A stretch of 64,000 nucleotides of DNA from Tabrizicola aquatica (GTDB lineage: Bacteria > Pseudomonadota > Alphaproteobacteria > Rhodobacterales > Rhodobacteraceae), in assembly GCF_002900975.1 (NCBI RefSeq), contig NZ_PJON01000004.1:1-64000 (forward strand), written 5' to 3'. Position numbers and translations under genes: made by a program. Within the stretch, counting starts at the first letter, position 1. Each line of letters starts with the position of its first letter. The notes below the pieces were generated by a model, which ran no database searches, was not told the origin of the DNA, and worked only from the letters and a program-made list of their open reading frames with translations. Of the stretch, positions 1 through 64,000 are shown piece by piece.

Positions 1-300
1 GATGATCGCCGTCTGGTTCGCCCGCGTCAGCATGTGCCGGTCGATGCAGTTGGCGCTGACGTTCAGATGACCGTCCTCAAACCACTTGATGCTGATGTTG
101 CCCGGCGCGAAGGACGTGTCCTTCACCTTCGTGAACGGCTTGATCCAGTCCAGCCGCAACGCCTCACGACCCCAGAAACCCTCAGCGTCCATAACCGATT
201 CGGAATACAAACGCTCATACCCAGCCCCATCAACATGCGCACCAGAGACGAAATCGGCAGAAGCCGGATAGATGGATTTCAGGGGTGATTGGTCGGTCAT
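1..300 (-). CDS. acsA: Acetyl-CoA synthetase, N-terminal part (cut by window edge)
   Basis: This minus-strand frame opens with ATG at 298-300 and runs off the left edge, so only the first 100 codons are present. The peptide carries the N-terminal signature of AMP-forming acetyl-CoA synthetases, including [20 protein letters not shown], which belongs to the ACAS_N region before the adenylation domain. The full enzyme (about 650 residues in the family) activates acetate with ATP and CoA to acetyl-CoA in the cytoplasm. The adenylation motifs and the acetylated lysine lie outside the window and cannot be checked. Upstream is a 259-nt gap with an AT-rich patch that is probably its promoter. Confidence 0.93.
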
Positions 301-559
301 CGTGGTTCTCCTACATCGCGGCGGCCCGGCCAAAGACCCCGCGAAACCTGTCGCCCCACCACTGGGACGCTCTCTCCCGCCGGCAAAGTAGCATTTTGTT
401 AAACTTCCTGTAACCCCATAATTTTCATATCTATTTCCGTAAATTGATTGACGAAATAGTCGTGAATTCTGCAAAGCGGTGAAAAGCGAAGCCGGGAATG
501 CGTGGTTTTTCAACCGCCTGCGCCTGACGCCCGCAGCGCAGCCCCCGGGCCATGGCAGC
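301..559. promoter_or_regulatory. Gap between acsA and the SulP gene, probable acsA promoter region
   Basis: The stretch from about 390 to 475 is strikingly AT-rich for this GC-rich window (runs such as ATTTTGTTAAAC and ATTTTCATATC) and lies 90-175 nt upstream of the acsA start, as expected for its promoter. Near 430-455 there is a weak inverted similarity (ATTTCCGT / ACGAAAT). No clear consensus box or small ORF was found. Confidence 0.35.
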
Positions 560-2191
560 CTAGGCCGATTCGGCGCGGTCCAGCTCCGCATCCACCGCCG
601 CCAGGTCGGGCAGGAAGCGCAGCTCGGGTTCGCGGGCACCCTGCGCCTCCAGGGCGCGACGCAGGGCCGGGCGCAGGCCGACAAGGTAAAGCTGCCCGCC
701 CCGACGCCGCGCCCGCGCCGCCAGTTGCAGCACCCCCCGCGCGCCCGAACTGTCGATCAGCGGCACCTGGGCAAAGTCCAGCACCATGGCGCGCGGCGTG
801 TCGGCGATCCGGTCCAGGACCGCGCCCAGCTGCGCCGCCGCGCCAAAGAAATACGGCCCCTCCAGGTGCAGGACCACCCGGTCCGCCCGCTGTGCCTCGG
901 GCGCATCCCGCATGCCCGAGCTTTCGGACATCCGCTTTATGAACACCAGCCCGGCCAGCGCGAAACCGACGACGATCCCCTCGGTCAGGTCGCGGAACAC
1001 GACCAGCAGGAAGGTCACCGTGACCACCAGCGCATCGCCCCAGGACGACCGCAAGAGGGCCGCGAACTCATGCCGCTCGGCCATGCCCCAGGCGACCACC
1101 GCCAGGACCCCGGCCAGGGCCGCCAGCGGGATGAAACCGGCCAGCGGGGCGGCCACCACCAGGAACACCAGCAGGAACACCGCATGCAGCATCCCCGAGA
1201 CCGGCCCCCGGCTGCCCGCCCGCACATTGGTCGCGGTCCGCGCGATGGTGCCGGTAACGCAGAACCCGCCGAACAGGGCCGCGCCGATATTGGCCACGCC
1301 CTGCGCCACCAGTTCGGCGTTCGAGCGATGGCGCGCGCCGCTCATCCCGTCGGCAACGACGGCGGACAGCAGTGACTCGATCGCGCCCAGCAAGGCGAAG
1401 CTGAAGGCCCAGGGCAAAGCCGCGCGCCACAGCGTCAAATCCGGCAGCGCGGGCACCGGCAACTGCTGCGGCAAGGCGCCAAACTGGCTGCCGATCGTGG
1501 CCACCGGCAGGCCAAGGCCCGCCACCACGACCGCCCCGACCGCCACCGCGATCAGCATCCCCGGCCAGTGCGGCCGGACCCGCCGCAGGCCCAGGATCAC
1601 CGCCGCCGTCAGCGCCGCCACCCCGACCGCCGCCCAGGTCACCGTGCCCCGTGCCGCCCACAGCACCTCGACCTTGGCGACGATCTCTCCGGGCTCGGCC
1701 CCGGCCAGGGTCAGCCCGAACATCTCGCGCAGCTGGCTGGCGAAGATGATGACCGCGATCCCGGCGGTAAAGCCCACCGTGACCGGATAGGGAATATAGC
1801 GGATGTAGGTCCCCAGCCGCAGCGCCCCCGCCGCCAACAGCACGCCCCCCGACAGGAACGTCGCCAGGATCAGCCCCGGCACCCCGATCTGCATGACACA
1901 GGCCGAGACAAGGACGATGAACGCCCCCGCCGGCCCGCCGATCTGATAGCGCGACCCCCCCAGCAAGCTGACAAGGAACCCGCCGACAATCGCGGTGTAA
2001 AGCCCGCGCTCGGGTCCGACCCCGCTGGCGATGGCGATGGCCATCGACAGGGGCAAGGCCACGATGGCGACGGTCAGGCCGGCCAGCGCATCGGCGCGCA
2101 GGTCGGACAGGCCATAGCCCTCGCGCCAGACGGTAAGGAGCTTCGGCAGGAACTCGGTCAGGGTGCCGGGACCCTTGGCTGTGTCGGGCAT
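560..2191 (-). CDS. SulP family anion transporter with C-terminal STAS domain
   Basis: Predicted secondary transporter or channel for inorganic anions (sulfate, bicarbonate or similar) in the inner membrane, 543 aa from the chosen start. The first ~390 residues are a chain of hydrophobic helices with SulP features ([20 protein letters not shown], then [14 protein letters not shown]). The last ~100 residues form a STAS domain with the conserved IDSSGARGV loop. The frame stays open to 2281, but the ATG at 2191 (MPDTAKG) is preferred: it follows a GGAAGA-like ribosome site and leaves a normal divergent gap to the gene starting at 2296. The longer start would overlap that gene's leader. The substrate cannot be read from the sequence. 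Confidence 0.9.
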
Positions 2192-2295
2192 CTTTCGTCT
2201 TCCAGCAGGGGAAGCGCCAGAAATCGCTGGCATCGGGGGATGAATGCCGCCAGAAGACTCCCCTGCCCAGCCCGATGTCAACCGGAATAAGCGCC

Positions 2296-2769
2296 ATGCC
2301 CGATCCCGTCCAACCCGCCGATGCCGAGGCCCGCGCCCTGGCGCAGCGGCTTCTGGGCCTGGGCCATGCCGCCCTGGCCTGGACCGACCCAGATACCGGC
2401 ACCCCGGGGATCAGCCGCATCGCCTTTGCCCGCGATCCGCAGGCGGGAATGCTGACCCTGGTCTCAGGCCTTGCCCCCCACTTTCGTGCCCTGCGCGCCA
2501 ACCCGGACTGCGCTCTGATGCTGGGCGAGGTCGGCGACAAGGGCGATCCCCTGACCCATCCGCGGCTGATGATCCGGGCGCAGGCCGCCTTCATCGCCCC
2601 GGACGATCCAGCGCGCCCCGCGATCCGCGCCCGCTGGCTGGAGCGGAACCCCAAGGCGCTGGTCTATATCGACCTGCCCGACTTCGCCTTTGTACGCCTG
2701 ACCCCGGTAGCGGCCCTGCTGAACGGCGGTTTCGCCCGGGCTTTCCACCTGTCGCCACCGGACCTGTAA
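2296..2769 (+). CDS. Pyridoxamine 5'-phosphate oxidase-like / HugZ-type FMN-binding protein
   Basis: A 157-aa protein with the split-barrel flavin fold seen in pyridoxamine-phosphate-oxidase-like and heme-utilisation (HugZ) families. An N-terminal helix (ADAEARALAQRLL) is followed by LAWTDPDTGTPGISRIAFA and the barrel core, ending in the VRLTPVAALLNGGFARAF segment typical of this group. That final tyrosine/arginine/histidine region often contacts FMN or heme. The start is ATG 2296 (MPDPVQPAD); an in-frame ATG at 2275 is less likely because it sits closer to the divergent transporter promoter. A strong hairpin with a T tract follows the stop, so it is probably monocistronic. The reaction is not known. 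Confidence 0.78.
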   Translation: MPDPVQPADAEARALAQRLLGLGHAALAWTDPDTGTPGISRIAFARDPQAGMLTLVSGLAPHFRALRANPDCALMLGEVGDKGDPLTHPRLMIRAQAAFIAPDDPARPAIRARWLERNPKALVYIDLPDFAFVRLTPVAALLNGGFARAFHLSPPDL

Positions 2770-2775
2770 CGACAA

Positions 2776-2810
2776 CGGGCGGCCCCGAAGGACCGCCCGC
2801 ACCAATTTTT
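2776..2810 (+). terminator. Rho-independent terminator after the PNPOx-like gene
   Basis: GGGCGG (2777-2782) pairs with CCGCCC (2793-2798), and the T-rich run ATTTTT follows at 2805-2810. It begins 7 nt after the stop codon at 2769 and points along the + strand. It also sits just beyond the 3' end of the convergent beta-helix gene. Confidence 0.8.
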
Positions 2811-2826
2811 CAGGAAATCGGCCCCG

Positions 2827-5115
2827 TTACGACGGCAGGTCCATGCGCATCCGCACGATGGCCCGGCCCCGCACCGCCTCGCCCCAGCGCAGTTGCGCCT
2901 GGTTGCCCTGGGCGCCGACGCCAGGCGTCGCGTTCGGGCAGGCATAGCGCGCCGCGTTGGAGCCGTTCAGGATCGCCCCCTCGGGCTGCACCGCCTCGAC
3001 CATGCGGATGCGCCCGCCAAAGGGCACGAACCCGTCCGAATTCACGGTCCAGGTATCGGCCACGGTGTTCTGGGTATGGGTCACGATCAGCGGGTTCATG
3101 ATCCCCTGACCCACGTTGTTGAAGCTGTTCCCCTCGACCCGCACATTCCGCGCCTGGGCCATGTCCAGGCTGGCCAGGCTGGTGTCCACCATCTCGACCC
3201 GGTCGATGATGGCGTTGAACACGCGAAAGCTGTTCGACACCAGCGAGAAGCCATTCAGGTAATGGCCCGCCCCGTACGGCTTGACCACCACCCAGCGGAA
3301 GGCCGAGGTCGTGCTGGACGCGATGAACACGTTGCCGACGATGTTCAGCCCGCCGAATGAGAATTCGCCGTTCCACTGCGGCTCGCTGTCATGCTCGTTG
3401 CCCCATTCGATGAAGCAGTTGTCGATGTAGTTGCCGGTGACGACGGTCGAGACGTTGGTCTGCGTGAACACCAGCCCCGCACGGCGGATGCCGGCCGGCT
3501 CGTCATCGCCCTGGAAGAAGTGGTTGGCATGGACCAGATGGCCGGTGCCGTTGACGATGGCGAAATGCGCGAAACGCACCACCCGGTTGTTGCGCAGCTT
3601 CACGTCATTGGCGTTCACGTTCAGCGCGATGGACGTGCGCAGCTGCGCCGGGGCCGCGCTTTCGTTGGACAGGAACTGGCACATGTCCACGAACATGCCC
3701 TGACACCCCAACCCGGGCGAGGTGATGCCCCGGTCCAGCGGCCGGTTGAAGGTGCAGGACACGAACCTCTTGGTCGAGCCCGAAGTTGCCATCAGCACCC
3801 CCGAACACAGGCCCAGGGTGTTGAACTCGATATCCTCCAGCTCGAACCGCGACAGAAGCTCAAAGCCGCTGAAATCCAGCATGTATTTGAACCGGCGGAA
3901 GGTATAGGGCCGCGTCCCTGTCGCGCCCCACAGCGGCTGGCTCAGCGTGATCGTCCCCGCCGCCACGTTCTTGGCCCGCACATAGACCTCGCGCCCCACG
4001 CCGGTGCCGATGACCAGCGACCCCACCGGGATATTGGCCACATTGGCGACGCCGGTCAGGGTCAGGTTGTTCGCCGGCGAATAGGTCGCGGTCGAGGTGA
4101 ACTCCTCGGTCGTCCAGGCCGGGCCGGGCAGCGCCGTCAACTGCCCGTTGCGCACCACGCGGCGGCCGTTGAAGCTGGTCAGCCCGGCAATCGCCGCCAC
4201 GTCGACCGGCTCGGTCAGGTCCACCCGGCGGCCGGAAAGGTCCAGCGTCACATGGTCGGTAAAGTAGAACAGCGCCTGCAGCGCCCGGCGAAAGCCCTCG
4301 ATCTCGGTCCCGAAAGCCTGGCCATAGGTATCCAGGTCAAAGTTCCGCGTCAGGATCAGCCGGCGGTTGGCCGGCATCGAGACGGTACCCTCGAACCGGA
4401 TGCGGCTGTTGATCGTGACATCCGCGTTCAGCCGGAACACGCCCCCCGGCACCAGGATCGCCCGGCCCTGCGCATCGGCATCCGCCGCCAGGAAGGCGGG
4501 CGCGTCATTGGTCGTCCCGTTGCCCAGCGCGCCGTAATCGCGCACATCGACCCAGTCCATCAGCTTGCGGATGAACAGGTTGGTCACATCCTCGACCACC
4601 AGGTCGTCGATCCGCACCACCCCACCATTGGCACCCGTCAGGTCCAGGCCGACATGGGCGTAGACCACCTGCGTCGTCCAGGCCATGTCCACCCCGGTCC
4701 GCGCGGCGGGAGAGATGATCGCGCTGACCGTCACCACCTCGCCATAGCTTTGCAGCGTCACCGTGGGCCCGGTCTGCACCAGGCTGGCCACGTTCTGCCC
4801 GTTCACATCCCCCGCCCAGGCCGCGATGCGGACGGACGGCAGGTTCCCCGACACCGCCTTCAGCCGCGCCGTCACCCGCAGATACAGGCCCGGCTGGATC
4901 GGCGTCTGCGCGAAACTGCGCAGCTTCTGCGTGGCTTCGGTCTTTTGCAGCTCCAGACAGCCCGCGAAATCCTGGTCATTCGACACCAGCGCCGCGTTCG
5001 GCTGGCCCTGATACGACCCCGATCCGGGCGTCCCGTCCTCGCGCGACCACAGGTTCAAGCCGGCCGAGAACGGCGGCGGCATCAGGACCAGCCCGTCGGT
5101 GATAGCCTTGTTCAT
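2827..5115 (-). CDS. Large right-handed beta-helix (pectate-lyase-superfamily / GH28-related) protein
   Basis: A 762-aa protein. Residues ~1-180 look like a beta-sandwich, carbohydrate-binding-like domain (GLYLRVTARLKA, VVRIDDLVVEDV). Next comes VDVRDYGALGNGTTNDAPAF, the classic start of the Pectate_lyase_3 / GH28-related beta-helix, and then a long series of short beta-strand turns rich in N and G (NDVKLRNNRVVRF, STVVTGNYIDNC). No signal peptide is visible. Start ATG 5115 (MNKAITDG) has a GAGGGAAA ribosome site; the open frame to 5145 is not needed. Such proteins occur as phage or gene-transfer-agent tail spikes and as polysaccharide-active proteins; similar genes are frequent in Rhodobacteraceae. 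No phage genes are adjacent, so the role is unknown. Confidence 0.85.
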   Translation of the reverse strand: MNKAITDGLVLMPPPFSAGLNLWSREDGTPGSGSYQGQPNAALVSNDQDFAGCLELQKTEATQKLRSFAQTPIQPGLYLRVTARLKAVSGNLPSVRIAAWAGDVNGQNVASLVQTGPTVTLQSYGEVVTVSAIISPAARTGVDMAWTTQVVYAHVGLDLTGANGGVVRIDDLVVEDVTNLFIRKLMDWVDVRDYGALGNGTTNDAPAFLAADADAQGRAILVPGGVFRLNADVTINSRIRFEGTVSMPANRRLILTRNFDLDTYGQAFGTEIEGFRRALQALFYFTDHVTLDLSGRRVDLTEPVDVAAIAGLTSFNGRRVVRNGQLTALPGPAWTTEEFTSTATYSPANNLTLTGVANVANIPVGSLVIGTGVGREVYVRAKNVAAGTITLSQPLWGATGTRPYTFRRFKYMLDFSGFELLSRFELEDIEFNTLGLCSGVLMATSGSTKRFVSCTFNRPLDRGITSPGLGCQGMFVDMCQFLSNESAAPAQLRTSIALNVNANDVKLRNNRVVRFAHFAIVNGTGHLVHANHFFQGDDEPAGIRRAGLVFTQTNVSTVVTGNYIDNCFIEWGNEHDSEPQWNGEFSFGGLNIVGNVFIASSTTSAFRWVVVKPYGAGHYLNGFSLVSNSFRVFNAIIDRVEMVDTSLASLDMAQARNVRVEGNSFNNVGQGIMNPLIVTHTQNTVADTWTVNSDGFVPFGGRIRMVEAVQPEGAILNGSNAARYACPNATPGVGAQGNQAQLRWGEAVRGRAIVRMRMDLPS

Positions 5116-5271
5116 CTGAAATTTCCCTCGTCTCGCTCGCGCCACTGACCAGGGCGAGGCGGAACCGGGGCACTCCCCCGGGCCGCAACGCCATGGGGCA
5201 ATGGGGTAGCAAGGAAGGCTTAACCGCCGCTCAGGGGGCCGCGCGCTGCCCGGCCCCGACGCGCAACGGGA

Positions 5272-5673
5272 TCAGACGCCGATGTCGGGCGCGGGCAGAA
5301 GCTGGACCGCGTTGATCTGCCAGCCCTCGGCCGTCTCGACCATCATGTAGTCCAGAAGATGCGCCCGCCCGGCCTGATCGACGATCCGCACCCGCTGCCA
5401 CAGGTTCCCCGCAACCTCGCGCAGCTCCTGCATCTCGACCTCGGCCGGGCGGTGGACCATCGGATAGCCGTTCTGCACCATCGCCCCGAAATTCTCGGGC
5501 GTGCCGAACATGCCCTTGATCGTCGGGCTGGCATAGGTGAAGGCGCGGGCGAAATCGTCGGCCCTGAAGGCGTCGATCTGGTTCTGGATCGTCTCCTGGA
5601 TCGGCGTCTCCTGCGCGCCGGCCGGCAGGGCCAGGCAGGCGGCAAGCAGCGCGGCATAAAGACCATTGCGCAT
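5272..5673 (-). CDS. DUF4864-type small secreted protein
   Basis: A 133-aa protein with a clear signal peptide (MRNGLYAALLAACLALPAGA, cleavage near residue 20). The mature part begins QETPIQETIQNQIDAFRADD and continues with FARAFTYASPTIKGMFGTPE, the pattern of DUF4864, an NTF2/SnoaL-like cone fold in the periplasm of alphaproteobacteria. Start ATG 5673 has a GAGGGAGC ribosome site 8 nt upstream; the frame is open much further upstream, but without a ribosome site. It is flanked by the beta-helix gene in the same direction and a divergent hydrolase. The function of the family is not known. Confidence 0.8.
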   Translation of the reverse strand: MRNGLYAALLAACLALPAGAQETPIQETIQNQIDAFRADDFARAFTYASPTIKGMFGTPENFGAMVQNGYPMVHRPAEVEMQELREVAGNLWQRVRIVDQAGRAHLLDYMMVETAEGWQINAVQLLPAPDIGV

Positions 5674-5811
5674 CGGCAAGTGCTCCCTCGTCAGACGTCC
5701 CCTTGACCTGCCAGCTAGGCCGACGCGCCAGAAGTCAACCGCGCATCCTGCTTGACAGCCCCCCCACCCCCTGCGCCACCCTTGCCCGGCCCACATCCAG
5801 GAAGGATCGCC

Positions 5812-6681
5812 ATGCGCCCCGCCCTTGCCCCCCTTGCCCTGATCGCCCTCCTCGCCACGCCCGCCTTTGCCCAGTCCGAGGAAACCGTCCCCATCGACAC
5901 CCCGCTTGGCCCGGTGGTCGGCACGCTGGAAACGCCCGCCGGCGACCCGGCCCCGGTCGTCCTGATGTTCCACGGCTTCACCGGCGTGCGCGACGAACTG
6001 CCCGTCGCCACCACCGACGAAGGCGTCTTTTCCCGCACCGCCCGACTGCTGGCCGAACAGGGCATCGCCTCCCTGCGGATCGACTTCCGCGGCTCGGGCG
6101 AAAGCCCCGGCGCCTTTGCCGACACCACCTTCGAAGGCCAGGTCGCCGATGGCCTTGCCGCGCTGGACTGGCTCGAGGCGAACCCGGCCGTCGATGGCCA
6201 GCGCCTGGCCGTGATCGGGTGGAGCCAGGGCGGCCTGGTCGCCACCGCCGTCGCCGGCCGGTCCGACAAGCCCGACGCCCTGGTCCTCTGGGCCGCCGTG
6301 GCCAATCCCGAGGAAAGCTTCGGCGGCATCGTCGGGGCCGAGACCCTAGCGATGGGCCTAGCAGCGGGCGACGCGGCCCTGCCCGTCACCCTGCCTTGGG
6401 GTGCCGTGATCGAACTCAAGCGCGGCTTCTTCGAAGGCGTCGCCACCTTCGACCCGCCCGCCGAACTCGCCTCTTACGCCGGCCCCCTGTTCATCACGCA
6501 TGGCACCCAGGACACCACGGTCCTGCCCAGCGCCGTCGACACCTTCCTCGCCGCGCATGAGGGCGAAGAGACGGCCTGGATCGCCGAAATGGATCACGTG
6601 TTCAACGCCTTCACCGGCCCCGAAACGCTGGACCAGATGGTCGGCGAGACCGTCGCCTTCCTGAAGCCGCACCTCCAGTAG
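5812..6681 (+). CDS. Secreted alpha/beta hydrolase (dienelactone-hydrolase/esterase-like)
   Basis: A 289-aa predicted periplasmic serine hydrolase. Residues 1-21 are a signal peptide ending TPAFA-Q. HGFTG supplies the oxyanion-hole region, GWSQGG (about residue 141) is the nucleophile elbow with Ser, and FITHGTQDTTVLP and MDHVFN near the C-terminus supply the Asp and His of the triad. Start ATG 5812 follows AGGAAGG at a good distance; an earlier in-frame start would ruin the signal peptide. Divergent from the DUF4864 gene. Immediately after its stop begins the 70-bp repeat array. The substrate is unknown; carboxyl esterase or acyl hydrolase activity is the usual guess for this family. Confidence 0.85.
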   Translation: MRPALAPLALIALLATPAFAQSEETVPIDTPLGPVVGTLETPAGDPAPVVLMFHGFTGVRDELPVATTDEGVFSRTARLLAEQGIASLRIDFRGSGESPGAFADTTFEGQVADGLAALDWLEANPAVDGQRLAVIGWSQGGLVATAVAGRSDKPDALVLWAAVANPEESFGGIVGAETLAMGLAAGDAALPVTLPWGAVIELKRGFFEGVATFDPPAELASYAGPLFITHGTQDTTVLPSAVDTFLAAHEGEETAWIAEMDHVFNAFTGPETLDQMVGETVAFLKPHLQ

Positions 6682-6684
6682 CCC

Positions 6685-7005
6685 CTCCTCGTTCGACTTC
6701 GTCTCCTCGTCGGATGTCGCCCTCTGGCGCTCCGACGGGGCGTGACGAAGTCACCGAAGATCCAGCCCGCGAGGAGCGCCAAAGTCATCGACGAGCGCCA
6801 GCGGGACGCACAACCGGGCCTTCAGGCGCTACCACCCCCGAGGACGGACGAAGTCACCGACAAGCCGCAGCACGAGGCACAACCTGCCATCCGCACGCCG
6901 CGCCCCCAGCGAGGAGTGACGAAGTCATCGACGAGCGCCAGCTGGACACACAGCCGGGCAACCACGCCAGAACCCCAGCGAGGAGTCACGAAGTCACCGA
7001 CGAGC
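6685..7005. repeat. Tandem array of ~70-bp units with GAC-GAA-GTC core (repeat family D)
   Basis: The gap between the hydrolase stop (6681) and the lysS stop (7034) is filled by a degenerate tandem repeat. Units begin GAGGAG at 6771, 6840, 6911 and 6980, a period of 69-71 nt. A partial unit lies at 6741-6765, and an inverted copy of the core arm at 6685-6712 reads CTCCTCG..GACTTCGTC. Each unit contains GAC-GAA-GTC, a mini-hairpin with a GAA loop, then TCGACGAGC or a close variant, then a shared GCCAGC..GGAC.CACA stretch. Related arms occur at 22316-22427 and 53710-53783. Open frames across the array look like by-products of the repeat. The array sits between two convergent genes. Confidence 0.8.
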
Positions 7006-7033
7006 CGCCCAAGGCGGCCCACGGTTTACCAGC

Positions 7034-8659
7034 CTACCCGACCAGTTCGCCCCGCAGCGCGCGTTCGATCAGCGCCACCGTCTCGTCCACGCCGTAAAGC
7101 GCAATGAACCCGCCAAAGCGCGGCCCGTCGGATGCGCCCAGCAGCACCTCGTACAGCGCCTTGAACCAGTCACGCAGCGGCTCGAACCCATGCTCCTTGC
7201 CCACCGCGAAGACCATCGACTGCAAACCTTCGTCGGAAAGCAGTTCGGCTCTGTTTTCGACCGGAAGAACGTTCTTTGGATCGGTAACTTGGGCGAGCTT
7301 CTTCAGCCGGGCCACCAGATCCTCCATCGCCGCCCGCTCCATGTCGGTCGGCAGCCGGAAGACCCGCGTCGGCGCGATCTTGTCGGCAAAGTATCGCACC
7401 GCGAACCCCGCCGCCGCATCCAGGTCGGGATGCGTCTCCGGCGATGCCTCGGGGGCATAGCGCCGGATGAACTTCCACAGCCCCGCCGCATCCTTCGCCG
7501 CCGCGACCGAGGCCAGGTTCAAGAGCATCCCGAAAGACACCACCATCCGGCTCTCCGGCGGCTTGCCGTCGTGGATGTGCCAGACCGGGTTGTTGACCTG
7601 TTGCTCGACCGTCTGCTCGGGAAAGGCGCGCAACTGCTGGTGATACTCGTCCACCGCCCGCGGGATCACGTCGAAATGCATCCGCTTCGCCGTCTTGGGC
7701 TTCTGGTACATGAAATAGCTCAGCGACTCCGTCGCCGCATAGGTCAGCCACTCGTCGATCGTCAGGCCATTGCCCTTCGACTTCGAAATCTTCTGCCCCT
7801 GGTCATCCAGGAACAACTCATAGGTCATGTGGTTCGGCGCCCGCCCGCCCAGCACCCGGCAGATCCCGTCATAGATCGGGGTATTCGTGGAGTGGTCCTT
7901 CCCGTACATCTCGAAGTCCACATCCAGGGCCGCCCAGCGCGCGCCAAAGTCCGGCTTCCACTGCAGCTTCACATGCCCGCCCGTGACCGGCAGCGTCCAC
8001 TCGCGCCCGTCCTCGTCGTCGAAGGTGATCGTGCCGTCCTTGGCGTTGACCTCCTTCATCGGCACATACATGACCCGTCCGGTCTCGGGATGGATCGGCA
8101 GGAAGCAGGAATAGGTCTGCTGCCGCTCCTCGCGCAGGGACGCCAGCATGATCTCCATGATCGCATCATACCGCTCGGCCGCCAGCCGCAGCGTGTCGTC
8201 GAACTGGCCCGACTTGTAGAACTCCGTCGCGCTGATGAACTCATACTCGAAGCCGAACGTGTCCAGGAACCGCCGCAACATCGCGTTGTTGTGGTGGCCA
8301 AAGCTCTCGAACTCGCCATACGGGTCCGGCACCGAGGTCAACGGCTTCTGCATATGCCCGCGCAGCATCTCTTGCTGCGGCACGTTCTCGGGCACCTTCC
8401 GCATCCCGTCCACGTCGTCGGAAAAACAGATCAGCCGAGTCGGGATGTCGCTGATGATCTCGAACGCCCGCCGGATCATCGTCGTCCGCGCCACCTCGCC
8501 GAAGGTGCCGATATGCGGCAGCCCCGACGGCCCATAGCCCGTCTCGAACAGCACATAGCCCTTGGCCGGGTCCTTGCCGCCATAGCGTTTCAGCACCGCG
8601 CGGGCCTCTTCAAAGGGCCAGGCCTTCGAATTCATCGCCGCATCGCGCAGGGCACTCAT
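7034..8659 (-). CDS. lysS: Lysyl-tRNA synthetase, class I
   Basis: Charges tRNA-Lys with lysine in the cytoplasm. This is the class I (Rossmann-fold) type found in archaea and many alphaproteobacteria, not the class II enzyme of E. coli. Both class I signatures are visible: [13 protein letters not shown] (HIGH-type, His49) and KISKSKGNG (KMSKS-type, about residue 293). Length 541 aa is normal. ATG 8659 (MSALRDAAM) is preferred over the longer frame because AGGAGAAG lies just upstream. The 3' end converges on the family D repeat array. The gene is divergent from the TerB-like gene at 8768. Confidence 0.96.
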
Positions 8660-8767
8660 CGCATCTTCTCCTGAAACGGCCCGGGCCATCCCCGGGACCC
8701 CCGTCCTCTATTGCCCCCCCGGCCCCCCGTCAATAATCTGCGCCGCAACCGCATACAGGAGTCCCCG

Positions 8768-9184
8768 ATGCCCGAATCCGCCATGTCCCTGCAGGATGCC
8801 CTCGTGGCCGTCATGGTGGCCTGCTCCGCCTCGGACCAGGACGTCCGCACGGCCGAGCTTGTCGCCATCACCCGCATGGTCAACCACATGCCGGTTTTCG
8901 CCACCTACGACCCCGACCGCATCCGCCGCGTCAGCCGCACCGTCTTTGACCTGTTTGAAGAGGAAGACGGCCTCGACGCCCTCTTCGGCCTGATCCGCGA
9001 GGCTTTGCCCGAGCGTCTGTACGAGACCGCCTATGCCCTGGCCTGCGACGTGGTCACGGCGGACGGCCGCCACTCCCAGGTGGAGCTTCGCATGCTGGAA
9101 GAGGTCCGCGAGGAGCTGAAGATCGACCGGTTGCATGCGGCGGCCATCGAGTGGGGCGCACGGGTGCGGCATATGGGGGTGTGA
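8768..9184 (+). CDS. TerB-like (tellurite-resistance TerB family) protein
   Basis: A 138-aa all-helical cytoplasmic protein. The repeated pattern with acidic residues (LVAVMVACSASDQDVRTAE in the first half, ALACDVVTADGRHSQVELR in the second) is the TerB/DjlA-like fold, whose two halves each present acidic residues for metal binding. Start ATG 8768 (MPESAMSLQ) follows AGGAG. Alone between lysS (divergent) and the low-GC gene, with no other ter genes nearby, so a tellurite role is not supported. Function unknown beyond the fold. Confidence 0.8.
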   Translation: MPESAMSLQDALVAVMVACSASDQDVRTAELVAITRMVNHMPVFATYDPDRIRRVSRTVFDLFEEEDGLDALFGLIREALPERLYETAYALACDVVTADGRHSQVELRMLEEVREELKIDRLHAAAIEWGARVRHMGV

Positions 9185-9266
9185 AAAGAAGTTGGATTGT
9201 CAGAATCCTGTTCTCAACTCAATATATTTCGGAATCCATTTTTGTCGAATTCAGGAGATCTAGTGA

Positions 9267-10811
9267 GTGAAGGAGCCAGAAGACGAAAAAGATCAATCCG
9301 CACTTCCGGCTGAAGAAAAGAAAAAGTCGGCAGAAAAACCAAGCGCGGTCAAGTCCAGCGTACAAAGGGTCTTGTGGAAAATCCACGCAAGATTTCCTAA
9401 CTTCATCCCGGACCCATATGGCAATCGGCTTGAAAATTGGCGCTCGCGCGATGCCAACGAGAATATTGAATCTGCGATTCCAGACGGCAATAATGTTCAG
9501 TTGGGTCTCATTTCAGTAAGCGAAATCTTCGGACCAAATGAGATCGAGACACTTTATGCGTCACTTGAAAGGCTCGGCTGGCACCAGGAACGATACCCTA
9601 TCCAAAATCAGTCGCACGTGGACTGGCTCAAGAATCAAAGGATGTATGGCACTGGGGGAACTATCCCGCTGGGCTGGGTTCATCGCTCCGAGGACAAGAA
9701 GAAGAACTTTAACGTAAGGTACACAGCAGACTTCCCAAAGGCATTTTCTTCTTTGCTCGTCTCCATTACGCAGTTAACGCCATCAGTCACTTGCATTAGT
9801 GTCGGATTCGTCCTGACCGAAGAAGCTTCATTCACCTACAAGAACGAAATCAACCTCCCCGCTCAGACAACACTTGTTCCTCATTGGCGATCAGGAAGTT
9901 ATTCAGTAAAGAGCGTCTCCCATGTGAAAGCGGACCGCATCAAACAGGCACGGGAAACCTACCGTAGTCTTGCGATCTCTTGGGTAGGAAAGAATTTTCC
10001 AGGATTCTTTAAAGTTCGATGTGGTCCAAACCTCATACCAACGGCTGAATATCAAGTATTGGAGGGTTTTACTCCATTTGACTGGGATACATCAAGGGAC
10101 TTGCCATCGCATCATTGGTCGCATTTTCTCGGCCATGATCGCGCGTTTGACAGTTGGGTAAATAGCTCTACTCCTTCCCTTCGATTCTCATTTGATACGT
10201 CGCCAAATGAGGAGTTTCCTAATCACCTTACCGTTGCTCTGCGCTGGGACTCGTTGAACGCTGATGATACAAGGCATTACGATACAAAGACGTTAAGTGG
10301 AAAGGTCTATTTTGCGCACGAGCGCGTTGATGGAATCATCGCCAAGAATGTCCTATGTTGCTATCTGCGGGAGCTACTTCGGAGCCTTAAAGAGGCTCGG
10401 CAATCGCTTTCAATTAGTCAGACTAGGCGACAATCTATATCGGAAATCGAACAAATAAGCTCCTTCTTTAGAAATTCTGTTGGTGTTCCATCAATTGCAC
10501 GAGAAGCGTTGGAACTTTCGGAAGACGATGCCTCTTTCAGATGGAACGCTACAGGTTTTGTTCAACAGGACCGTCCAGATAGGAAGAGAACACTGGAAAT
10601 CAAGGATGGGCTTAAATCTCTCCTGCAAAGACTCTCAAGAAAGCTTCTGGAAGAGGATCAAGATACCCGTGATTACCTGAACCAGCTGTCTTCAGCTGTT
10701 GGGACCAGAGAGAGTATGGCAGCACAGAAAAGGATGGAAATTCTTACTTGGCTAGCCATCATCATTTCGCTAACTTCCGCGATCATTGCTGTCCTGGCGA
10801 TTTCTGCATAG
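9267..10811 (+). CDS. Low-GC orphan gene, 514-aa protein with C-terminal membrane anchor
   Basis: Not recognised. Composition differs sharply from its neighbours: sampled 60-nt lines are about 43-47% GC against roughly two-thirds around it, with AT-rich codons throughout, a clear sign of recent transfer. The start is GTG 9267 with AGGAG 9 nt upstream and a stop codon directly in front in frame. The N-terminus is charged (EDEKDQ, EEKKKSAEKP). The body is soluble with many aromatic residues, and the last ~20 residues (LAIIISLTSAIIAVLAISA) form one transmembrane helix, so the bulk probably faces the cytoplasm as a tail-anchored protein. A basic/acidic helical stretch precedes the anchor. No catalytic motif is evident. 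A single-gene defence function is possible but unproven. Confidence 0.8.
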   Translation: MKEPEDEKDQSALPAEEKKKSAEKPSAVKSSVQRVLWKIHARFPNFIPDPYGNRLENWRSRDANENIESAIPDGNNVQLGLISVSEIFGPNEIETLYASLERLGWHQERYPIQNQSHVDWLKNQRMYGTGGTIPLGWVHRSEDKKKNFNVRYTADFPKAFSSLLVSITQLTPSVTCISVGFVLTEEASFTYKNEINLPAQTTLVPHWRSGSYSVKSVSHVKADRIKQARETYRSLAISWVGKNFPGFFKVRCGPNLIPTAEYQVLEGFTPFDWDTSRDLPSHHWSHFLGHDRAFDSWVNSSTPSLRFSFDTSPNEEFPNHLTVALRWDSLNADDTRHYDTKTLSGKVYFAHERVDGIIAKNVLCCYLRELLRSLKEARQSLSISQTRRQSISEIEQISSFFRNSVGVPSIAREALELSEDDASFRWNATGFVQQDRPDRKRTLEIKDGLKSLLQRLSRKLLEEDQDTRDYLNQLSSAVGTRESMAAQKRMEILTWLAIIISLTSAIIAVLAISA

Positions 10812-11028
10812 AGGCAAGGTTAAGCCATCGTCTTTTGGCGCCCCATCCCTCGACCTATCGTATGGTTTCCATTCCTTGTTTGGTCGGCATAGGTCTTAAG
10901 CCACCCACTAGCACCCCATTAACCACCCCCTTAAAAAACCCTTACCGTCCACACACATTCCCCAGCAAAATCAACCACTTACGCCCATCCGCCCACCGTG
11001 GACAGAGGAGTCCCTTGCGGCCCCCGTC
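10812..11028. other. Gap after the low-GC gene, with a family E palindrome
   Basis: The first ~140 nt keep the lower GC content of the orphan gene (for example CCCATTAACCACCCCCTTAA), suggesting the transferred segment ends near 10970. At 10993-11003 CCACCGTGGAC resembles the odd palindromes at 16114 and 47373, just downstream of the dacB stop. No attachment site, tRNA or transposase remnant was seen. Confidence 0.45.
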
Positions 11029-12504
11029 TCACCCATAGGCCCCCGCCCAGCGGTTCACCAGCTGGCCTTGCAGCCGCCGGGCCCGGCGGGTCCAGGATTT
11101 GCCGCCCTCCGGTTCCTCCCGCAGGGCCACCGGCACCGCATCCCGCCGCTCCGGGTCGCCCGAGAAGATCGCGAACACGAGTTCCCTGCCCCCATTCTTT
11201 GAAGTCGGGGGCGGCACCACATGCCCCGCCAGCCCCGAGACGAAGTTCAGCGTCCCCGACTTGGCCAGCACCTTGACCGGGTGCCCCTCCAGAACCTTCC
11301 CTTGATCGTCCTTCATCCCGACGTCGCGCAGGATCGCCCGCAGCCCCCGCCCCTCCGCCTCGGCCCGGACCAGCACCCGCGCCATCCCCGCGGCCGTCAC
11401 CCGGCTGGCCCCGCCCAGCCCGGAATGATCCCGCAGGTCGAACGCCACCCCGAAGGCCGCCCGCACCCAGTCCGACATCGCCCGCCCCGAAGCCTCCAGC
11501 CCCGCAGCACCCGAGGCGGTCAGCCCGACACATTCCGCCGTCAGGTTGGTCGAGAAGCGCAGCATGTCGCGCAGGACCGCCGGCAGCGGCTCGCTCTCCA
11601 CCCGGCCCAGTTCGGCCCCCGCCGGCAGCGCCGCCACCCGCTCACCCGCCGGAAGCCGGATCCCCTGCGCCCGGGCCAGCGTTCGAAAGACCTCGGCCAC
11701 ATAGCGGCCCGGATCGCGGACCGGCAACCAGCGGCTGCCCCCCTTGCCCAGCGCGGCCGAGGCGACGGTCCATTCCTCGACCTGACCCCGGTCATAGGTG
11801 AACAGGGGCGCCTCACGCGACCGGATGCCGACGCGGACCATGGCGACCTCGGGCACAAACCGCTCACCCCGCGCATCGACCGCGACCTGCCAGTCGCCCC
11901 CGGCCCGCTTCCACTCGAAATGCACCCGGTTGAAGTTCAGACACAGGCCCGAGACGGCGGCGTTATAGCCGACATGGTCCGGCTGGTCGGCCGCGATCCC
12001 CTCCAGCCGGGGCAGCGCGCCATCCCAGTAGAGAAGCCGCCCCGTCGCGCCCTTCAGCCCGCCGCGGGCCAACCCCGCCACCAGGTCGCCCAATTGGTCG
12101 GTCTGCAAGGTCGGATCGCCGCCGCCGGCCAGCACCAGGTCGCCCTGCACCACACCCTGCACCACCGGCCCCGTCGCCAGCACCCGCGTTGCAAAGCGGA
12201 ACCCCGGGCCCAGCTTTTCCAGCGCGTAAAGTGCGGTCACCGCCTTGGCCACGCTGGCGGGTGGCAACGCCAGGTCCGGCTCTCGCGCCTCCAGCACGGC
12301 CCCCGTCCGCGCGTCGGCCACCACGAAGGCGACGGTCCCGCCCAGCTTGGCCGCCGCGATCAGCGCCTCGACATCCCCTGCCACCGGCCGGTCAGCCCGC
12401 CCCCCGCGCGGCACCGGGCGCGGAGAGCTGACCAGCCCCTCGCCCAAGGCCGGCAGCGCCGCCCCCGCCAGAAGCCCGCCCAGTAGAAACCGCCGTGTGA
12501 TCAC
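11029..12504 (-). CDS. dacB: D-alanyl-D-alanine carboxypeptidase/endopeptidase (PBP4 family)
   Basis: Periplasmic peptidase (family S13) that trims D-Ala from or cleaves cross-links in peptidoglycan, 491 aa. The N-terminus (ITRRFLLGGLLAGAALPALG) is a Tat-like signal peptide with twin arginines at residues 4-5. The catalytic motifs are Ser84-V-A-Lys87 (SxxK), STN (SxN) around residue 320 and KSG (KTG-type) around 435. The start is GTG 12504, chosen because AGGAGGG lies 8 nt upstream and the signal peptide begins there; the open frame continues far upstream through nadD in another phase and is not coding. It lies 68 nt downstream of nadD in the same direction. Confidence 0.93.
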   Translation of the reverse strand: MITRRFLLGGLLAGAALPALGEGLVSSPRPVPRGGRADRPVAGDVEALIAAAKLGGTVAFVVADARTGAVLEAREPDLALPPASVAKAVTALYALEKLGPGFRFATRVLATGPVVQGVVQGDLVLAGGGDPTLQTDQLGDLVAGLARGGLKGATGRLLYWDGALPRLEGIAADQPDHVGYNAAVSGLCLNFNRVHFEWKRAGGDWQVAVDARGERFVPEVAMVRVGIRSREAPLFTYDRGQVEEWTVASAALGKGGSRWLPVRDPGRYVAEVFRTLARAQGIRLPAGERVAALPAGAELGRVESEPLPAVLRDMLRFSTNLTAECVGLTASGAAGLEASGRAMSDWVRAAFGVAFDLRDHSGLGGASRVTAAGMARVLVRAEAEGRGLRAILRDVGMKDDQGKVLEGHPVKVLAKSGTLNFVSGLAGHVVPPPTSKNGGRELVFAIFSGDPERRDAVPVALREEPEGGKSWTRRARRLQGQLVNRWAGAYG

Positions 12505-12572
12505 GCCATCACCCTCCTGCCGTTTCCCCGGTGATAGACCCGCCGCGACCGATTCCACCAGTCCGGCACGGG

Positions 12573-13202
12573 TCACGTCCGCGTCACGCCGCCCGGCCCC
12601 CAGCCCCCGCGCGCCCGAATCTCGGTCGAGGAGGCGTCGTTCATCGGCAGGTTCACGAAGGCCCAGACCGGGGGCTGACTGCCGCGCAGGTTCTCGCCCC
12701 GCTGGATCTGGTGCACCCGGAAGGCCCGCGCCGCCACGCTGGTCCGCGCCCTGACGCCCGAGCCAGGCCGCGCCAGCACTCCCACCGCGACCGAGCGCAG
12801 GATGTCGCGCCAGCGGTCCCAGCGATGGAACTGCGCCAGGTTGTCCGCCCCCATCAGCCAGACGAAGGTCACCCCCGGATACAGCGCGCGCAGCCGCGTC
12901 ACCGTGTCGATCGTCGTGCGGGTGCCCAGACGGGCCTCCAGCGCGGTGATCCTGACCTTGGGATGCTGCATCACGGCCCGCGCCCGCGCCAGTCGCTGTG
13001 CCAAGGGCGCGGGCTGGCGCGGCTTCAGCGGATTGCCGGGGGTCACCAGCCACCAGACCTGATCCAGGCACAACCGCTTCAACGCCTCGCGCGTGATCAG
13101 CGCATGCCCTTCATGCGCCGGATCGAAGGACCCGCCCAGCAGACCGACGACCATCCCCCTGGTCGCCACCGGAAACCCCTGCCGCATTGGCGCATTCTCC
13201 AT
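12573..13202 (-). CDS. nadD: Nicotinate-nucleotide adenylyltransferase
   Basis: Makes nicotinate adenine dinucleotide from nicotinate mononucleotide and ATP, the penultimate step of NAD synthesis. [11 protein letters not shown] at residues 23-33 is the nucleotidyltransferase signature with the two histidines. [16 protein letters not shown] is the family's substrate-site loop, and [10 protein letters not shown] near the C-terminus matches the second ATP-binding motif (ISSTxIR type). 209 aa, normal length. Start ATG 13202; ATG 13187 (MRQGFPVA) is equally possible. Probably transcribed with dacB. In many alphaproteobacteria nadD is near rsfS and rlmH, which are absent here. Confidence 0.94.
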
Positions 13203-13264
13203 CCCTTGCGGCCAATTGACCGCAAGCGACCGGCCTTTTCAATGGCTTCCCGACCAAGTCCCGG

Positions 13265-13828
13265 TCAGCACTTCATGTAATCGCGCAGCACCGCTGTCCA
13301 GGCCGCCCTGGGGCGAAAGCCCGGAACCAGGCCGTCACCGCCCTCGCCCAGAAAGGCGCCCATCCCGTGCCGGACCATCCAGGCCGGGTCATGCTGCGGC
13401 GGCCCGCCCGCCTTGACAGCCGTGCAGAAGGCCTTGTGCCGCGGGCTGCCCGTCTCGCCGAACTGCTCGAAGGCCGCCTGCAACCTGGCCTGCCCGCCGC
13501 GCGGCAAGCTTTCCGTGACCTGCATCGACAGCACATCCTCGGCCTGGTGTGCGCTGATGTCCGCGACCCGCGCGATGTCATAGACCGCGCGCAGTTGCAT
13601 CAGGATGTAAAGCTCGACCGCCTGGTCCCAGGCCCCCGCCCTGGCACAGGCCTGCACGCCCAGCCCCAGGTCGGGCGGCGACAGCGTCGCTCCCGCCTGC
13701 CCCACGGCGATGCAGCCCGGATCGACCGTTGCCGCCAGATTGCCCGCCGCATCCTGGTTGCGCACCTGTGCGCCCGCCCCTCCAGCCGCCAGTCCAGCCG
13801 CCGCCGCCAACGCCAACATCCCCCGCAT
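13265..13828 (-). CDS. Secreted protein of unknown function
   Basis: 187 aa, not recognised. Residues 1-20 (MRGMLALAAAAGLAAGGAGA) form a signal peptide. The mature region has four cysteines (DPGCIAV, VQACARAG, AFCTAV and the final KC), likely two disulfides. The segment from LPRGGQARLQAAFEQFGET onward is helical. The start at ATG 13828 is set by the signal peptide and an AGGACAGG ribosome site; the frame is open to 13930. It is divergent from ettA. Probably a periplasmic protein restricted to relatives of this organism. Confidence 0.7.
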   Translation of the reverse strand: MRGMLALAAAAGLAAGGAGAQVRNQDAAGNLAATVDPGCIAVGQAGATLSPPDLGLGVQACARAGAWDQAVELYILMQLRAVYDIARVADISAHQAEDVLSMQVTESLPRGGQARLQAAFEQFGETGSPRHKAFCTAVKAGGPPQHDPAWMVRHGMGAFLGEGGDGLVPGFRPRAAWTAVLRDYMKC

Positions 13829-13971
13829 TGCCCCTGTCCTTCTGCCATTGCACCAGGACCAGACGACCCCCACCCGCAGGCGATGCCAAGTCGGGTTCCC
13901 CGCACCCTGACCGTTGCAGCCGCACCCCATCGTCGCTACATACGCGCCAACCCCCTAATGGAGCCCGACCC

Positions 13972-15627
13972 ATGGCCAGCTATCAATACGTCTACCACAT
14001 GGAGAACGTCTCCAAGACCTATCCGGGCGGCAAGACCTGCTTCGAGAACATTCACCTGAACTTCCTGCCCGGCGTGAAGATCGGCGTGGTCGGCGTCAAC
14101 GGCGCGGGCAAGTCCACGCTGTTGAAGATCATGGCCGGGATGGACAAGGACTTCAAAGGCGAAGCCTGGGCCGCCAAGGGCGCCAAGGTCGGCTATCTGG
14201 CGCAAGAGCCGTATCTGGACCCCGCGTTGACCGCCAAGGAAAACGTCATGCTGGGCGTGGCCGAGCAGACCAAGATCCTGGAACGCTACAACGAACTGGC
14301 CATGAACTACTCGGACGAGACTGCAGACGAGATGGCCGCCCTGCAGGACCAGATCGACGCCGGCAACCTGTGGGAGCTTGAGGCGACCGTCGGCGTCGCT
14401 ATGGACGCGCTACGCTGCCCGCCCGACGATTCCGACGTCAGCACTCTTTCGGGCGGCGAACGCCGCCGCATCGCGCTGTGCAAGCTTCTGCTTGAAAAGC
14501 CCGACATGCTGCTTCTGGATGAGCCGACCAACCACCTGGACGCGGAATCGATCGCCTGGCTGCAAAAGCACCTGATCGACTACAAGGGCACGATCCTGAT
14601 CGTCACCCACGACCGCTATTTCCTGGATGACATCACCGGCTGGATCCTGGAACTCGACCGCGGCCGCGGGATTCCCTACGAAGGCAACTATTCCGCCTGG
14701 CTGGACCAGAAGGCCAAGCGGATGGCGCAAGAGGCGCGTGAGGACAAAACCAAGCAGAAAGCCCTGGAAAAGGAACTGGAGTGGATCCGCTCTGGCGCCA
14801 AGGCTCGTCAGGCCAAGGGCAAGGCCCGCCTCAACCGCTATAACGAGATGGCCGGCCAGACCGTCAGCGAACGCGCCACTACCGCCCAGATCATCATCCC
14901 GAACGGCGAACGCCTCGGCAACAAGGTGATCGAGGTCGAGGGCCTGAAGAAGGCGATGGGCGACAAGCTTCTGATCGAGGATCTGTCCTTCACCGTCCCG
15001 CCGGGCGCCATCGTCGGCGTCATCGGCCCGAACGGCGCGGGCAAGTCCACGCTTTTCCGCATGATCACCGGCCAGGAAACCCCTGACGCTGGCACGATCA
15101 AGCTGGGTGACACGGTGAAGCTGGCCTACGTCGACCAGTCGCGCGACGCGCTGGACCCGAACAAGAACGTCTGGGAGGAAATCTCCGGCGGGGCCGAGGT
15201 GATCCACCTGGGCGACATGCAGATGAACTCTCGCGTCTACACGGGGGCGTTCAACTTCAAGGGGACGGACCAGCAGAAGAAGGTCGGCCTCCTGTCGGGC
15301 GGTGAGCGCAACCGCGTCCACATGGCCAAGCTGTTGAAGTCGGGCGGCAACGTGCTGCTCCTCGACGAACCGACCAACGACTTGGACGTCGAAACGCTGC
15401 AGGCGCTTGAGGCCGCGATCGAAGACTTTGCCGGCTGCGCGATCATCATCAGCCACGACCGCTTCTTCCTGGACCGCCTCTGCACGCACATCCTGGCGTT
15501 TGAAGGCGACGCGCATGTGGAGTGGTTCGAGGGCAACTTCGAAGCCTACGAGCAGGACAAGGTCCGCCGCCTGGGACCGGATGCGCTGGAACCGAAGCGC
15601 GTGAAGTACAAGCGTTTCGCCCGCTAG
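13972..15627 (+). CDS. ettA: Energy-dependent translational throttle protein EttA (ABC-F)
   Basis: A cytoplasmic ABC-F ATPase that binds the ribosomal E site and gates the first translation steps by ATP/ADP ratio. Two nucleotide-binding domains are visible: Walker A GVNGAGKS (41-48) with LSGGERRR and LLLDEPTNHLD, then GPNGAGKS with LSGGERNR and LLLDEPTNDLD. Between them is a charged linker (KQKALEKELEWIRSGAKAR) characteristic of EttA. Start ATG 13972 (MASYQYVYHM), 551 aa, normal length. Upstream in-frame codons lack a ribosome site. A pair of hairpins follows the gene. Confidence 0.95.
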   Translation: MASYQYVYHMENVSKTYPGGKTCFENIHLNFLPGVKIGVVGVNGAGKSTLLKIMAGMDKDFKGEAWAAKGAKVGYLAQEPYLDPALTAKENVMLGVAEQTKILERYNELAMNYSDETADEMAALQDQIDAGNLWELEATVGVAMDALRCPPDDSDVSTLSGGERRRIALCKLLLEKPDMLLLDEPTNHLDAESIAWLQKHLIDYKGTILIVTHDRYFLDDITGWILELDRGRGIPYEGNYSAWLDQKAKRMAQEAREDKTKQKALEKELEWIRSGAKARQAKGKARLNRYNEMAGQTVSERATTAQIIIPNGERLGNKVIEVEGLKKAMGDKLLIEDLSFTVPPGAIVGVIGPNGAGKSTLFRMITGQETPDAGTIKLGDTVKLAYVDQSRDALDPNKNVWEEISGGAEVIHLGDMQMNSRVYTGAFNFKGTDQQKKVGLLSGGERNRVHMAKLLKSGGNVLLLDEPTNDLDVETLQALEAAIEDFAGCAIIISHDRFFLDRLCTHILAFEGDAHVEWFEGNFEAYEQDKVRRLGPDALEPKRVKYKRFAR

Positions 15628-15657
15628 ACCAACTGGTCGGGTCTGGCCCCCCCAAAT

Positions 15658-15728
15658 GCGATGCGCAGCCCTTGCGCATCGCGGCCCAGCCCTGCCACTG
15701 GCGTAGGGTGTGCTTCCAGCGCACCCTC
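15658..15728 (+). terminator. Two hairpins downstream of ettA
   Basis: The first is a perfect 10-bp stem, GCGATGCGCA (15658-15667) with TGCGCATCGC (15673-15682) around a 5-nt loop. The second pairs AGGGTGTGC with GCGCACCCT at about 15706-15728 with one G-T pair. Neither has a T tract, so terminator function is an inference. The remaining gap to 15828 shows no gene. Confidence 0.5.
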
Positions 15729-15827
15729 GCTTGCCGCCGTTTCGTCAGGCCCGGAACCATCCCGCCGGTCTAAGCGTTCTTTCGCCGACAGGGCCATCCC
15801 GGCCCTCCACAGCGAAAGGCGCAACCC

Positions 15828-15986
15828 ATGTCGCTCGGCACCATTCTCCTTATCATCCTGATCCTGGCCCTGATCGGCGCGCTGCCGACCTGGGGCTATT
15901 CCAGCTCCTGGGGCTACGGGCCTTCCGGGATCGTGGGGGTGATCGTCATCATCCTGCTGATCCTGGTCCTGACCGGGCGGGTCTAG
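15828..15986 (+). CDS. DUF3309-type 52-aa membrane protein
   Basis: A very short protein: MSLGTILLIILILALIGALP, then TWGYSSSWGYGPSG and a second hydrophobic run IVGVIVIILLILVLTGRV. This two-helix hairpin with a Trp/Tyr/Ser turn is the DUF3309 pattern, common in proteobacteria. Start ATG 15828 follows GAAAGGC. Function unknown; such mini-proteins are often stress- or envelope-related. A second tiny membrane protein follows 205 nt downstream. Confidence 0.85.
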   Translation: MSLGTILLIILILALIGALPTWGYSSSWGYGPSGIVGVIVIILLILVLTGRV

Positions 15987-16113
15987 CCTGACCGGGCGTG
16001 CGCCCCGGCCGGCCTTGCGGGGCCTGGCGGGGCGTCGTCCTGCGGGCGTCAATCCTTTCCAGATCGTTACCGTGCGGCCGCAAGCCCTTGAAAACGCGGA
16101 AAGGTCACGTCCC

Positions 16114-16126
16114 GTCCACCGTGGAC
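16114..16126. repeat. Family E palindrome GTCCAC-C-GTGGAC
   Basis: A 13-bp odd palindrome upstream of the 25-aa gene. The same core occurs at 47373-47389 (extended to 17 bp) and, partly, at 10993-11003. It may be a protein-binding site or a short RNA hairpin. Confidence 0.45.
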
Positions 16127-16191
16127 AACCAAGGGAACCAGCCCGACTGTCCAAGCGTTGATCCGACAACCAACCATCAAGGAGTCACCCC

Positions 16192-16269
16192 ATGAAAGGC
16201 GCACTCGCCTGGCTGATCGGCATCCCGATCCCGATCATCATCATCCTCTACCTGCTCGACGTCTTCTGA
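16192..16269 (+). CDS. 25-aa single-helix membrane protein
   Basis: A micro-gene: MKGALAWLIGIPIPIIIILY followed by LLDVF and TGA. AAGGAG sits 8 nt before the ATG, a strong ribosome site for so short a frame. The peptide is one transmembrane helix with a conserved-looking GIPIPIIIIL core; similar short proteins are scattered across proteobacteria. It is followed within 9 nt by a strong terminator hairpin. Together with the 52-aa gene upstream it forms a cluster of tiny membrane proteins. Function unknown. Confidence 0.75.
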   Translation: MKGALAWLIGIPIPIIIILYLLDVF

Positions 16270-16277
16270 CGTCCCTC

Positions 16278-16303
16278 CCCCGGGCGGCCCTGCCGACCCG
16301 GGG
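16278..16303. terminator. Bidirectional terminator between the 25-aa gene and parA-like gene
   Basis: CCCCGGGCGGC (16278-16288) pairs with GCCGACCCGGGG (16292-16303) with a single bulged A and a 3-nt loop. It ends exactly where the stop codon of the convergent ParA-like gene begins (16304). No long T tract, but the stem is very stable and serves both directions. Confidence 0.6.
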
Positions 16304-16924
16304 TCAGTCCAACAGGCCCAGCACCTCATCCGCCAGCCGCGCGACCTCGGCTGCAGCCGTGCCCCGCGCTTCGCTGGCCCCCAGCCCCTGGCCCAGCGTC
16401 TCGGCATAGATGACCCGCTGGCCCAGCGCGGCCCCAGCCACCCCGCCGACCTTGCCCGCCGCCTCGGCCACTTCCAGCCCCAGCCGCGTGCCCGCCTTGA
16501 CCCGGTTCAACACGATCACCGCCCGCCGCCCCTCGCGGCCGATCAGGTCAAAGACCCCATCCGTCGCCCAGAGATCCACCATCGAGGCTGCAACCGGCAC
16601 CAGCACCAGGTCCGCCTCGCGCAGCGCGGGCCGCAGGTCCGCATCCACCTTCGGCGGCGTATCCACGATCACCACATCGGCCTGCTTCTTCAGCTTTTCG
16701 CACTCATAACTGACCCCCCAGGCCGAGGCGGTGGAAAACTCCATCCCCGGATCACCCAGCCGATCGCGCCGCGCCATGAACCAGCGCCCAAGGCTGCCCT
16801 GCGGGTCCGTATCCAGAAGCGCCACCTTCATTCCCCGGCGCCGGAACTCCACCGCCAGGTTGACGGCCAGCGTCGTCTTGCCCGACCCACCCTTCTGCTG
16901 CGCCACGGTCACGACCTTGCCCAT
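16304..16924 (-). CDS. Orphan ParA-family ATPase
   Basis: A 206-aa deviant Walker ATPase of the short ParA/Soj type. KGGSGKTT at residues 11-18 has both signature lysines (Lys11, Lys16). DTDPQGSLG is the switch/Walker A' region and VVIVDTPPKVDADLR the Walker B region. No N-terminal helix-turn-helix. No parB or parS is nearby, so this is an orphan partition/positioning protein (cargo unknown) rather than the chromosomal parA. Start ATG 16924 (MGKVVTVA) with GGGGGA upstream. A start at 16954 would add ten residues, but then a perfect palindrome (16938-16954) would be coding. Convergent with the 25-aa gene, divergent from cspA. Confidence 0.85.
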   Translation of the reverse strand: MGKVVTVAQQKGGSGKTTLAVNLAVEFRRRGMKVALLDTDPQGSLGRWFMARRDRLGDPGMEFSTASAWGVSYECEKLKKQADVVIVDTPPKVDADLRPALREADLVLVPVAASMVDLWATDGVFDLIGREGRRAVIVLNRVKAGTRLGLEVAEAAGKVGGVAGAALGQRVIYAETLGQGLGASEARGTAAAEVARLADEVLGLLD

Positions 16925-16937
16925 CGCGAATCCCCCT

Positions 16938-16954
16938 ATGCTGCAATGCAGCAT
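16938..16954. promoter_or_regulatory. Perfect 17-bp palindrome upstream of the ParA-like gene
   Basis: ATGCTGCA-A-TGCAGCAT is an exact odd palindrome 14 nt in front of the ParA start codon, in the 223-nt divergent gap shared with cspA. Position and symmetry suggest an operator, perhaps for autoregulation, or a stem that would occlude the ribosome site. No matching second copy was seen. Confidence 0.5.
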
Positions 16955-17147
16955 ATCCTGTTCGGGCAGCGCAGCACAGCCCCACTGCGGAAGGCTTGGA
17001 ATCACTCGCTTTCTGTGCGATATTTCCCGGGCGACGTTAACTTCTCGACCACTGTCTCCGACCTTCGGCCACAGCAATCGACACTAAGCTGACGGGGCCG
17101 GGCCGCCGCACTTCCGCGGGCGGCAGACTAGACAGGAGAACTTCACG

Positions 17148-17354
17148 ATGGCCAAGGGCACCGTGAAATGGTTCAATGAAACCAAAGGCTACGGCTTCAT
17201 CGCCCCGGAAGGCGGCAAGAAGGACGTGTTCGTCCACATCACCGCGCTGGAGCGTGCCGGCCTGCGCAGCCTGAAAGACGGCCAGCCGGTCACCTTCGAC
17301 ATCGAAGCCGGCCGCGACGGGCGTGAATCCGCCACCAACCTCGCGCTCGCATAA
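17148..17354 (+). CDS. Cold-shock-domain protein (CspA family)
   Basis: A 68-aa OB-fold single-stranded nucleic-acid binder. The RNP1-type motif KGYGFIAP begins at residue 13 and the RNP2-type VFVHI at residue 27. The family acts as an RNA chaperone that melts mRNA structure, often induced by cold or on entry to stationary phase. AGGAG is 8 nt upstream of ATG 17148. The long divergent leader (16955-17147) could carry a cold-responsive 5' UTR, though no conserved cold box was recognised. A GC-rich hairpin follows the stop. Confidence 0.93.
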   Translation: MAKGTVKWFNETKGYGFIAPEGGKKDVFVHITALERAGLRSLKDGQPVTFDIEAGRDGRESATNLALA

Positions 17355-17362
17355 GCGATCCC

Positions 17363-17392
17363 GGTCGGGGGCGGCGCACCGCCCTCGGCCTT
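17363..17392 (+). terminator. Hairpin terminator after the cold-shock gene
   Basis: A 12-bp stem between 17363-17374 and 17379-17390 (GGTCGGGGGCGG with CCGCCCTCGGCC, two G-U pairs, CGCA loop) starting 9 nt after the stop. Only TT follows, so it is a hairpin without a full U tract. It also lies 16 nt past the convergent gene's stop at 17408. Confidence 0.55.
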
Positions 17393-17407
17393 CCACCGCG
17401 CAGGTGT

Positions 17408-17839
17408 TTACATCAGCGTGACGGGCGCGCGGTCGCGCAAGACATGCTCGAATCCGCGGCGAAAGCCGGGCTCGGACACCGGGTCGGGCAGGCAGACGGC
17501 CGTGCGCCGCCCCAGGGGATAGGCCGGTTCGTCAAACTCACCACTCACCAGGATCACCCGCATCCGCGCCTCGGCGGCCACCAGCGTGGCAATCGCCCGC
17601 TCGGCCGCCGCGATCCCGCCATAGGCATCACAATCCATCACGAACAGGTCAAAGCCCAGCGGATCGTCCAGCACCGCCGCCAGCGCGGCGGCAAGCTCGC
17701 CCTTGATTTCGACCAGGCTGCCATAGCCCGCCAGACGCTGCGCACAGTCTCCCTCGGGTCGGTCGGTCAAAAGCATGACCCGCACCCCCAGCACATGCGG
17801 AGCGGGGGCCTGTCCGTCGATCCCGGGAAATGTCTGCAC
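17408..17839 (-). CDS. Degenerate response-regulator receiver-like protein
   Basis: A 143-aa stand-alone protein with receiver-like periodicity: LGVRVMLLTDRPEGD (beta1 with acid), LFVMDCDAYGG (possible phospho-acceptor Asp on beta3), and MRVILVSGEFDEPAYPLGRR followed by AVCLPDPVSEPGF (beta4-beta5). The beta5 lysine conserved in true receivers (KP) is replaced by Asp-Pro, so phosphorylation-dependent switching is doubtful. There is no output domain. ATG 17839 is the first start. Neighbours give no sensor kinase. Assignment to the receiver fold is a motif-level inference; function unknown. Confidence 0.55.
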   Translation of the reverse strand: MQTFPGIDGQAPAPHVLGVRVMLLTDRPEGDCAQRLAGYGSLVEIKGELAAALAAVLDDPLGFDLFVMDCDAYGGIAAAERAIATLVAAEARMRVILVSGEFDEPAYPLGRRTAVCLPDPVSEPGFRRGFEHVLRDRAPVTLM

Positions 17840-18009
17840 CGCGCACCTCCATCACCTTGGTTCTGCGTAGCCTGGCATTGCAGCCAGCATTTGCCGTAAA
17901 CAAGGAAAGTTACAGGTGAAAATCGGCGAAGGCGCCACATTCCAGCTAAGGTTGCCGGTCTGCCGCTGCCATGCCGCATCACGGTTGCAATCGTCACCTT
18001 CCAAACTTC

Positions 18010-18037
18010 GTTAACGGCTCTGCTTCGCGCTGTTAAC
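18010..18037. promoter_or_regulatory. GTTAAC inverted repeat upstream of the aldolase-betC genes
   Basis: GTTAACGGC (18010-18018) faces GCTGTTAAC (18029-18037), one mismatch, 10-nt spacer, 67 nt before the aldolase start codon. It is a plausible operator for the choline-sulfate genes. The GTTAAC half-site recurs in the palindrome at 26525-26544 upstream of the CoA ligase. Confidence 0.4.
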
Positions 18038-18103
18038 CTATTTCACCTCGGAATGCAGCCCATGATGCGCGACACTCCGGACGAATCACCAAAGGATGAT
18101 CGG

Positions 18104-18850
18104 ATGAACCAGCACACGAACCTTGCCCATTGGGACCTGCGTCAGGACCTGGCCGCCGCCTTCCGCTGGACCGCACGGCTGGGGCTGCACGAAGCGGTGG
18201 CCAACCATTTCTCGCTGGCGGTGAACCCCGAAGGCACCCGCTTCCTGATCAATCCGAACGGCCGCCACTTCAGCCGGATCACCGCCTCGTCCCTGGTCGA
18301 GATCGACGCGAACGACCCCGCCACCCTCTCGCGCCCCGATGCGCCCGACCCCACCGCATGGGGCCTGCACGGCAGCGTCCATCGCGCCTGCCCGCATGCC
18401 GCCTGCGTCATGCATGTCCATTCCATTCACGCGACCGTCCTTGCCAGCCTTGCCGACTCTCGCCTTCCGGCAATCGACCAGAACACCGCTATGTTCCACA
18501 ACCGCCATGTCATCGACGACCACTACGGCGGCATGGCGTTCGAAGAGGAAGGCGCCCGCTGCGCCCAGCTTCTGGCGGACCCGAAGATCACCACGATGAT
18601 CATGGGCAACCACGGCGTCCTGGTGATCGGCCGCACTGTGGCCGAGACCTTCAACCGCCTTTACTATTTCGAGCGCGCGGCCGAGACCTACATCCGCGCC
18701 CTGCAGACCGGCCGCCCCCTGCGCGTCCTGCCCGAAGCAATCGCCGAGAAAACCGCCCGCGAATGGGAAAGCTACCCCGGCTTTGCCGAGGCCCACCTGC
18801 GCGAATTGCGCGCGATCTTGGACGCCGAGGACCCGTCCTACGCCGGATGA
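18104..18850 (+). CDS. Class II aldolase/adducin family protein
   Basis: A 248-aa zinc-dependent aldolase-fold enzyme. CVMHVHSIHATVLASL holds the metal-binding HxH pair (MHVHS) and MIMGNHGVLVIGRTVAE holds the third histidine, the standard class II aldolase zinc site. ATG 18104 (MNQHTNLAHW) is chosen for AAAGGATG just upstream; the frame is open from 18053. It lies 87 nt before betC in the same direction and is probably co-transcribed, so it may act on a sugar-like or C3-C4 compound linked to the sulfate-ester or choline route. Typical substrates of the family are fuculose- or ribulose-phosphates; none can be assigned here. Confidence 0.88.
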   Translation: MNQHTNLAHWDLRQDLAAAFRWTARLGLHEAVANHFSLAVNPEGTRFLINPNGRHFSRITASSLVEIDANDPATLSRPDAPDPTAWGLHGSVHRACPHAACVMHVHSIHATVLASLADSRLPAIDQNTAMFHNRHVIDDHYGGMAFEEEGARCAQLLADPKITTMIMGNHGVLVIGRTVAETFNRLYYFERAAETYIRALQTGRPLRVLPEAIAEKTAREWESYPGFAEAHLRELRAILDAEDPSYAG

Positions 18851-18937
18851 CGTTTCCGGGACGCCCAGGTCGGTCGGGGGCCAGCGCCGCCGCCCGGCCG
18901 GGGGCAGGAAGGCAGCACGCTTGGAAAGGGCCCGCCG

Positions 18938-20440
18938 ATGACCAGACCGAACCTGCTGATCCTGATGGTCGACCAGTTGAACGGGACGCTGTTCCCCGAT
19001 GGCCCGGCCGATTTCCTGCACGCCCCGAACCTGAAGCGTCTGGCCGCCCGCTCGGCGCGCTTTGCCAATTGCTACACCGCCTCGCCCCTCTGCGCGCCGG
19101 CGCGCGCCAGTTTCATGTCGGGCCAGCTTCCCAGCCGGACTAGGGTCTACGACAACGCCGCCGAATTCGCCTCGGACATCCCGACCTACGCGCACCACCT
19201 GCGCCGCGCGGGTTATCAGACTGCCCTCAGTGGCAAGATGCATTTCGTCGGTCCCGACCAGTTGCACGGCTTTGAACAGCGCCTGACGACCGACATCTAC
19301 CCCGCCGATTTCGGCTGGACCCCCGACTATCGCAAACCCGGTGAGCGGATCGACTGGTGGTACCACAACCTCGGCTCGGTCACCGGGGCCGGCGTGGCCG
19401 AGATCACCAACCAGTACGAATACGACGACGACGTCGCGTTCCAGGCGGTGCAGAAACTCTACGACCTGTCGCGCGGCCTGGACCCCCGCCCCTGGGCGCT
19501 GACGGTCAGCTTCACCCACCCGCACGACCCCTTCGTCGCCCGCCGCAAATACTGGGACCTCTACGAAGGTGCGCCCGAATGCGAGCCACCTGCGGGCCTG
19601 GCTTATGAGGATATGGACCCCCATTCCCAGCGCCTGATGGACGCCTGCGACTGGCGCGGGATGGAGATTACCCCAGATCACATCCGCCGCGCGCGACAGG
19701 CCTATTTCGCCAATATCAGCTACATCGACGACAAGATCGGTGAAATCCTCGCGGTGCTGGAAGCAACCCGGCAGGAGGCCCACATCGTCTTTCTCTCCGA
19801 CCACGGCGAGATGCTTGGGGAAAAGGGCCTCTGGTTCAAGATGAACTTCTTCGAAGGCTCCGCCCGCGTGCCCCTGATGATCGCCGCCCCCGACCTGCCC
19901 GCCGGTTGCGTGGAAACCCCGGTCTCCTCGATCGACCTTGCCCCGACCCTGGCGGCGCTGGCCGGCATCTCGATGGAGGAGGTCATGCCCTGGACCGAGG
20001 GCGTGAACCTGATCCCCGTCGCCAACGGTGCACCGCGCGGCCCCGTGGCGATGGAATATGCCGCCGAAGGCACGATCACCCCGATGGTCGCCCTGCGCGA
20101 CGGCGCCTGGAAATACATCCGCTGCCCGGCCGACCCCGAACAGCTGTTCGACGTGGCGAATGACCCGGGCGAGACGACGAACCTGGCGCAGGACCCCCGC
20201 GCCGCCGAAGTCCTCAGCCACTTCCGCACGCTTGCGGACCAACGCTGGGACCTCGCCGCCTACGACGCTCAGGTCCGCGAAAGCCAGGCCCGCCGCTGGG
20301 TGGTGTATGAGGCGTTGCGGAACGGCGCCTATTTCCCCTGGGACCACCAGCCCCTCCGCGCCGCCTCCGAACGCTACATGCGCAACCACATGGACCTGAA
20401 CATCCTGGAAGACAGCAAACGCTTCCCGCGAGGTGAATAG
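18938..20440 (+). CDS. betC: Choline-sulfatase
   Basis: Hydrolyses choline-O-sulfate to choline and sulfate in the cytoplasm, feeding glycine betaine synthesis. 500 aa, the usual length. The formylglycine motif is C-A-P-A-R with Cys52. [12 protein letters not shown] supplies the first metal-binding Asp, [17 protein letters not shown] the second metal site, and [15 protein letters not shown] is characteristic of BetC. The C-terminus ends with a choline-sulfatase-type tail ([20 protein letters not shown]). No signal peptide. The activating formylglycine enzyme is not in the window. Convergent with the GMC dehydrogenase gene at 20613, separated by a family A palindrome and a family B element. 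Confidence 0.93.
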
Positions 20441-20457
20441 CACCGGCTGCCAGCAAA

Positions 20458-20480
20458 GGTGGGCGCATCGCCCACCCTAC
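20458..20480. repeat. Family A palindrome (GGTGGGCG-CAT-CGCCCACC) after betC
   Basis: An 8-bp perfect stem (20458-20465 with 20469-20476) followed by CTAC, 17 nt after the betC stop, between convergent genes. Other members: 36366, 43989, 47276, 61898. Likely a bidirectional terminator or REP-type element. Confidence 0.75.
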
Positions 20481-20490
20481 TCCCGCCCCG

Positions 20491-20528
20491 GCTTTCATAC
20501 TGGCCCAAATATCCCCGCCGGAGGCTCC
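20491..20528 (+). repeat. Family B element between betC and the GMC dehydrogenase
   Basis: Carries the family core AAATATCCCCGCCGGAGG after TTTCATACTGGCCC. The same core or close variants appear at 26415 (inverted), 26571, 34101, 38440, 38654, 40437 and 45632. Noncoding, of unknown role. Confidence 0.7.
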
Positions 20529-20612
20529 ACGCCCGCCCCATGCGCCACACCCGGCGCAATTCTGCGGCAGCGCCGTCCGAGGGGCTCGATGCCCCGAGGA
20601 CGGCACCTCCCG

Positions 20613-22226
20613 TCAGCGCGCGTCGGCCAACATCGCCTCTGCGCCCTTCCAGCCCATCAGCATGGCCGGCGCATTGGTGTTCCCCGCGATGATGTTCGGA
20701 AACGCACTCGCGTCGATCACCCGCAACCCGCCCACCCCATGCACCCGCAGCCCCGCATCCACCACGGACGTCGCGGCATCCCGGCCCATCCGGCAAGTGC
20801 AGCTCGGGTGATAGACCGTGCCCGACCGCGCACGAAAATCGGCGATCAAATCCTCGTCCGTCATCACCTCCGGCCCCGGCCGCAACTCTTCCTTGATCAG
20901 CCGCGCCAGCGACGGTTGCGCGGCGATGGTCCGCAGGAACTTTACCGCCGCCAGCATCTCCTCGACATCATTGTTGGTGGAGAACGCATTGGCGGTGATC
21001 ACCGGATGATCCTCCGGCCGCGCGGTCCGCAGCCGGATATGCCCCCGGCTGGTCGGGCGGCAGTTCGACAGCCCGATCGACATCCCCGACCAGGGGTCCG
21101 GGTTGAGGATCGGCCGTTCTCCGTCGCGCGGGATCAGGGTCGAGAACGCCTGGAAATACAGCTGCATGTTCGGCCGATCCATGTCGGCCCGCGTGCGGAA
21201 GAATCCGCCGCCATGGTTGATCGACTTGGCCAGCGGCCCGCCGCCACCAAGGAAATATTGCAGCCCCGCCCGCAGCTTGCCCCACCAGGGCCGCAGCTCG
21301 TCATTGTAGGTCGGCACCTTCATCGACCAGGTGTAGTTGATGCCCTGATGGTCGCTCAGGTGATCGCCCACATTCGCATTGTCCAGCACCACCGGGATGC
21401 CCAGGGACTGCAACAGCCCCCCCGGCCCGATCCCGCTCAGCTGCAACAACTGCGGCGAGTTGATCGCGCCCCCGGCCAGAATGACCTCGGCCCTGGCCCG
21501 CAGCACCCGCGTCTCGCCGCCCCGACGATACTCCACCCCCACGGCCCGTCCGCCCTCGATCACCACCCGCGTCACCAGCGCCCCGGTGACAACCGACAGG
21601 TTCGCCCGCTTCATCGCCGGCCGCAGAAAGGCCCGCGCGGCCGAGTTCCGGCGCGCGCCCTTGATCGTCATCTGGTAGACGCCCGCCCCTTCCTGCACCG
21701 CGCCGTTGAAGTCCGGGTTCTCCCCCAGCCCAGCTTGCCCACAGGCCGCGATATAGGACGGCACCAGCGGATGCAGCCCCGACCGGTTGGCCGAGATGAA
21801 CAGCGGGCCACCCTTACCGCGGAAGTCGTCCCCGCCCGCCTCGTTGTCCTCCATCGCGCGATAGGCAGACAGGCACTCGTCCCAGCCCCAGCCGGGGTTG
21901 TCGCGCCCCCAATCCTCGTAATCCGCGCGATGCCCCCGGATCCAGACCATCGCGTTAATGCTGGACGACCCGCCCAGCACCTTGCCGCGCGGCCAATGGT
22001 CCCGCGCCCCGGCCAGACCGGGATCAGGCTCGGTCTTGTACAGCCAGTTCACCGAAGGGTCGTAGAACAGCTTCCCATAGCCCAGCGGCAACTGGACGAA
22101 GAACCGCCGGTCCGACCCGCCCGCCTCCAGCACCGTGACCCTGTGCTTGCCCGAAGCGGTCAAACGGTCCGCAAGGACGCAGCCCGCAGACCCCGCGCCC
22201 ACGATGATGTAATCGGTCTCGTCCAT
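20613..22226 (-). CDS. betA: GMC-family oxidoreductase, choline-dehydrogenase-like
   Basis: A 537-aa FAD enzyme. [18 protein letters not shown] is the N-terminal dinucleotide-binding motif, [20 protein letters not shown] is GMC signature 1 and [16 protein letters not shown] is signature 2. HPSCTCRMG and the C-terminal [18 protein letters not shown] hold the catalytic His/Asn pair region. With betC next door the best guess is oxidation of choline to betaine aldehyde at the inner membrane face, but many GMC paralogues act on other alcohols, and no betaine-aldehyde dehydrogenase (betB), betI or transporter is in the window. ATG 22226 (MDETDYII) is preferred over 22241. Convergent with betC. Confidence 0.85.
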
Positions 22227-22315
22227 GACAGCCCCCGGCAACCGACCGCGACCCTAGCGGCGGGCAGGCGCTGGAACCGTCCGGTTTACGACACTGAATG
22301 TCGCGCTTGGGGTCC

Positions 22316-22427
22316 GCTCCTCGTGCGACTTCGTCTTCTCGTCGCCCGCGAGGCGCGATCCTTCCACCTGGCCTTACCCTGCGCAGCGGCTCGACCCGCG
22401 CGAGGAGTGACGAGGTCATCGACGAGC
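22316..22427. repeat. Family D inverted pair between the OsmC-like and GMC genes
   Basis: The left arm 22316-22344 (CTCCTCGTGCGACTTCGTC then TTCTCGTCG) nearly matches the arm at 6685-6712. The right arm 22399-22427 (CGAGGAGTGACGAGGTCATC then GACGAGC) matches the forward units of the 6.7-kb array. The arms are loosely complementary with a ~54-nt interior. The right arm abuts the stop codon of the OsmC-like gene (22428). Confidence 0.7.
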
Positions 22428-22898
22428 TTAGCCCTCGACCACGAAAACCGGCTCATATTCCACCGGGAAATTCACCGAGCGGGCGATGAAGCAGACCTCG
22501 TGGATGCGGTGATGGATCGCCTCGGCCGCCGCAAGATCCGTCCCCGCCTTCACCCCGACAACCGGCCGAAGGGTCACCTTCACGAACCGCCCCGCACCGC
22601 CGCGCCCCACCTCGCCCAGGCCCAGCGGGCTGTCGGCATAGGAGGTCACCACGATGCCCGCATCGCTGGCATAATGCAGATACCACAGCATGTGACAGGC
22701 CGAGAGCGCGGACAAGAGCAGGTCCTCCGGGTTCATCTTCGACGGATCGCCACCCAGCAGCGGATCGTTGGAACAATGGACCACCGCCTTCCCCGGAACC
22801 GCAATATCCCAGGTCCGGTCATAAGCCTTGTAATGCGCCGTCCCCTCGCCCCGGTTGCCGGTCCATTGGATGCGGGTGGTGTAATCGTGGTTGGGCAT
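22428..22898 (-). CDS. OsmC-family protein
   Basis: A 156-aa OsmC/Ohr-fold peroxidase-type protein. The two redox cysteines expected for the family are present: SALSACHMLWYL (peroxidatic Cys in the central helix) and IHEVCFIARSVNFPVEYEP (resolving Cys). The family reduces organic hydroperoxides with thiol donors in the cytoplasm; here YASDAGIVVTSYAD replaces the more usual OsmC sequence, so the exact peroxide is not defined. ATG 22898 (MPNHDYTTRI) follows GGGAGGC. Divergent from the reductase gene at 23039. Confidence 0.88.
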   Translation of the reverse strand: MPNHDYTTRIQWTGNRGEGTAHYKAYDRTWDIAVPGKAVVHCSNDPLLGGDPSKMNPEDLLLSALSACHMLWYLHYASDAGIVVTSYADSPLGLGEVGRGGAGRFVKVTLRPVVGVKAGTDLAAAEAIHHRIHEVCFIARSVNFPVEYEPVFVVEG

Positions 22899-23038
22899 CG
22901 GTCGCCTCCCTTGCCATGCCGGCAAGCTAGCGCGCCTTGGGCCAGCGAACCAGCCTGGAACGAAATGGAAACATTACCTTGGCAGGACCGCCTTTGCATG
23001 GCATGACTGCCGCTTCCCATGCACTCAGGAGACCCGCG

Positions 23039-23575
23039 ATGCCCACCGGACATGTCTTCATCGGCACCAGCCTTGACGGTTTCGTCGCCCGCACAGACGG
23101 CAGCCTGGACTGGCTGATCCTTCCCGAACACAAGGACGAGGATCACGGATATGCCGCCTTCATCCAGGATATCGACGCCATCGTGATGGGGCGCGGCAGC
23201 TATGAGGCCGTGCTGGCATTCGACGCCTGGCCCTATGACAAGCCGGTTCTGGTCCTCTCACGCCAACTGGCCGGGACCGAACCGCCCGACGCCTTGCGCG
23301 GGAAAGTCAGCTTTGCCGACCTCACCCCCAGCGCCGCGATGGAGCATCTGGGCCGCAAGGGAGCCACCCGGGTCTATGTCGATGGCGGGCAGATCGTGCA
23401 GGCCTTCCTGCGCGACGGTCTGATCGCCGACATGGTGATTTCCCGCGTGCCCGTCCTGATCGGCGAGGGGCGCAGCCTTTTCGGGCCACTCGCAAGGGAC
23501 GTGAAGCTTCGGCACGAGCGGACGGTCACCTTCCCCTCCGGCCTTGTCCAATCGCACTACAGCCTGCGCGCCTAG
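23039..23575 (+). CDS. Dihydrofolate-reductase-fold protein (RibD C-terminal family)
   Basis: A 178-aa NADPH-dependent reductase-like protein. VFIGTSLDGFVARTDGSLDW is the N-terminal strand and loop typical of the RibD_C / YwjB-type reductases. AIVMGRGSYEAVLAF, PVLVLSRQL and RVYVDGGQIVQAFLRDGLI follow in the family order, with the GG turn contacting the nucleotide. AGGAG precedes ATG 23039. No riboflavin or folate gene is adjacent, so the substrate is unknown. It converges on the CaiD-like gene with a 4-nt 3' overlap. Confidence 0.88.
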   Translation: MPTGHVFIGTSLDGFVARTDGSLDWLILPEHKDEDHGYAAFIQDIDAIVMGRGSYEAVLAFDAWPYDKPVLVLSRQLAGTEPPDALRGKVSFADLTPSAAMEHLGRKGATRVYVDGGQIVQAFLRDGLIADMVISRVPVLIGEGRSLFGPLARDVKLRHERTVTFPSGLVQSHYSLRA

Positions 23576-24375
23576 CGACCCTTCCACACCGGGTCGCGCC
23601 TTTCGGCGAAGGCCCGCGCACCCTCAAGCTGGTCCTCGGACGAATACAGCCGGTCCACTGTCGGCATCTGCCGCTTGGTGATCCGGTTCAGCGCGTCCTG
23701 GAAGCGCAGGTTCTCGGCCTCGCGCACCACTTCCTTGATCGCGGCATAGACCAAGGGCGGCCCGCTCTCCAGCAGCCGCGCCAGATCCCAGGCCTTCGCC
23801 AGCAGATCCTCAGGCGCGCAGATTTCCTTGATCAGGCCCCAGCGGAACGCTTCTTGGGCGTCGAACCAGCGGCCCGTCAGCAGAAGGTCCATCGCCACAT
23901 GATAGGGGATGCGCTTCGGAAGCTTGATGCTGGCGGCATCGGCCACTGTCCCCGACCGGATCTCTGGCAGTGCGAAGGTCGCGTTGGTCGAACACAGGAT
24001 CAGGTCCGCCGACAGGGCCAGCTCCAGCCCGCCTCCGCAGCAGATGCCTTGCACCGCTGCAATCACCGGCTTGTTCAGGTTCGGCAGTTCCTGCAACCCG
24101 CCAAAGCCCCCCACGCCATAGTCGCCATCCACCGCATCGCCATCCGCCGCCGCCTTCAGGTCCCAGCCGGGGCAGAAGAACTTCTCGCCCGCCGAGCGCA
24201 GGATGCAGACCCGAAGCGAGTCATCATCGCGGAAGTCCCGGAACACCAGCCCCATGATCCGGCTGGTCTGCAGGTCGATCGCATTGGCCTTGGGCCGGTC
24301 CAATGTGACCTCCAGAATCGCCCCCTCGCGCCGGGTCTTGACCGGCCCCTCGGTCCGCATCTCCATCGCCATCAT
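23572..24375 (-). CDS. caiD: Crotonobetainyl-CoA hydratase-like enoyl-CoA hydratase
   Basis: A 267-aa crotonase-fold enzyme, predicted to hydrate crotonobetainyl-CoA to L-carnitinyl-CoA. GEKFFCPGWDLKAAADGD and AVQGICCGGGLELALSADLI contain the two oxyanion-hole strands, and FALPEIRSGTVADAASIKLP the active-site glutamate region; this pattern resembles CaiD more than fatty-acid hydratases. Translationally coupled to the CoA ligase upstream: its ATG at 24373-24375 overlaps the ligase stop by 4 nt. The carnitine genes upstream support the substrate assignment, but hydration of another short enoyl-CoA cannot be excluded. Confidence 0.82.
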   Translation of the reverse strand: MMAMEMRTEGPVKTRREGAILEVTLDRPKANAIDLQTSRIMGLVFRDFRDDDSLRVCILRSAGEKFFCPGWDLKAAADGDAVDGDYGVGGFGGLQELPNLNKPVIAAVQGICCGGGLELALSADLILCSTNATFALPEIRSGTVADAASIKLPKRIPYHVAMDLLLTGRWFDAQEAFRWGLIKEICAPEDLLAKAWDLARLLESGPPLVYAAIKEVVREAENLRFQDALNRITKRQMPTVDRLYSSEDQLEGARAFAERRDPVWKGR

Positions 24376-26357
24376 ACCCTCCTGACCAGTGCATCCACCG
24401 CCACGGCGCCCTGTTCGCGCACCATGACCGGATTGATTTCGATTTCCTCAAGGCTCTCGTCTGCCAGCATCAAGGCGCCCAGCCGAACCGCGATGGCCGC
24501 CACCGCGGCCATGTCGGCCTTCGCCCGGCCACGATAGCCGTCCAGCAAAGGCCACAGCCGCAGGCCCCGCGCCGCCTCCAGCACCTGCGCTTCCGTCACC
24601 GGCAGGACCAGAGTCACGGTGTCAGCCAGTACCTCGGCCGCCACCCCGCCCATCCCCAGCGTCAGCGTCACGCCATAGACCGGATCGCGGCGCAGGCCGA
24701 CCAGCACCTCGGCCACCGCGCCCGTCACCATCTCCTCGACCAGATAGCCCGTCGCCCCCGGCATCTCGGCCTGCCCCTCCAGCGTCGAAAGCCCCAGCCG
24801 CACCGCCCCAGCCTCGGTCTTGTGGGCGAACCCCAGCCCCTTCAGCGCGAAGGGCGGGGTCAACCCGGCCAGATCCAGCTTGGTAAGGCTCGCCGCCGTG
24901 ACAGACATCGGCACCGCCACCCCAGCCCCTGCCAGCAGCGCCTTCCCCTCCGCCTCGGACAGCATCCGCGTCTCGCGCGGCGCCCGAGCAGCCACCGGTC
25001 CCCACCCATCAAGGCCGGGCGCTGTCTGCGCCGCCTTGATCGCCGCCAGCGCCGTCTCCAGCCCCAGCAGCGCGCAGACCCCTTCCGCCATCATGCCCAG
25101 GACCCGCGTCTCGCCGAAGTTCTCTGCCATCGAGGCGACCGGGAAAGCGACCTTCCCTGTCGCCCCTTGCGCGTCGATGATCGCCTGAAAGGCCGGGTCA
25201 TAACCCGACGGGTCACAGCGATCGGCCCGGGGCGCGTCGATGATGTAGATGCCAGCGTCATAGGCCTCCAGCATCGCGCTGAAGACCTCGGTCGTCTTTG
25301 GCCCGTCCCCCCAGATGAAGGTGTGGTAATCCAAAGGGTTCGAGATCGTCGGGATCTCGCCCAGCACCGCGAACAGCCGGTCATGGGTCGCCTGCGGCAC
25401 CGGCGGGAACTCCAGCCCGAAGGGCGCGGCAAGGTCTGCCACCAGCCCCGCCTCGCCGCCCGAGCAAGACAGCGAACACAGCCGCCGCCCGATCTGCGGC
25501 CCGTGGACATGGAAGATCTTCAGCGTCTCGATCAGCTCCGACGGGCTGTTCACCTCCGCCACACCCACCTGCCGCAGAAAGGCGCTTGAGGCGGCCCCTC
25601 CACCGGCCAGCGACGCCGTATGCGACGCCGCCGCCGTCCGGGAAAGCTCGGTCTTGCCCGACTTGATTGCGACCACGCCCTTGCCCATCGCCCGCGCCTT
25701 CTGCGCAAGCGCGGCAAAGGCCGGCGCATCGTCGATCCCCTCGATGTAAAGCCCCACCGCCGTCACCCGAGGATCATCCAGCAAGGCCCCGGTCAGTTCG
25801 GCCAACCCCACCACGGCGGCATTGCCCAGACAGGCGACATAGGCCACCGGCAGCCCCCGCTGCTGCATCCCCATGTTGATGACGATGTTCGACGACTGGC
25901 TGACCAGCGCCACGCCGGATGTGACCGGCACACCGCCGTGCTGGTCGGGCCAGAGAAGCGCGCCGTCCAGGTAGTTGATCACGCCATAGCAGTTCGGCCC
26001 CAGGATCGGCATGTCGCCCGCCGCCGCCACCAGCTTGTCCTGCAGCTCCGGTTCCCCTGCCTCGGTCCAGCCTGAGGCGAAACAGATCGCACCGCCGGCC
26101 CCCATCGCCGCAAGCTCTGCCACCACGTCCAGCGTGGCAAAGCGGTTTACCCCGATGAAGGTGGCATCAGGGGCCTCGGGCAGGTCGGCAAGGCTGGGAT
26201 AGGCCTTGAGGCCGCCAATCTCGGCCTTGGTCGGATGCACTGGCCAGACCGGCCCCTGGAAACCCATTTTCCGGCATTGTTCGATGACGTTCAGCGCCCA
26301 GCCCGCCCCAAGGACGGCTATGTGGCGCGGGCGGAGAAGACGGTCCAGCCGCGTCAT
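24372..26357 (-). CDS. ADP-forming acyl-CoA synthetase (acetate--CoA ligase family)
   Basis: A 661-aa fused ligase. Residues ~1-130 are a CoA-binding Rossmann domain (HIAVLGAGWALNVIEQC, ILGPNCYGVINYLDG). The middle is the succinyl-CoA-ligase-like domain with AASHTASLAGG, whose His corresponds to the family's phosphohistidine loop. The C-terminal ~220 residues are an ATP-grasp domain (PPFALKGLGFAHKTEAGAV, YLVEEMVTGAVAEVLVG, EIEINPVMV). It probably activates gamma-butyrobetaine, crotonobetaine or carnitine, taking the place of the AMP-forming CaiC. The start ATG 26357 has the sequence GACAGGAA in front. A 276-nt gap upstream contains a palindrome and two inverted family B elements, so it likely has its own promoter. 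Confidence 0.88.
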   Translation of the reverse strand: MTRLDRLLRPRHIAVLGAGWALNVIEQCRKMGFQGPVWPVHPTKAEIGGLKAYPSLADLPEAPDATFIGVNRFATLDVVAELAAMGAGGAICFASGWTEAGEPELQDKLVAAAGDMPILGPNCYGVINYLDGALLWPDQHGGVPVTSGVALVSQSSNIVINMGMQQRGLPVAYVACLGNAAVVGLAELTGALLDDPRVTAVGLYIEGIDDAPAFAALAQKARAMGKGVVAIKSGKTELSRTAAASHTASLAGGGAASSAFLRQVGVAEVNSPSELIETLKIFHVHGPQIGRRLCSLSCSGGEAGLVADLAAPFGLEFPPVPQATHDRLFAVLGEIPTISNPLDYHTFIWGDGPKTTEVFSAMLEAYDAGIYIIDAPRADRCDPSGYDPAFQAIIDAQGATGKVAFPVASMAENFGETRVLGMMAEGVCALLGLETALAAIKAAQTAPGLDGWGPVAARAPRETRMLSEAEGKALLAGAGVAVPMSVTAASLTKLDLAGLTPPFALKGLGFAHKTEAGAVRLGLSTLEGQAEMPGATGYLVEEMVTGAVAEVLVGLRRDPVYGVTLTLGMGGVAAEVLADTVTLVLPVTEAQVLEAARGLRLWPLLDGYRGRAKADMAAVAAIAVRLGALMLADESLEEIEINPVMVREQGAVAVDALVRRV

Positions 26358-26387
26358 TTCCTGTCTCGCCCTGCTGCATATCCACCC

Positions 26388-26440
26388 GGGGGCGCTTCGC
26401 CCCCCGGACCCCCAGAGGATATTTCCAGACAGAAAATGGG
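26388..26440. repeat. GC hairpin plus inverted family B element upstream of the CoA ligase
   Basis: A CCGGGGGCG / CGCCCCCCGG-type hairpin lies at about 26386-26407. It is followed at 26415-26440 by GAGGATATTTCCAGACAGAA, the reverse complement of the family B core and its TTTTCTGTC head. With the copy at 26571 it forms an inverted pair enclosing ~130 nt. Confidence 0.6.
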
Positions 26441-26524
26441 AACACCCCGCCCCGGAATCCGAAGCGAGGTGCCATTTCCTGTCGCGGTCATCGGCGTCCC
26501 CGCCTGTACCGCCCTGAGAGACTC

Positions 26525-26544
26525 GCGCATTAACGTTAACGCGC
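26525..26544. promoter_or_regulatory. Near-perfect palindrome in the CoA ligase promoter region
   Basis: GCGCATTAACGTTAACGCGC reads the same on both strands except for one pair. It lies about 170 nt before the ligase start. The TTAACGTTAA core shares GTTAAC with the inverted repeat upstream of the aldolase-betC genes, so one regulator might read both. No family of this operator was recognised. Confidence 0.4.
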
Positions 26545-26570
26545 GGTTACCAGAGACTGCGAAAGCCTGC

Positions 26571-26624
26571 ATTTTCTGTCCTTAAATATCCCACGGGGAG
26601 CGCGAGGGGTGTGAAACCCCTCGC
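26571..26624. repeat. Family B element and stop-proximal hairpin after the acyl-CoA dehydrogenase gene
   Basis: ATTTTCTGTCCTTAAATATC (26571-26590) is a family B head. Then GCGAGGGGT (26602-26610) pairs with ACCCCTCGC (26616-26624), a 9-bp stem 9 nt beyond the dehydrogenase stop codon on the minus strand, probably attenuating or terminating the upstream operon. Confidence 0.6.
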
Positions 26625-26633
26625 TCCGACATC

Positions 26634-27797
26634 TCAGCCCTCGACCGCCCGCAGCAATTCGCGGCTGATGATGTGCCGCTGGATCTCGGACGTGCCCTCC
26701 CAGATCCGCTCCACGCGAGAGTCCCGCCAGATCCGCTCCAAGGGCAACTCGTCCATCAGGCCCATTCCGCCGTGGATCTGGATCGCCTCGTCCGCCACCA
26801 TCGCCAGCACCTCGGTCGCTTTCAGCTTGGCCATCGCCATGTCGGCCTCGGTCACCGTGCCCTGATCGTATTTCCAGGCCGCCTCGCGGGTCAGAAGCTC
26901 CGCCGCCTTCAGCTCCATCGCCATGTCGGCCAGCTTGAAGCTGACCCCCTGGAACTTGCCGATCTGCTGGCCGAACTGCTTGCGCTCTGCCGCATAGGAA
27001 ATCGCATGCCCCAGTGCCCGCTCCGCCCGGCCAAGGCAGGTCGATGCAACCTGCAGTCGCGTCGCGCCCAGCCAGGAGTTCGCCACGTCGAACCCCTTGT
27101 GCGGCTCGCCCAGCACGTTCGCCGCAGGCACCCGGCAATCGTCGAACTCCAGCACGGCGTTGGTGTAGCCGCGGTGCGAAACGTTCCGATACCCTTCGCG
27201 CACGGTGAAGCCGGGCGTCCCCTTGTCGACAAAGAACGCCGTGATCAGCTTCTTCGGGCCGCGCGGGGTCTGTTCCTCACCGCTTGCCATGAAAACGATG
27301 GCGAACCCCGCAAGGTCCGCGTGGCTGATGAAGTGTTTCGTCCCGTTCAGCACCCAGTCGCCGCCGTCCTGCCGGGCACTCGCCTTCATCCCCCGCAAAT
27401 CCGACCCCGCGCCGGGTTCGGTCATCGCCAGGCAATCCCAGGTCTCGCCCCGGATGCAGGGCATCAGATAGCGTTCCCGCTGGTCCGCATTCCCCGCCAG
27501 CAGGATGTTCGACGGCCGCGCCACGCAGGTCCAGTGCAGGGCATAGTTCGCCCGGCCTAGCTCTTTCTCGTACAAAAGCCAGGACAGCGTATCCAGCCCC
27601 GCGCCGCCCACTTCCACCGGCATGTTGGCCGCGTAAAGCCCTGCCGCGATGGCCTTGCCCTGAAGTTCGCGGATCAGTTCCAGCGGCAGGACCCCGGTGC
27701 GCTCCACCATCTGCTCGTGCGGGTAAAGCTCGGTCTCCACGAAGGCGCGCGTGGTGTCGACGATCATCCGCTGTTCTTCGGTCAGTCCGAAATCCAT
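26634..27797 (-). CDS. Acyl-CoA dehydrogenase (probable gamma-butyrobetainyl-CoA dehydrogenase)
   Basis: A 387-aa flavin acyl-CoA dehydrogenase. CLAMTEPGAGSDLRGMKASA is the first family signature, and QIHGGMGLMDELPLERIWRD followed by RIWEGTSEIQ the second; the Glu of WEGT is the likely catalytic base. The gene overlaps the LcdH stop by one base (TGATG), so the two are translationally coupled. In this operon the obvious job is oxidation of gamma-butyrobetainyl-CoA to crotonobetainyl-CoA, upstream of the CaiD-like hydratase. An electron-transfer flavoprotein would take the electrons; none is in the window. The substrate is inferred from context only. Confidence 0.88.
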   Translation of the reverse strand: MDFGLTEEQRMIVDTTRAFVETELYPHEQMVERTGVLPLELIRELQGKAIAAGLYAANMPVEVGGAGLDTLSWLLYEKELGRANYALHWTCVARPSNILLAGNADQRERYLMPCIRGETWDCLAMTEPGAGSDLRGMKASARQDGGDWVLNGTKHFISHADLAGFAIVFMASGEEQTPRGPKKLITAFFVDKGTPGFTVREGYRNVSHRGYTNAVLEFDDCRVPAANVLGEPHKGFDVANSWLGATRLQVASTCLGRAERALGHAISYAAERKQFGQQIGKFQGVSFKLADMAMELKAAELLTREAAWKYDQGTVTEADMAMAKLKATEVLAMVADEAIQIHGGMGLMDELPLERIWRDSRVERIWEGTSEIQRHIISRELLRAVEG

Positions 27798-29275
27798 CAC
27801 GCCCTCGCCTGTCCGATTGCCCGGCCGGCACCGTCGGGCGGGGGTAGCCCCGCGTGCGCGTCGGCGATGGCTTTCAGGTTCCGCCAGACTTCGGCTGACG
27901 CAGGCACGGTCTTGCCCGCCGCCATATCGACGTGCAGGCACAACTGCTCCACCGTCGCCACGCAAGTGTCGCCCTTCATCACCCGGACAAAGCTGCGGAA
28001 CCGCTTTTCGTCGGCGCTGATGATCTGCAATTCGCCGCGCAGCTGATCCCCCAGCTTCGCCTCGCCCAGATGGCGGATATGCGTCTCGGCCGAGTAGAAC
28101 GAATGCCCCGCCGCCACATAGTCCATCCCCGCGCCGATGGTGCGCAGGAAGTTGTCCACGGTTTCCGAATTGCAGAAGTAGTAGCGGCTTTCCGTCATGT
28201 GGCCGTTGTAATCGATCCAGCCCGGCAGCACCTGCCCCTGCCACATGACCAGCGGCGCGGCCTTGGCCCCCGTGTCCAGCCCCGCCGCCATCTCGGCGTT
28301 GAAGGCGGCCGCGCGCCGCTCATCATGCTCGCGCAGCACCTTCCCCGCGCCCCAGTTCCGTTCCTTCAACGACCGCAGGAAGCCCACCAGGTTCCGGTCG
28401 CGGATGCGTTCCAGCTCGCGGATGCCATACATCCCGGACTGCGCGTCCGACTGGCTGGAGACCAGCTCCACCAACTCGTCGTTGAACTCGGGCACGTCCA
28501 TCAGCTTGGTCCAGGGCCATTTCAGCGCCGGGCCGAACTGCGCCATGAAATGCCGCATCCCGGCCTCACCCCCGGCAATGCGGTAGGTCTCGAACAGACC
28601 CATCTGCCCCCAGCGCAGGCCAAAGCCCATGCGGATCGCCTCGTCGATTTCTTCGGTCGTGGCGATGCCGTCCTTCAGCATCCACAGGGCCTCGCGCCAC
28701 ACCGCCTCAAGGAAGCGGTTGCCGATGAAGGCGTCGATCTCGTGCCGGATCACCAGGGGGAACATCCCGATGTCCTTCATGATCTGCACCGTCCGCTCCA
28801 CCACCTCGGGCGGGTTCTTCTCGGACCCCGAGATCTCGGACAAAGGCAGCAGATAAACCGGGTTGAACGGATGCGCGACGATGATGTTCGCCGGATTGAC
28901 CGCAGATTTCTGCAAGTCGCTGGCCTTGAATCCGCTGGTGGACGACCCGATCAGCACCCCAGGGTTCGATTGTTGCAACTGGGCATAGACCTTGTGCTTC
29001 AGCTCGATCCGCTCGGACACGCTTTCCTGTACATATTCCGCACCCTCGACCGCCTCGCCGATGGTGCCGTGAAAGGTCAGCTTCCCCTCGGCCGGCATCG
29101 GCACATCGGACAAGGCCGGCAGAGCCGCGCGGGCGTTGGACAGGACCGCCGCGATCTTCCGCTCCGCCTCCGGGTCGGGGTCGAACACCCCCACATCCCA
29201 GCCATTCAGCAGGAACCGCGCGGCCCAGCCGCCCCCGATCACCCCGCCGCCGATGATTGCCGCCTTGCGCGCCAT
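27797..29275 (-). CDS. lcdH: L-carnitine dehydrogenase fused to a hot-dog thioesterase
   Basis: A 492-aa bifunctional enzyme. Residues ~1-310 are a 3-hydroxyacyl-CoA-dehydrogenase-like NAD enzyme (AIIGGGVIGGGWAARFLL, GSSTSGFKASDLQKS, AHPFNPVYLLPLSE), matching carnitine 3-dehydrogenase, which makes 3-dehydrocarnitine. From about residue 340 a hot-dog thioesterase domain follows (GWIDYNGHMTESRYYF, then SFYSAETHIRHLGEAKLGD), which would release glycine betaine from betainyl-CoA. Such fusions are known in rhizobia and relatives. The start ATG 29275 (MARKAAIIGG) is preferred, with GAGGGGA upstream. It sits between the small lipoprotein gene and the acyl-CoA dehydrogenase. Confidence 0.93.
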   Translation of the reverse strand: MARKAAIIGGGVIGGGWAARFLLNGWDVGVFDPDPEAERKIAAVLSNARAALPALSDVPMPAEGKLTFHGTIGEAVEGAEYVQESVSERIELKHKVYAQLQQSNPGVLIGSSTSGFKASDLQKSAVNPANIIVAHPFNPVYLLPLSEISGSEKNPPEVVERTVQIMKDIGMFPLVIRHEIDAFIGNRFLEAVWREALWMLKDGIATTEEIDEAIRMGFGLRWGQMGLFETYRIAGGEAGMRHFMAQFGPALKWPWTKLMDVPEFNDELVELVSSQSDAQSGMYGIRELERIRDRNLVGFLRSLKERNWGAGKVLREHDERRAAAFNAEMAAGLDTGAKAAPLVMWQGQVLPGWIDYNGHMTESRYYFCNSETVDNFLRTIGAGMDYVAAGHSFYSAETHIRHLGEAKLGDQLRGELQIISADEKRFRSFVRVMKGDTCVATVEQLCLHVDMAAGKTVPASAEVWRNLKAIADAHAGLPPPDGAGRAIGQARA

Positions 29276-29285
29276 GGTCGTCCCC

Positions 29286-29630
29286 TCAGTCAATGCAGAT
29301 GCCGACCGTCTGGCCGGTCTCGTCCAGGAATTCGAAACAGCCGAACAGCGGCGAGACCGGCGAACAGGTCCGCGTGTCGGCCAAACAGACGCCCGAGCAA
29401 TCGTCGGCCGCCGTGCAGGACTTGCCCGCATCCGGCTCGGGCCGGAAGCAGACCTCGTCGGGCAAGAGCCCGCCGCGCCCGACCGTGCCGCCCTGCATCA
29501 GACAAGCCGCCCGGTCGGCCTCGGACAGCCGTTTGCCATCTGGGGCCTCTTCGACGCAGGCCCCCAGCGTCAGCACGGCGATCAGGGCCAGGTGTCTTGA
29601 CCAGCCCGCGCTGAGTCTGGCCGCGCTCAC
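29286..29630 (-). CDS. Small cysteine-rich lipoprotein inside the carnitine operon
   Basis: A 114-aa protein, not recognised. The GTG at 29628-29630 overlaps the BKACE stop (GTGA), so translation is coupled; no better start gives a signal peptide. HLALIAVLTLGAC is a lipoprotein signal with lipobox LGAC. The mature part has several cysteines (CLMQGG, VCFRPE, SCTAADDCSGVC, TCSPVSPLFGC, GICID), suggesting a disulfide-knotted outer- or inner-membrane lipoprotein. Its place between BKACE and LcdH, 10 nt before the LcdH start, suggests a link to carnitine use, perhaps capture or sensing, but this is an inference from position. Confidence 0.72.
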   Translation of the reverse strand: MSAARLSAGWSRHLALIAVLTLGACVEEAPDGKRLSEADRAACLMQGGTVGRGGLLPDEVCFRPEPDAGKSCTAADDCSGVCLADTRTCSPVSPLFGCFEFLDETGQTVGICID

Positions 29631-30541
29631 TTCGCCACCGGCGCCCGCTTTTCCAGCTTCAGCCGCGCCCGCACCTCGGCCGGCGTGATCACCCGCGCGC
29701 CCAGGTTCTCGATGATCGTCGCCGCCCGCTCCACCAGTTGCGCGTTGGTCGCCAGCACCCCCTTGTCCAGCCACAGGTTGTCCTCCAGCCCGACCCGTAC
29801 GTTGCCGCCAGCGATCACTGCCGCCGCGACATAGGGCATCTGGTGACGGCCCAGCGCAAAGGCCGACCAGTGCCAGCCCGCTGGAACATTGTTGACCATC
29901 GCCATGTAGGTGTTCAGATCATCGGGTGCGCCCCACGGCACGCCCATGCACAGCTGCACCAGCACGGGTTCGGGGATCACGCCTTCCTTCACCAGTTCTT
30001 TCGCCAGCCACAGATGGCCGGTGTCGAACGCCTCGATCTCGATCCTGACACCCGCCGCTGTCATGCGCTTGGCCATATCCCGCAGCATGCCGGGCGTGTT
30101 GACCATCACGTAATCAGCCTCGTTGAAGTTCATCGTGCCGCAGTCCAGCGTGCAGATCTCGGGCCGGCACTCCACCACATGCGCCACCCGCTCCGTGGCC
30201 CCCGCCATGTCGGAGCGTGGGCCGATGCGGCCCATATCCTCGGTCCCTTCAAAGTAGATGTCGCCGCCCATCCCCGCCGTCAGGTTCAAGACCACATCGG
30301 TGTCGCTGTCGCGGATGCGTTCGGTCACCTCGCGGTAATACTCCAGCTTGCGGCTGGGCTTGCCGGTTTCCGGGTCGCGGACGTGGCAATGCACCACCGC
30401 CGCGCCGGCCTTGGCCGCCGCGATGGCGCTTTCCGCGATTTCCTTGGGGCTCCGCGGCACATGCCGGCTGCGGTCCTGCGTCCCGCCCGAGCCGGTGACG
30501 GCACAGGTGATAAAGACTTCGCGGTTCATGGTCAGCGGCAT
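29627..30541 (-). CDS. BKACE (beta-keto acid cleavage enzyme), 3-dehydrocarnitine-cleaving
   Basis: A 304-aa TIM-barrel zinc enzyme of the DUF849/BKACE family. It would condense 3-dehydrocarnitine with acetyl-CoA and cleave it to betainyl-CoA plus acetoacetate. AAVVHCHVRDPETGKPSRKL has the metal-binding HxH, VVLNLTAGMGG is the substrate loop, and VRIEIEAFDTGHLWLA and GLEDNLWLDKGVLATN are conserved barrel strands. ATG 30541 or 30529 could be the start. First gene of the minus-strand carnitine operon, 70 nt from the divergent CdhR-type regulator. The substrate follows from the LcdH partner; other BKACE members use different beta-keto acids. Confidence 0.9.
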   Translation of the reverse strand: MPLTMNREVFITCAVTGSGGTQDRSRHVPRSPKEIAESAIAAAKAGAAVVHCHVRDPETGKPSRKLEYYREVTERIRDSDTDVVLNLTAGMGGDIYFEGTEDMGRIGPRSDMAGATERVAHVVECRPEICTLDCGTMNFNEADYVMVNTPGMLRDMAKRMTAAGVRIEIEAFDTGHLWLAKELVKEGVIPEPVLVQLCMGVPWGAPDDLNTYMAMVNNVPAGWHWSAFALGRHQMPYVAAAVIAGGNVRVGLEDNLWLDKGVLATNAQLVERAATIIENLGARVITPAEVRARLKLEKRAPVAK

Positions 30542-30611
30542 GGCATCCTCCCCTTGGTGCGCCCAGCATAGCTGCCTTGCGCGCCCACGCTTTGCACTTT
30601 ACGAAATCCTC

Positions 30612-31568
30612 ATGACGGAAAACGCAATCTTCCAGCCGGCGCGCGATCCCCTGACCATCGCGCTTCTGGTCCTGCCCCAGGCCTCGATCCTTGAGGTCGC
30701 CTCGGCCCTCGATCCCCTGCGCAACGCCAACCGCCATTTGGGAAGTGAGGCATACCGCTGGCGTGTCGTCTCGCCCGATGGCGCGCCTGTGCCGCTGACC
30801 TGCGGGATCGAACTGCCCTCCTCCGGTCCGCTCTCGCATGCTGCCGGTGCCGATGCCCTGATCGTCATTGCCGGCTACCGCCTGGCCGAGGTGGCAACCC
30901 GCCCCCTGATCCGCGAGTTGCGCCGCATCGCGCCCCGGTTCCAACTGGTCGGCGGCATCGACGCCGGCCCCTGGGTCCTGGCCCGCGCGGGCCTGCTCGA
31001 CGGCCACCGCGCCACCGTCCACTGGGAGGATCTGGAGGACCTCGCCGCCGCCCATCCGCATATCGACGTGGTCCCCGACCGCTTTGTGATCGACCGCAAC
31101 CGCGTGACGATCTCGGGCGCCGCCCCGGCCCAGGATTTCATGCTCCAGCTGATCCGCAGCCGCCACGGCGCGGCGCTGGCCCGGCAGGTCGCGGCCAGCT
31201 TCCTGGCCACCGTCCGCCACGGGCACGAGCCGCAGATCGCCCCCCAGGACGCAGCACTCGACACTCGCGTTGCCCAGGCCCTGGCCCGGATGGAGGCGCG
31301 GATCGACGCCCCCGAACCCGCCGCCCAGACCGCGCAGGCCGTGGGCCTGTCCCCACGCCGGCTGGAGTCGCTGTTTCGCGCCGCCCTGGGCACCACGCCC
31401 GCCGCCCACGCCCTGGACCTGCGCCTGCAAGCCGCGCGCCGGATGCTGACCGACACCGCGCATCCCATCGCCGAGGTCGCGCTGCGCACCGGCTTTTCCA
31501 GCCCCGCCACCCTGTCCCGCGCCTTCCGCGCCCGCTTCGGCCACCCGCCCTGCGCGCTGCGACGCTAG
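30612..31568 (+). CDS. cdhR: GlxA/CdhR-type AraC-family regulator
   Basis: A 318-aa transcription factor. Residues ~10-190 are a DJ-1/PfpI-like ligand domain (IALLVLPQASILEVASALDP, ADALIVIAGYRLAE, LVGGIDAGPWVLARAGLLDG). The C-terminal ~100 residues hold two AraC helix-turn-helix motifs (TAQAVGLSPRRLESLFRAAL, then IAEVALRTGFSSPATLSRAF). It is divergent from the BKACE-lcdH operon, as CdhR is from carnitine genes in Pseudomonas, so it probably activates the operon in response to carnitine. The start ATG 30612 is the first after the short divergent gap. Its 3' end overlaps the convergent mgtC-like gene by 4 nt. Confidence 0.87.
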   Translation: MTENAIFQPARDPLTIALLVLPQASILEVASALDPLRNANRHLGSEAYRWRVVSPDGAPVPLTCGIELPSSGPLSHAAGADALIVIAGYRLAEVATRPLIRELRRIAPRFQLVGGIDAGPWVLARAGLLDGHRATVHWEDLEDLAAAHPHIDVVPDRFVIDRNRVTISGAAPAQDFMLQLIRSRHGAALARQVAASFLATVRHGHEPQIAPQDAALDTRVAQALARMEARIDAPEPAAQTAQAVGLSPRRLESLFRAALGTTPAAHALDLRLQAARRMLTDTAHPIAEVALRTGFSSPATLSRAFRARFGHPPCALRR

Positions 31569-32032
31569 ACCTGGTCGCGGTCCTCGGCGCTGCGCTCTTG
31601 CACCGCCCGGTGCAAGGGCGTCAGCAGGACCAGGGTCAGCACCGTCACAACAGTCAGGATCACCGCGATGTCCAGTTGCCCATAGCCCACCGCCGCGCCG
31701 ATCGCTCCCGTGGCCCAAAGGCTTGCCGCCGTCGCCGTGCCCTTCGCCCGGTCCCCCTGCTTCAGGATCGCCCCGCCACCGACAAAGCCGATCCCCGTCA
31801 TCAGCCCCTCCAGGATGCGCGAGTGCTGCTGCGAGTCGGGCCCCAACACGCGGATCGCGATGATCACAAAGCCGCAGGCCGCCATCGCCACCAGCGGAAA
31901 GGTCCGCAACCCCGCGCTGCGCTCTTCCCGCTCACGGTTCCAGCCGATGGGCAGCGCCAGCACATAGGCCACTGCCAGCGCCACCAGATGCGACAGTGCG
32001 GCGTCCGTATCCCAGGACCGCAACAGCTCCAT
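31565..32032 (-). CDS. MgtC/SapB-family membrane protein
   Basis: A 155-aa inner-membrane protein with about four or five transmembrane helices. LALPIGWNREREERSAGLRT carries the conserved R-E-x-x-x-x-x-A-G-L-R-T motif of the MgtC family, and MTGIGFVGGGAILK the family's glycine-rich helix. MgtC proteins modulate ATP synthase, magnesium stress and membrane potential in some bacteria, but many family members have no defined role. It is coupled to the M3 peptidase gene: the stop and start share one base at 32032. Confidence 0.92.
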   Translation of the reverse strand: MELLRSWDTDAALSHLVALAVAYVLALPIGWNREREERSAGLRTFPLVAMAACGFVIIAIRVLGPDSQQHSRILEGLMTGIGFVGGGAILKQGDRAKGTATAASLWATGAIGAAVGYGQLDIAVILTVVTVLTLVLLTPLHRAVQERSAEDRDQV

Positions 32033-34041
32033 TACGCCGCATCCACCAGGCCACGACCCTTCAGCAGGGCCTCGACCCCCGGCATCCGGCCGCGGAACTT
32101 CAGATACAGCGCCTCGGCTTCCTCCGACCCGCCGGCCGACAGGATGAACCGCTCCAGCCGCGCCGCCACCTCGGGGTGGAAGGGATCGCCCGCCTCCTCA
32201 AACGCGGCAAAGGCATCAGCGTCCATCACCTCGGACCACATATAGCTATAGTAGCCGCTGGAATAGCCGTCGCCGCTGAACACATGCGCGAAATGCGGTG
32301 TCGCATGCCGCATCCGGATCGCACGCGGCATCCCCAGGCTTTCCAGCACCTCGGCCTGTTTCTGCATCGGGTCCGCCGGTGGCGTCCCGGTGTGGAACTC
32401 CAGGTCCACCATGGCGCTGGCCACGAATTCCACCGTGGCAAAGCCCTGGTCATAGGTCCCGGCATCCAGAAGCCGCTTAAGCATGTCGCCCGGCATCGGC
32501 GCGCCGGTCTCATGGTGCCGCGCATGCGCCTCCAGCACCGAAGGCACCTCCAGCCAATGCTCGTAAAGCTGGCTGGGCAGTTCCACAAAGTCCCGCGCCA
32601 CGGATGTTCCGCTGATGAACCCATAGGTCACATCCGACAGCATCTGGTGCAGCGCATGGCCGAATTCATGGAACAGCGTCCGCGCATCGTCATAGGACAA
32701 AAGGCACGGCTCACCCTTGGCGAAGTTGCAGACGTTGACCACGATCGGCCGCACCTCGCCACCCAGTTTGCGCTGCGACCGCATCGTCGAACACCAGGCC
32801 CCCGACCGTTTCGACCCGCGCGCGAAGTAATCCCCCAGGAACACCGCCACATGCGCGCCCCCTCGGGTCACCTCCCAGCCCCGCACATCCGGGTGATAGA
32901 ACGGCCCCGCGATCTCGCGGAACTCCAGCCCGAACAGCTTGGTGGAGCAATCGAACATCGCCCCCAGCATCGCCTCCAGCGACAGGTACGGCTTCAGCGC
33001 CGCCTCATCCAGATCATGCTCCGCCTTGCGGCGCTTCTCGGAATAGTACCGCCAATCCCATGGCTCCAGCGGCCCCGCATACCCATCGGCCCGCAGCATC
33101 GCCTCCAGCACCGCCGCATCGGCAATCGCCTTCGCGCGCGCCGGCTGCCAGACCCGCATCAACAGATCCCGCACCGCGTCCGGCGTCTTGGCCATCTCCG
33201 GCTCCAGCTTGAACCCCGCAAAATCGGCATAGCCCAGAAGCTGCGCCCGCTCGGCCCGCAGCGCCAGGATTTCCGCCGCAATCGCCCGGTTGTCCGTCTC
33301 GCCCCCGTTCGCCCCCCGCGCAACCCAGGCCGCATAGGCCCGTTCCCGCAAGGCCCGGTTCGGTGAAAACTGCAAAAGCGGCACGATCAGCGACCGGTTC
33401 AGCGTGACCACCGGCCCCAGCCCCTTTTCCGCCCCCGCCGCCTTGGCCGCATCCTGTACAAAGCCCGGCAGCGCGGCCAGGTCCTCGGGCGCAAGCTCCA
33501 GGAACCAGGACCGCTCATCCGCCAGCAGGTTTTGCCCGAACTGCGTGCCCAGCACCGCAAGCCGCGACTTCACCGCCGTCAGCCGCTCGGCCGCCGCCCC
33601 CTCCAGCGCCGCACCGGACCGGACGAACATGCGTCGATACAGGTCCAGCACCCGGCCCTGCTCGGCGCTCAGCCCCAAGGCCTCGCGCCCCTGCCACAGC
33701 GCGTCGATCTTGGCCCACAGCGCCTTGTTGTTGGTGACCTCGCTGGAAAACGCGCTCATTTTCGGCGCCAGTTCCCGCATCAGCGCCTCGCGCGCCTCGG
33801 TGCTGTCCGCGCCCGCCAGATTGTAGAACACCCCCGACACCCGGTCGAGGTCGCCTTCCGCCAGTTCCAGCGCCTCGATCACCCCGGCAAAATCCACCGC
33901 CGGCCCCTCGGCAATCGCCGAAATCGCCGCCCGCGCCCGCGCCAGGGCCTCGTCGAAGGCCGGCCCGAAATCCTCATCCCGGATCGCCGCGAAGGGCGGC
34001 AGCCCGAACGAAGTGTCCCACGTCTCAAGTAGCACATTCAT
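32032..34041 (-). CDS. M3-family metallopeptidase (oligopeptidase A / dipeptidyl carboxypeptidase type)
   Basis: A 669-aa zinc peptidase. TLFHEFGHALHQML is the HExxH-type zinc site (HEFGH) and the Glu in DFVELPSQLYEHWL the third ligand. FSGDGYSSGYYSYMWSEVMD is the substrate-binding tyrosine region. There is no signal peptide, so it is cytoplasmic and degrades short peptides. The length and C-terminus fit PrlC/Dcp of alphaproteobacteria; choosing between the two names needs a tree. Start ATG 34041. The 3' end is coupled to the MgtC-like gene. Confidence 0.93.
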   Translation of the reverse strand: MNVLLETWDTSFGLPPFAAIRDEDFGPAFDEALARARAAISAIAEGPAVDFAGVIEALELAEGDLDRVSGVFYNLAGADSTEAREALMRELAPKMSAFSSEVTNNKALWAKIDALWQGREALGLSAEQGRVLDLYRRMFVRSGAALEGAAAERLTAVKSRLAVLGTQFGQNLLADERSWFLELAPEDLAALPGFVQDAAKAAGAEKGLGPVVTLNRSLIVPLLQFSPNRALRERAYAAWVARGANGGETDNRAIAAEILALRAERAQLLGYADFAGFKLEPEMAKTPDAVRDLLMRVWQPARAKAIADAAVLEAMLRADGYAGPLEPWDWRYYSEKRRKAEHDLDEAALKPYLSLEAMLGAMFDCSTKLFGLEFREIAGPFYHPDVRGWEVTRGGAHVAVFLGDYFARGSKRSGAWCSTMRSQRKLGGEVRPIVVNVCNFAKGEPCLLSYDDARTLFHEFGHALHQMLSDVTYGFISGTSVARDFVELPSQLYEHWLEVPSVLEAHARHHETGAPMPGDMLKRLLDAGTYDQGFATVEFVASAMVDLEFHTGTPPADPMQKQAEVLESLGMPRAIRMRHATPHFAHVFSGDGYSSGYYSYMWSEVMDADAFAAFEEAGDPFHPEVAARLERFILSAGGSEEAEALYLKFRGRMPGVEALLKGRGLVDAA

Positions 34042-34100
34042 CGCAGATCTCCTTTGCCGGCAAAGCTAGGCCCGCCCCGGACCAAGGTCCACCCATGCCC

Positions 34101-34190
34101 TTTCATACTGGCGGAAATATCCTGGGGGTTTGGGGGTGAAACCCCCAACGCCGAGGAGGAGGCGAAGCCCGACGACGAGACAAAAGCCTT
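34101..34190. repeat. Family B element, hairpin and degenerate C module upstream of the M3 peptidase gene
   Basis: TTTCATACTGGCGGAAATAT (34101-34120) is a family B head like that at 20492. Then TTGGGGGT (34130-34137) pairs with ACCCCCAA (34141-34148), an 8-bp stem with a GAA loop. A weak C-module copy (GACGAGACAAAAGCC) follows at 34172-34186. It occupies most of the 168-nt gap between the peptidase start and the ABC permease stop. Confidence 0.65.
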
Positions 34191-34209
34191 GCGGCGCAAG
34201 CCGCTCCGC

Positions 34210-35004
34210 TTAACTGCCGTCCCGCCCGCGCGACCGCATCCGCGCCTCGAACCGCCGCAGGATCAGCGAAAGCCCGATGGTCATCACCAGATACAGGAAG
34301 GCCGCCACGTTATAGGTCTCGAAATAGCGAAAGTTCCCCGCCGCCGTGACCTTGGCCAGTTGCGCCACGTCCGAGATGCCCAGCACCGCCACCAGGCTAC
34401 TGTCTTTCACCATTGCAACAAAATCATTGCCCAAAGGCGGCAGGATCAGCCGGAAAGCCTGTGGAAAACGAACATGGCGGAACCTTTGCCACCCGTTCAG
34501 GCCCAGCGCCTGCGCGGCCTCGATCTGGCCCTTGTCCACCGCCTGCAACCCGGCCCGGAAGATCTCGGCCAGAAAGGCGGAATAGGCCAGCATCAGGGCA
34601 AGGACCGCGCGCCACAGCAGCGGCACATCGCGGGTGCGCAGCACCTCGTCCCCGGCCAGGCTGTTCACCCCGTGGACGATCCCCGGCACCAGGACAAAGG
34701 CCACATACAGCAGCAGGACGATGATCGGCACGCCGCGCATGACCTCGATGTACAGCCGGGCGAACTGGCGCAGCAGCAGGAAGCGTGACAGCCCCATCAT
34801 CGCCAGCCCCAGCCCGATCGCGCAGGCGCCCAGATAGGCGACCACCGCCACGGCCAGCGTGACCCACAGCCCCTTTGTCAGGATGCGCAAGGCGCTGGCA
34901 TAGACCTCGTCCGACAGCATCTCGTACAAAAGCCAAAGGCCGGTGACCGCAAGGATCACCAGCCACCAGGGAAAGTCGCGCTCTGGCTCGGAGTTCGGCG
35001 CCAT
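34210..35004 (-). CDS. Amino-acid ABC transporter permease (HisM/GltK type)
   Basis: A 264-aa inner-membrane permease with an N-terminal hydrophilic stretch and about five or six helices. EAAQALGLNGWQRFRHVRFP is the EAA loop that docks to the ATPase. YIEVMRGVPIIVLLLYVAFV and LMLAYSAFLAEIFRAGLQAV are characteristic of the polar amino-acid family. ATG 35004. It follows the substrate-binding gene by 34 nt in the same direction. No ATP-binding gene is present on either side, so the ATPase must come from elsewhere. Confidence 0.92.
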   Translation of the reverse strand: MAPNSEPERDFPWWLVILAVTGLWLLYEMLSDEVYASALRILTKGLWVTLAVAVVAYLGACAIGLGLAMMGLSRFLLLRQFARLYIEVMRGVPIIVLLLYVAFVLVPGIVHGVNSLAGDEVLRTRDVPLLWRAVLALMLAYSAFLAEIFRAGLQAVDKGQIEAAQALGLNGWQRFRHVRFPQAFRLILPPLGNDFVAMVKDSSLVAVLGISDVAQLAKVTAAGNFRYFETYNVAAFLYLVMTIGLSLILRRFEARMRSRGRDGS

Positions 35005-35038
35005 GCGGTTGCCCCCGGACCAGGCCGGGGGCCAGCCT

Positions 35039-35821
35039 TCACTCGCCCATCTTGTACTCGACGAACCACTTCTGGTTCAGGGCATCCAGCGTGCCATCCG
35101 CCTTCATGCTGGCAATCGCCGCATTGATCGGCGCCACCAGGTCGCTGCCCTTGGGGAAGATGAACCCGAAATCCTCGGACGCCAGCGGCTCGCCGATGAT
35201 CTTCAGCCCGCCGTTCGAGGCCGCGACATAGCCGTTCGCCGCCGTGGAATCCGACAGCGTCAGGTCCACGTCGCCCGCCTTCAGCGCCTCCAGCCCGGCC
35301 CCGAAGGTCTCGAACTTGATCACCCGGGGGTTTTCCTCGTTGCCGTCCAGAATGTTGTAGATCGCCGCATAGAAAGGCGAGGTTCCCGGCTGCGCGCTGA
35401 CCAGCAGTTCCGGGTCCGCGGCAAAGCTGGCCGCATCGGTGAACCGCGCCTCATCGCCGCGCACGATCATCAGCATCTCCGACCGCATGTAGGCGTCCGA
35501 GAAACCGACCTGCTCCTTGCGCTCGTCCTTGATGGTGATCCCGGTCATGCCGATGTCGAACTGGCCTTCCGCCACCGCCGGGATCATCGCATCCCAGCTG
35601 GTATTCTCGTACTTGACCACCATGTTCAGCCGCTTGGCGATCTCGGCCATCGCGTCATATTCCCAGCCCACGGCCGCGCCCGCCTTGTCGACGAACTGCA
35701 GCGGCGGATAGGCGTTCTCGGTCACGACGACGACCTCACGACCGGCCAGGTCCGGCAGGTCCTGGGCCACGGCGGGCAGGGCGACAAGGGAAAGGCCCAG
35801 AAGGGCGGCGGTCAGTTTCAT
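35039..35821 (-). CDS. Amino-acid ABC transporter substrate-binding protein
   Basis: A 260-aa periplasmic protein of SBP family 3. The signal peptide is [39 protein letters not shown] is the family's opening strand, and [20 protein letters not shown] with [13 protein letters not shown] the ligand-binding hinge. [20 protein letters not shown] is the second lobe. ATG 35821. It is upstream of its permease and would deliver a polar or cationic amino acid; the ligand cannot be read off. Confidence 0.93.
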
Positions 35822-35900
35822 CGGTCAGGCTCCCGGCTGATGGATCAACTGCCGACTATGCCATTTGGCCCCGCCGATGCAAGCCGCTCAGCCCCGCCCG

Positions 35901-36293
35901 TCACGCCCCGTAAACCGCCCCCGCCAGCGCCGCATCCAGCACCGTACCGGCATCACTCCCCTCGCTCCAATCCTGGCCCGAGGTCACGATGCAACTGATC
36001 CCGTCCGCCCCGTGATGCAAGACCGTCCAGGTCCCCAACAGCTCCGAGGCCCACAGCTCCATCATCATCCCCTCCCCGGTCATCCGCACCAGCCGGGGCG
36101 TCTCGGCAAAGTCATGCCGCAGCGTCGCTGCAACCACGGTGCGCGCGTCGCAATAGGTCTCGGTCAGGCTCAGCGGCTCGTCCGCCCGCGGATCGGGCGC
36201 GGCGGCCAGGGCAACCGTGACGGTCAACGCGACGCCGCCCAGCCAGGCAGCCAGCCGCGTCAGGCTTGGGGCGATCATCCGGGTCTGGAACAT
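35901..36293 (-). CDS. Secreted protein of unknown function
   Basis: 130 aa, not recognised. Hydrophobic residues ~9-33 (SLTRLAAWLGGVALTVTVAL and following alanines) give a signal peptide or anchor, with cleavage after ADPRA plausible. The mature part has one cysteine pair (ETYCDART and DGISCIVTSGQD) and the pattern LVRMTGEGMMMELWASELLG before TWTVLHHGADGISC. ATG 36293 is chosen because the longer frame is antisense to the amidase gene. It is divergent from the amidase, separated by a family A palindrome. Confidence 0.65.
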   Translation of the reverse strand: MFQTRMIAPSLTRLAAWLGGVALTVTVALAAAPDPRADEPLSLTETYCDARTVVAATLRHDFAETPRLVRMTGEGMMMELWASELLGTWTVLHHGADGISCIVTSGQDWSEGSDAGTVLDAALAGAVYGA

Positions 36294-36365
36294 CGGGTCC
36301 TCCGCATCTCTGCTACGCCAAACCAACGCCGGCAGGGGGCCAAGGTTCCCCACCCTGGCCCGGGC

Positions 36366-36390
36366 GTAGGGTGGGCAATCTGCCCACCCA
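36366..36390. repeat. Family A palindrome in a divergent gap
   Basis: GGGTGGGCA (36369-36377) pairs with TGCCCACCC (36381-36389) around ATC. Unlike the other members it lies between divergent starts (36293 and 36444), so a terminator role is less natural here. Confidence 0.7.
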
Positions 36391-36443
36391 CGCTTCCCAG
36401 CCGCGCCGATCCGGTCCATCCTGCCCCGAAAACGAAGGTGCCC

Positions 36444-37817
36444 ATGGACCCCGCGACCCTCACTGCCGCCGCCCTCGCCCCCCTGATCCGCAGCCGCCAG
36501 CTTTCGGCCGAAGAGGCGATCCGCGCCACCCTCGCCCGGATCGACCGGGTGAACCCCGGCCTCAACGCCATCGTGCAGCGCATGGATGATCAGGCGCTGG
36601 CGCAGGCCCGCGACATCGACGCCCAACTCGCAACGGGAAAGGACCCCGGCCCCCTCGCCGGCGTGCCGGTCACGGTGAAGGTCAACATCGACCAGCAGGG
36701 CCAGGCCACGACGAACGGCCTGCGCATCCAGGCCGACCTTGTCGCCGAAACCGACAGCCCGCCGGTCGCCAACCTGCGCCGCGCCGGGGCAATCATCGTC
36801 GGCCGCACCAACACCCCCGCCTTCAGCCTGCGCTGGTTCACCCGCAACTCCCTCCACGGCGCGACGACTAACCCCGCCTTCCCCGACCTCACCCCTGGGG
36901 GCTCCTCGGGCGGGGCCGCCTCAGCCACCGCTGCGGGCCTTGGCGCCATCGCGCACGGCACCGACATCGCGGGGTCCATCCGCTACCCGGCTTATGCCTG
37001 CGGCATCCACGGCCTGCGCCCCGGCCTTGGCCGCGTGCCCGCCTTCAACGCCACCGCCGGCGACCGGCTGATCGGCGGGCAACTCATGGCCGTCTCCGGC
37101 CCGCTCGCGCGTTCTGCCGCCGACCTGCGCCTTGGCCTCGCCGCCCTCTCGCACCCCGACCCGCGCGATCCCTGGTGGACCCCCGCCACCCCCGCGCCCT
37201 ACCCCAAACGCGCCGCCCTTGCCCTCACCCCGGATGGCCTGCAAACCGACCCGCAGATCCAGGACGCCCTCACCGCCGCCGCCCGCACCCTCGAATCCCA
37301 GGGCTGGGACATCGGCACCCCGCCCCTTCCCCCCATGCGTGAGGCGATGGAGCTGCAACTGACCCTCTGGCTCTCCGAATTCGGCCTTGGCGGAGCGGAC
37401 GCCATCGCCCGCGAAGCCGACCCTGACGCCAGCTTCGTCCACCGGGAACTCACGAAACTCGCACCACCGCCGACGCTGGAAAGCTTCATGCGCGCGCTGC
37501 AATCCCGCGCCCGCCTGGCCCGCCTCTGGCGCGGCTTCTTCGCCGACTGGCCGGTCCTTCTGACCCCGGTCTCGGGCCAACTGCCCTTCCCCAACCACTA
37601 CGACACCAGCAGCCCCGCAGCCTTCGCCCAGGTGATCGAGGCCCAGATGCCCCAGATCGCCCCGCCGCTCATGGGCCTTCCCGGCCTTGCGGTAACCACC
37701 ACCCGCACCGCCACCCACCCCATCGCCATCCAGGCCCTGGCCGACCGGGGGAACGAACACATCCTCCTCGACCTCGCCGACCTCCTCGCCCCCGAAATCC
37801 CGGCAATCACCCCGTAG
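36444..37817 (+). CDS. Amidase-signature-family enzyme
   Basis: A 457-aa amidase. GVPVTVKVNIDQQG holds the catalytic Lys, TPGGSSGGAASATAAGLGAI the cis-Ser region and GTDIAGSIRYPAYACGIHGL the nucleophile serine (in IAGSIR), so the Ser-cisSer-Lys triad is complete. The family hydrolyses amides from indole-acetamide to malonamide and glutaminyl-tRNA; no gatB or other partner is here, and the low complexity of the C-terminal part suggests an independent amidase. ATG 36444. A hairpin follows directly after the stop. Confidence 0.9.
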   Translation: MDPATLTAAALAPLIRSRQLSAEEAIRATLARIDRVNPGLNAIVQRMDDQALAQARDIDAQLATGKDPGPLAGVPVTVKVNIDQQGQATTNGLRIQADLVAETDSPPVANLRRAGAIIVGRTNTPAFSLRWFTRNSLHGATTNPAFPDLTPGGSSGGAASATAAGLGAIAHGTDIAGSIRYPAYACGIHGLRPGLGRVPAFNATAGDRLIGGQLMAVSGPLARSAADLRLGLAALSHPDPRDPWWTPATPAPYPKRAALALTPDGLQTDPQIQDALTAAARTLESQGWDIGTPPLPPMREAMELQLTLWLSEFGLGGADAIAREADPDASFVHRELTKLAPPPTLESFMRALQSRARLARLWRGFFADWPVLLTPVSGQLPFPNHYDTSSPAAFAQVIEAQMPQIAPPLMGLPGLAVTTTRTATHPIAIQALADRGNEHILLDLADLLAPEIPAITP

Positions 37818-37835
37818 GTCGGGGTTCACCCCGAC
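37818..37835 (+). terminator. Hairpin just after the amidase stop
   Basis: GTCGGGGT (37818-37825) with ACCCCGAC (37828-37835): seven or eight paired bases with a very short loop, starting one base after the TAG. The unit resembles common extragenic palindromes of this bacterial group. No U tract. Confidence 0.55.
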
Positions 37836-37861
37836 TCTCGGTCCGATCAGCGCAGGGTGCG

Positions 37862-38314
37862 CTACAGCGCAGCGTCCTCTTGCGCGCGGTCCTTGCGGAT
37901 TTCGATCATCTGCATCGCAAGGATCGGCACTGGCACCAGCATGACCACGATGACAAAGGTCAACAGTTCCGAAAACCGCCAAACCACCGACCAAAGGCCA
38001 AAGCCGGTGCAAAAACTGTTGCCAACCACAAGAAGCGCCAGCAGCAGGCACAAGTGAACCACATGCAGCTTCAGAAGCGCCGCCGAAAGGCCGAACGTCC
38101 GGCGAAAGATCAGCTGCAAAGCGGACCCGACACCCAGGGCCAGAAAGACCCAAGGCAGAACCCACCCAAGCGGCCAAAGCCCCCCGACCAGGCCGCACCG
38201 CCCCCCCGAACTCGACGCGATATACCCAACATTGCGGTCCCGCCCTGACGCCCAATAGACGTTCGCCAGCGTCACCGGCAGCAGCAGAACCAGACTGAAC
38301 AGACGCAAGGCCAC
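37862..38314 (-). CDS. Multi-pass membrane protein of unknown function
   Basis: 150 aa, not recognised. Four hydrophobic segments are visible: LFSLVLLLPVTLANVYWASG, LWPLGWVLPWVFLALGVGSA, LKLHVVHLCLLLALLVVGNS and ELLTFVIVVMLVPVPILAMQ, followed by a charged C-tail (EIRKDRAQED). ATG 38314. It is convergent with the amidase gene and borders the large repeat block at 38.4-38.9 kb. The composition is slightly AT-richer than its neighbours. Confidence 0.6.
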   Translation of the reverse strand: MALRLFSLVLLLPVTLANVYWASGRDRNVGYIASSSGGRCGLVGGLWPLGWVLPWVFLALGVGSALQLIFRRTFGLSAALLKLHVVHLCLLLALLVVGNSFCTGFGLWSVVWRFSELLTFVIVVMLVPVPILAMQMIEIRKDRAQEDAAL

Positions 38315-38424
38315 TCACCATCCTCCCAAAGACGCAGGTACGCCGCATAGTCATTGCCATGGCAAGTCCGGGTTCCCGTTGCCGACGCTGGCCGATCCCT
38401 TGATCCAGACGCCCCTCCCCCGGC

Positions 38425-38874
38425 CCCTCCGCCCCCGCTTTCACCTGGCAACAAATATCCCCGCCGGAAGCATCCCCGAGCCGGTTGGCGCCCCGCGCCA
38501 GAGGCGAGACAAAAGGCGTGCGCGTCAGCGCTCCATTCAACACCCGCCCGGACTCGCAAGACCTCCGGACGCAAGCGAACAGGGCAAACGCCCGGTAACC
38601 ACCCACCGCCCAACGCCGGATGCCCCCCTCCGGCCCAGCCCCCGGCCCCCGCTTTAACCTGGCAACAAATATCCCCGCCGGAGGCATCCCCGATGCCGAT
38701 TGGCGCCCCACGCCAGAGGCGAGACAAAAGGCGTGCGCGTCAGCGCTCAATTCAACACCCGCCCGAACCCGCAAGACCTCCGGTCACAAGGCGGCTGCTT
38801 TCCATCAGAAGCCGCAGGCGATCCGGCACCGCGACCTCGAACAAGGCAAACGCCCAGTAAACGCCCACCGCTAA
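38425..38874. repeat. Imperfect tandem duplication of a family B-hairpin-C composite
   Basis: The 609-nt gap between 38315 and 38923 has no credible gene. Copy 1 (about 38425-38612) and copy 2 (about 38639-38874) share GCCCCCGCTTT.ACCTGGCA, the B core (38453, 38667), a GGCGC...GCGCC or shortened hairpin, and the C module GAGGCGAGACAAAAGGCGTG (38501 and 38716) with CGCGTCAGCGCTC. The head offset is 214 nt. The tails (GGCAAACGCCC) are 262 nt apart, so copy 2 carries about 48 extra bases. Short frames here are translated repeat. Confidence 0.8.
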
Positions 38875-38923
38875 CCGCTTGATTCCAAACACCCCGCAAC
38901 CACCGTCCTGCGTGGACAGCCCG

Positions 38924-39958
38924 TCAGTGCCGGCCGCCGCAGACCTCGCAATCCGCGCGACGCTTCACCCCGATCACCCGGGTCTCCATATAAAGCGCGT
39001 CGTGGATCATCAGCCGTCCCGCCAGCCCCTCGCCGGCCCCGGTGACCCACTTCACCGCCTCCATCGCCATCATCGCCCCGATGACCCCCGGCAAGGGCGC
39101 CGCCACCCCCGCCTCGGCACAGGAGGGCACCAGCCCCGCCGCCGGCTTCACCGGAAAGACGCAGGCATAGCACGGCCCCCCCTTCGCCGGGTCGAACAGG
39201 CTGACCTGCCCCTCCCACTGCGTGATCGCCCCCGAAATCAACGGCACCCCCGCCGCCACGCAGGCCCGGTTGACCAGATAGCGCGTGTCGAAATCATCGG
39301 TCCCGTCCAGCACCAGATCGAACTCCCGGACCAGGTCCACCGCGATCTCGTCGGTCAGCCGCCGATGATAGGGCCGCACCTCGATGAACGGGTTCAGGGC
39401 GCGCATCGCCACCTCGGCCGAGAACACCTTCGGCATCCCGATCCGCCCGTCGGTGTGGATCACCTGCCGCTGCAGGTTCGACCCCTCGACCAGGTCATCG
39501 TCGATCACTCCGATCACCCCCACCCCGGCCCCCGCGAGATACAGAAGGACCGGAGACCCCAGCCCCCCCGCCCCCACGACCAGCACCTTCGCCGCCTTCA
39601 GCCGCTTCTGCCCGGCCCCCCCGATCTCGCGCAGCAGGATGTGGCGGGCGTACCGCTCCAGTTCCGCCTCGCGGAACGTCCCCGATTGCGGCGCAGCCAC
39701 CGGCTCCGGGGCCTTTCGCCGGTGGACGGCCCGCAGCACCTCGCGGTAGCCCAACACGACCGCCGCCAGCAGGCCAAGGACCGCCCAGCCCCGAAAGTCG
39801 CCGCCCACCACCCGCGCGAAGGGATGCTCCATCTGACCGGGCAGATGCACCAGCATCAGCAGTCCCCACCACCCCGCCGCCAGCCACAGCCAGCGCGCGC
39901 CCCAGCCGCGCCAGCGACCCAAGGCCCACAGGCCCAGGAACCCCAGCAGTCCGATCAC
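38924..39958 (-). CDS. Membrane-anchored MoeB/ThiF-type E1-like adenylyltransferase
   Basis: A 344-aa protein with two parts. Residues ~1-80 are hydrophobic ([16 protein letters not shown], then [17 protein letters not shown] and [20 protein letters not shown]), two or three membrane helices. The rest is a MoeB/ThiF E1-like enzyme that adenylates the C-terminal glycine of a ubiquitin-like sulfur carrier: [20 protein letters not shown] (ATP site), [17 protein letters not shown], and zinc pairs CYAC and [17 protein letters not shown] includes the usual mobile-loop cysteine. It overlaps dut by 4 nt. No moaD or thiS is nearby, so the sulfur acceptor is unknown. Confidence 0.85.
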
Positions 39959-40437
39959 GCGCGCAGCCCCGTGGACCCGAACCCGCCCGTGCCGCGCGCC
40001 GTCTCATCCAGCCCGTCCACCACGGCGAACCCCACCTGCACCACCGGGGCCACCACCACCTGCGCCACCCGGTCGCCATGCCGCACCGTATACGGCTCGG
40101 TCCCCAGGTTGATCAGCGACACCCCCAAGGGCCCGCGATAATCGCTGTCGATGGTGCCGGGCGTATTCGGCAGCGTGATCCCATGCTTCGATGCCAACCC
40201 CGACCGGGGCCGCACCTGCATCTCATACCCCTCCGGAACCGCCACCCGGATGCCCGTCGGACAGATCGCCCGCTCCATCGGCGCCAGAGTCAGCCCCACC
40301 GCACGCTCCCCTTCCGGAAAATTCGCGCACAGGTCCGCCCCCGCCGCCCCAGCCGTCTGATAGACGGGCAAGGGCAGGCTCCGGTCGGCCCAATCCTCCC
40401 AGACGACACTCACCACCAGGCGCATCGGCTCTGCCAT
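39955..40437 (-). CDS. dut: Deoxyuridine 5'-triphosphate nucleotidohydrolase
   Basis: A 160-aa trimeric dUTPase that keeps uracil out of DNA and makes dUMP. All five dUTPase motifs can be traced: [29 protein letters not shown] (motifs 2-3), [26 protein letters not shown] and the C-terminal arginine-finger-like [10 protein letters not shown]. The start ATG 40437 is preceded on the minus strand by the family B repeat, which supplies GGGGACAGAAA directly before the start. It is coupled to the MoeB-like gene downstream (4-nt overlap) and follows coaBC at 40482. Confidence 0.95.
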
Positions 40438-40470
40438 TTTCTGTCCCCAAATATCCCCGCCGGAGGCTCC
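40437..40470 (-). repeat. Family B element forming the dut leader
   Basis: The minus-strand sequence CCTCCGGCGGGGATATTT runs into GGGGACAGAAAATG, whose ATG is the dut start codon. This is the clearest case in the window where a family B element contacts a start codon and may provide the ribosome-binding purines. Confidence 0.7.
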
Positions 40471-40481
40471 CGCACTGTCAA

Positions 40482-41675
40482 TCAGCGCAGCGCCTCGGCA
40501 ATCCGCGCCGCCAGCTTCCGCGCGACCTCGTCCTTGCCCATCCGCGGCCAGGCCTCCGCCCCCGCGTCGGTGATCAGGACCACCGCATTCTCCGCGCCCC
40601 CCATGATCCCGGTCCCCGGCGAGACATCATTCGCCACGATCCAGTCGCAGCCCTTGCGCGCCCGCTTGGCCGTGGCATGGGCCACCACATCCGTCGTCTC
40701 GGCCGCGAAACCCACGACCAGCCGGGGCCGCTGAGCGCCCTTGGACACGGCCGCCAGAATGTCCGGGTTCTCGGCAAATTCCAGCGCCGGGGCCTTGCCC
40801 GAGCCGTCCTTCTTCAGCTTCTGCCCGGCCGCATTGGCCACCCGCCAATCCGCCACCGCTGCCGCCATCACCGCCGCATCGGCCGGCAGCGCCGCGTGGA
40901 CCGCCGCCGCCATCTCGCGCGCCGTTTCCACCCGCACAACCTCCACCCCCGCAGGTGGGGGCACCAGCGCCGGCCCGGTCACAAAACTCACCCGCGCGCC
41001 AAGGTCTCGCAAAGCCGTTGCCAAAGCGGTCCCCTGCGCGCCGGACGAGCGGTTGGCGATATAGCGCACCGGATCAATCGGCTCATGCGTGGGGCCCGAG
41101 GTGACAAGCACATGCTTGCCCGCCAAGGGCCCACCCCCCAGCGCCGCACCAATCGCCTGAACGATCGCCGCAGGCTCCGCCATCCGCCCCGGCCCGTATT
41201 CGCCGCAGGCCATCTCGCCCTCATCCGGCCCGACCATCAGCACACCGTCGCCCCGCAAGACGCCAAGGTTCCGCTGCGTCGCCGGATGGGACCACATCCG
41301 CACATTCATCGCCGGTGCCACCAGCACCCTCTTGTCCGTCGCCAGTAGCAGGGTCGAGGCCAGATCATCCGCCCGCCCCGTGGCCATCTTGGCCAGCAGA
41401 TCCGCCGTCGCGGGCGCCACGACCAGAAGATCTGCGGACCGGGACAGCTCGATATGCCCCATCTCGGCTTCCGAGGTCAGGTCGAACAGCGCCTCATGCA
41501 CCTTCGACTTCGCCAGCGCGCCGACCGACAGCGGCGTCACGAACTCGGACCCCGCGCGGGTCAGCACCGGCGTGACCGCGCCGCCCGCCTTCTGGATCAA
41601 CCGGATCAACTCCAACGCCTTGTAGGCCGCGATCCCGCCGCCGATGATCAGAAGTATGCGCTTGCCAGCCAACAT
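40482..41675 (-). CDS. coaBC: Bifunctional phosphopantothenoylcysteine decarboxylase/synthetase
   Basis: A 397-aa two-domain enzyme making 4'-phosphopantetheine in CoA synthesis. The CoaC half (~1-180) is a flavoprotein decarboxylase ([35 protein letters not shown] with the PAMN motif, [14 protein letters not shown] with the active Cys). The CoaB half has [20 protein letters not shown] and the nucleotide loop [20 protein letters not shown] 41675. It lies 45 nt before dut in the same direction, an order (coaBC-dut) widely conserved in bacteria. Confidence 0.96.
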
Positions 41676-41729
41676 CGGCAGGTCCCCCTTGCGGCCTGCC
41701 TCAAGGTGTAGGGGGGGACCTGGGCAAAC

Positions 41730-42434
41730 TCAAGGTGCAGGCATCCGGTCGATCTCGTCGGCCACCAGCGACTGCAACCGCCACAGACCCGCGTCGCGTA
41801 TGCCCCGGGCCTCCAGTTGTGTGACGGTGTTCAGAAGATACTCCGCCCCGGTGCCCCAGTGGCCGCAGGCCCGCGCCAGCGTGCGGGCGACATCCTCGGG
41901 CGGCAGGCGGCCGGCGTAGTAGGGTGAGGCACGGTTCATGACGAACCCCAACGCCTGAAGCGGGCCGTCCTTCGTCTGCACCTTCAGCCAGCGCGGCATC
42001 GAGTTGATCGGCTTGACCGTGAACTCGCGCCGAAAGAGCCGATCCAGCTGAGTGGCCGGGTCTTCGGGGGGCAGTTCGTAGATCACGCCCCGACATTGCC
42101 CACCCCGGTCCAACGCCATCATCAGGCCGGGCCGGTCCAAAGTGCCGCGGAAGCGGTGGGTCCTCAGGCAGAAGGCGCGATGCCAGCCTTGCGCCACGGC
42201 GGGACGTTCGTCCCGATGCTCGATCTCGGGTTTCCAGATGAGTGAGCCATAGGCAAACAGCTGGATCGGCTGGCCCGGCGCGGGATGGTCCCGCAGAATG
42301 TGATCCACCCATTGCGCATAGTCGGAGTTAGTCTGCTGCTGAACACCCGCCGCTGGCCCGCTGTCAGGCACAATGCGATGCACCCGGGCAATGTGCTCGG
42401 CGGTCAATATGGCGTTAGACATTTGCCGATCCAC
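41730..42434 (-). CDS. chaC: ChaC-type gamma-glutamylcyclotransferase
   Basis: A 234-aa cytosolic enzyme that cleaves glutathione to 5-oxoproline and Cys-Gly. FAYGSLIWKPEIEHRDERPA is the cyclotransferase signature. ALGFVMNRASPYYAGRLP and TGAEYLLNTVTQLEARGIRD are the family's C-terminal elements. ATG 42434 (MDRQMSNA) or 42422 (MSNAILTA). It lies 68 nt downstream of rpoH in the same direction and may share its stress induction. Glutathione synthesis and transfer genes (gshB, GST) are nearby. Confidence 0.92.
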   Translation of the reverse strand: MDRQMSNAILTAEHIARVHRIVPDSGPAAGVQQQTNSDYAQWVDHILRDHPAPGQPIQLFAYGSLIWKPEIEHRDERPAVAQGWHRAFCLRTHRFRGTLDRPGLMMALDRGGQCRGVIYELPPEDPATQLDRLFRREFTVKPINSMPRWLKVQTKDGPLQALGFVMNRASPYYAGRLPPEDVARTLARACGHWGTGAEYLLNTVTQLEARGIRDAGLWRLQSLVADEIDRMPAP

Positions 42435-42502
42435 GCCCGCCTCATCAGCTGCGTCGCACGAATGATCAGCCCGATGGGGCGTGTCGTCAAGCGGCGACTG
42501 CC

Positions 42503-43381
42503 CTACACAAGGAAGTGCCGCACCTCACGCGACTGGCCTTCGAGGCTTTTGCGCATCTTGGCAAAGGCAGCGGCCTCAAGCTGGCGCACGCGTTCCTTCG
42601 AAAGGCCCAGTTCTTCGCCCAGGCTTTCCAGCGTCCGGCTTTCTTCCTTCAGTTTGCGCTCTGCGACGATGTAGCGTTCCCGCGCGTTCAGCCCCTGCAT
42701 CGCCTTGACCAGCCAGTCGCGCAGGCGCGCGCCGTCATGCGCGCCCTCGACAGCCTCGGCCGCTTGCACGCCGTCATCCTCCAGCGCGTCGATCCACTCC
42801 CGCCCCTCCTCGTCCGAGGATTGGGTGGCGTTCAGGGAATAGTCGCTGCCCGACAGACGGCCCTCCATCATTTCGACGTCATGGACGGGAACGCCCACTT
42901 CGGCCGCGACCATCTGGCGTAACTGGTGCTGGTCCAGCATCTCGCCCCGTTGGGACGCCTCACGCTCCAGCTTGGCCTGGACGCGGCGCAGGTTGAAGAA
43001 CAACGCCTTCTGGCTGGAGGTGGACCCGGTGCGCACCATCGACCAGTTGCGCATCACATAATCCTGGATCGAGGCCTTGATCCACCAGACCGCATAGGTC
43101 GAAAACCGCACGCCCCGGTCGGGGTCGAACTTGTCGGCGGCCTTCATCAGACCCAGGCTGGCTTCCTGGATCAGGTCGTTCATCGGCGCGCCATAGCGGC
43201 GGAACTTGGCCGCCATGCTGATCGCCAGCCGCATATAGGCGGTGATCAGCCGGTGCAGGGCGCGCTCGTCGCGATGATCGCGCCAGGCGCGGGCCAGCCG
43301 CAGCTCGGTCTCCGCGTCCAGCAGTTCCGCCTTCATCGCTTGGCGCGACATCGTCAGGTCGCTATATCCGTCAAGTGCCAT
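42503..43381 (-). CDS. rpoH: Sigma-32-family heat-shock sigma factor, RpoHII type
   Basis: A 292-aa group of sigma-70 factor. Region 2: LITAYMRLAISMAAKFRRYG, DLIQEASLGLMKAADKFDPD and VRFSTYAVWWIKASIQDYVM, the DNA-melting segment. Region 4: RTLESLGEELGLSKERVRQL, a helix-turn-helix. The N-terminus MALDGYSD resembles RpoHII of Rhodobacter (singlet oxygen response) rather than RpoHI. ATG 43381 with GGAGG upstream; the frame extends to 43537 but has no ribosome site there. An RpoE-like promoter lies directly upstream, inside the cobU 5' end. The chaC gene follows. Confidence 0.93.
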   Translation of the reverse strand: MALDGYSDLTMSRQAMKAELLDAETELRLARAWRDHRDERALHRLITAYMRLAISMAAKFRRYGAPMNDLIQEASLGLMKAADKFDPDRGVRFSTYAVWWIKASIQDYVMRNWSMVRTGSTSSQKALFFNLRRVQAKLEREASQRGEMLDQHQLRQMVAAEVGVPVHDVEMMEGRLSGSDYSLNATQSSDEEGREWIDALEDDGVQAAEAVEGAHDGARLRDWLVKAMQGLNARERYIVAERKLKEESRTLESLGEELGLSKERVRQLEAAAFAKMRKSLEGQSREVRHFLV

Positions 43382-43430
43382 TGACCACCTCCAGATCAGC
43401 CTTCCGCGGCGCTCTCGCCTGTCATTGTTC

Positions 43431-43460
43431 CTTCTACGAGGCCAACCCGTGACCGGATCA
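43431..43460 (-). promoter_or_regulatory. RpoE-like promoter of rpoH
   Basis: On the minus strand TGATCC (43460-43455) is separated by exactly 18 nt from TAGAAG (43436-43431). TGATCC-N18-TAnnA-type promoters are the known binding pattern of RpoE in Rhodobacter, which controls rpoHII. The predicted start would fall near 43424, giving a ~40-nt leader. The -35 box overlaps the first codons of the divergent cobU. Confidence 0.6.
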
Positions 43461-43988
43461 CTCCCGCCCCTCACCCTTGTCGTCGGCGGTGCCCGGTCCG
43501 GCAAATCCGCCTTCGCCGAGCAGTTGGTGACCGCCACCGGCCGCCCCCGCCGCTACATCGCCACGGCCGAAGCCTGGGACGACGAGATGCGCGATCGCAT
43601 CGCCCGCCACCTCGCCCAGCGCGGTGCCGCATGGACGACAGTCGAGGCCCCCCTGGACCTGCCCGCCGCCCTCGCCACCACTCGCCCCGACGAGTCGGTG
43701 CTTGTCGACTGCGCGACGCTCTGGCTGACGAACCACCTGCTGGCCGACCACGACCTTGCCGCCGAAGCAGCCCGCCTGATCGCCGCCCTTGTCGCCTGCC
43801 CGGCCCCTGTCATCGTGGTGTCCAACGAAACCGGTTGGGGCATTGTTCCCGACAACGCGCTCGCTCGCCGCTTCCGCGATGCGCAAGGCCGGCTGAACCA
43901 GCGGCTTGCCGCCGAAGCCCAGCTGGTCGTCACCGTGATCGCCGGTCTGCCCCTGGTGCTGAAGGGTTCCCTTCCTGACCCAAAGTAA
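43449..43988 (+). CDS. cobU: Adenosylcobinamide kinase / adenosylcobinamide-phosphate guanylyltransferase
   Basis: A 179-aa bifunctional enzyme in cobalamin nucleotide-loop assembly. LVVGGARSGKSAFAEQLV is the P-loop with CobU features. RRYIATAEAWDDEMRDRIAR contains the His/Arg region used for guanylyl transfer, and VLVDCATLWLTNHLLADHD and VIVVSNETGWGIVPDNALAR are conserved strands. The start is taken as GTG 43449 (VTGSLPPL) with GAGG upstream; a TTG at 43425 is also open. Divergent from rpoH by about 67 nt. A family A palindrome follows the stop at once. Confidence 0.92.
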   Translation: MTGSLPPLTLVVGGARSGKSAFAEQLVTATGRPRRYIATAEAWDDEMRDRIARHLAQRGAAWTTVEAPLDLPAALATTRPDESVLVDCATLWLTNHLLADHDLAAEAARLIAALVACPAPVIVVSNETGWGIVPDNALARRFRDAQGRLNQRLAAEAQLVVTVIAGLPLVLKGSLPDPK

Positions 43989-44012
43989 GGTGGGCGATCT
44001 CGCCCACCCTAC
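43989..44012. repeat. Family A palindrome between cobU and the cobC-like gene
   Basis: GGTGGGCGA (43989-43997) pairs with TCGCCCACC (44000-44008), 9 bp, starting one base after the cobU stop and followed by CTAC. It lies between two same-strand genes, so transcription may be attenuated here. Confidence 0.75.
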
Positions 44013-44044
44013 TCCCGCGCATCCCCACAAACCGAAAGCCCCCC

Positions 44045-44611
44045 ATGACCCGCTTCTGGCTCGTCCGCCACGGCCCCACCCATGCCAAATCGATGATCGG
44101 CTGGACCGACCTACCCGCCGACCTGACCGACACCGCCACCCTTGCCCGCCTGTCCGCCCACCTGCCGGCGCAGGCCCCCGTCATCTCCTCCGACCTCTCC
44201 CGCGCCATCGCCACCGCCGACGCCCTCGGCCCCAACCGCCCCCGCCTCCCCCACGACCCCGCCCTGCGCGAGATCCACTTCGGCGCCTGGGAACAGCGCA
44301 GCTTCACCGAGGTCGAGGCCGAATCCCCCACCCTCATCCGCGCCTTCTGGGACCAGCCCGGCGAGATCCGCCCCCCCGGCGGCGAAAGCTGGACCGACCT
44401 GACCACCCGCACCTGGTCCGCCCTCGACCGGCTGCAGGGCCAGGCCCCCGACGTGATCGTCGTCGCCCATTTCGGCCCGATCCTTGCCGCCCTGCAACGC
44501 GCCACGGCGGCCACGGCCCTGGAAACCTTCGCCCAGAAGATCGACAACCTCTCGGTCACCTGCCTGACGCTCGCCCCGCCCGGCGTCCTCGGCGTCAATC
44601 ACAAACCGTGA
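44045..44611 (+). CDS. cobC: Histidine phosphatase, probable alpha-ribazole phosphatase
   Basis: A 188-aa phosphoglycerate-mutase-fold phosphatase. FWLVRHGPTHAKSMIGWTDL has the catalytic RHG with the phospho-accepting His. VISSDLSRAIATADAL and LREIHFGAWEQRSFTEVEAE are family motifs, and VIVVAHFGPILAALQ holds the second His. Next to cobU, so removal of phosphate from alpha-ribazole phosphate or adenosylcobalamin phosphate (CobC) is likely; a general histidine phosphatase is the alternative. ATG 44045. Confidence 0.82.
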   Translation: MTRFWLVRHGPTHAKSMIGWTDLPADLTDTATLARLSAHLPAQAPVISSDLSRAIATADALGPNRPRLPHDPALREIHFGAWEQRSFTEVEAESPTLIRAFWDQPGEIRPPGGESWTDLTTRTWSALDRLQGQAPDVIVVAHFGPILAALQRATAATALETFAQKIDNLSVTCLTLAPPGVLGVNHKP

Positions 44612-44685
44612 TCCCCGACCCCACAAATCAGCGTTTCCCCTTGCCCCCCGGCCCGGGTCAGATGCCCGCGAAAGGACACCATCCC

Positions 44686-45558
44686 ATGACCTATGACCTC
44701 GTGATCGGCGACCGCGCCTATTCCAGCTGGAGCTTGCGCGGCTGGCTGCTCTTCGACGCGTTCGGCCTGCCCGTCCGCACCATTTCCGCCCGGCTTTACA
44801 CCGACGAACTTGCCACCGTCCTGCAGGACTTCCCCCCTGCCCGCACTGCCCCCACGATGCGCACGCCCGAGGGCACCGTCGTCCCCGAGACCATCGCCAT
44901 CGCCGAGGAACTGGCCACCCGCCACCCAACCGCCGGGATCTGGCCGCAAGACCCCCACGCCCGCGCCACCGCAAGGGTCCTCGCCGCCGAGATGCACGCC
45001 GGCTTCACCGCCCTGCGCAGCCATTGTCCGATGAACCTGCGCGTCAGCTACACCGACTGCCAGCCGCCCGAGGATGTCCTGAAGGACCTCCGCCGCCTTG
45101 AAACCCTCTGGTCCTGGGCGCGCCAGACGACCCGGTCCGACACACCATGGCTCTGCGGCGCCTATTCCGCGGCCGATGCCTTCTTCGCCCCGGTCGCCAC
45201 CCGCATCGCGACCTACAACCTGCCCGTCAACGCCGCCGCGATGGGTTACGTCGCCGCCCATCTCGCCCATCCCAGCTTCCGGCGCTGGCGCGCCATGGGC
45301 CTGGTCGATGGCGCGGACCAGGAATTCTACCGCCGCGACTATCCCTGCCGCGACTGGCCCGGCCCGACCCCGCTGCCGGCCCGCGCGGTCGAAGGCACCG
45401 ATACCGAAAACGCCACCTGCCCCTATTCCGGCAGGCCGGTGACCCATGCGCTCGACCTTCACGGCCGCCGCTTCGGGTTCTGCAACGCCTTCTGCCGCGA
45501 CAAGACCGTGGCCGATCCCGAAGCCTGGCCGCAGTTCATGGCGCTTTACCAATCGTAA
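44686..45558 (+). CDS. Glutathione S-transferase with C-terminal cysteine-rich extension
   Basis: A 290-aa protein. Residues ~1-80 are a thioredoxin-like GST N-domain (LVIGDRAYSSWSLRGWLLFD, MRTPEGTVVPETIAIAEEL) with a Ser/Tyr site, and ~90-220 the helical C-domain (WLCGAYSAADAFFAPVATRI). The last ~55 residues are unusual for a GST: ATCPYSGRPVTHALDLHGRR, then GFCNAFCRDKTVADPEAWPQ, a YHS/TRASH-like pair of cysteine motifs that could bind metal. ATG 44686 with AAAGGA upstream; ATG 44662 is also open. Adjacent to cobC-like and yifB genes. Confidence 0.85.
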   Translation: MTYDLVIGDRAYSSWSLRGWLLFDAFGLPVRTISARLYTDELATVLQDFPPARTAPTMRTPEGTVVPETIAIAEELATRHPTAGIWPQDPHARATARVLAAEMHAGFTALRSHCPMNLRVSYTDCQPPEDVLKDLRRLETLWSWARQTTRSDTPWLCGAYSAADAFFAPVATRIATYNLPVNAAAMGYVAAHLAHPSFRRWRAMGLVDGADQEFYRRDYPCRDWPGPTPLPARAVEGTDTENATCPYSGRPVTHALDLHGRRFGFCNAFCRDKTVADPEAWPQFMALYQS

Positions 45559-45631
45559 ACCATTCCGCCCTACCCGTTAACCAAGGTGAATCGGGTGGGG
45601 CGCATGGCAAGGTCCAGAACATCGCGGCAGA

Positions 45632-45740
45632 TTTTCTGTCCGCAAATATCCCCGCCGGAGGCACGCGCCGAGCGTCTGCGCGCCCTTCGCGCGCAGAGGC
45701 GAGACAAAAGGCTTGCGCGGAACGCGCTCAATTTCACAAC
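45632..45740 (+). repeat. Family B-hairpin-C composite upstream of yifB
   Basis: TTTTCTGTCCGCAAATATCC (45632-45651) and CCGCCGGAGG form the B part. CTGCGCGC (45676-45683) with GCGCGCAG (45689-45696) is a perfect 8-bp hairpin. The C module GAGGCGAGACAAAAGGCTTG begins at 45696. This is the best single example of the composite; it ends 21 nt before the yifB start. Confidence 0.75.
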
Positions 45741-45761
45741 CGTGCGTCCGGGCGATGCCGC

Positions 45762-47279
45762 ATGACCGCCCGGACCTACACCGTCGCCTTCGAAGGGGTC
45801 GAGGCCCGCCTGGTCGAGGTGCAATGCGCCATCTCGGCCGGCTCACCCTCCTTCACCCTCGTCGGACTGCCCGACAAGGCGGTATCCGAGGCCCGCGAAC
45901 GCGTCCGCGCGGCGCTGCAGGCGATGTCCATCGCGCTGCCGTCAAAGCGGATCACCGTCAACCTGTCGCCCGCCGACCTGCCCAAGGAAGGCTCGCATTT
46001 CGACCTGCCGATTGCCGTGGCCCTCCTCGCCGCGCTTGAAATCATCCCGGGCGAAGATGTCGAAGGCGTGGTTTCGCTGGGCGAACTCTCGCTCGACGGC
46101 CGGCTGATCGCCGTTGCAGGTGCGCTGCCCGCCGCCATGGCCGCCGCGGTCGAGGATCGCGCGCTCCTCTGCCCGAAACCCTGCGGGGCCGAGGCGGCCT
46201 GGGTCGGCGCGACCGATGTCCTCGCCGCCGCCTCGCTGGAAGAGGTGCTGCACCACTACACCGGCCGCGCGCCCCTGACCCCGGCCCAGGCGGGCGAGGT
46301 GACCGGCGGCGCGACCCCCCGCGACTTCCGCGAGGTGAAGGGCCAGGAACGCGCCAAGCGCGCCCTGGAAATCGCCGCCGCCGGACGGCATCACCTGTTC
46401 ATGGTCGGCACGCCCGGGTCGGGCAAGTCGATGCTTGCCGCCCGCCTGCCCGGCATCCTGCCACCCCTGTCCGCGCCCGAGGCGCTGGAAACCTCGATGA
46501 TCCATTCGCTGGCGGGTCTCTTGACCGAGGGCGGCATCTCCCGCGACCGCCCGTTCCGAGAGCCGCACCACACCGCCTCGATGGCCGCCATCGTCGGCGG
46601 CGGGCGCGGCGCGAAACCGGGTGAGATTTCGCTGGCCCATAACGGCGTCCTCTTCCTGGACGAATTCCCTGAGTTTCCCCGAACCGTGCTGGACACCCTG
46701 CGCCAGCCGATTGAAAGCGGCACGGTCATGGTCGCCCGCGCCAATGCCCATGTCCGCTATCCCTGCCGGTTCCTGCTGATCGCGGCGGCGAACCCGTGCA
46801 AATGCGGCTATCTCTCCGACCCTGCGCGCGCCTGCGGCCGCGCGCCCGTCTGCGGCGAGGATTACCTGGGCCGGATCTCCGGTCCGCTGATCGACCGCTT
46901 CGACCTGCGGGTCGAGGTGCCGCCCGTGGCCTTCACCGACCTTGACTTGCCTGCCACGGGCGAGACCTCCGCCTCCATCGCGGCCCGCGTGGCCGCCGCT
47001 CGTGACCGCCAGACCACCCGCTTTCGCGATGCGCCGGGCCTCCGGGTCAATGCCGACCTGGAAGGCGCCGCGCTGGAGGATTTCGCCACTCCCGATCCCG
47101 AGGGCAAGGCCCTGATCTCGCGCGTCGCCGAACGCATGGGCCTCTCGGCGCGCGGCTACCACCGGATCTTGCGCGTGGCCCGGACGATTGCCGATCTGGA
47201 TTCCAGCCCCACGGTCCGCAAACCGCACATCGCCGAGGCGGTCAGCTTCCGGCTCTCGGCGTCGGTGGGCGGGTTGTAG
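45762..47279 (+). CDS. yifB: YifB/ComM-family Mg-chelatase-like AAA ATPase
   Basis: A 505-aa protein. The N-terminal ~165 residues are a Lon-protease-like (ChlI) domain (LVGLPDKAVSEARERVRAAL, ITVNLSPADLPKEGSHFDLP). MVGTPGSGKSMLAARLPGI is Walker A, NGVLFLDEFPEFPRTVLDTL Walker B, and NPCKCGYLSDPARACGRAPV a zinc-finger-like insert. The C-terminal helical domain ends AVSFRLSASVGGL. ComM homologues are hexameric helicases promoting branch migration in natural transformation, so it may help integrate incoming DNA. ATG 45762. The stop is part of a family A palindrome. Confidence 0.95.
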   Translation: MTARTYTVAFEGVEARLVEVQCAISAGSPSFTLVGLPDKAVSEARERVRAALQAMSIALPSKRITVNLSPADLPKEGSHFDLPIAVALLAALEIIPGEDVEGVVSLGELSLDGRLIAVAGALPAAMAAAVEDRALLCPKPCGAEAAWVGATDVLAAASLEEVLHHYTGRAPLTPAQAGEVTGGATPRDFREVKGQERAKRALEIAAAGRHHLFMVGTPGSGKSMLAARLPGILPPLSAPEALETSMIHSLAGLLTEGGISRDRPFREPHHTASMAAIVGGGRGAKPGEISLAHNGVLFLDEFPEFPRTVLDTLRQPIESGTVMVARANAHVRYPCRFLLIAAANPCKCGYLSDPARACGRAPVCGEDYLGRISGPLIDRFDLRVEVPPVAFTDLDLPATGETSASIAARVAAARDRQTTRFRDAPGLRVNADLEGAALEDFATPDPEGKALISRVAERMGLSARGYHRILRVARTIADLDSSPTVRKPHIAEAVSFRLSASVGGL

Positions 47280-47303
47280 GGTGGGCAATATTGCCCACCC
47301 TAC
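47276..47303. repeat. Perfect 28-bp family A palindrome overlapping the yifB stop
   Basis: GTAGGGTGGGCAAT (47276-47289) followed by its exact complement ATTGCCCACCCTAC (47290-47303). The TAG stop codon of yifB is bases 2-4 of the element. It lies between convergent yifB and gshB and is well placed to terminate both. Confidence 0.85.
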
Positions 47304-47372
47304 GCCCGGACAATTCCTGACAAACGGTTAACGGCCACAGCCAAGCATCTGATATTACTTGACTATCCAATT

Positions 47373-47389
47373 CTGTCCACCGTGGACAG
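47373..47389. repeat. Family E palindrome just after gshB
   Basis: CTGTCCAC-C-GTGGACAG is a perfect 17-bp odd palindrome ending at the base before the gshB stop codon complement (47390). The same 13-bp core is at 16114. A short hairpin or protein-binding site at the end of gshB. Confidence 0.5.
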
Positions 47390-48334
47390 TCAGCCCCCGC
47401 GCCGCGCCTCGATGGCCTCCCAGATCCGCGCCGCCGCATTGGTCCCGTCGAACCGCTCCAACTCCTGAATACCGGTCGGAGAGGTCACGTTGATCTCGGT
47501 CAGCCAGTCCCCGATCACGTCGATCCCGACGAAGATCTGCCCCTTTTCCCGCAGGACCGGCCCGATCGTGCGGCAGATTTCCAGGTCGCGCTCGGTCAGC
47601 CCCACCTTCTCCGGCCGCCCGCCCGCATGCATGTTTGACCGCGTCTCGCCCGCCTGCGGCACCCGATTGATCGCCCCCACCGGCTCGCCGTCCACCAGGA
47701 TCACCCGCTTGTCCCCCTTCTCGACCGCCGGCAGGAACTTCTGCACGATCAAGGGCTCGCGATTGATGCCCATGAACAGCTCATGCAGCGACGACAGGTT
47801 CCGATCGTTCGGATCCAGCCGAAACACCCCCGCCCCACCGTTTCCATAGAGGGGCTTCAGAATGATGTCCCCATGCCGCGCCTTGAACGCGCGGATCGTG
47901 GCCAGATCCCGGGCAATGGCGGTGGGCGGGGTCAGCGTCGGAAACCGCAGGACCAGAAGCTTCTCGGGGCTGTTCCTCACCCAGAAGGGATCGTTCACCA
48001 CCAGGGTCTTGGGATGAATCATCTCCAGCAGATGGGTGGTCGTGATGTATCCCATGTCGAATGGCGGGTCCTGGCGCAGCCAGACCACGTCAACCTCGCC
48101 CAGATCGACCTCGGTCTCCGCGCCATAGCTGACGTGATTGCCTACCTCACGCCGGACCTCGATCCACCAGCCGCGGGCCATGACCCGGCCTTCCACGAAA
48201 GCCAGACGGTCGGGGGTATAGTAGAACAGCCGGTGACCACGCGCCTGCGCCTCCAGCGCGATGCGGAAAGTCGAATCGGCGTTGATGTTGACTGACCCGA
48301 TCGGGTCCATCTGCAGGGCGACGTTCAGGGGCAT
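47390..48334 (-). CDS. gshB: Glutathione synthetase
   Basis: A 314-aa ATP-grasp enzyme joining gamma-glutamylcysteine and glycine. [20 protein letters not shown] is the family's N-terminal start with the M-D-P-I motif. [20 protein letters not shown] is the ATP-binding loop, [20 protein letters not shown] and [18 protein letters not shown] the magnesium and substrate region. ATG 48334 (MPLNVALQM) is chosen over 48394 because the family begins there. It precedes rsmI and yraN in an order common in this group (rsmI-yraN-gshB). Confidence 0.96.
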
Positions 48335-48390
48335 CTCACTCTCCGGCTGCTTTCCCGCCAGTGATGGCGGAAGGCCGGGGAAGATGCAAT

Positions 48391-48789
48391 TCAACCTGCG
48401 AAGGCGTTTTCCACCACTTCGATCCGCCCCATGCCGTCGACAAGCGCCAGATCGATGCGCACGTCGGTCAAGAGACCCTTGGGTTCGCCCGCCAGGAATT
48501 CATCCACCGTCGTGAAGATGCGCGCGATCTGACCCGGCGTGATGTAAGAGGCCGCAAGATCATGCGTGCGACTGTACTTCACTTCCACGAAGATCACCTC
48601 GTCGCCCTTGCGGCCGATCAGGTCGATTTCCCCGCCGCTGCCGCGCCAGTTGCGCGCACAGATCGGGATGCCCCGGTCTTCGTAGTGGCGCGCGACTGCA
48701 GCTTCGGCGGCGTGACCCGCATGGTAGTTCGCCAGACCCCGCGCTGAGCGGCGGCGGTGGATTTCGGCGGGAACGAAGTCGAAGGGCAT
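48391..48789 (-). CDS. yraN: YraN/UPF0102 endonuclease-like protein
   Basis: A 132-aa protein with a PD-(D/E)xK-like nuclease core: [34 protein letters not shown] (the D...EVK catalytic pattern). The N-terminus ([15 protein letters not shown]) is basic. UPF0102 proteins are thought to bind or cut DNA intermediates; their role is unsettled. ATG 48789, only 2 nt after the rsmI stop, so coupled to it. Confidence 0.92.
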
Positions 48790-48791
48790 GG

Positions 48792-49682
48792 CTAATCCTG
48801 ACTGCGCGACAGGGCGATCTTGTAGACGATCTTGCGCGACACGTTCAGAGTTTGCGACACGAAAGTTGCGGCATCCTTAACGGACATGCTGGCGAGCGCG
48901 GAATTCAGGGCGGCAGCGATCTGGTCCTCGGTCGCGGCAGTGGCTGCGGCACGGTCGATCAGGACGACAATCTCGCCCTTGAAATCGCGGGTGGCGGCAG
49001 TTTCGGCAAGCTCGCCCAAGGTGCCGCGCAGCACCTCTTCGAAGCGCTTTGTCAGTTCGCGGCAGACTGCTGCCCGACGCGTGGAACCAAGGGTTTCGGC
49101 GGCTGTGGTGAGCAAAGCTGCAAGACGCTTGGGGCTTTCGTAGAGGATCAGCGTCGCCTGCACATCCGCCAATTCCTCAAGCGCGCTGCGGCGGGCCGAG
49201 GCGGCGGCGGGCAGGAAACCGGCAAAAAGGAACCGGTCCGAGGGCAGGCCCGAGAGCGTAAGGGCGCAGATCGCTGCGGTCGGGCCGGGGGCCGCGGTCA
49301 GCGGCAGGCCGGCCGCGGCCACGGCCCGGGCGAGTTCAAAGCCGGGGTCCGAGATCAACGGGGTTCCGGCCTCGGACGCATAGGCCACGCTTTTCCCTTC
49401 AGCAATCAGACCGGTCAGGCGGCGCAGCTGCCCCTCGCCGGAATGGTCGTGATAGGCGATCACGGGGCGGCCCGCCAACGGGATGCCGTGGATCTCCATC
49501 AGGTGACGCAGGGTCCTGGTATCCTCGGCCACCAGGACATCGGCCCCGGCCAGCACGTCCAGGGCGTGCAGCGTGATGTCGCGGGCCGCGCCGATCGGCG
49601 TCGATACCAGGTGCAGGCCCGGCGGAATCGTGCGCAGCGTCTGCGGCGCAGGGGGCGCGGTGGGGTCGGGCGGCTGCCTCAC
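48792..49682 (-). CDS. rsmI: 16S rRNA (cytidine(1402)-2'-O)-methyltransferase
   Basis: A 296-aa SAM-dependent enzyme of the tetrapyrrole-methylase fold that modifies C1402 in the ribosomal P site. LVSTPIGAARDITLHALDVL and VLVAEDTRTLRHLMEIHGI are its N-terminal signatures. YASEAGTPLISDPGFELARA and AAPGPTAAICALTLSGLPSD are the SAM-binding segments. The start is taken as GTG 49682 (VRQPPDPTAPP) with GGGAAG 8 nt upstream; the longer open frame lacks a site. Divergent from the LpoA-like gene. The + strand here is already G-rich, unlike the genes to the left. Confidence 0.93.
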   Translation of the reverse strand: MRQPPDPTAPPAPQTLRTIPPGLHLVSTPIGAARDITLHALDVLAGADVLVAEDTRTLRHLMEIHGIPLAGRPVIAYHDHSGEGQLRRLTGLIAEGKSVAYASEAGTPLISDPGFELARAVAAAGLPLTAAPGPTAAICALTLSGLPSDRFLFAGFLPAAASARRSALEELADVQATLILYESPKRLAALLTTAAETLGSTRRAAVCRELTKRFEEVLRGTLGELAETAATRDFKGEIVVLIDRAAATAATEDQIAAALNSALASMSVKDAATFVSQTLNVSRKIVYKIALSRSQD

Positions 49683-49755
49683 AAGTTTACTTCCCTTTCC
49701 GAACCCATTACCCTTTCCGCCCGAACGCCGTCGCGTCCAAGAGTGAGGAACCTTC

Positions 49756-50931
49756 ATGTTGTCCGTTATTCGCCGGGCCCGCAAGTCGCTGGGCCAGACC
49801 TTCCTTGTGCTTGCCGCCGCGGTGCTTTCGGCCTGTGTCCCTGCGGGAGGTCCGGCCACCGGTCCAGCCCAGGGCAATGGCGGGACGGTGCAGGTTGCCT
49901 TGCTGATCCCCTCGGGCTCGGGCCAGTCACAGGATGAGTTGTTCGGCCAGAACCTGGAAAATGCGGCACGGCTGGCGATGGCCGACCTGTCGGGGGTCCA
50001 GATCGACCTTCGGGTCTACCGGACCGGCGGCAGCCCGGCGCAGGCAAGTGCGCTGGCCAAGCAGGCCGTCGATGAGGGCGCGCAGGTGATCCTGGGGCCG
50101 TTCTATTCGGAGGAGGCGAACGCCGCCGGCGTTGCGGTGGCCAATTCGGGCGTGAACGTCCTGGCCTTCTCGAACAACGCGGCCATCGCCGGGGGCAACG
50201 TGTTCGTTCTGGGCCAGACCTTCGATAACACCGCGCGCCGGCTGGCAAGCTATTCCGTGCGCAATGGCAAGTCCAAGATCCTGGTCGTGCATGACCGCAA
50301 TGTTGCGGGCGAGGTTGGCAAGACCGCGATCGAGCGTGGTGTTTCGGCAGCCGGTGGATCGGTCGTGGGCGTCACCTCGTATGAGTTCTCGCAGAACGGG
50401 ATCGTCCAGGCAGCGACCGGGATCGTGAACACCGCGAAATCCTCGGGCGCGACGGCGCTGTTCCTGACGGCTGATACCGCGGGTGCGTTGCCGCTTCTCA
50501 GCCAGCTTCTGGTGGACAACGGCATCGACCGCAGCACCACCCAGTTCATCGGCCTGACGCGTTGGGACATTCCGCCCGCCACGCTGGCCCTGCCGGGTGT
50601 TCAGGGCGGCTGGTTCGCCATGCCGGACCCGGGCCTTTATGCCCAGTTCAAGTCGCGCTACCAGTCGGCCTATGGCAGCCAGCCGGTGCCCGTGGCGGGT
50701 CTGGCCTATGACGGAATTGCTGCCATCGGTGCATTGGCCCGCAGCTCGAAAGGGGCGCCGATCACCCGGGACGCGCTGACCCAGTCGGCCGGGTTTGCCG
50801 GTGTCTCGGGCATCTTCCGCCTGCTGCCGAACGGCACGAACGAGCGTGGGCTGGCCGTGGCCACCATCCGCGGCGGTCAGGTCGTCGTGATCGACGGCGC
50901 GCCGCGCAGCTTTGCCGGGGCCGGGTTCTGA
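49756..50931 (+). CDS. LpoA-like penicillin-binding-protein activator lipoprotein
   Basis: A 391-aa lipoprotein. The signal peptide ends in lipobox L-S-A-C with Cys27. The rest is a periplasmic-binding-protein-like (type 1) fold: VQVALLIPSGSGQSQDELFG, QVILGPFYSEEANAAGVAVA and ALFLTADTAGALPLLSQLLV. In E. coli LpoA activates the peptidoglycan synthase PBP1A at the outer membrane, and the companion YraN/RsmI genes also flank lpoA there, supporting the same role. ATG 49756 with GTGAGGAA upstream. It ends 4 nt before glnD. Confidence 0.87.
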   Translation: MLSVIRRARKSLGQTFLVLAAAVLSACVPAGGPATGPAQGNGGTVQVALLIPSGSGQSQDELFGQNLENAARLAMADLSGVQIDLRVYRTGGSPAQASALAKQAVDEGAQVILGPFYSEEANAAGVAVANSGVNVLAFSNNAAIAGGNVFVLGQTFDNTARRLASYSVRNGKSKILVVHDRNVAGEVGKTAIERGVSAAGGSVVGVTSYEFSQNGIVQAATGIVNTAKSSGATALFLTADTAGALPLLSQLLVDNGIDRSTTQFIGLTRWDIPPATLALPGVQGGWFAMPDPGLYAQFKSRYQSAYGSQPVPVAGLAYDGIAAIGALARSSKGAPITRDALTQSAGFAGVSGIFRLLPNGTNERGLAVATIRGGQVVVIDGAPRSFAGAGF

Positions 50932-50935
50932 CATC

Positions 50936-53701
50936 GTGAGCCTGGCTGCCGAGACCCCGCACCTGAGTGTGACGGGGTCCGAACCCCTGATCCCCGACCC
51001 CGTGGCACTGCTGGCGGCGGTGCGGCAGGACCTGCTCGACGCCGGGGACGGCAAGGCAGGGCGGGCGGCAGTGGTCCGGCATCTGCAGGCGGCCAAGGCT
51101 GCGGGCAACGCGGCGCTGGAGGCGCGGTTCCTGGAAACGCCCCGTGCGGCGCGGGCGCTGGTCACGGCGCAGGCGGCGCTGACCGACGTGCTGGTCCGCG
51201 TCGCGCTGGAGGCGGCGATGCTGATGCATCCGCTGGCCAACCCGACCGAGGCGGAACGCATCGCGGTGATGGGCGTCGGCGGCTATGGCCGGGCGGAAAT
51301 GGCGCCGCAGTCGGACGTCGATCTTCTGTTCCTGTCGCCCTGGAAGGTCACCCCCTGGGCCGAGAGCGTGATCGAGACCATGCTCTACATGCTGTGGGAC
51401 CTGAAGCTGAAGGTCGGCCATTCCAGCCGCACGGTGAAGGATTGCATCCGGCTGGGGCGCGAGGACGTGACGATCCGCACCGCGCTGCTGGAGCATCGGT
51501 ATATCTGTGGCGACACCGCCCTGGCTGGCGAGTTGGACCAGAAGCTGTGGTCCGACCTCTTCCGCAACTCGGGCCCCGAGTTCATCGAGGCGAAGCTTGC
51601 CGAACGGGCGGAACGGCACAAGCGGCAGGGCGGCCAGCGCTATGTGCTGGAGCCGAACGTCAAGGAAGGCAAGGGCGGCCTGCGCGACCTGCAGACGCTG
51701 TACTGGATCGGCAAGTACCTGCACCGCGTGCCCAGTGCCGAGGGGCTGGTGGCGGCCGGCCTTCTTAGCCGCGAAGAGTTCGACAGCTTTGCCCAGGCCG
51801 AGGATTTTCTTTGGGCCGTGCGCTGCCACCTACACTACATCACCGGGCGGCCCACCGACAGCCTGACCTTCGACCTGCAGGTCGAGGTCGCCGAGCGGAT
51901 GGGCTATCGCGATGCGGGCGGCCGGCGGGCGGTCGAGCATTTCATGCAGGATTACTTCCGCCTGGCGACCCGGGTGGGCGAGTTGACGCGCATCTTCCTG
52001 ACCGAGCTGGAAGCACGCCACGCCAAGCGCGAGGCCAGCCTGTTCGGGATCTTCAAACTGACCAAGCGGGTCCGCAAGGGCTATAAGCTAGTGCAGGGCC
52101 GGATCGACGTGACCGATCCGCAGGCCTTTCTGGCCGACAAGCTGAATATCCTGCGCGTCTTTGAAGAGGCCTTGCGGACCGGCTACCTTTTGCACCCCAA
52201 CGTCATGCGCCTGCTGGCCGCGAACCTGCACCTGATCGACGACGACCTGCGTGAGGTCCCCGAGGCGCGCCAGCTGTTCCTGGACCTGCTCTTGAAGCAC
52301 GGCAACCCCGAACGCAGCCTGCGCCGGATGAACGAGTTGGGGGTGCTGTCGGCCTTCATCCCGGAGTTCGAAGCCATCGTCGCGATGATGCAGTTCAACG
52401 TCTACCACCACTACACGGTGGACGAGCACATCATCCAGACGATCAGCTGCCTTGCCCAGATCGAGCGGGGCGAGCTGGTCGAGGAACTTCCCGTCGCCAG
52501 CGGCATCCTGAAAGAGGGCGTCAGCCGGCGCGTTCTTTACGTGGCGCTACTTCTGCATGACATCGGCAAGGGCCGGCCCGAGGATCACTCGATCCTTGGC
52601 GCGCAGATCGCGCGGCGGGTGGCACCCCGGTTGGGGCTGGACGCGGAAGAATGCGAAACGGTGGAATGGCTGGTGCGCTATCACCTGCTGATGTCCGACA
52701 CGGCACAAAAGCGCGATATCGGCGACCCGCGCACGGTGCGGGATTTCGCCAAGGCGGTGAAGACCCGCAAGCGGCTGGACCTGCTGACCGTCCTGACGGT
52801 CTGCGACATTCGCGGCGTGGGGCCGGGCACCTGGAACAACTGGAAGGCCATGCTGCTGCGCCAGTTGTACAAGCTGACCGCCGAGGCGCTGGAAGGCGGG
52901 CTGGAGACGCTGAACCGGGAAAACCGGATGGGCGACGCCACGCGGGCGCTGCGTGCCCGGCTGGCGGACTGGGACCAGGCCGATCTGGACCACGAAACGA
53001 CGCGGCATTACGCGCCATACTGGCAGGGCTTGTCCACCGACACCCATGCGGTCTTTGCCCAGATGCTGCGCGGCATCGGCGACGACGAGATCCGCATCGA
53101 CCTGCACCCCGACCACGACCGCGACGCCACCCGCGCCTGCTTTGCGCTGGCCGACCATCCCGGCATCTTCAGCCGCCTTGCCGGCGCGCTGGCCCTGGTC
53201 GGCGCGAACGTGGTGGATGCGCGGACCTATACCTCGAAGGACGGCTATGCCACGGCGGTGTTCTGGGTCCAGGACATCGAAGGCAAACCCTATGAGGTCA
53301 GCCGCCTCCCCCGCCTGCGGCAGATGATCGACAAGACCCTGAAGGGCGAGGTCGTGGCGCGCGAGGCGCTGAAGGACCGCGACAAGCTGAAGAAGCGCGA
53401 CCGCGAGTTCCGCTTTCCGACGCATATCACCTTCGACAACGAAGGCTCGGACATCTACACGATCATCGAGGTCGATACCCGCGACCGGCCGGGCCTGCTG
53501 TATGATCTGACCCGGACACTGGCGAACAACAACATCTACATCGCCAGCGCCGTGATCGCGACCTATGGCGCGCAGGTGGTGGACACGTTCTATGTCAAGG
53601 ACATGTTCGGCCTGAAGCTGCACCAGAAGCACCGGCAAGAGGCGCTGGACAAGAAGCTGCGCGCCGCCATTGCCGAGGGCGCGGAGCGGGCGCAGGCATG
53701 A
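50936..53701 (+). CDS. glnD: [Protein-PII] uridylyltransferase / uridylyl-removing enzyme
   Basis: A 921-aa nitrogen-status sensor that uridylylates PII proteins when glutamine is low and removes UMP when it is high. GVGGYGRAEMAPQSDVDLLF is the nucleotidyltransferase site (G-S/D-x-D pattern). LLLHDIGKGRPEDHSILGAQ is the HD hydrolase site. Two ACT domains close the protein: ADHPGIFSRLAGALALVGAN and DTRDRPGLLYDLTRTLANNN. The start is taken as GTG 50936 (VSLAAETPHL); TTG 50912 would lie inside the upstream gene. Immediately after the stop comes the perfect 31-bp inverted repeat. Confidence 0.96.
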   Translation: MSLAAETPHLSVTGSEPLIPDPVALLAAVRQDLLDAGDGKAGRAAVVRHLQAAKAAGNAALEARFLETPRAARALVTAQAALTDVLVRVALEAAMLMHPLANPTEAERIAVMGVGGYGRAEMAPQSDVDLLFLSPWKVTPWAESVIETMLYMLWDLKLKVGHSSRTVKDCIRLGREDVTIRTALLEHRYICGDTALAGELDQKLWSDLFRNSGPEFIEAKLAERAERHKRQGGQRYVLEPNVKEGKGGLRDLQTLYWIGKYLHRVPSAEGLVAAGLLSREEFDSFAQAEDFLWAVRCHLHYITGRPTDSLTFDLQVEVAERMGYRDAGGRRAVEHFMQDYFRLATRVGELTRIFLTELEARHAKREASLFGIFKLTKRVRKGYKLVQGRIDVTDPQAFLADKLNILRVFEEALRTGYLLHPNVMRLLAANLHLIDDDLREVPEARQLFLDLLLKHGNPERSLRRMNELGVLSAFIPEFEAIVAMMQFNVYHHYTVDEHIIQTISCLAQIERGELVEELPVASGILKEGVSRRVLYVALLLHDIGKGRPEDHSILGAQIARRVAPRLGLDAEECETVEWLVRYHLLMSDTAQKRDIGDPRTVRDFAKAVKTRKRLDLLTVLTVCDIRGVGPGTWNNWKAMLLRQLYKLTAEALEGGLETLNRENRMGDATRALRARLADWDQADLDHETTRHYAPYWQGLSTDTHAVFAQMLRGIGDDEIRIDLHPDHDRDATRACFALADHPGIFSRLAGALALVGANVVDARTYTSKDGYATAVFWVQDIEGKPYEVSRLPRLRQMIDKTLKGEVVAREALKDRDKLKKRDREFRFPTHITFDNEGSDIYTIIEVDTRDRPGLLYDLTRTLANNNIYIASAVIATYGAQVVDTFYVKDMFGLKLHQKHRQEALDKKLRAAIAEGAERAQA

Positions 53702-53709
53702 CCCGGACA

Positions 53710-53783
53710 GGCTCGTCGAGCACTTCGTGCACTCCTCGCGCAGGGTGCGCCCCGCGAGGAGTGCACGAAGTGCTCGACGAGCC
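53710..53783 (+). repeat. Perfect 31-bp inverted repeat filling the glnD-murJ gap (family D)
   Basis: Arm 1 is 53710-53740 and arm 2 is 53753-53783, exact reverse complements with a 12-nt loop (CAGGGTGCGCCC). Each arm contains GCACTTCGTGC or its complement, so smaller hairpins nest within the large one. Arm 2 begins CGCGAGGAGTGCACGAAGTG and matches the family D unit, with GCAC/GTGC replacing TGAC/GTCA. It starts 9 nt after the glnD stop and ends 31 nt before murJ. It could terminate glnD, shield the RNA end, or regulate murJ. Confidence 0.9.
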
Positions 53784-53814
53784 GCACCAACACCGCAGGG
53801 AAGAACCCCAAGCC

Positions 53815-55359
53815 ATGAAACCCGTCCGCCTGGTCAAGGGCTTTGTCACCGTCGGGTTCTGGACCCTGGTCAGCCGGGTGGCGGGCCTGGTCCGCGACAT
53901 CTTCCTGGCGCGCTATCTGGGCGACGGCACGGTCGCGCAGGCCTTTGTCGTGGCGCAGTCGCTGCCCAACATGTTCCGACGCTTCTTTGCCGAAGGGGCG
54001 TTCAACTTTGCCTTCGTGCCGATGTTCGCCAAGAAGGTCGAGGCGGGCGAGGATGCGCAGGGCTTTGCCGGGGATGCCTTCTGGGGCATGGCGGCGTTCC
54101 TGACGCTGTTTTCGATCCTGGGCATCCTGTTCATGCCGGGACTGGTGTTCCTGATGGCCTCGGGCTTTGTCGGGGACGAACGGTTCGACGTGGCGGTGAC
54201 GCTGGGGCGGATCGCCTTTGCCTATATCCTGTTCATCTCGCTGACCGCGCTTTTGTCCGGGATGCTGAACGCGGCGGGCAAGTTCGTGGTGACGTCGGTC
54301 GTAACGGTGCTTCTGTCGCTCAGCATGATCGGCGGCATGATCCTGGCCGCGCGGATGGGCTGGGACATGGGGCGCACCTTGGCCTGGTCGGTGACCATCT
54401 CGGGCGTCTTGCAACTGCTGGCGACCTGGGCGGCGGTGCGGCATCTGGGCTACCGGCTGCCGTTCCGCTGGCCGCATCTGACCCCGGACCTGAGGCGCCT
54501 GGCCGTGATCGCCGCACCGGCGGTGCTGGCGGGGGGCGTGGTGCAGATCAACCTGATCGTCGGCCGCCAGGTGGCAAGCATGACGGACGGGGCGGTGGTC
54601 TGGCTGTACAACGCCGACCGGATCTATCAGCTGCCCTTGGGCGTCGTCGGCATCGCCATCGGCATCGTCCTGCTACCCGACCTGTCGCGCCGGCTGCGGG
54701 CCGCGGATCACGAAGGCTCGCGCGCGTCGTTCAACCGGGGGACGGAGTTCGCGCTTCTCTTGACGCTGCCTGCCGCCGTGGCGCTGGTGGTCATCGCCTG
54801 GCCGATCATCAGCGTCCTGTTCCAGCGCGGCGAGTACGGCCCGGAGGCGACGATGAACACCGCTTTGGCGCTTGCCGCCTATGGCGCGGGGCTGCCGGCC
54901 TTTGTCCTGCACAAGGTGCTGCAGCCCCTGTTCTACGCGCGGGAAGATACGCGCTCGCCCTTCCGCTATGCTGTCGTTTCGATGGTGGTCAATGCCGCGC
55001 TGGCTGTGGGGCTTCTGCCGCTGATCGGCTGGCTGGCGGCCGCCATTGCTACCACGGTCGCGGCCTGGGTCATGGTCTGGCAGCTGTGGCGGGGTAGCCG
55101 GGCGATGGGCGACGCCGCGCGGCTGGACGAGCGGTTCCGCTATCGCTTGCCGCGGATCGCCCTTGCCTCGGCCCTGATGGGGGCGGTCCTATGGGGTCTC
55201 AGCCTTGCGCTGGCTGAAACGCTGGCCACCCCGGGCCTGCGCACGCCGGCCCTGGGGGCGGTCGTGCTGGCGGGGATGGTGGTCTACTTCGGCACGGTCC
55301 TTGCCATCGGCGGCATGAGTTGGGTGGAGTTGAAAGGCGCCTTCCGCCGTCAGCGCTGA
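53815..55359 (+). CDS. murJ: Lipid II flippase MurJ
   Basis: A 514-aa inner-membrane protein of the MOP exporter superfamily with about 14 helices that flips lipid II for peptidoglycan. LVKGFVTVGFWTLVSRVAGL and RDIFLARYLGDGTVAQAFVV are the family's first helices, with the conserved R-D. LPNMFRRFFAEGAFNFAFVP is the signature loop. RQVASMTDGAVVWLYNADRI and LQPLFYAREDTRSPFRYAVV occur later. ATG 53815 (MKPVRLVKG). Its last 10 nt overlap the convergent rhomboid-like gene. Confidence 0.95.
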   Translation: MKPVRLVKGFVTVGFWTLVSRVAGLVRDIFLARYLGDGTVAQAFVVAQSLPNMFRRFFAEGAFNFAFVPMFAKKVEAGEDAQGFAGDAFWGMAAFLTLFSILGILFMPGLVFLMASGFVGDERFDVAVTLGRIAFAYILFISLTALLSGMLNAAGKFVVTSVVTVLLSLSMIGGMILAARMGWDMGRTLAWSVTISGVLQLLATWAAVRHLGYRLPFRWPHLTPDLRRLAVIAAPAVLAGGVVQINLIVGRQVASMTDGAVVWLYNADRIYQLPLGVVGIAIGIVLLPDLSRRLRAADHEGSRASFNRGTEFALLLTLPAAVALVVIAWPIISVLFQRGEYGPEATMNTALALAAYGAGLPAFVLHKVLQPLFYAREDTRSPFRYAVVSMVVNAALAVGLLPLIGWLAAAIATTVAAWVMVWQLWRGSRAMGDAARLDERFRYRLPRIALASALMGAVLWGLSLALAETLATPGLRTPALGAVVLAGMVVYFGTVLAIGGMSWVELKGAFRRQR

Positions 55360-56039
55360 CGGATCTTGTCCATCACCCTGGCCCAGCCGCCAGGGCTGAC
55401 GACGAAGGACAGCAGGAACCCGGCCACAAAGCCCGAGACATCGCCGACCCAGTCCCAGGTGCCGCCGAAAAGGACACCGAACACCAGCTGGAAGAACAGC
55501 AGGAACCCGATCAGGCTGAAGGCGCGGTATTTGTTCGCCCCGGTCCGCGCCAGGTTCACCCACAGCAGGAAGGTAAAGGCCCCGATCATCCCGTAGACCG
55601 GCGGATAGGCCCCGATCAGCGGCGCCCGCAGGTCGGGGACCAGAAAGCCATAGGCCAGCGCCCCAACGATGGACGAGCCCAGGAACACCACCAGCACCGC
55701 CCACCACCGGAAGATCTCGCCCACCATCTTGCCCAGGGCAAGCAAGATCACGAAGGCGAAAAGGGCGTGGGTAAAGCTGCCGTGGACGATGGGATAGGTC
55801 ACCAGCCGGTGCAATTCCTGCAAGGGATAGCCGCCCGTCTCCCATTGGTGGCGAAGGAGTTCGGGGAAGGCGCCGAAGGTTTCCACCGCTTGCAGACGCC
55901 AGCCGACACCCTGCGCGCCGCCGACCAGCCCGCGCTCGGCCAGGGTCAGGACCAGTTCCATCGCGACCAGCGGCAGGGCAAGGACCCAGACCACCGTCGG
56001 CAAAGGGTTGATCGGCGCTGCGTTATAGTCGCGGTTCAT
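55350..56039 (-). CDS. Rhomboid-family membrane protein lacking catalytic residues
   Basis: A 229-aa six-helix membrane protein of the rhomboid fold. Against active rhomboids, the HxxxN motif of helix 2 reads H-A-L-F-A (Asn lost) in FTHALFAFVILLALGKMVGE. The G-x-S-G site reads IGAYPPVYGMIGAF (Ser lost). The helix 6 His position reads GDVSGFVAGFLL (Asp for His). It cannot use the Ser-His dyad, so it is probably a pseudoprotease, perhaps a chaperone or adaptor for membrane proteins. ATG 56039 (MNRDYNAAPI). Divergent from trpS; its 3' end overlaps murJ. Confidence 0.85.
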   Translation of the reverse strand: MNRDYNAAPINPLPTVVWVLALPLVAMELVLTLAERGLVGGAQGVGWRLQAVETFGAFPELLRHQWETGGYPLQELHRLVTYPIVHGSFTHALFAFVILLALGKMVGEIFRWWAVLVVFLGSSIVGALAYGFLVPDLRAPLIGAYPPVYGMIGAFTFLLWVNLARTGANKYRAFSLIGFLLFFQLVFGVLFGGTWDWVGDVSGFVAGFLLSFVVSPGGWARVMDKIRQR

Positions 56040-56119
56040 GTCCGGCCTGCCCTGATTGACGCCTGTTGCCCCTTGGATTACGCGGGTTTGACAGCTTTTT
56101 CCAGACGGAGCCCGTTCCC

Positions 56120-57172
56120 ATGTCCACCCAGGCCTCGGCGGTCCAAACGCCGACACCCTTCAAGCCCCGCATCTTCTCGGGCATCCAGCCCTCGGGCGGG
56201 CTGACTCTTGGCAACTATCTTGGCGCGCTGAAGCGCTTTGTGGAAAAGCAGGACGAGGGGATCGAGACGATCTACTGCCTGGTCGACATGCACGCGATCA
56301 CCGTCTGGCAGGACCCGGCAAAGCTGCGCCAGCAGACACGCGAAGGGGCGGCGGCCTTCATCGCGGCGGGGATCGATCCCGCCAGGTCGATCCTGTTCAA
56401 CCAAAGCCAGGTCACCGCGCATGCGGAACTGGGCTGGATCTTCAACTGCGTCGCGCGCATGGGCTGGATGAGCCGCATGACCCAGTTCAAGGACAAGGCC
56501 GGCAAGAATTCCGAAAATGTCAGCTTGGGCCTCTTTGCGTATCCGGCGCTGATGGCGGCGGATATCATGGCCTATCATGCCACCATGGTTCCGGTGGGCG
56601 AGGATCAGAAGCAGCACCTGGAACTGACCCGCGACATCGCGATCAAGTTCAACAACGATTATGGCGTGAATTTCTTCCCCGTGGTCGAACCGCTGATCGA
56701 AGGCGCGGCCACCCGTGTCATGTCCTTGCGCGACGGCACCAAGAAGATGTCGAAGTCCGACCCGTCCGACCAAAGCCGGATCAACCTGACCGACGATGCC
56801 GACGCCATTGCCGCCAAGATCCGCAAAGCCAAAACCGACCCCGAACCCCTGCCGGACAGCGTCGAGGGCCTGAAGGACAGGCCCGAGGCGCGGAACCTGG
56901 TGAACATCTATGCCGCCCTTGCGGGGCACACCGTCGACCAGGTCATCCGCGACTTTGCGGGCGCGCAGTTCGGCACGTTCAAGCCGGCGCTGGCCGATCT
57001 GGCAGTCGCCAAGCTGGCACCGATCACGGCCGAGATGAACCGGTTGATGGCCGATCCCGGCGAGATCGACCGTATCCTTGGCGAAGGTGCCGAGCGCGCT
57101 GATGCGCTGGCCCGGCCGATCCTGGAACAGGTCTACGACATCACCGGCATGATCCGCTCGCGCCGGGGCTGA
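56120..57172 (+). CDS. trpS: Tryptophanyl-tRNA synthetase
   Basis: A 350-aa class Ic synthetase charging tRNA-Trp. [20 protein letters not shown] holds the HIGH-type motif in its Trp variant (TLGN), and [20 protein letters not shown] the KMSKS loop. [15 protein letters not shown] and [20 protein letters not shown] are substrate-site segments. ATG 56120 (MSTQASAVQ) gives the expected length; the frame is open from 56066. A strong terminator lies about 120 nt downstream. Confidence 0.96.
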
Positions 57173-57290
57173 CTGTCACGGTTCCGATTCATCCAGGGGC
57201 TAACGTCCGGGATGTTCGGAGCTGCGATCTGTCCCCATCGCCCAAGGTCCCGCCCACTGTCCCCTGTCGGGCAGGGCCAAGCCCGATCTG

Positions 57291-57319
57291 CCCCCGTGCC
57301 CCCGCACGGGGGTTTTTTC
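57291..57319. terminator. Strong rho-independent terminator between trpS and the membrane protein gene
   Basis: CCCCCGTGC (57291-57299) and GCACGGGGG (57304-57312) form a perfect 9-bp stem with a CCCC loop, followed by TTTTTT (57313-57318). It points along the + strand for trpS and abuts the stop codon of the convergent gene (57319). Confidence 0.9.
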
Positions 57320-58392
57320 TAGGGGGTGTCGTGGGGATACTCGGCTGACGGGACGTGAGTCTCTCCGGGCGGGGTGGGAACGCCCTCCGGCCCGTAGAAC
57401 GCTGCGTGCAGCCCCCAATAAGCCGTGGCAAAGCCAGCCAAGGCCAGCATCAGCCCGGGCGGGATGCCCCACAAAGTCTCACGCAGGGCACGCCAGTGAT
57501 GCAGCCGGGGGCTTGGGTCCGCGACGATCAGCACCAGGATCGCCATGATCAGAGCATGGCCCACCAGGTCGATCCGACCAAAGGGCCAGACCGCCGCGAT
57601 GAAGATCAGCAAAAGCGCCAGCGCCGACAGCCGCCGCACCAGGGGCGTGCCGGTGAGGCCGAAGCCCAAGGTGAATTCGGCCACGCCCGCCATCGGGATG
57701 AAAACGTCGCGCGGCAGGCCAAAGGTCAGGAAGGGTTTTTCCTCGACCAGGGGATAGAACCAGTCGGGATAGGCGAACTTCTCCAGACTGGACCACATCA
57801 GCGCAATGGCGACGCCCCAGCGCAGCACACGAAACCGCAGCTGCCGCGGGTCTCCGCTGGCCGTCAGCACCAGATAACCGGCGGTCGCCAACCCCAGCGC
57901 CAAATAGTCCAGCAGGTGGAAGAAGTCATAATCGCGCAGCGCCAGCACCCACAGACCGACGATCCCCAAGGCCGACAGGGGCATCGTCCAGCGCCAGAAC
58001 ACCCCCGCCGCGATGGCGAGTTGGGTCCAACTCACCCACTCGCTGGGCGTGCGCAGGTCAGGCGTCAAGTAGACCCCACCGACCGAGAACACCGCGACGA
58101 AGAAGGCCCCGATGACCGCGCGCATGAAATCGTCGGCCCGCGCCCACAGCGGTGCGGTGGCCCGGTCGATACCCTCCTGCAGCGTTTGACCCAGGCCGGT
58201 CCGCTCGACGATCCGGGTCGCCAGGAAAAAGACCAGCACCAGGACAAGCGCGCCCCAGAACCACGGGTCGCGCAGCGTCAAGGTCGGCGACGCAGGGGCC
58301 GCACCGACAATGAAGGGCGCGAACCATTTGACATGGGCCTGAGCAGGCAGGGCCGTAAGCCCGACGACGGTGGCAAGGGTCCAGCGCTGCAT
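57319..58392 (-). CDS. Secreted-start multipass membrane protein (DoxX-like)
   Basis: 357 aa, function unknown. The N-terminus MQRWTLATVVGLTALPAQA looks like a cleavable signal peptide, leaving mature AHVKWFAPFIVGAAPAS. About eight hydrophobic segments follow (WFWGALVLVLVFFLATRIVE, AVIGAFFVAVFSVGGVYLTP and others). ALMWSSLEKFAYPDWFYPLV and FIPMAGVAEFTLGFGLTGTP resemble DoxX/SURF4-type quinone-oxidoreductase-like membrane proteins. The N-terminal His/Lys/Trp after cleavage could bind metal. ATG 58392. Divergent from ybjN, with a 227-nt gap. Confidence 0.7.
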   Translation of the reverse strand: MQRWTLATVVGLTALPAQAHVKWFAPFIVGAAPASPTLTLRDPWFWGALVLVLVFFLATRIVERTGLGQTLQEGIDRATAPLWARADDFMRAVIGAFFVAVFSVGGVYLTPDLRTPSEWVSWTQLAIAAGVFWRWTMPLSALGIVGLWVLALRDYDFFHLLDYLALGLATAGYLVLTASGDPRQLRFRVLRWGVAIALMWSSLEKFAYPDWFYPLVEEKPFLTFGLPRDVFIPMAGVAEFTLGFGLTGTPLVRRLSALALLLIFIAAVWPFGRIDLVGHALIMAILVLIVADPSPRLHHWRALRETLWGIPPGLMLALAGFATAYWGLHAAFYGPEGVPTPPGETHVPSAEYPHDTP

Positions 58393-58619
58393 CGGTATCC
58401 TCCGCCTGGATAACCCACGGAGCCGCAAACGGTTTCCTTGCGCCGCGCGGTCATCACCCGGCTTTTCCACAGAAGATTTGCCAAGAAAACGCTTTACAGG
58501 CTTTCGCTTTGGCCACACCATATTTAGTAAGGGGCACGTCGGGCAAACGCTGACCCTTGCCAGACACCCAGCTTCTAGTGGGTCAGTCCCCGCCTGAAGC
58601 TTCATAGTGAGGCCGGGCA

Positions 58620-59123
58620 ATGTCGCTTTCCGAGGATTACGCGTCGATGGAGGATCTTCATCCCATCGACATCGTCGAGACCCTGGCCGAACACCATGCC
58701 TGGGAATTCGATCGCGTGACCGACGACCAGATCGCAATGGCGGTCGAAGGTCAATGGCGCACCTATTCGCTGACCCTCGCCTGGAGCCCGCAAGATGAAA
58801 CGCTGCGATTGATCTGCACCTTCGAGATGGAGCCGCCCGAAGACAAGATCGGCGCGCTTTACGATGTGCTGAACCGCTGCAACGACATGGTCTGGACTGG
58901 GGCCTTCACCTGGTGGGCCGAACAGAAGCTGATGGTCTGGCGCTATGGCCTGGTGCTGACGGGTGGGCAGATGGCTGGGCCCGAGCAGATCGACCGGCTG
59001 ATCGCCAGCGCGGTCATGGCCTCGGAACGGTTCTATCCGGCATTCCAGCTGGCCTCATGGGGCGATCAGACGCCGGCCCAGGCGATGAAAGTCGCCATTG
59101 CCGAGGCTTACGGCCGCGCCTAA
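58620..59123 (+). CDS. YbjN-domain protein
   Basis: A 167-aa cytoplasmic protein with the YbjN fold (chaperone-like, related to type III secretion chaperones). WEFDRVTDDQIAMAVEGQWR, LTLAWSPQDETLRLICTFEM and ALYDVLNRCNDMVWTGAFTW follow the family order. YbjN in enterobacteria affects stress and virulence gene expression; the mechanism is unclear. ATG 58620. It is 27 nt before proC and probably in one transcript with it, as is common in alphaproteobacteria. Confidence 0.88.
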   Translation: MSLSEDYASMEDLHPIDIVETLAEHHAWEFDRVTDDQIAMAVEGQWRTYSLTLAWSPQDETLRLICTFEMEPPEDKIGALYDVLNRCNDMVWTGAFTWWAEQKLMVWRYGLVLTGGQMAGPEQIDRLIASAVMASERFYPAFQLASWGDQTPAQAMKVAIAEAYGRA

Positions 59124-59150
59124 CCTTCCCCCGGTTTGAAGGGGAATTCC

Positions 59151-59963
59151 ATGAGTCTGGATCGCGTGGCCCGGGATGGGCTGGTGCTGCTGGGTTGCGG
59201 CAAGATGGGGACGGCCTTGCTGACCGGCTGGCTGGCGGCGGGGGTCCCGCCGGACTCGGTCTGGGTGACCGAGCCGAACCCCTCGGACTGGCTGAAGGCG
59301 TCCGGCGTACATCTGAACCGGGGCGTGCCGCGCGCTCCGGCGGTGGCGCTGCTGGCGGTAAAACCGCAGATGATGGGCGCGGCCCTGCCTGCCTTGCAGG
59401 CTTTGGGAAACGGGACGACGCTGTTCGTCTCGATCGCCGCCGGAACGAAGATCGCGACCTTCGAGGATGTGCTGGGCACGCGGACGCCGATTGTGCGCAC
59501 GATGCCGAACACTCCGGCCATGGTCGGTCGGGGGATCACGGCGCTGTGTCGCAATGCCCATGTCTCGGACACCGATTTCGCCCTGGCACGCGCGCTGATG
59601 GCGGCGGTGGGTCAGGTGGTGGACCTGTCGTCCGAGGACCAGATCGACGCGGTGACGGCCGTTTCCGGCTCGGGCCCCGCCTATGTGTTTCACCTGATCG
59701 AGACGCTTGCTGCCGCAGGCGAGGCCGAGGGCCTGCCACCCGAGGTGGCGATGCAACTGGCCCGCGCGACCGTCTGCGGCGCCGGGGAACTGGCGTTCCA
59801 AAGCCTCGATACGGCGGCGCAGTTGCGGATCAACGTGACTTCGCCTGGTGGCACGACGGCAGCGGCGCTGGGGGTGCTGATGGATGCCGAGACTGGCTTC
59901 CCGGCCTTGCTGCGCCGCGCGGTAAAGGCGGCAGCGGATCGCGGGCGGGAGTTGGGCAAATGA
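59151..59963 (+). CDS. proC: Pyrroline-5-carboxylate reductase
   Basis: A 270-aa NADPH enzyme making proline. LVLLGCGKMGTALLTGWLAA is the Rossmann motif; LLAVKPQMMGAALPALQAL and VRTMPNTPAMVGRGITALC are family signatures. AVSGSGPAYVFHLIETLAAA and NVTSPGGTTAAALGVLMD form the C-terminal dimer and active site. ATG 59151 (MSLDRVARDG) with GAAGGGGA. Proline is also an osmolyte, a minor link to the betaine genes. Overlaps the next gene by 4 nt. Confidence 0.95.
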   Translation: MSLDRVARDGLVLLGCGKMGTALLTGWLAAGVPPDSVWVTEPNPSDWLKASGVHLNRGVPRAPAVALLAVKPQMMGAALPALQALGNGTTLFVSIAAGTKIATFEDVLGTRTPIVRTMPNTPAMVGRGITALCRNAHVSDTDFALARALMAAVGQVVDLSSEDQIDAVTAVSGSGPAYVFHLIETLAAAGEAEGLPPEVAMQLARATVCGAGELAFQSLDTAAQLRINVTSPGGTTAAALGVLMDAETGFPALLRRAVKAAADRGRELGK

Positions 59964-60295
59964 CCATCACGTATGCCGATTTCGACAAGGTCGACATCCG
60001 CGTCGGCCGCATCACCCGCGCCGAGCCTTTCCCCGAGGCCCGAAAACCCGCCATCAAGCTTTGGGTCGATTTCGGCCCGGGGATTGGCGAGAAACGCTCG
60101 TCCGCGCAGCTGACCCGCCACTACACTCCCGAGGGGCTCATAGGCCGGCAGGTGCTGGCCGTGGTCAACTTTCCGCCCCGCCAGATCGGTCCGGTCATGT
60201 CCGAAGTTCTGGTGCTGGGCGTACCGGATGAAGAGGGCCAGGTCGTGTTGATCGGGCCGGAGCACGAGGTCCCGTTGGGAGGGAAACTGTTCTGA
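59960..60295 (+). CDS. CsaA-like tRNA-binding-domain protein
   Basis: A 111-aa OB-fold protein. YADFDKVDIRVGRITRAEPF is the start of the EMAP-II/CsaA tRNA-binding domain. KLWVDFGPGIGEKRSSAQLT, LIGRQVLAVVNFPPRQIGPV and SEVLVLGVP complete it. CsaA in Bacillus is a chaperone with RNA binding and may aid protein export; here the function is inferred only from the fold. It starts on ATGA overlapping the proC stop, and ends sharing one base with the next start (60295). Confidence 0.88.
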   Translation: MTITYADFDKVDIRVGRITRAEPFPEARKPAIKLWVDFGPGIGEKRSSAQLTRHYTPEGLIGRQVLAVVNFPPRQIGPVMSEVLVLGVPDEEGQVVLIGPEHEVPLGGKLF

Positions 60296-61251
60296 TGCAG
60301 AAACTGCTGATCACCCGCCGCCTGCCCGACCGCGTGCTGGACGCCGCCCGCGCCCGGTTCGACGTCACGCTGCGCGACCGGACCGACGTGCTGTCGCCTG
60401 ACGAATTGCGCGCGGCGCTGCGCGATTTTGACGCCGTACTGCCGACGCTTGGCGACCGCTTTCAGGCGGATGTCTTTGCGGATGTCCCGAACCCCAGGGC
60501 CAGAATCCTGGCCAACTTCGGCGTCGGCTACAACCACATCGACGCCGAGGCCGCAAAGGCCGCCGGCCTCCCGGTTACCAACACCCCCGGCGCGGTGACC
60601 GATGCCACGGCCGATATCGCGCTGTCGCTGATCCTGATGACCGCCCGCCGCCTGGGCGAAGGCGAGCGGATCCTGCGCGCCGGCAAATGGGAGGGCTGGG
60701 GGCCGGTGCAGATGCTGGGCACCCATGTCAGCGGCAAGAAGCTGGGCGTGGTCGGCATGGGCCGGATCGGCAAGGCCATCGCCAAGCGCAGCCACTACGG
60801 CTTTGACATGGAGGTGGTGTTCTACAACCGCTCTCGGGTCGAGGATGCAGGCCTGCCCGCGCGCCAGGTCGACATGGCCGAGGCAATGGCGGCGGACTTC
60901 GTCATCGTGGCCGTTCCTGGCGGCAAGGCGACCTATCACCTGATCGACGCGACCGCACTGGGACATATGAAGCCTGGCGGATATTTCATCAACATCTCGC
61001 GTGGGGATGTGGTGGACGAGGCTGCCCTGGTGGCGGCGCTGCAGCGCGGCCAGATCGCCGGCGCGGGCCTCGACGTCTATGAGTTCGAGCCGCAGGTCCC
61101 GCCCGAACTGATCGCGATGGAGAACGTAACCCTTCTGCCGCACCTTGGAACCGCCTGCCTGGAAGTGCGCGAAAACATGGGGATGCTGGCCGTGACCAAC
61201 CTGATCGCGCATCTTGAGGGGCGGCCGCTGCCGAACCTCGTCAACCCATGA
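60295..61251 (+). CDS. D-2-hydroxyacid dehydrogenase (glyoxylate/hydroxypyruvate reductase-like)
   Basis: A 318-aa NAD(P) enzyme. GKKLGVVGMGRIGKAIAKRS is the Rossmann motif. YFINISRGDVVDEAALVAAL carries the catalytic Arg, YEFEPQVPPELIAMENVTLL the Glu, and LLPHLGTACLEVRENMGMLA the active-site His. This matches D-glycerate dehydrogenase/GhrA types, which reduce glyoxylate or hydroxypyruvate; the substrate is not decided by sequence. ATG 60295, one-base overlap (TGATG) with the CsaA-like gene. Confidence 0.9.
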   Translation: MQKLLITRRLPDRVLDAARARFDVTLRDRTDVLSPDELRAALRDFDAVLPTLGDRFQADVFADVPNPRARILANFGVGYNHIDAEAAKAAGLPVTNTPGAVTDATADIALSLILMTARRLGEGERILRAGKWEGWGPVQMLGTHVSGKKLGVVGMGRIGKAIAKRSHYGFDMEVVFYNRSRVEDAGLPARQVDMAEAMAADFVIVAVPGGKATYHLIDATALGHMKPGGYFINISRGDVVDEAALVAALQRGQIAGAGLDVYEFEPQVPPELIAMENVTLLPHLGTACLEVRENMGMLAVTNLIAHLEGRPLPNLVNP

Positions 61252-61901
61252 TCATCTCGCGGGCCCGCCGGTTTGTCTTCGTGCATGTGCCGAAGACCGG
61301 CGGGACCGCCTTTACCCTGACTTATGAGGCGCGGGCGGCGAAGGATGATATCCTGATCGGCGACACGCCCAAGGCGCGCAAGCGGGCCGCGCGCTGGAAG
61401 GGGGTCCGAACGGCAGGGCGGGTGTGGAAACATTCGACCCTGGCGGACGTGGTGGGCCTGGTCACCCCCGAGGAAATCGGGGCCTGCCTTGTGGCAACGC
61501 TGGTGCGCAATCCATGGGACCGGGCGGTCAGCTACTATCACTGGCTGCGGGCGCAAGGCTTCGCTCACCCTGCGGTGGGGCTGGCAAAGGCGCACGACTT
61601 TTCGGGCTTCCTCAACCACTCGCAGACAAGGGCGGGCTTGCGGATGTGGCCCTATGGCGCCTATCTGCGGCGGGCGGACGGCGCAGAATACCCGGCGCAT
61701 TTCATCCGGCTGGAGCATTATGTGGCAGACGTCGCCCCGGTCGAAGCGCATCTGGGGTTTCGCCTGCCCCTGCCCCGTACCAACGCAAGCACGCGGGACC
61801 GGGATTGGCGCGGCTACTACAGCGACGCGGATGCAGACCTGATCGCCGAGCTTTGCGCCGAGGATATCGCCCGCTTCGGCTATCGTTTCGCGGGGGCGTA
61901 A
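61248..61901 (+). CDS. Sulfotransferase-family protein
   Basis: A 217-aa PAPS-dependent-sulfotransferase-like protein. RRFVFVHVPKTGGTAFTLTY is the 5'-phosphosulfate-binding loop with the P-K-T-G-G motif. TLVRNPWDRAVSYYHWLRAQ is the 3'-phosphate-binding segment (R-N-P-x-D-R). The acceptor is unknown; lipid, sugar or peptide sulfation are options. It overlaps the upstream dehydrogenase by 4 nt and ends at a TAA that is part of a family A palindrome. An odd last gene for an operon of basic metabolism. Confidence 0.85.
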   Translation: MIISRARRFVFVHVPKTGGTAFTLTYEARAAKDDILIGDTPKARKRAARWKGVRTAGRVWKHSTLADVVGLVTPEEIGACLVATLVRNPWDRAVSYYHWLRAQGFAHPAVGLAKAHDFSGFLNHSQTRAGLRMWPYGAYLRRADGAEYPAHFIRLEHYVADVAPVEAHLGFRLPLPRTNASTRDRDWRGYYSDADADLIAELCAEDIARFGYRFAGA

Positions 61902-61925
61902 GGTGGGCGATATCGCCCACCCTAC
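61898..61925. repeat. Family A palindrome overlapping the sulfotransferase stop
   Basis: GTAAGGTGGGCGAT (61898-61911) faces ATCGCCCACCCTAC (61912-61925), one mismatch in 28 bp. The TAA stop (61899-61901) lies inside. Convergent with fadJ, whose stop is 10 nt beyond; a bidirectional terminator is likely. Confidence 0.85.
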
Positions 61926-61934
61926 GCCGGCCCC

Positions 61935-64000
61935 TCAGGCCGCCGCCTGTTCACCGGCGAACCGGCCGTAGAAAGTCTGGCCCTTCTCCGCCATCTCGCG
62001 CAAAAGCGCCGGGGCGTGGAAGCGTGGGCCGAACTGCGCGGTCAGGCCCCGGCAGATCTCGACCGCCCGTGCCGCGCCGATCATGTCCAGCCACGAGAAC
62101 GGTCCGCCCGACCAGGGCGCAAAGCCCCAGCCCAGGATCGCCCCCACGTCGCCTTCGCGGATATCGGTCAGAACACCTTCCTCCAGCGCCCGCACCGCCT
62201 CCAGTACCTGCGCGAAAAGCAGTCGGTGCTGCACGTCGGCAAGGCTGGGCTGCGCCTTGTCCAGCGGATACTTCGCCTCCAGCCCGTCCCAGAGGCCCAG
62301 ACGCTCGCCCTTGTCGGAATAGGCGTAGAAACCCGCGTTGGTTTTCTTGCCCAGCCGCCCCTGGTCGGCCATCCAGAAGATCACATGATCCACAGCTTCG
62401 TCCGGGTAGTCCTTGCCCATCGCGGCCTTGGTCGCCTTGGCGATCTTCACCCCAAGGTCGATGGAGGTCTCGTCTACCAGTTGCAGCGGGCCAAGCGGCA
62501 TCCCGACCAGCTTGGCGGCATTTTCCACCAGCGCCGGTTCCACCCCTTCGGCCACCATGCGGATACCTTCGTTGATGTAAGGAATGATGCAGCGGTTGGC
62601 GTAGAAGAAGCGGGCGTCGTTGACAACGATGGGGGTCTTGCGGATCTGGCGGACGAAATCCAGCGCCTTGGCCACCGCGCGGTCGCCGGTCGCCTTGCCG
62701 CGGATGATCTCGACCAGCATCATCTTGTCCACCGGGCTGAAGAAGTGGATTCCGATGAACTGCTCGGGCCGCTTCGATGCTGCAGCAAGCCCGGTGATCG
62801 GCAGGGTGGAGGTGTTGGTGGCGTAGATGCAGTCCGGGCCCACGGCAGCCTCGACCTTGGCCGTCACCTCTGCCTTGATTTTCGGGTCCTCGAATACCGC
62901 TTCCACGATCAGGTCCGCCCCGGCCAGCGCCGCGTAATCGGTCGTTGCGGTGATCCGACCCAGCACCTCGGCCTTCTTCTCGGCGGTGACCTTGCCGCGC
63001 TTCATCCCCTTGTCGAGGATGCCCTCGGAATGGGCCTTGCCCCGGTCGGCGGCGTCCTGCGCCGCGTCGATCAGGACGACCTCGATCCCGGCATTGGCGG
63101 CGACATAGGCGATGCCTGCACCCATCATCCCGGCACCGATGACGCCCAGTTTCTTCACCGCCATATCGGCGACCTTGGGCCGGTTCGCCCCTTTCTCCAG
63201 CGCTTCCTTGTTGATGAAAAGGCTGCGGATCATCGCGGTGGACGAGGGGTTCATCAGGACAGACGTAAAGTGCCGCGCCTCGATCTTCAGCGCCGTGTCG
63301 AAGGGAACCAACGCGCCCTCATAGACGGCAGCAAGCAGGGCCTTCGCGGCCGGATAGACGCCCATCGTCTTGCTGTGAACCATGGCCGAGGCCCCGACAA
63401 AGGTCATGAAGCCCGCCGGATGGTAGGGCGCGCCGCCCGGCATCTTGTAACCCTTGGCGTCCCAGGGTTTCACCAGGTCGGCGTCCGTGGCCGACAGCAC
63501 CCATTCCTTTGCCCGCGCCAAAAGCGCCTCGGGTGCCACGACCTCGTCGATGAGTCCGGCGGCCTTCGCTTCCTTGGGCGAGGAAAGCTTGCCCTCCAGC
63601 AGGAAGGGTGCCGCCATCATGGCACCCAGCTTGCGGGCCAGTCGCGTCGTGCCGCCCGCGCCGGGGAAGATTCCGACCATGATCTCGGGCAGGCCGATCT
63701 TGGCCTTGGGGTTGTCCGCCGCGATGATGCGGTGGCACGACAGCGGCAGTTCCAGCCCGATCCCCAGCGCGGTCCCCGGCAAGGCCGCGACGATGGGCTT
63801 GCCGCCCTTCAGCGTCTTGGGGTCCATCCCGGCGCGTTCGATCTTGCGCAGGACGTGGTGCATCTGCATCACGCCGTCGAAGATCGCCTCGGCCCCACCG
63901 GCCCGCATCTTCGCGATCACGTTCAGGTCCATGCCCCCGGCAAAGTCCTTCTTGCCCGAAGTGATGATCACGCCCTTCACCGCCCCATCCGCCAGGGCCT
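61935..64000 (-). CDS. fadJ: Fatty-acid oxidation complex alpha subunit (5' end beyond window)
   Basis: At least 688 codons are present and the frame is open at the right edge, so the N-terminus lies outside. The visible N-terminal part is a crotonase domain (GTALGIGLELPLSCHRIIAA, GLPEIMVGIFPGAGGTTRLA with the oxyanion-hole glycines). A 3-hydroxyacyl-CoA dehydrogenase follows (KLGVIGAGMMGAGIAYVAAN for NAD; GIHFFSPVDKMMLVEIIRG; PIVVNDARFFYANRCIIPYI). The C-terminus ends with a 3HCDH repeat. It performs hydration and NAD-dependent oxidation in beta-oxidation; the thiolase partner would be upstream, out of view. An ATG at 63980 is internal, not the start. Confidence 0.93.
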   Translation of the reverse strand, partial: ALADGAVKGVIITSGKKDFAGGMDLNVIAKMRAGGAEAIFDGVMQMHHVLRKIERAGMDPKTLKGGKPIVAALPGTALGIGLELPLSCHRIIAADNPKAKIGLPEIMVGIFPGAGGTTRLARKLGAMMAAPFLLEGKLSSPKEAKAAGLIDEVVAPEALLARAKEWVLSATDADLVKPWDAKGYKMPGGAPYHPAGFMTFVGASAMVHSKTMGVYPAAKALLAAVYEGALVPFDTALKIEARHFTSVLMNPSSTAMIRSLFINKEALEKGANRPKVADMAVKKLGVIGAGMMGAGIAYVAANAGIEVVLIDAAQDAADRGKAHSEGILDKGMKRGKVTAEKKAEVLGRITATTDYAALAGADLIVEAVFEDPKIKAEVTAKVEAAVGPDCIYATNTSTLPITGLAAASKRPEQFIGIHFFSPVDKMMLVEIIRGKATGDRAVAKALDFVRQIRKTPIVVNDARFFYANRCIIPYINEGIRMVAEGVEPALVENAAKLVGMPLGPLQLVDETSIDLGVKIAKATKAAMGKDYPDEAVDHVIFWMADQGRLGKKTNAGFYAYSDKGERLGLWDGLEAKYPLDKAQPSLADVQHRLLFAQVLEAVRALEEGVLTDIREGDVGAILGWGFAPWSGGPFSWLDMIGAARAVEICRGLTAQFGPRFHAPALLREMAEKGQTFYGRFAGEQAAA

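Follow-up and report, generated by a model that had tools for sequence, protein, structure and literature searches.

The described systems closest to the element reported here are REP sequences and their doublets. REP sequences and REPINs have a fixed foot, a GTAG-type tetranucleotide, and in the BIMEs of Escherichia coli two arm types, the Y and Z REPs, are paired as inverted doublets. The REPINs and REP doublets of Pseudomonas fluorescens SBW25, which occur with RAYTs, are described in an excerpt of PMC3116915 as dispersed, inverted extragenic doublets with variable spacers. A further point of reference is the bidirectional intrinsic terminator; according to an excerpt of PMC5381666, these hairpins behind genes evolve by compensatory change. 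We compare with these systems a palindrome between glnD and murJ of Tabrizicola aquatica, which lies in a window of 64,000 nucleotides (64 kb), the whole stretch of DNA analyzed.

The initial annotation had described this palindrome as a perfect 31-bp inverted repeat, and an inverted-repeat search recovered it at 53710..53783 (no strand assigned) with two 31-nt arms (53710-53740 and 53753-53783) that are 100% complementary around a 12-nt loop. Among the matches listed (25 of 28 pairs), the next-longest perfect inverted repeat in the window is 14 nt. As RNA, the region has a predicted fold of -81.1 kcal/mol (z -9.8). The palindrome lies between glnD, encoding PII uridylyltransferase (50912..53701, + strand; matches to NF003467 and TIGR01693), and murJ (53815..55359, + strand; TIGR01695 match). 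It starts 8 nt after the glnD stop codon, rather than the 9 nt first given, and ends 31 nt before the murJ ATG, as first noted. No terminator-like site was predicted in 53300-54000. An ATG overlaps the glnD stop codon (ATGA), and its frame is open across the palindrome into murJ (53698-53815). We rejected a reading of this frame as an extension of MurJ: the frame is open in the window, yet gap lengths in relatives (113, 109, and 103) differ by non-multiples of three.

We read the glnD-murJ junction at 30 loci from 32 Tabrizicola genomes. The two genes touch or overlap at 19 of the 30, and 21 loci have no arm there; the special role in separating glnD from murJ that had been suggested is not supported. 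C-type arms (see below) are present at five loci, with one arm truncated in G021; two others (G005 and G030) have a different tandem-GA doublet, CGAAGAAAGCC-GNNA-GGCTTGATGAG; and a short remnant is left at two (G025 and G001, where it comprises just six bases). In Tabrizicola soli (G006; L278, C5 about 135770-135850), G/C runs and Ns adjoin the palindrome, perhaps reflecting assembly damage from the strong hairpin.

The repeated unit is an arm of 26-28 nt in which hairpin pairing is possible on one strand only. The arm has the layout CGAnGAm - stem - GNA or GNRA loop - stem - m'GAn'GAG and pairs as an outer C-G, G.A/A.G, n-n', G.A/A.G, m-m', and then the stem, with two tandem G.A blocks and Watson-Crick pairs between them. 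G.A pairs in tandem blocks have a sheared geometry. The nested GCAC-TTC-GTGC hairpin noted earlier inside each half of the palindrome is correct, but that description missed the outer CGAnGAG heptamers with their tandem G.A blocks, which are confined to one strand. C-type arms (TGCAC-GAA-GTGCT) have a 4-bp stem with an adjoining T.T, and A-type arms a 4-bp stem with a bulged T. The exchange of GCAC/GTGC for TGAC/GTCA, first read as compensatory, turned out to be a difference between arm types; compensation does occur, and is clearest at two other places, the heptamer's central pair and the stem's middle pair. One flip of the outer pair (G...C) was found.

Covariation supported the proposal that the small hairpin is under selection. 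Of 149 arms in this genome, 142 have a Watson-Crick pair at n-n' (GC 81, CG 59, AT 2; the remainder GG 3, CC 1, GT 1, CA 1, AC 1). The corresponding count was 35 of 36 arms in 284 contiguous kb of this genome, 62 of 65 in contiguous stretches of three genomes, and 350 of 364 in the collected loci, where pairing at other positions was required; overall, G, C, A, and T were all seen at position n. The middle stem pair of 93 unique B-type arms was AT in 53, CG in 20, GC in 10, TA in 3, and another combination in six, with one not listed, a tally that covers the eight commonest types among those listed. Mutual information, calculated with no structural prior, ranked position pairs 11-17, 8-20, 4-25, and 9-21 highest in these B arms and 10-16, 8-19, and 4-23 highest in 52 A arms; all these positions are either paired in the hairpin or opposite each other in its internal loop. 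Of four pairs tested, three had values that no shuffle reached in 2000 trials, and the A-arm central pair had a value reached in 4 of 2000. At the central pair, G-T/T-G combinations outnumbered A-C/C-A 15 to 2, an excess that would identify the GA strand as the one that pairs; it rests largely on one genome, G090, which contributed 11 of the 12 G-T arms in other genera, and among the types listed the unique arms gave 3 versus 3. Energy models of single arms as DNA or RNA gave z of -0.5 to 0.6, apart from the C-type GA arm, which reached -1.8 as RNA. That single arms are ranked as not unusually stable may count against the small hairpin or against the way the models score tandem G.A. From the sequence comparisons, it seems that each small hairpin, and not the big palindrome, has been kept by evolution.

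The palindrome belongs to a dispersed family, as the initial annotation had supposed. A pattern with no constraint on the central base detected 149 arms in 345 kb of this genome, made up of stretches around pattern matches and including the window; we give no genome total because copy number is uneven between contigs. The A pattern matched 63 places and the B pattern 83 (reversed control 0 for each), and the short C-type pattern matched 31 (controls 4). In 284 contiguous kb, again with the central base free, there were 36 arms; the same sequence reversed had 0, and a shuffle by codon blocks had 1. The 148 arms with a GAA or GCA loop formed 94 clusters: 46 in -+ order, three longer ones that keep this order (--+ twice and -++ once), one +-, one ++, and 43 single. 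Inverted doublets are frequent, and 105 of the 148 arms have at least one neighbor in their cluster. By rough gene calls, 124 of the 148 lie outside called genes, and 30 of the 36 arms in the contiguous stretch overlap a called gene by at most 15 nt. The arrangement is REP/BIME-like, as had been suggested, in that the doublets are dispersed, extragenic, and inverted. By type, 39 of 49 doublets are heterotypic A/B, six are C/C, two B/C, two B/B, and none A/A. A plasmid collection contained no match. Among viral contigs, L262 (659-684) has an exact A-pattern match and a 79% alignment with this genome around C1:269679, and L370 (692-717) has an exact match of the second hairpin type.

Within the window, the pattern finder and the covariance model placed the two C-type arms of the glnD-murJ doublet at 53712..53738 (- strand) and 53755..53781 (+ strand), each at 39.4 bits. 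The 6.7-kb array and 22.3-kb pair that had been attributed to the same unit are both present as covariance-model matches. The array consists of a B-type arm (6685..6712, - strand; B pattern), a degenerate A-type arm (6770..6795, + strand; A pattern, 24.7 bits), a weakly matching degenerate arm (6839..6864, + strand; finder and model, 15.9 bits, E 0.26), an A-type consensus arm (6910..6935, + strand; A pattern), and an A-type variant (6979..7004, + strand; A pattern). The 22.3-kb doublet has a B-type left arm (22317..22344, - strand; B pattern) and an A-type arm with a changed loop, GAG (22401..22426, + strand; A pattern). A further tandem-GA arm (34152..34179, + strand; B pattern, D-copy alignment, and covariance model) lies inside a longer repeat, the D element (34106-34206), which comprises AAATATCC, a G-rich hairpin, and then the tandem-GA arm and GACAAAAGC. 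Nine copies of the D element were aligned, and D-like sequence was seen twice in G004 and once in G006. A second palindrome family, like GTAGGGTGGGC..GCCCACCCTAC, lies near ORF ends at 43984-44013, 47276-47303, and 61895-61928; it resembles classical REPs with a GTAG foot, in a genome with no detected Y1 transposase, and an N-spacer pattern search for it gave no matches.

The arms have a preferred orientation at gene ends. An arm lies within 25 nt of a stop codon in the CU sense in 76 cases and in the GA sense in 20, out of 148 arms, compared to random expectations of about 18 and 17; for single arms near a stop codon in this genome, the counts were 18 and 6. The same test in other genera gave 40 CU and 11 GA of 96 arms (expectation about 19 and 21), and single arms there showed little orientation bias (8 versus 5). 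Accordingly, the stop-proximal arm reads CU-rich in the mRNA of its gene, and the distal arm of a doublet reads GA-rich and is able to fold. In the contiguous stretch, again by rough gene calls, elements occupy 10 of 30 convergent, 4 of 88 tandem, and 3 of 32 divergent gaps that are 30 nt or longer (convergent 10/30 versus other gaps 7/120, Fisher P 1.9e-4). None of 42 doublets is followed by 8 nt containing at least four T, and the doublets do not present the GC hairpin followed by a U-run that characterizes intrinsic terminators. The YC content of the CU strand is modestly high, at the 80th to 97th percentile. A Rho/rut signature was considered and is weakened by this only moderate YC content.

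We next compared doublets at orthologous sites. In 23 comparisons at 14 sites, identity is 93% for arms (88 mismatches in 1242), 45% for spacers (gapped), and 71% for right flanks. The relatives were mostly fetched through the A arm, and A-type sequence had also served as the seed of the initial searches. These comparisons derive from 24 hand-picked from 98, one of which (C8:86380/L252) was excluded as its arm types differ. Double changes that preserve pairing, given as this genome versus the relative with no polarity assigned, occurred at several shared sites (C7:123128 versus L176, C-G to G-C; C7:266342 versus L169, G-C to C-G; C6:286173 versus L152, G-C to A-T), among them two at the middle stem pair (A-T to C-G in both C1:435213 versus L227 and C1:960862 versus L239). 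Uncompensated arm changes were present at orthologous sites in L188, L090, and L074, and paired changes could also come by copying from other family members. The contiguous-stretch finder and the site-sharing surveys of G004 and G006 involved no A-arm seeding. Four of 14 resolved sites were shared with G004 (20 clusters examined); three were resolved in G006, of which two were shared (A/B or C doublets) and the third is a D element with a GCAA-loop arm. Filled and lacking sites both occur between genomes, with heavily diverged junctions. The repeat that G004 has at C7:123128 is a different one, and a relative carries B/A instead of C/C at C8:86380; such different hairpins at the same place suggest a shared gene-end role or a shared landing site.

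Judged by sequence, A arms hardly occur outside the genus: they are in 28 of 32 genus genomes, T. soli and Tabrizicola flagellatus among them, and in 5 of 395 family genomes (4 of 351 genera). A loose family search for CGAGGAG-N10-14-CGACGAG gave mostly coding-looking repeats among the matches listed, and we therefore used a covariance model based on 25 varied arms. In a scan with stricter filters and at most 38 candidates scored per genome, the model had matches at E <=1e-3 in 14 of the 199 family genomes, representing 13 of 198 genera, several single matches looking coding. The 106 matches from other genera include four duplicates (L386, L393) and a weak match (L383), leaving 101 for pair and order counts; the stop-codon test used 96, after removal of five coding-looking singles (L377, L378, L381, L424, and L426). 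Doublets in -+ order occur in G189, G088, G090, G134, G034, and G141, and 37 of 40 neighboring arms have this order. Stems differ, for example CGCCC-GNAA-GGGCG, and tetraloops include GCAA (9), GAAA (5), and GCGA (2) among 87 arms. In G088, an arm at L392 1501-1527 can be drawn with three tandem G.A blocks and Watson-Crick pairs between them. At n-n', the 101 arms have CG 30, AT 27, GC 25, GT 12, TA 5, GA 1, and GG 1. In an alignment that was fitted to structure, and with all 106 matches (93 distinct) counted, the covariation score was 0.644, versus 0.167 for shuffled and <=0.100 for slid controls, and paired positions reached 93.3%, versus 69.0% shuffled and <=60.2% slid; further pair types (12 versus 13.0 in shuffles) were the one of five measures with no excess. 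A rescan that made no pairing demands at n or m returned 71 Watson-Crick and 11 G-T pairs, or 82 of 87. We tentatively consider it possible that Tabrizicola and several other Rhodobacteraceae genera share a class of strand-asymmetric gene-end elements in which the GA strand folds and its complement stays open in the outer half.

Searches for known partners and relatives gave the following results. The PF01797 model for RAYT had no match over the cut-off in the 32 genus genomes, some of them incomplete, and two weak matches; a partial PF01797 match was present in one of 10 element-bearing genomes. No Y1 transposase was found in this genome. With no full match to the PF01797 model in these genomes, an association with a RAYT was rejected or at least weakened. 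A weak, below-cut-off Y1_Tnp match falls in a 168-aa open frame (L303, L304) in G018 and G030. Rfam 15 had no match at gathering score in the window; sub-threshold hits at 53600-53900 were three miRNA precursors and RF02649.

The sequence evidence is compatible with several explanations. The one we place first, tentatively, is that the doublet may well be a bidirectional 3'-end module acting on transcript 3' ends; what led us to it is that the arms keep one order, have the CU sense next to stop codons, favor convergent gaps, and evolve slowly. A transcript arriving from either side would first contain, behind its stop codon, a CU-rich stretch with a poorly paired outer half, and the GA hairpin might then mark or protect the 3' end after termination. 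Since a U-run is missing, termination could be of the Rho type, a weak step given the modestly high YC content. For the tandem glnD-murJ case, the 31 nt left before the murJ ATG are awkward for a full terminator, and the element might act there like an intercistronic REP, stabilizing or attenuating rather than fully terminating. A trans factor reading the G.A/G.A spacing would account for free stems and a nearly fixed CGAnGAn. A serious, though less likely, alternative is a mobile doublet of the REPIN/BIME kind, with arms recognized by a single-strand transposase and gene ends as tolerated landing sites. The dispersed, mostly extragenic inverted doublets with variable spacers agree with what the excerpt of PMC3116915 describes for REPINs, the A/B heterotypic pairs recall the Y/Z doublets of E. 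coli BIMEs, and high copy number in one genus, strong turnover between species, and the remnants of arms left between glnD and murJ in G025 and, less clearly, in G001 point the same way. However, no RAYT was found in the genus with the PF01797 model, spacers looked unrelated between loci by eye, and neither the fixed orientation to stop codons nor the slow evolution of arms in place (mostly in A-arm-fetched relatives) is expected for neutral landing sites. Both explanations may be true in sequence, with a mobile doublet later kept for use at transcript 3' ends.

It is improbable that the long inverted repeat is itself functional, whether as an RNA stem for RNase III or termination or as a DNA cruciform, even though the glnD-murJ copy is perfect over 31 bp and strongly folded. 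Predicted RNA folds of 42 doublets average -35 kcal/mol with 22 inter-arm pairs and are predominantly arm-to-arm, as is the minimum-energy fold in 21 of 25 doublets from other genera; the small hairpin therefore need not form in a full-length transcript. Partners' inner stems also agree in 38 of 49 doublets versus 28.5 expected, which could equally follow from shared ancestry. Against a functional long stem, partner arms are identical in just 4 of 49 doublets, their loop bases agree in 33 versus 32.7 expected, and their central heptamer bases agree less than expected (12 of 49 versus 22.6). Given arm type, coordination between partners is not significant (P 0.17 in A/B doublets; 5 of 20 in G189, P 0.16). 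Moreover, inner stems differ between partners in 11 of 49 doublets, while the arms keep their own complementarity (3-bp inner stem complementary in 143 of 148), and a long stem would not demand one fixed order. With no clear coordination between partners, the long palindrome is unlikely to be the selected unit; judging from the alignments, the unit is probably the arm. Covariation favors the arm and thermodynamics allow the long stem; for the two to agree, folding would have to be co-transcriptional or guided by a protein. Crossing or pseudoknot pairing of partner arms was also considered and rejected, as anti-matching of central bases is not significant once arm type is fixed. There is a similarly slim chance of a DNA-level structural site, where the arms would either extrude once the DNA is single-stranded or, between convergent genes, be bound by a nucleoid or topology factor. 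Single-stranded DNA forms stable GNA triloops with a closing C-G, as well as stable tandem G.A blocks, and BIME-2 binds gyrase. The loops here are mainly GAA or GCA (318 and 51 of 407 arms, in a count that demanded outer pairing), and the convergent-gap bias would suit such a site; the GNRA tetraloops in other genera fit RNA too, and we know of no factor for DNA-level binding of the arms.

Compared with described systems, the Tabrizicola element resembles E. coli BIMEs in having two different arm types paired in inverted order at gene ends, and differs from them in sequence and hairpin. No GTAG-type foot tetranucleotide is fixed, because the heptamer CGAnGAG varies at n. As far as the excerpt of PMC3116915 describes REPINs, the two share dispersed, extragenic, inverted doublets with variable spacers and the ability to form hairpins, whereas the Tabrizicola elements have no RAYT that we found and differ by the tandem G.A arm, the conservation of arms in place at a set of orthologous gene ends, and the stop-codon orientation rule. 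To bidirectional intrinsic terminators, as presented in the excerpt of PMC5381666, they are alike in placing hairpins behind genes and in compensatory change, and unlike in lacking a U-run, in covariation inside each arm, and in the strand-asymmetric G.A stem. The Ruegeria trans44 sRNA (RF02649) gives a weak hairpin match (19.8 bits versus a gathering score of 108), and the element is not a member of that family. Among the matches listed from the open-licence PMC literature, including PMC12306157, PMC5381666, and PMC3116915, we recognized no paper as describing the element, and its arm design looks undescribed. If the 3'-end reading is true, the doublet would offer a possible explanation of transcript ends between convergent genes of these GC-rich alphaproteobacteria, where no U-run follows, and the paired tandem G.A blocks would be a structural code for which to seek a binding factor. 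Covariation across many copies and some shared sites indicates that a REP-like family, with no recognizable RAYT, can be maintained by selection on a single small, non-canonical hairpin in each strand rather than on the large palindrome. The layout is that of known REP doublets, and the arm architecture and its covariation appear to be new.
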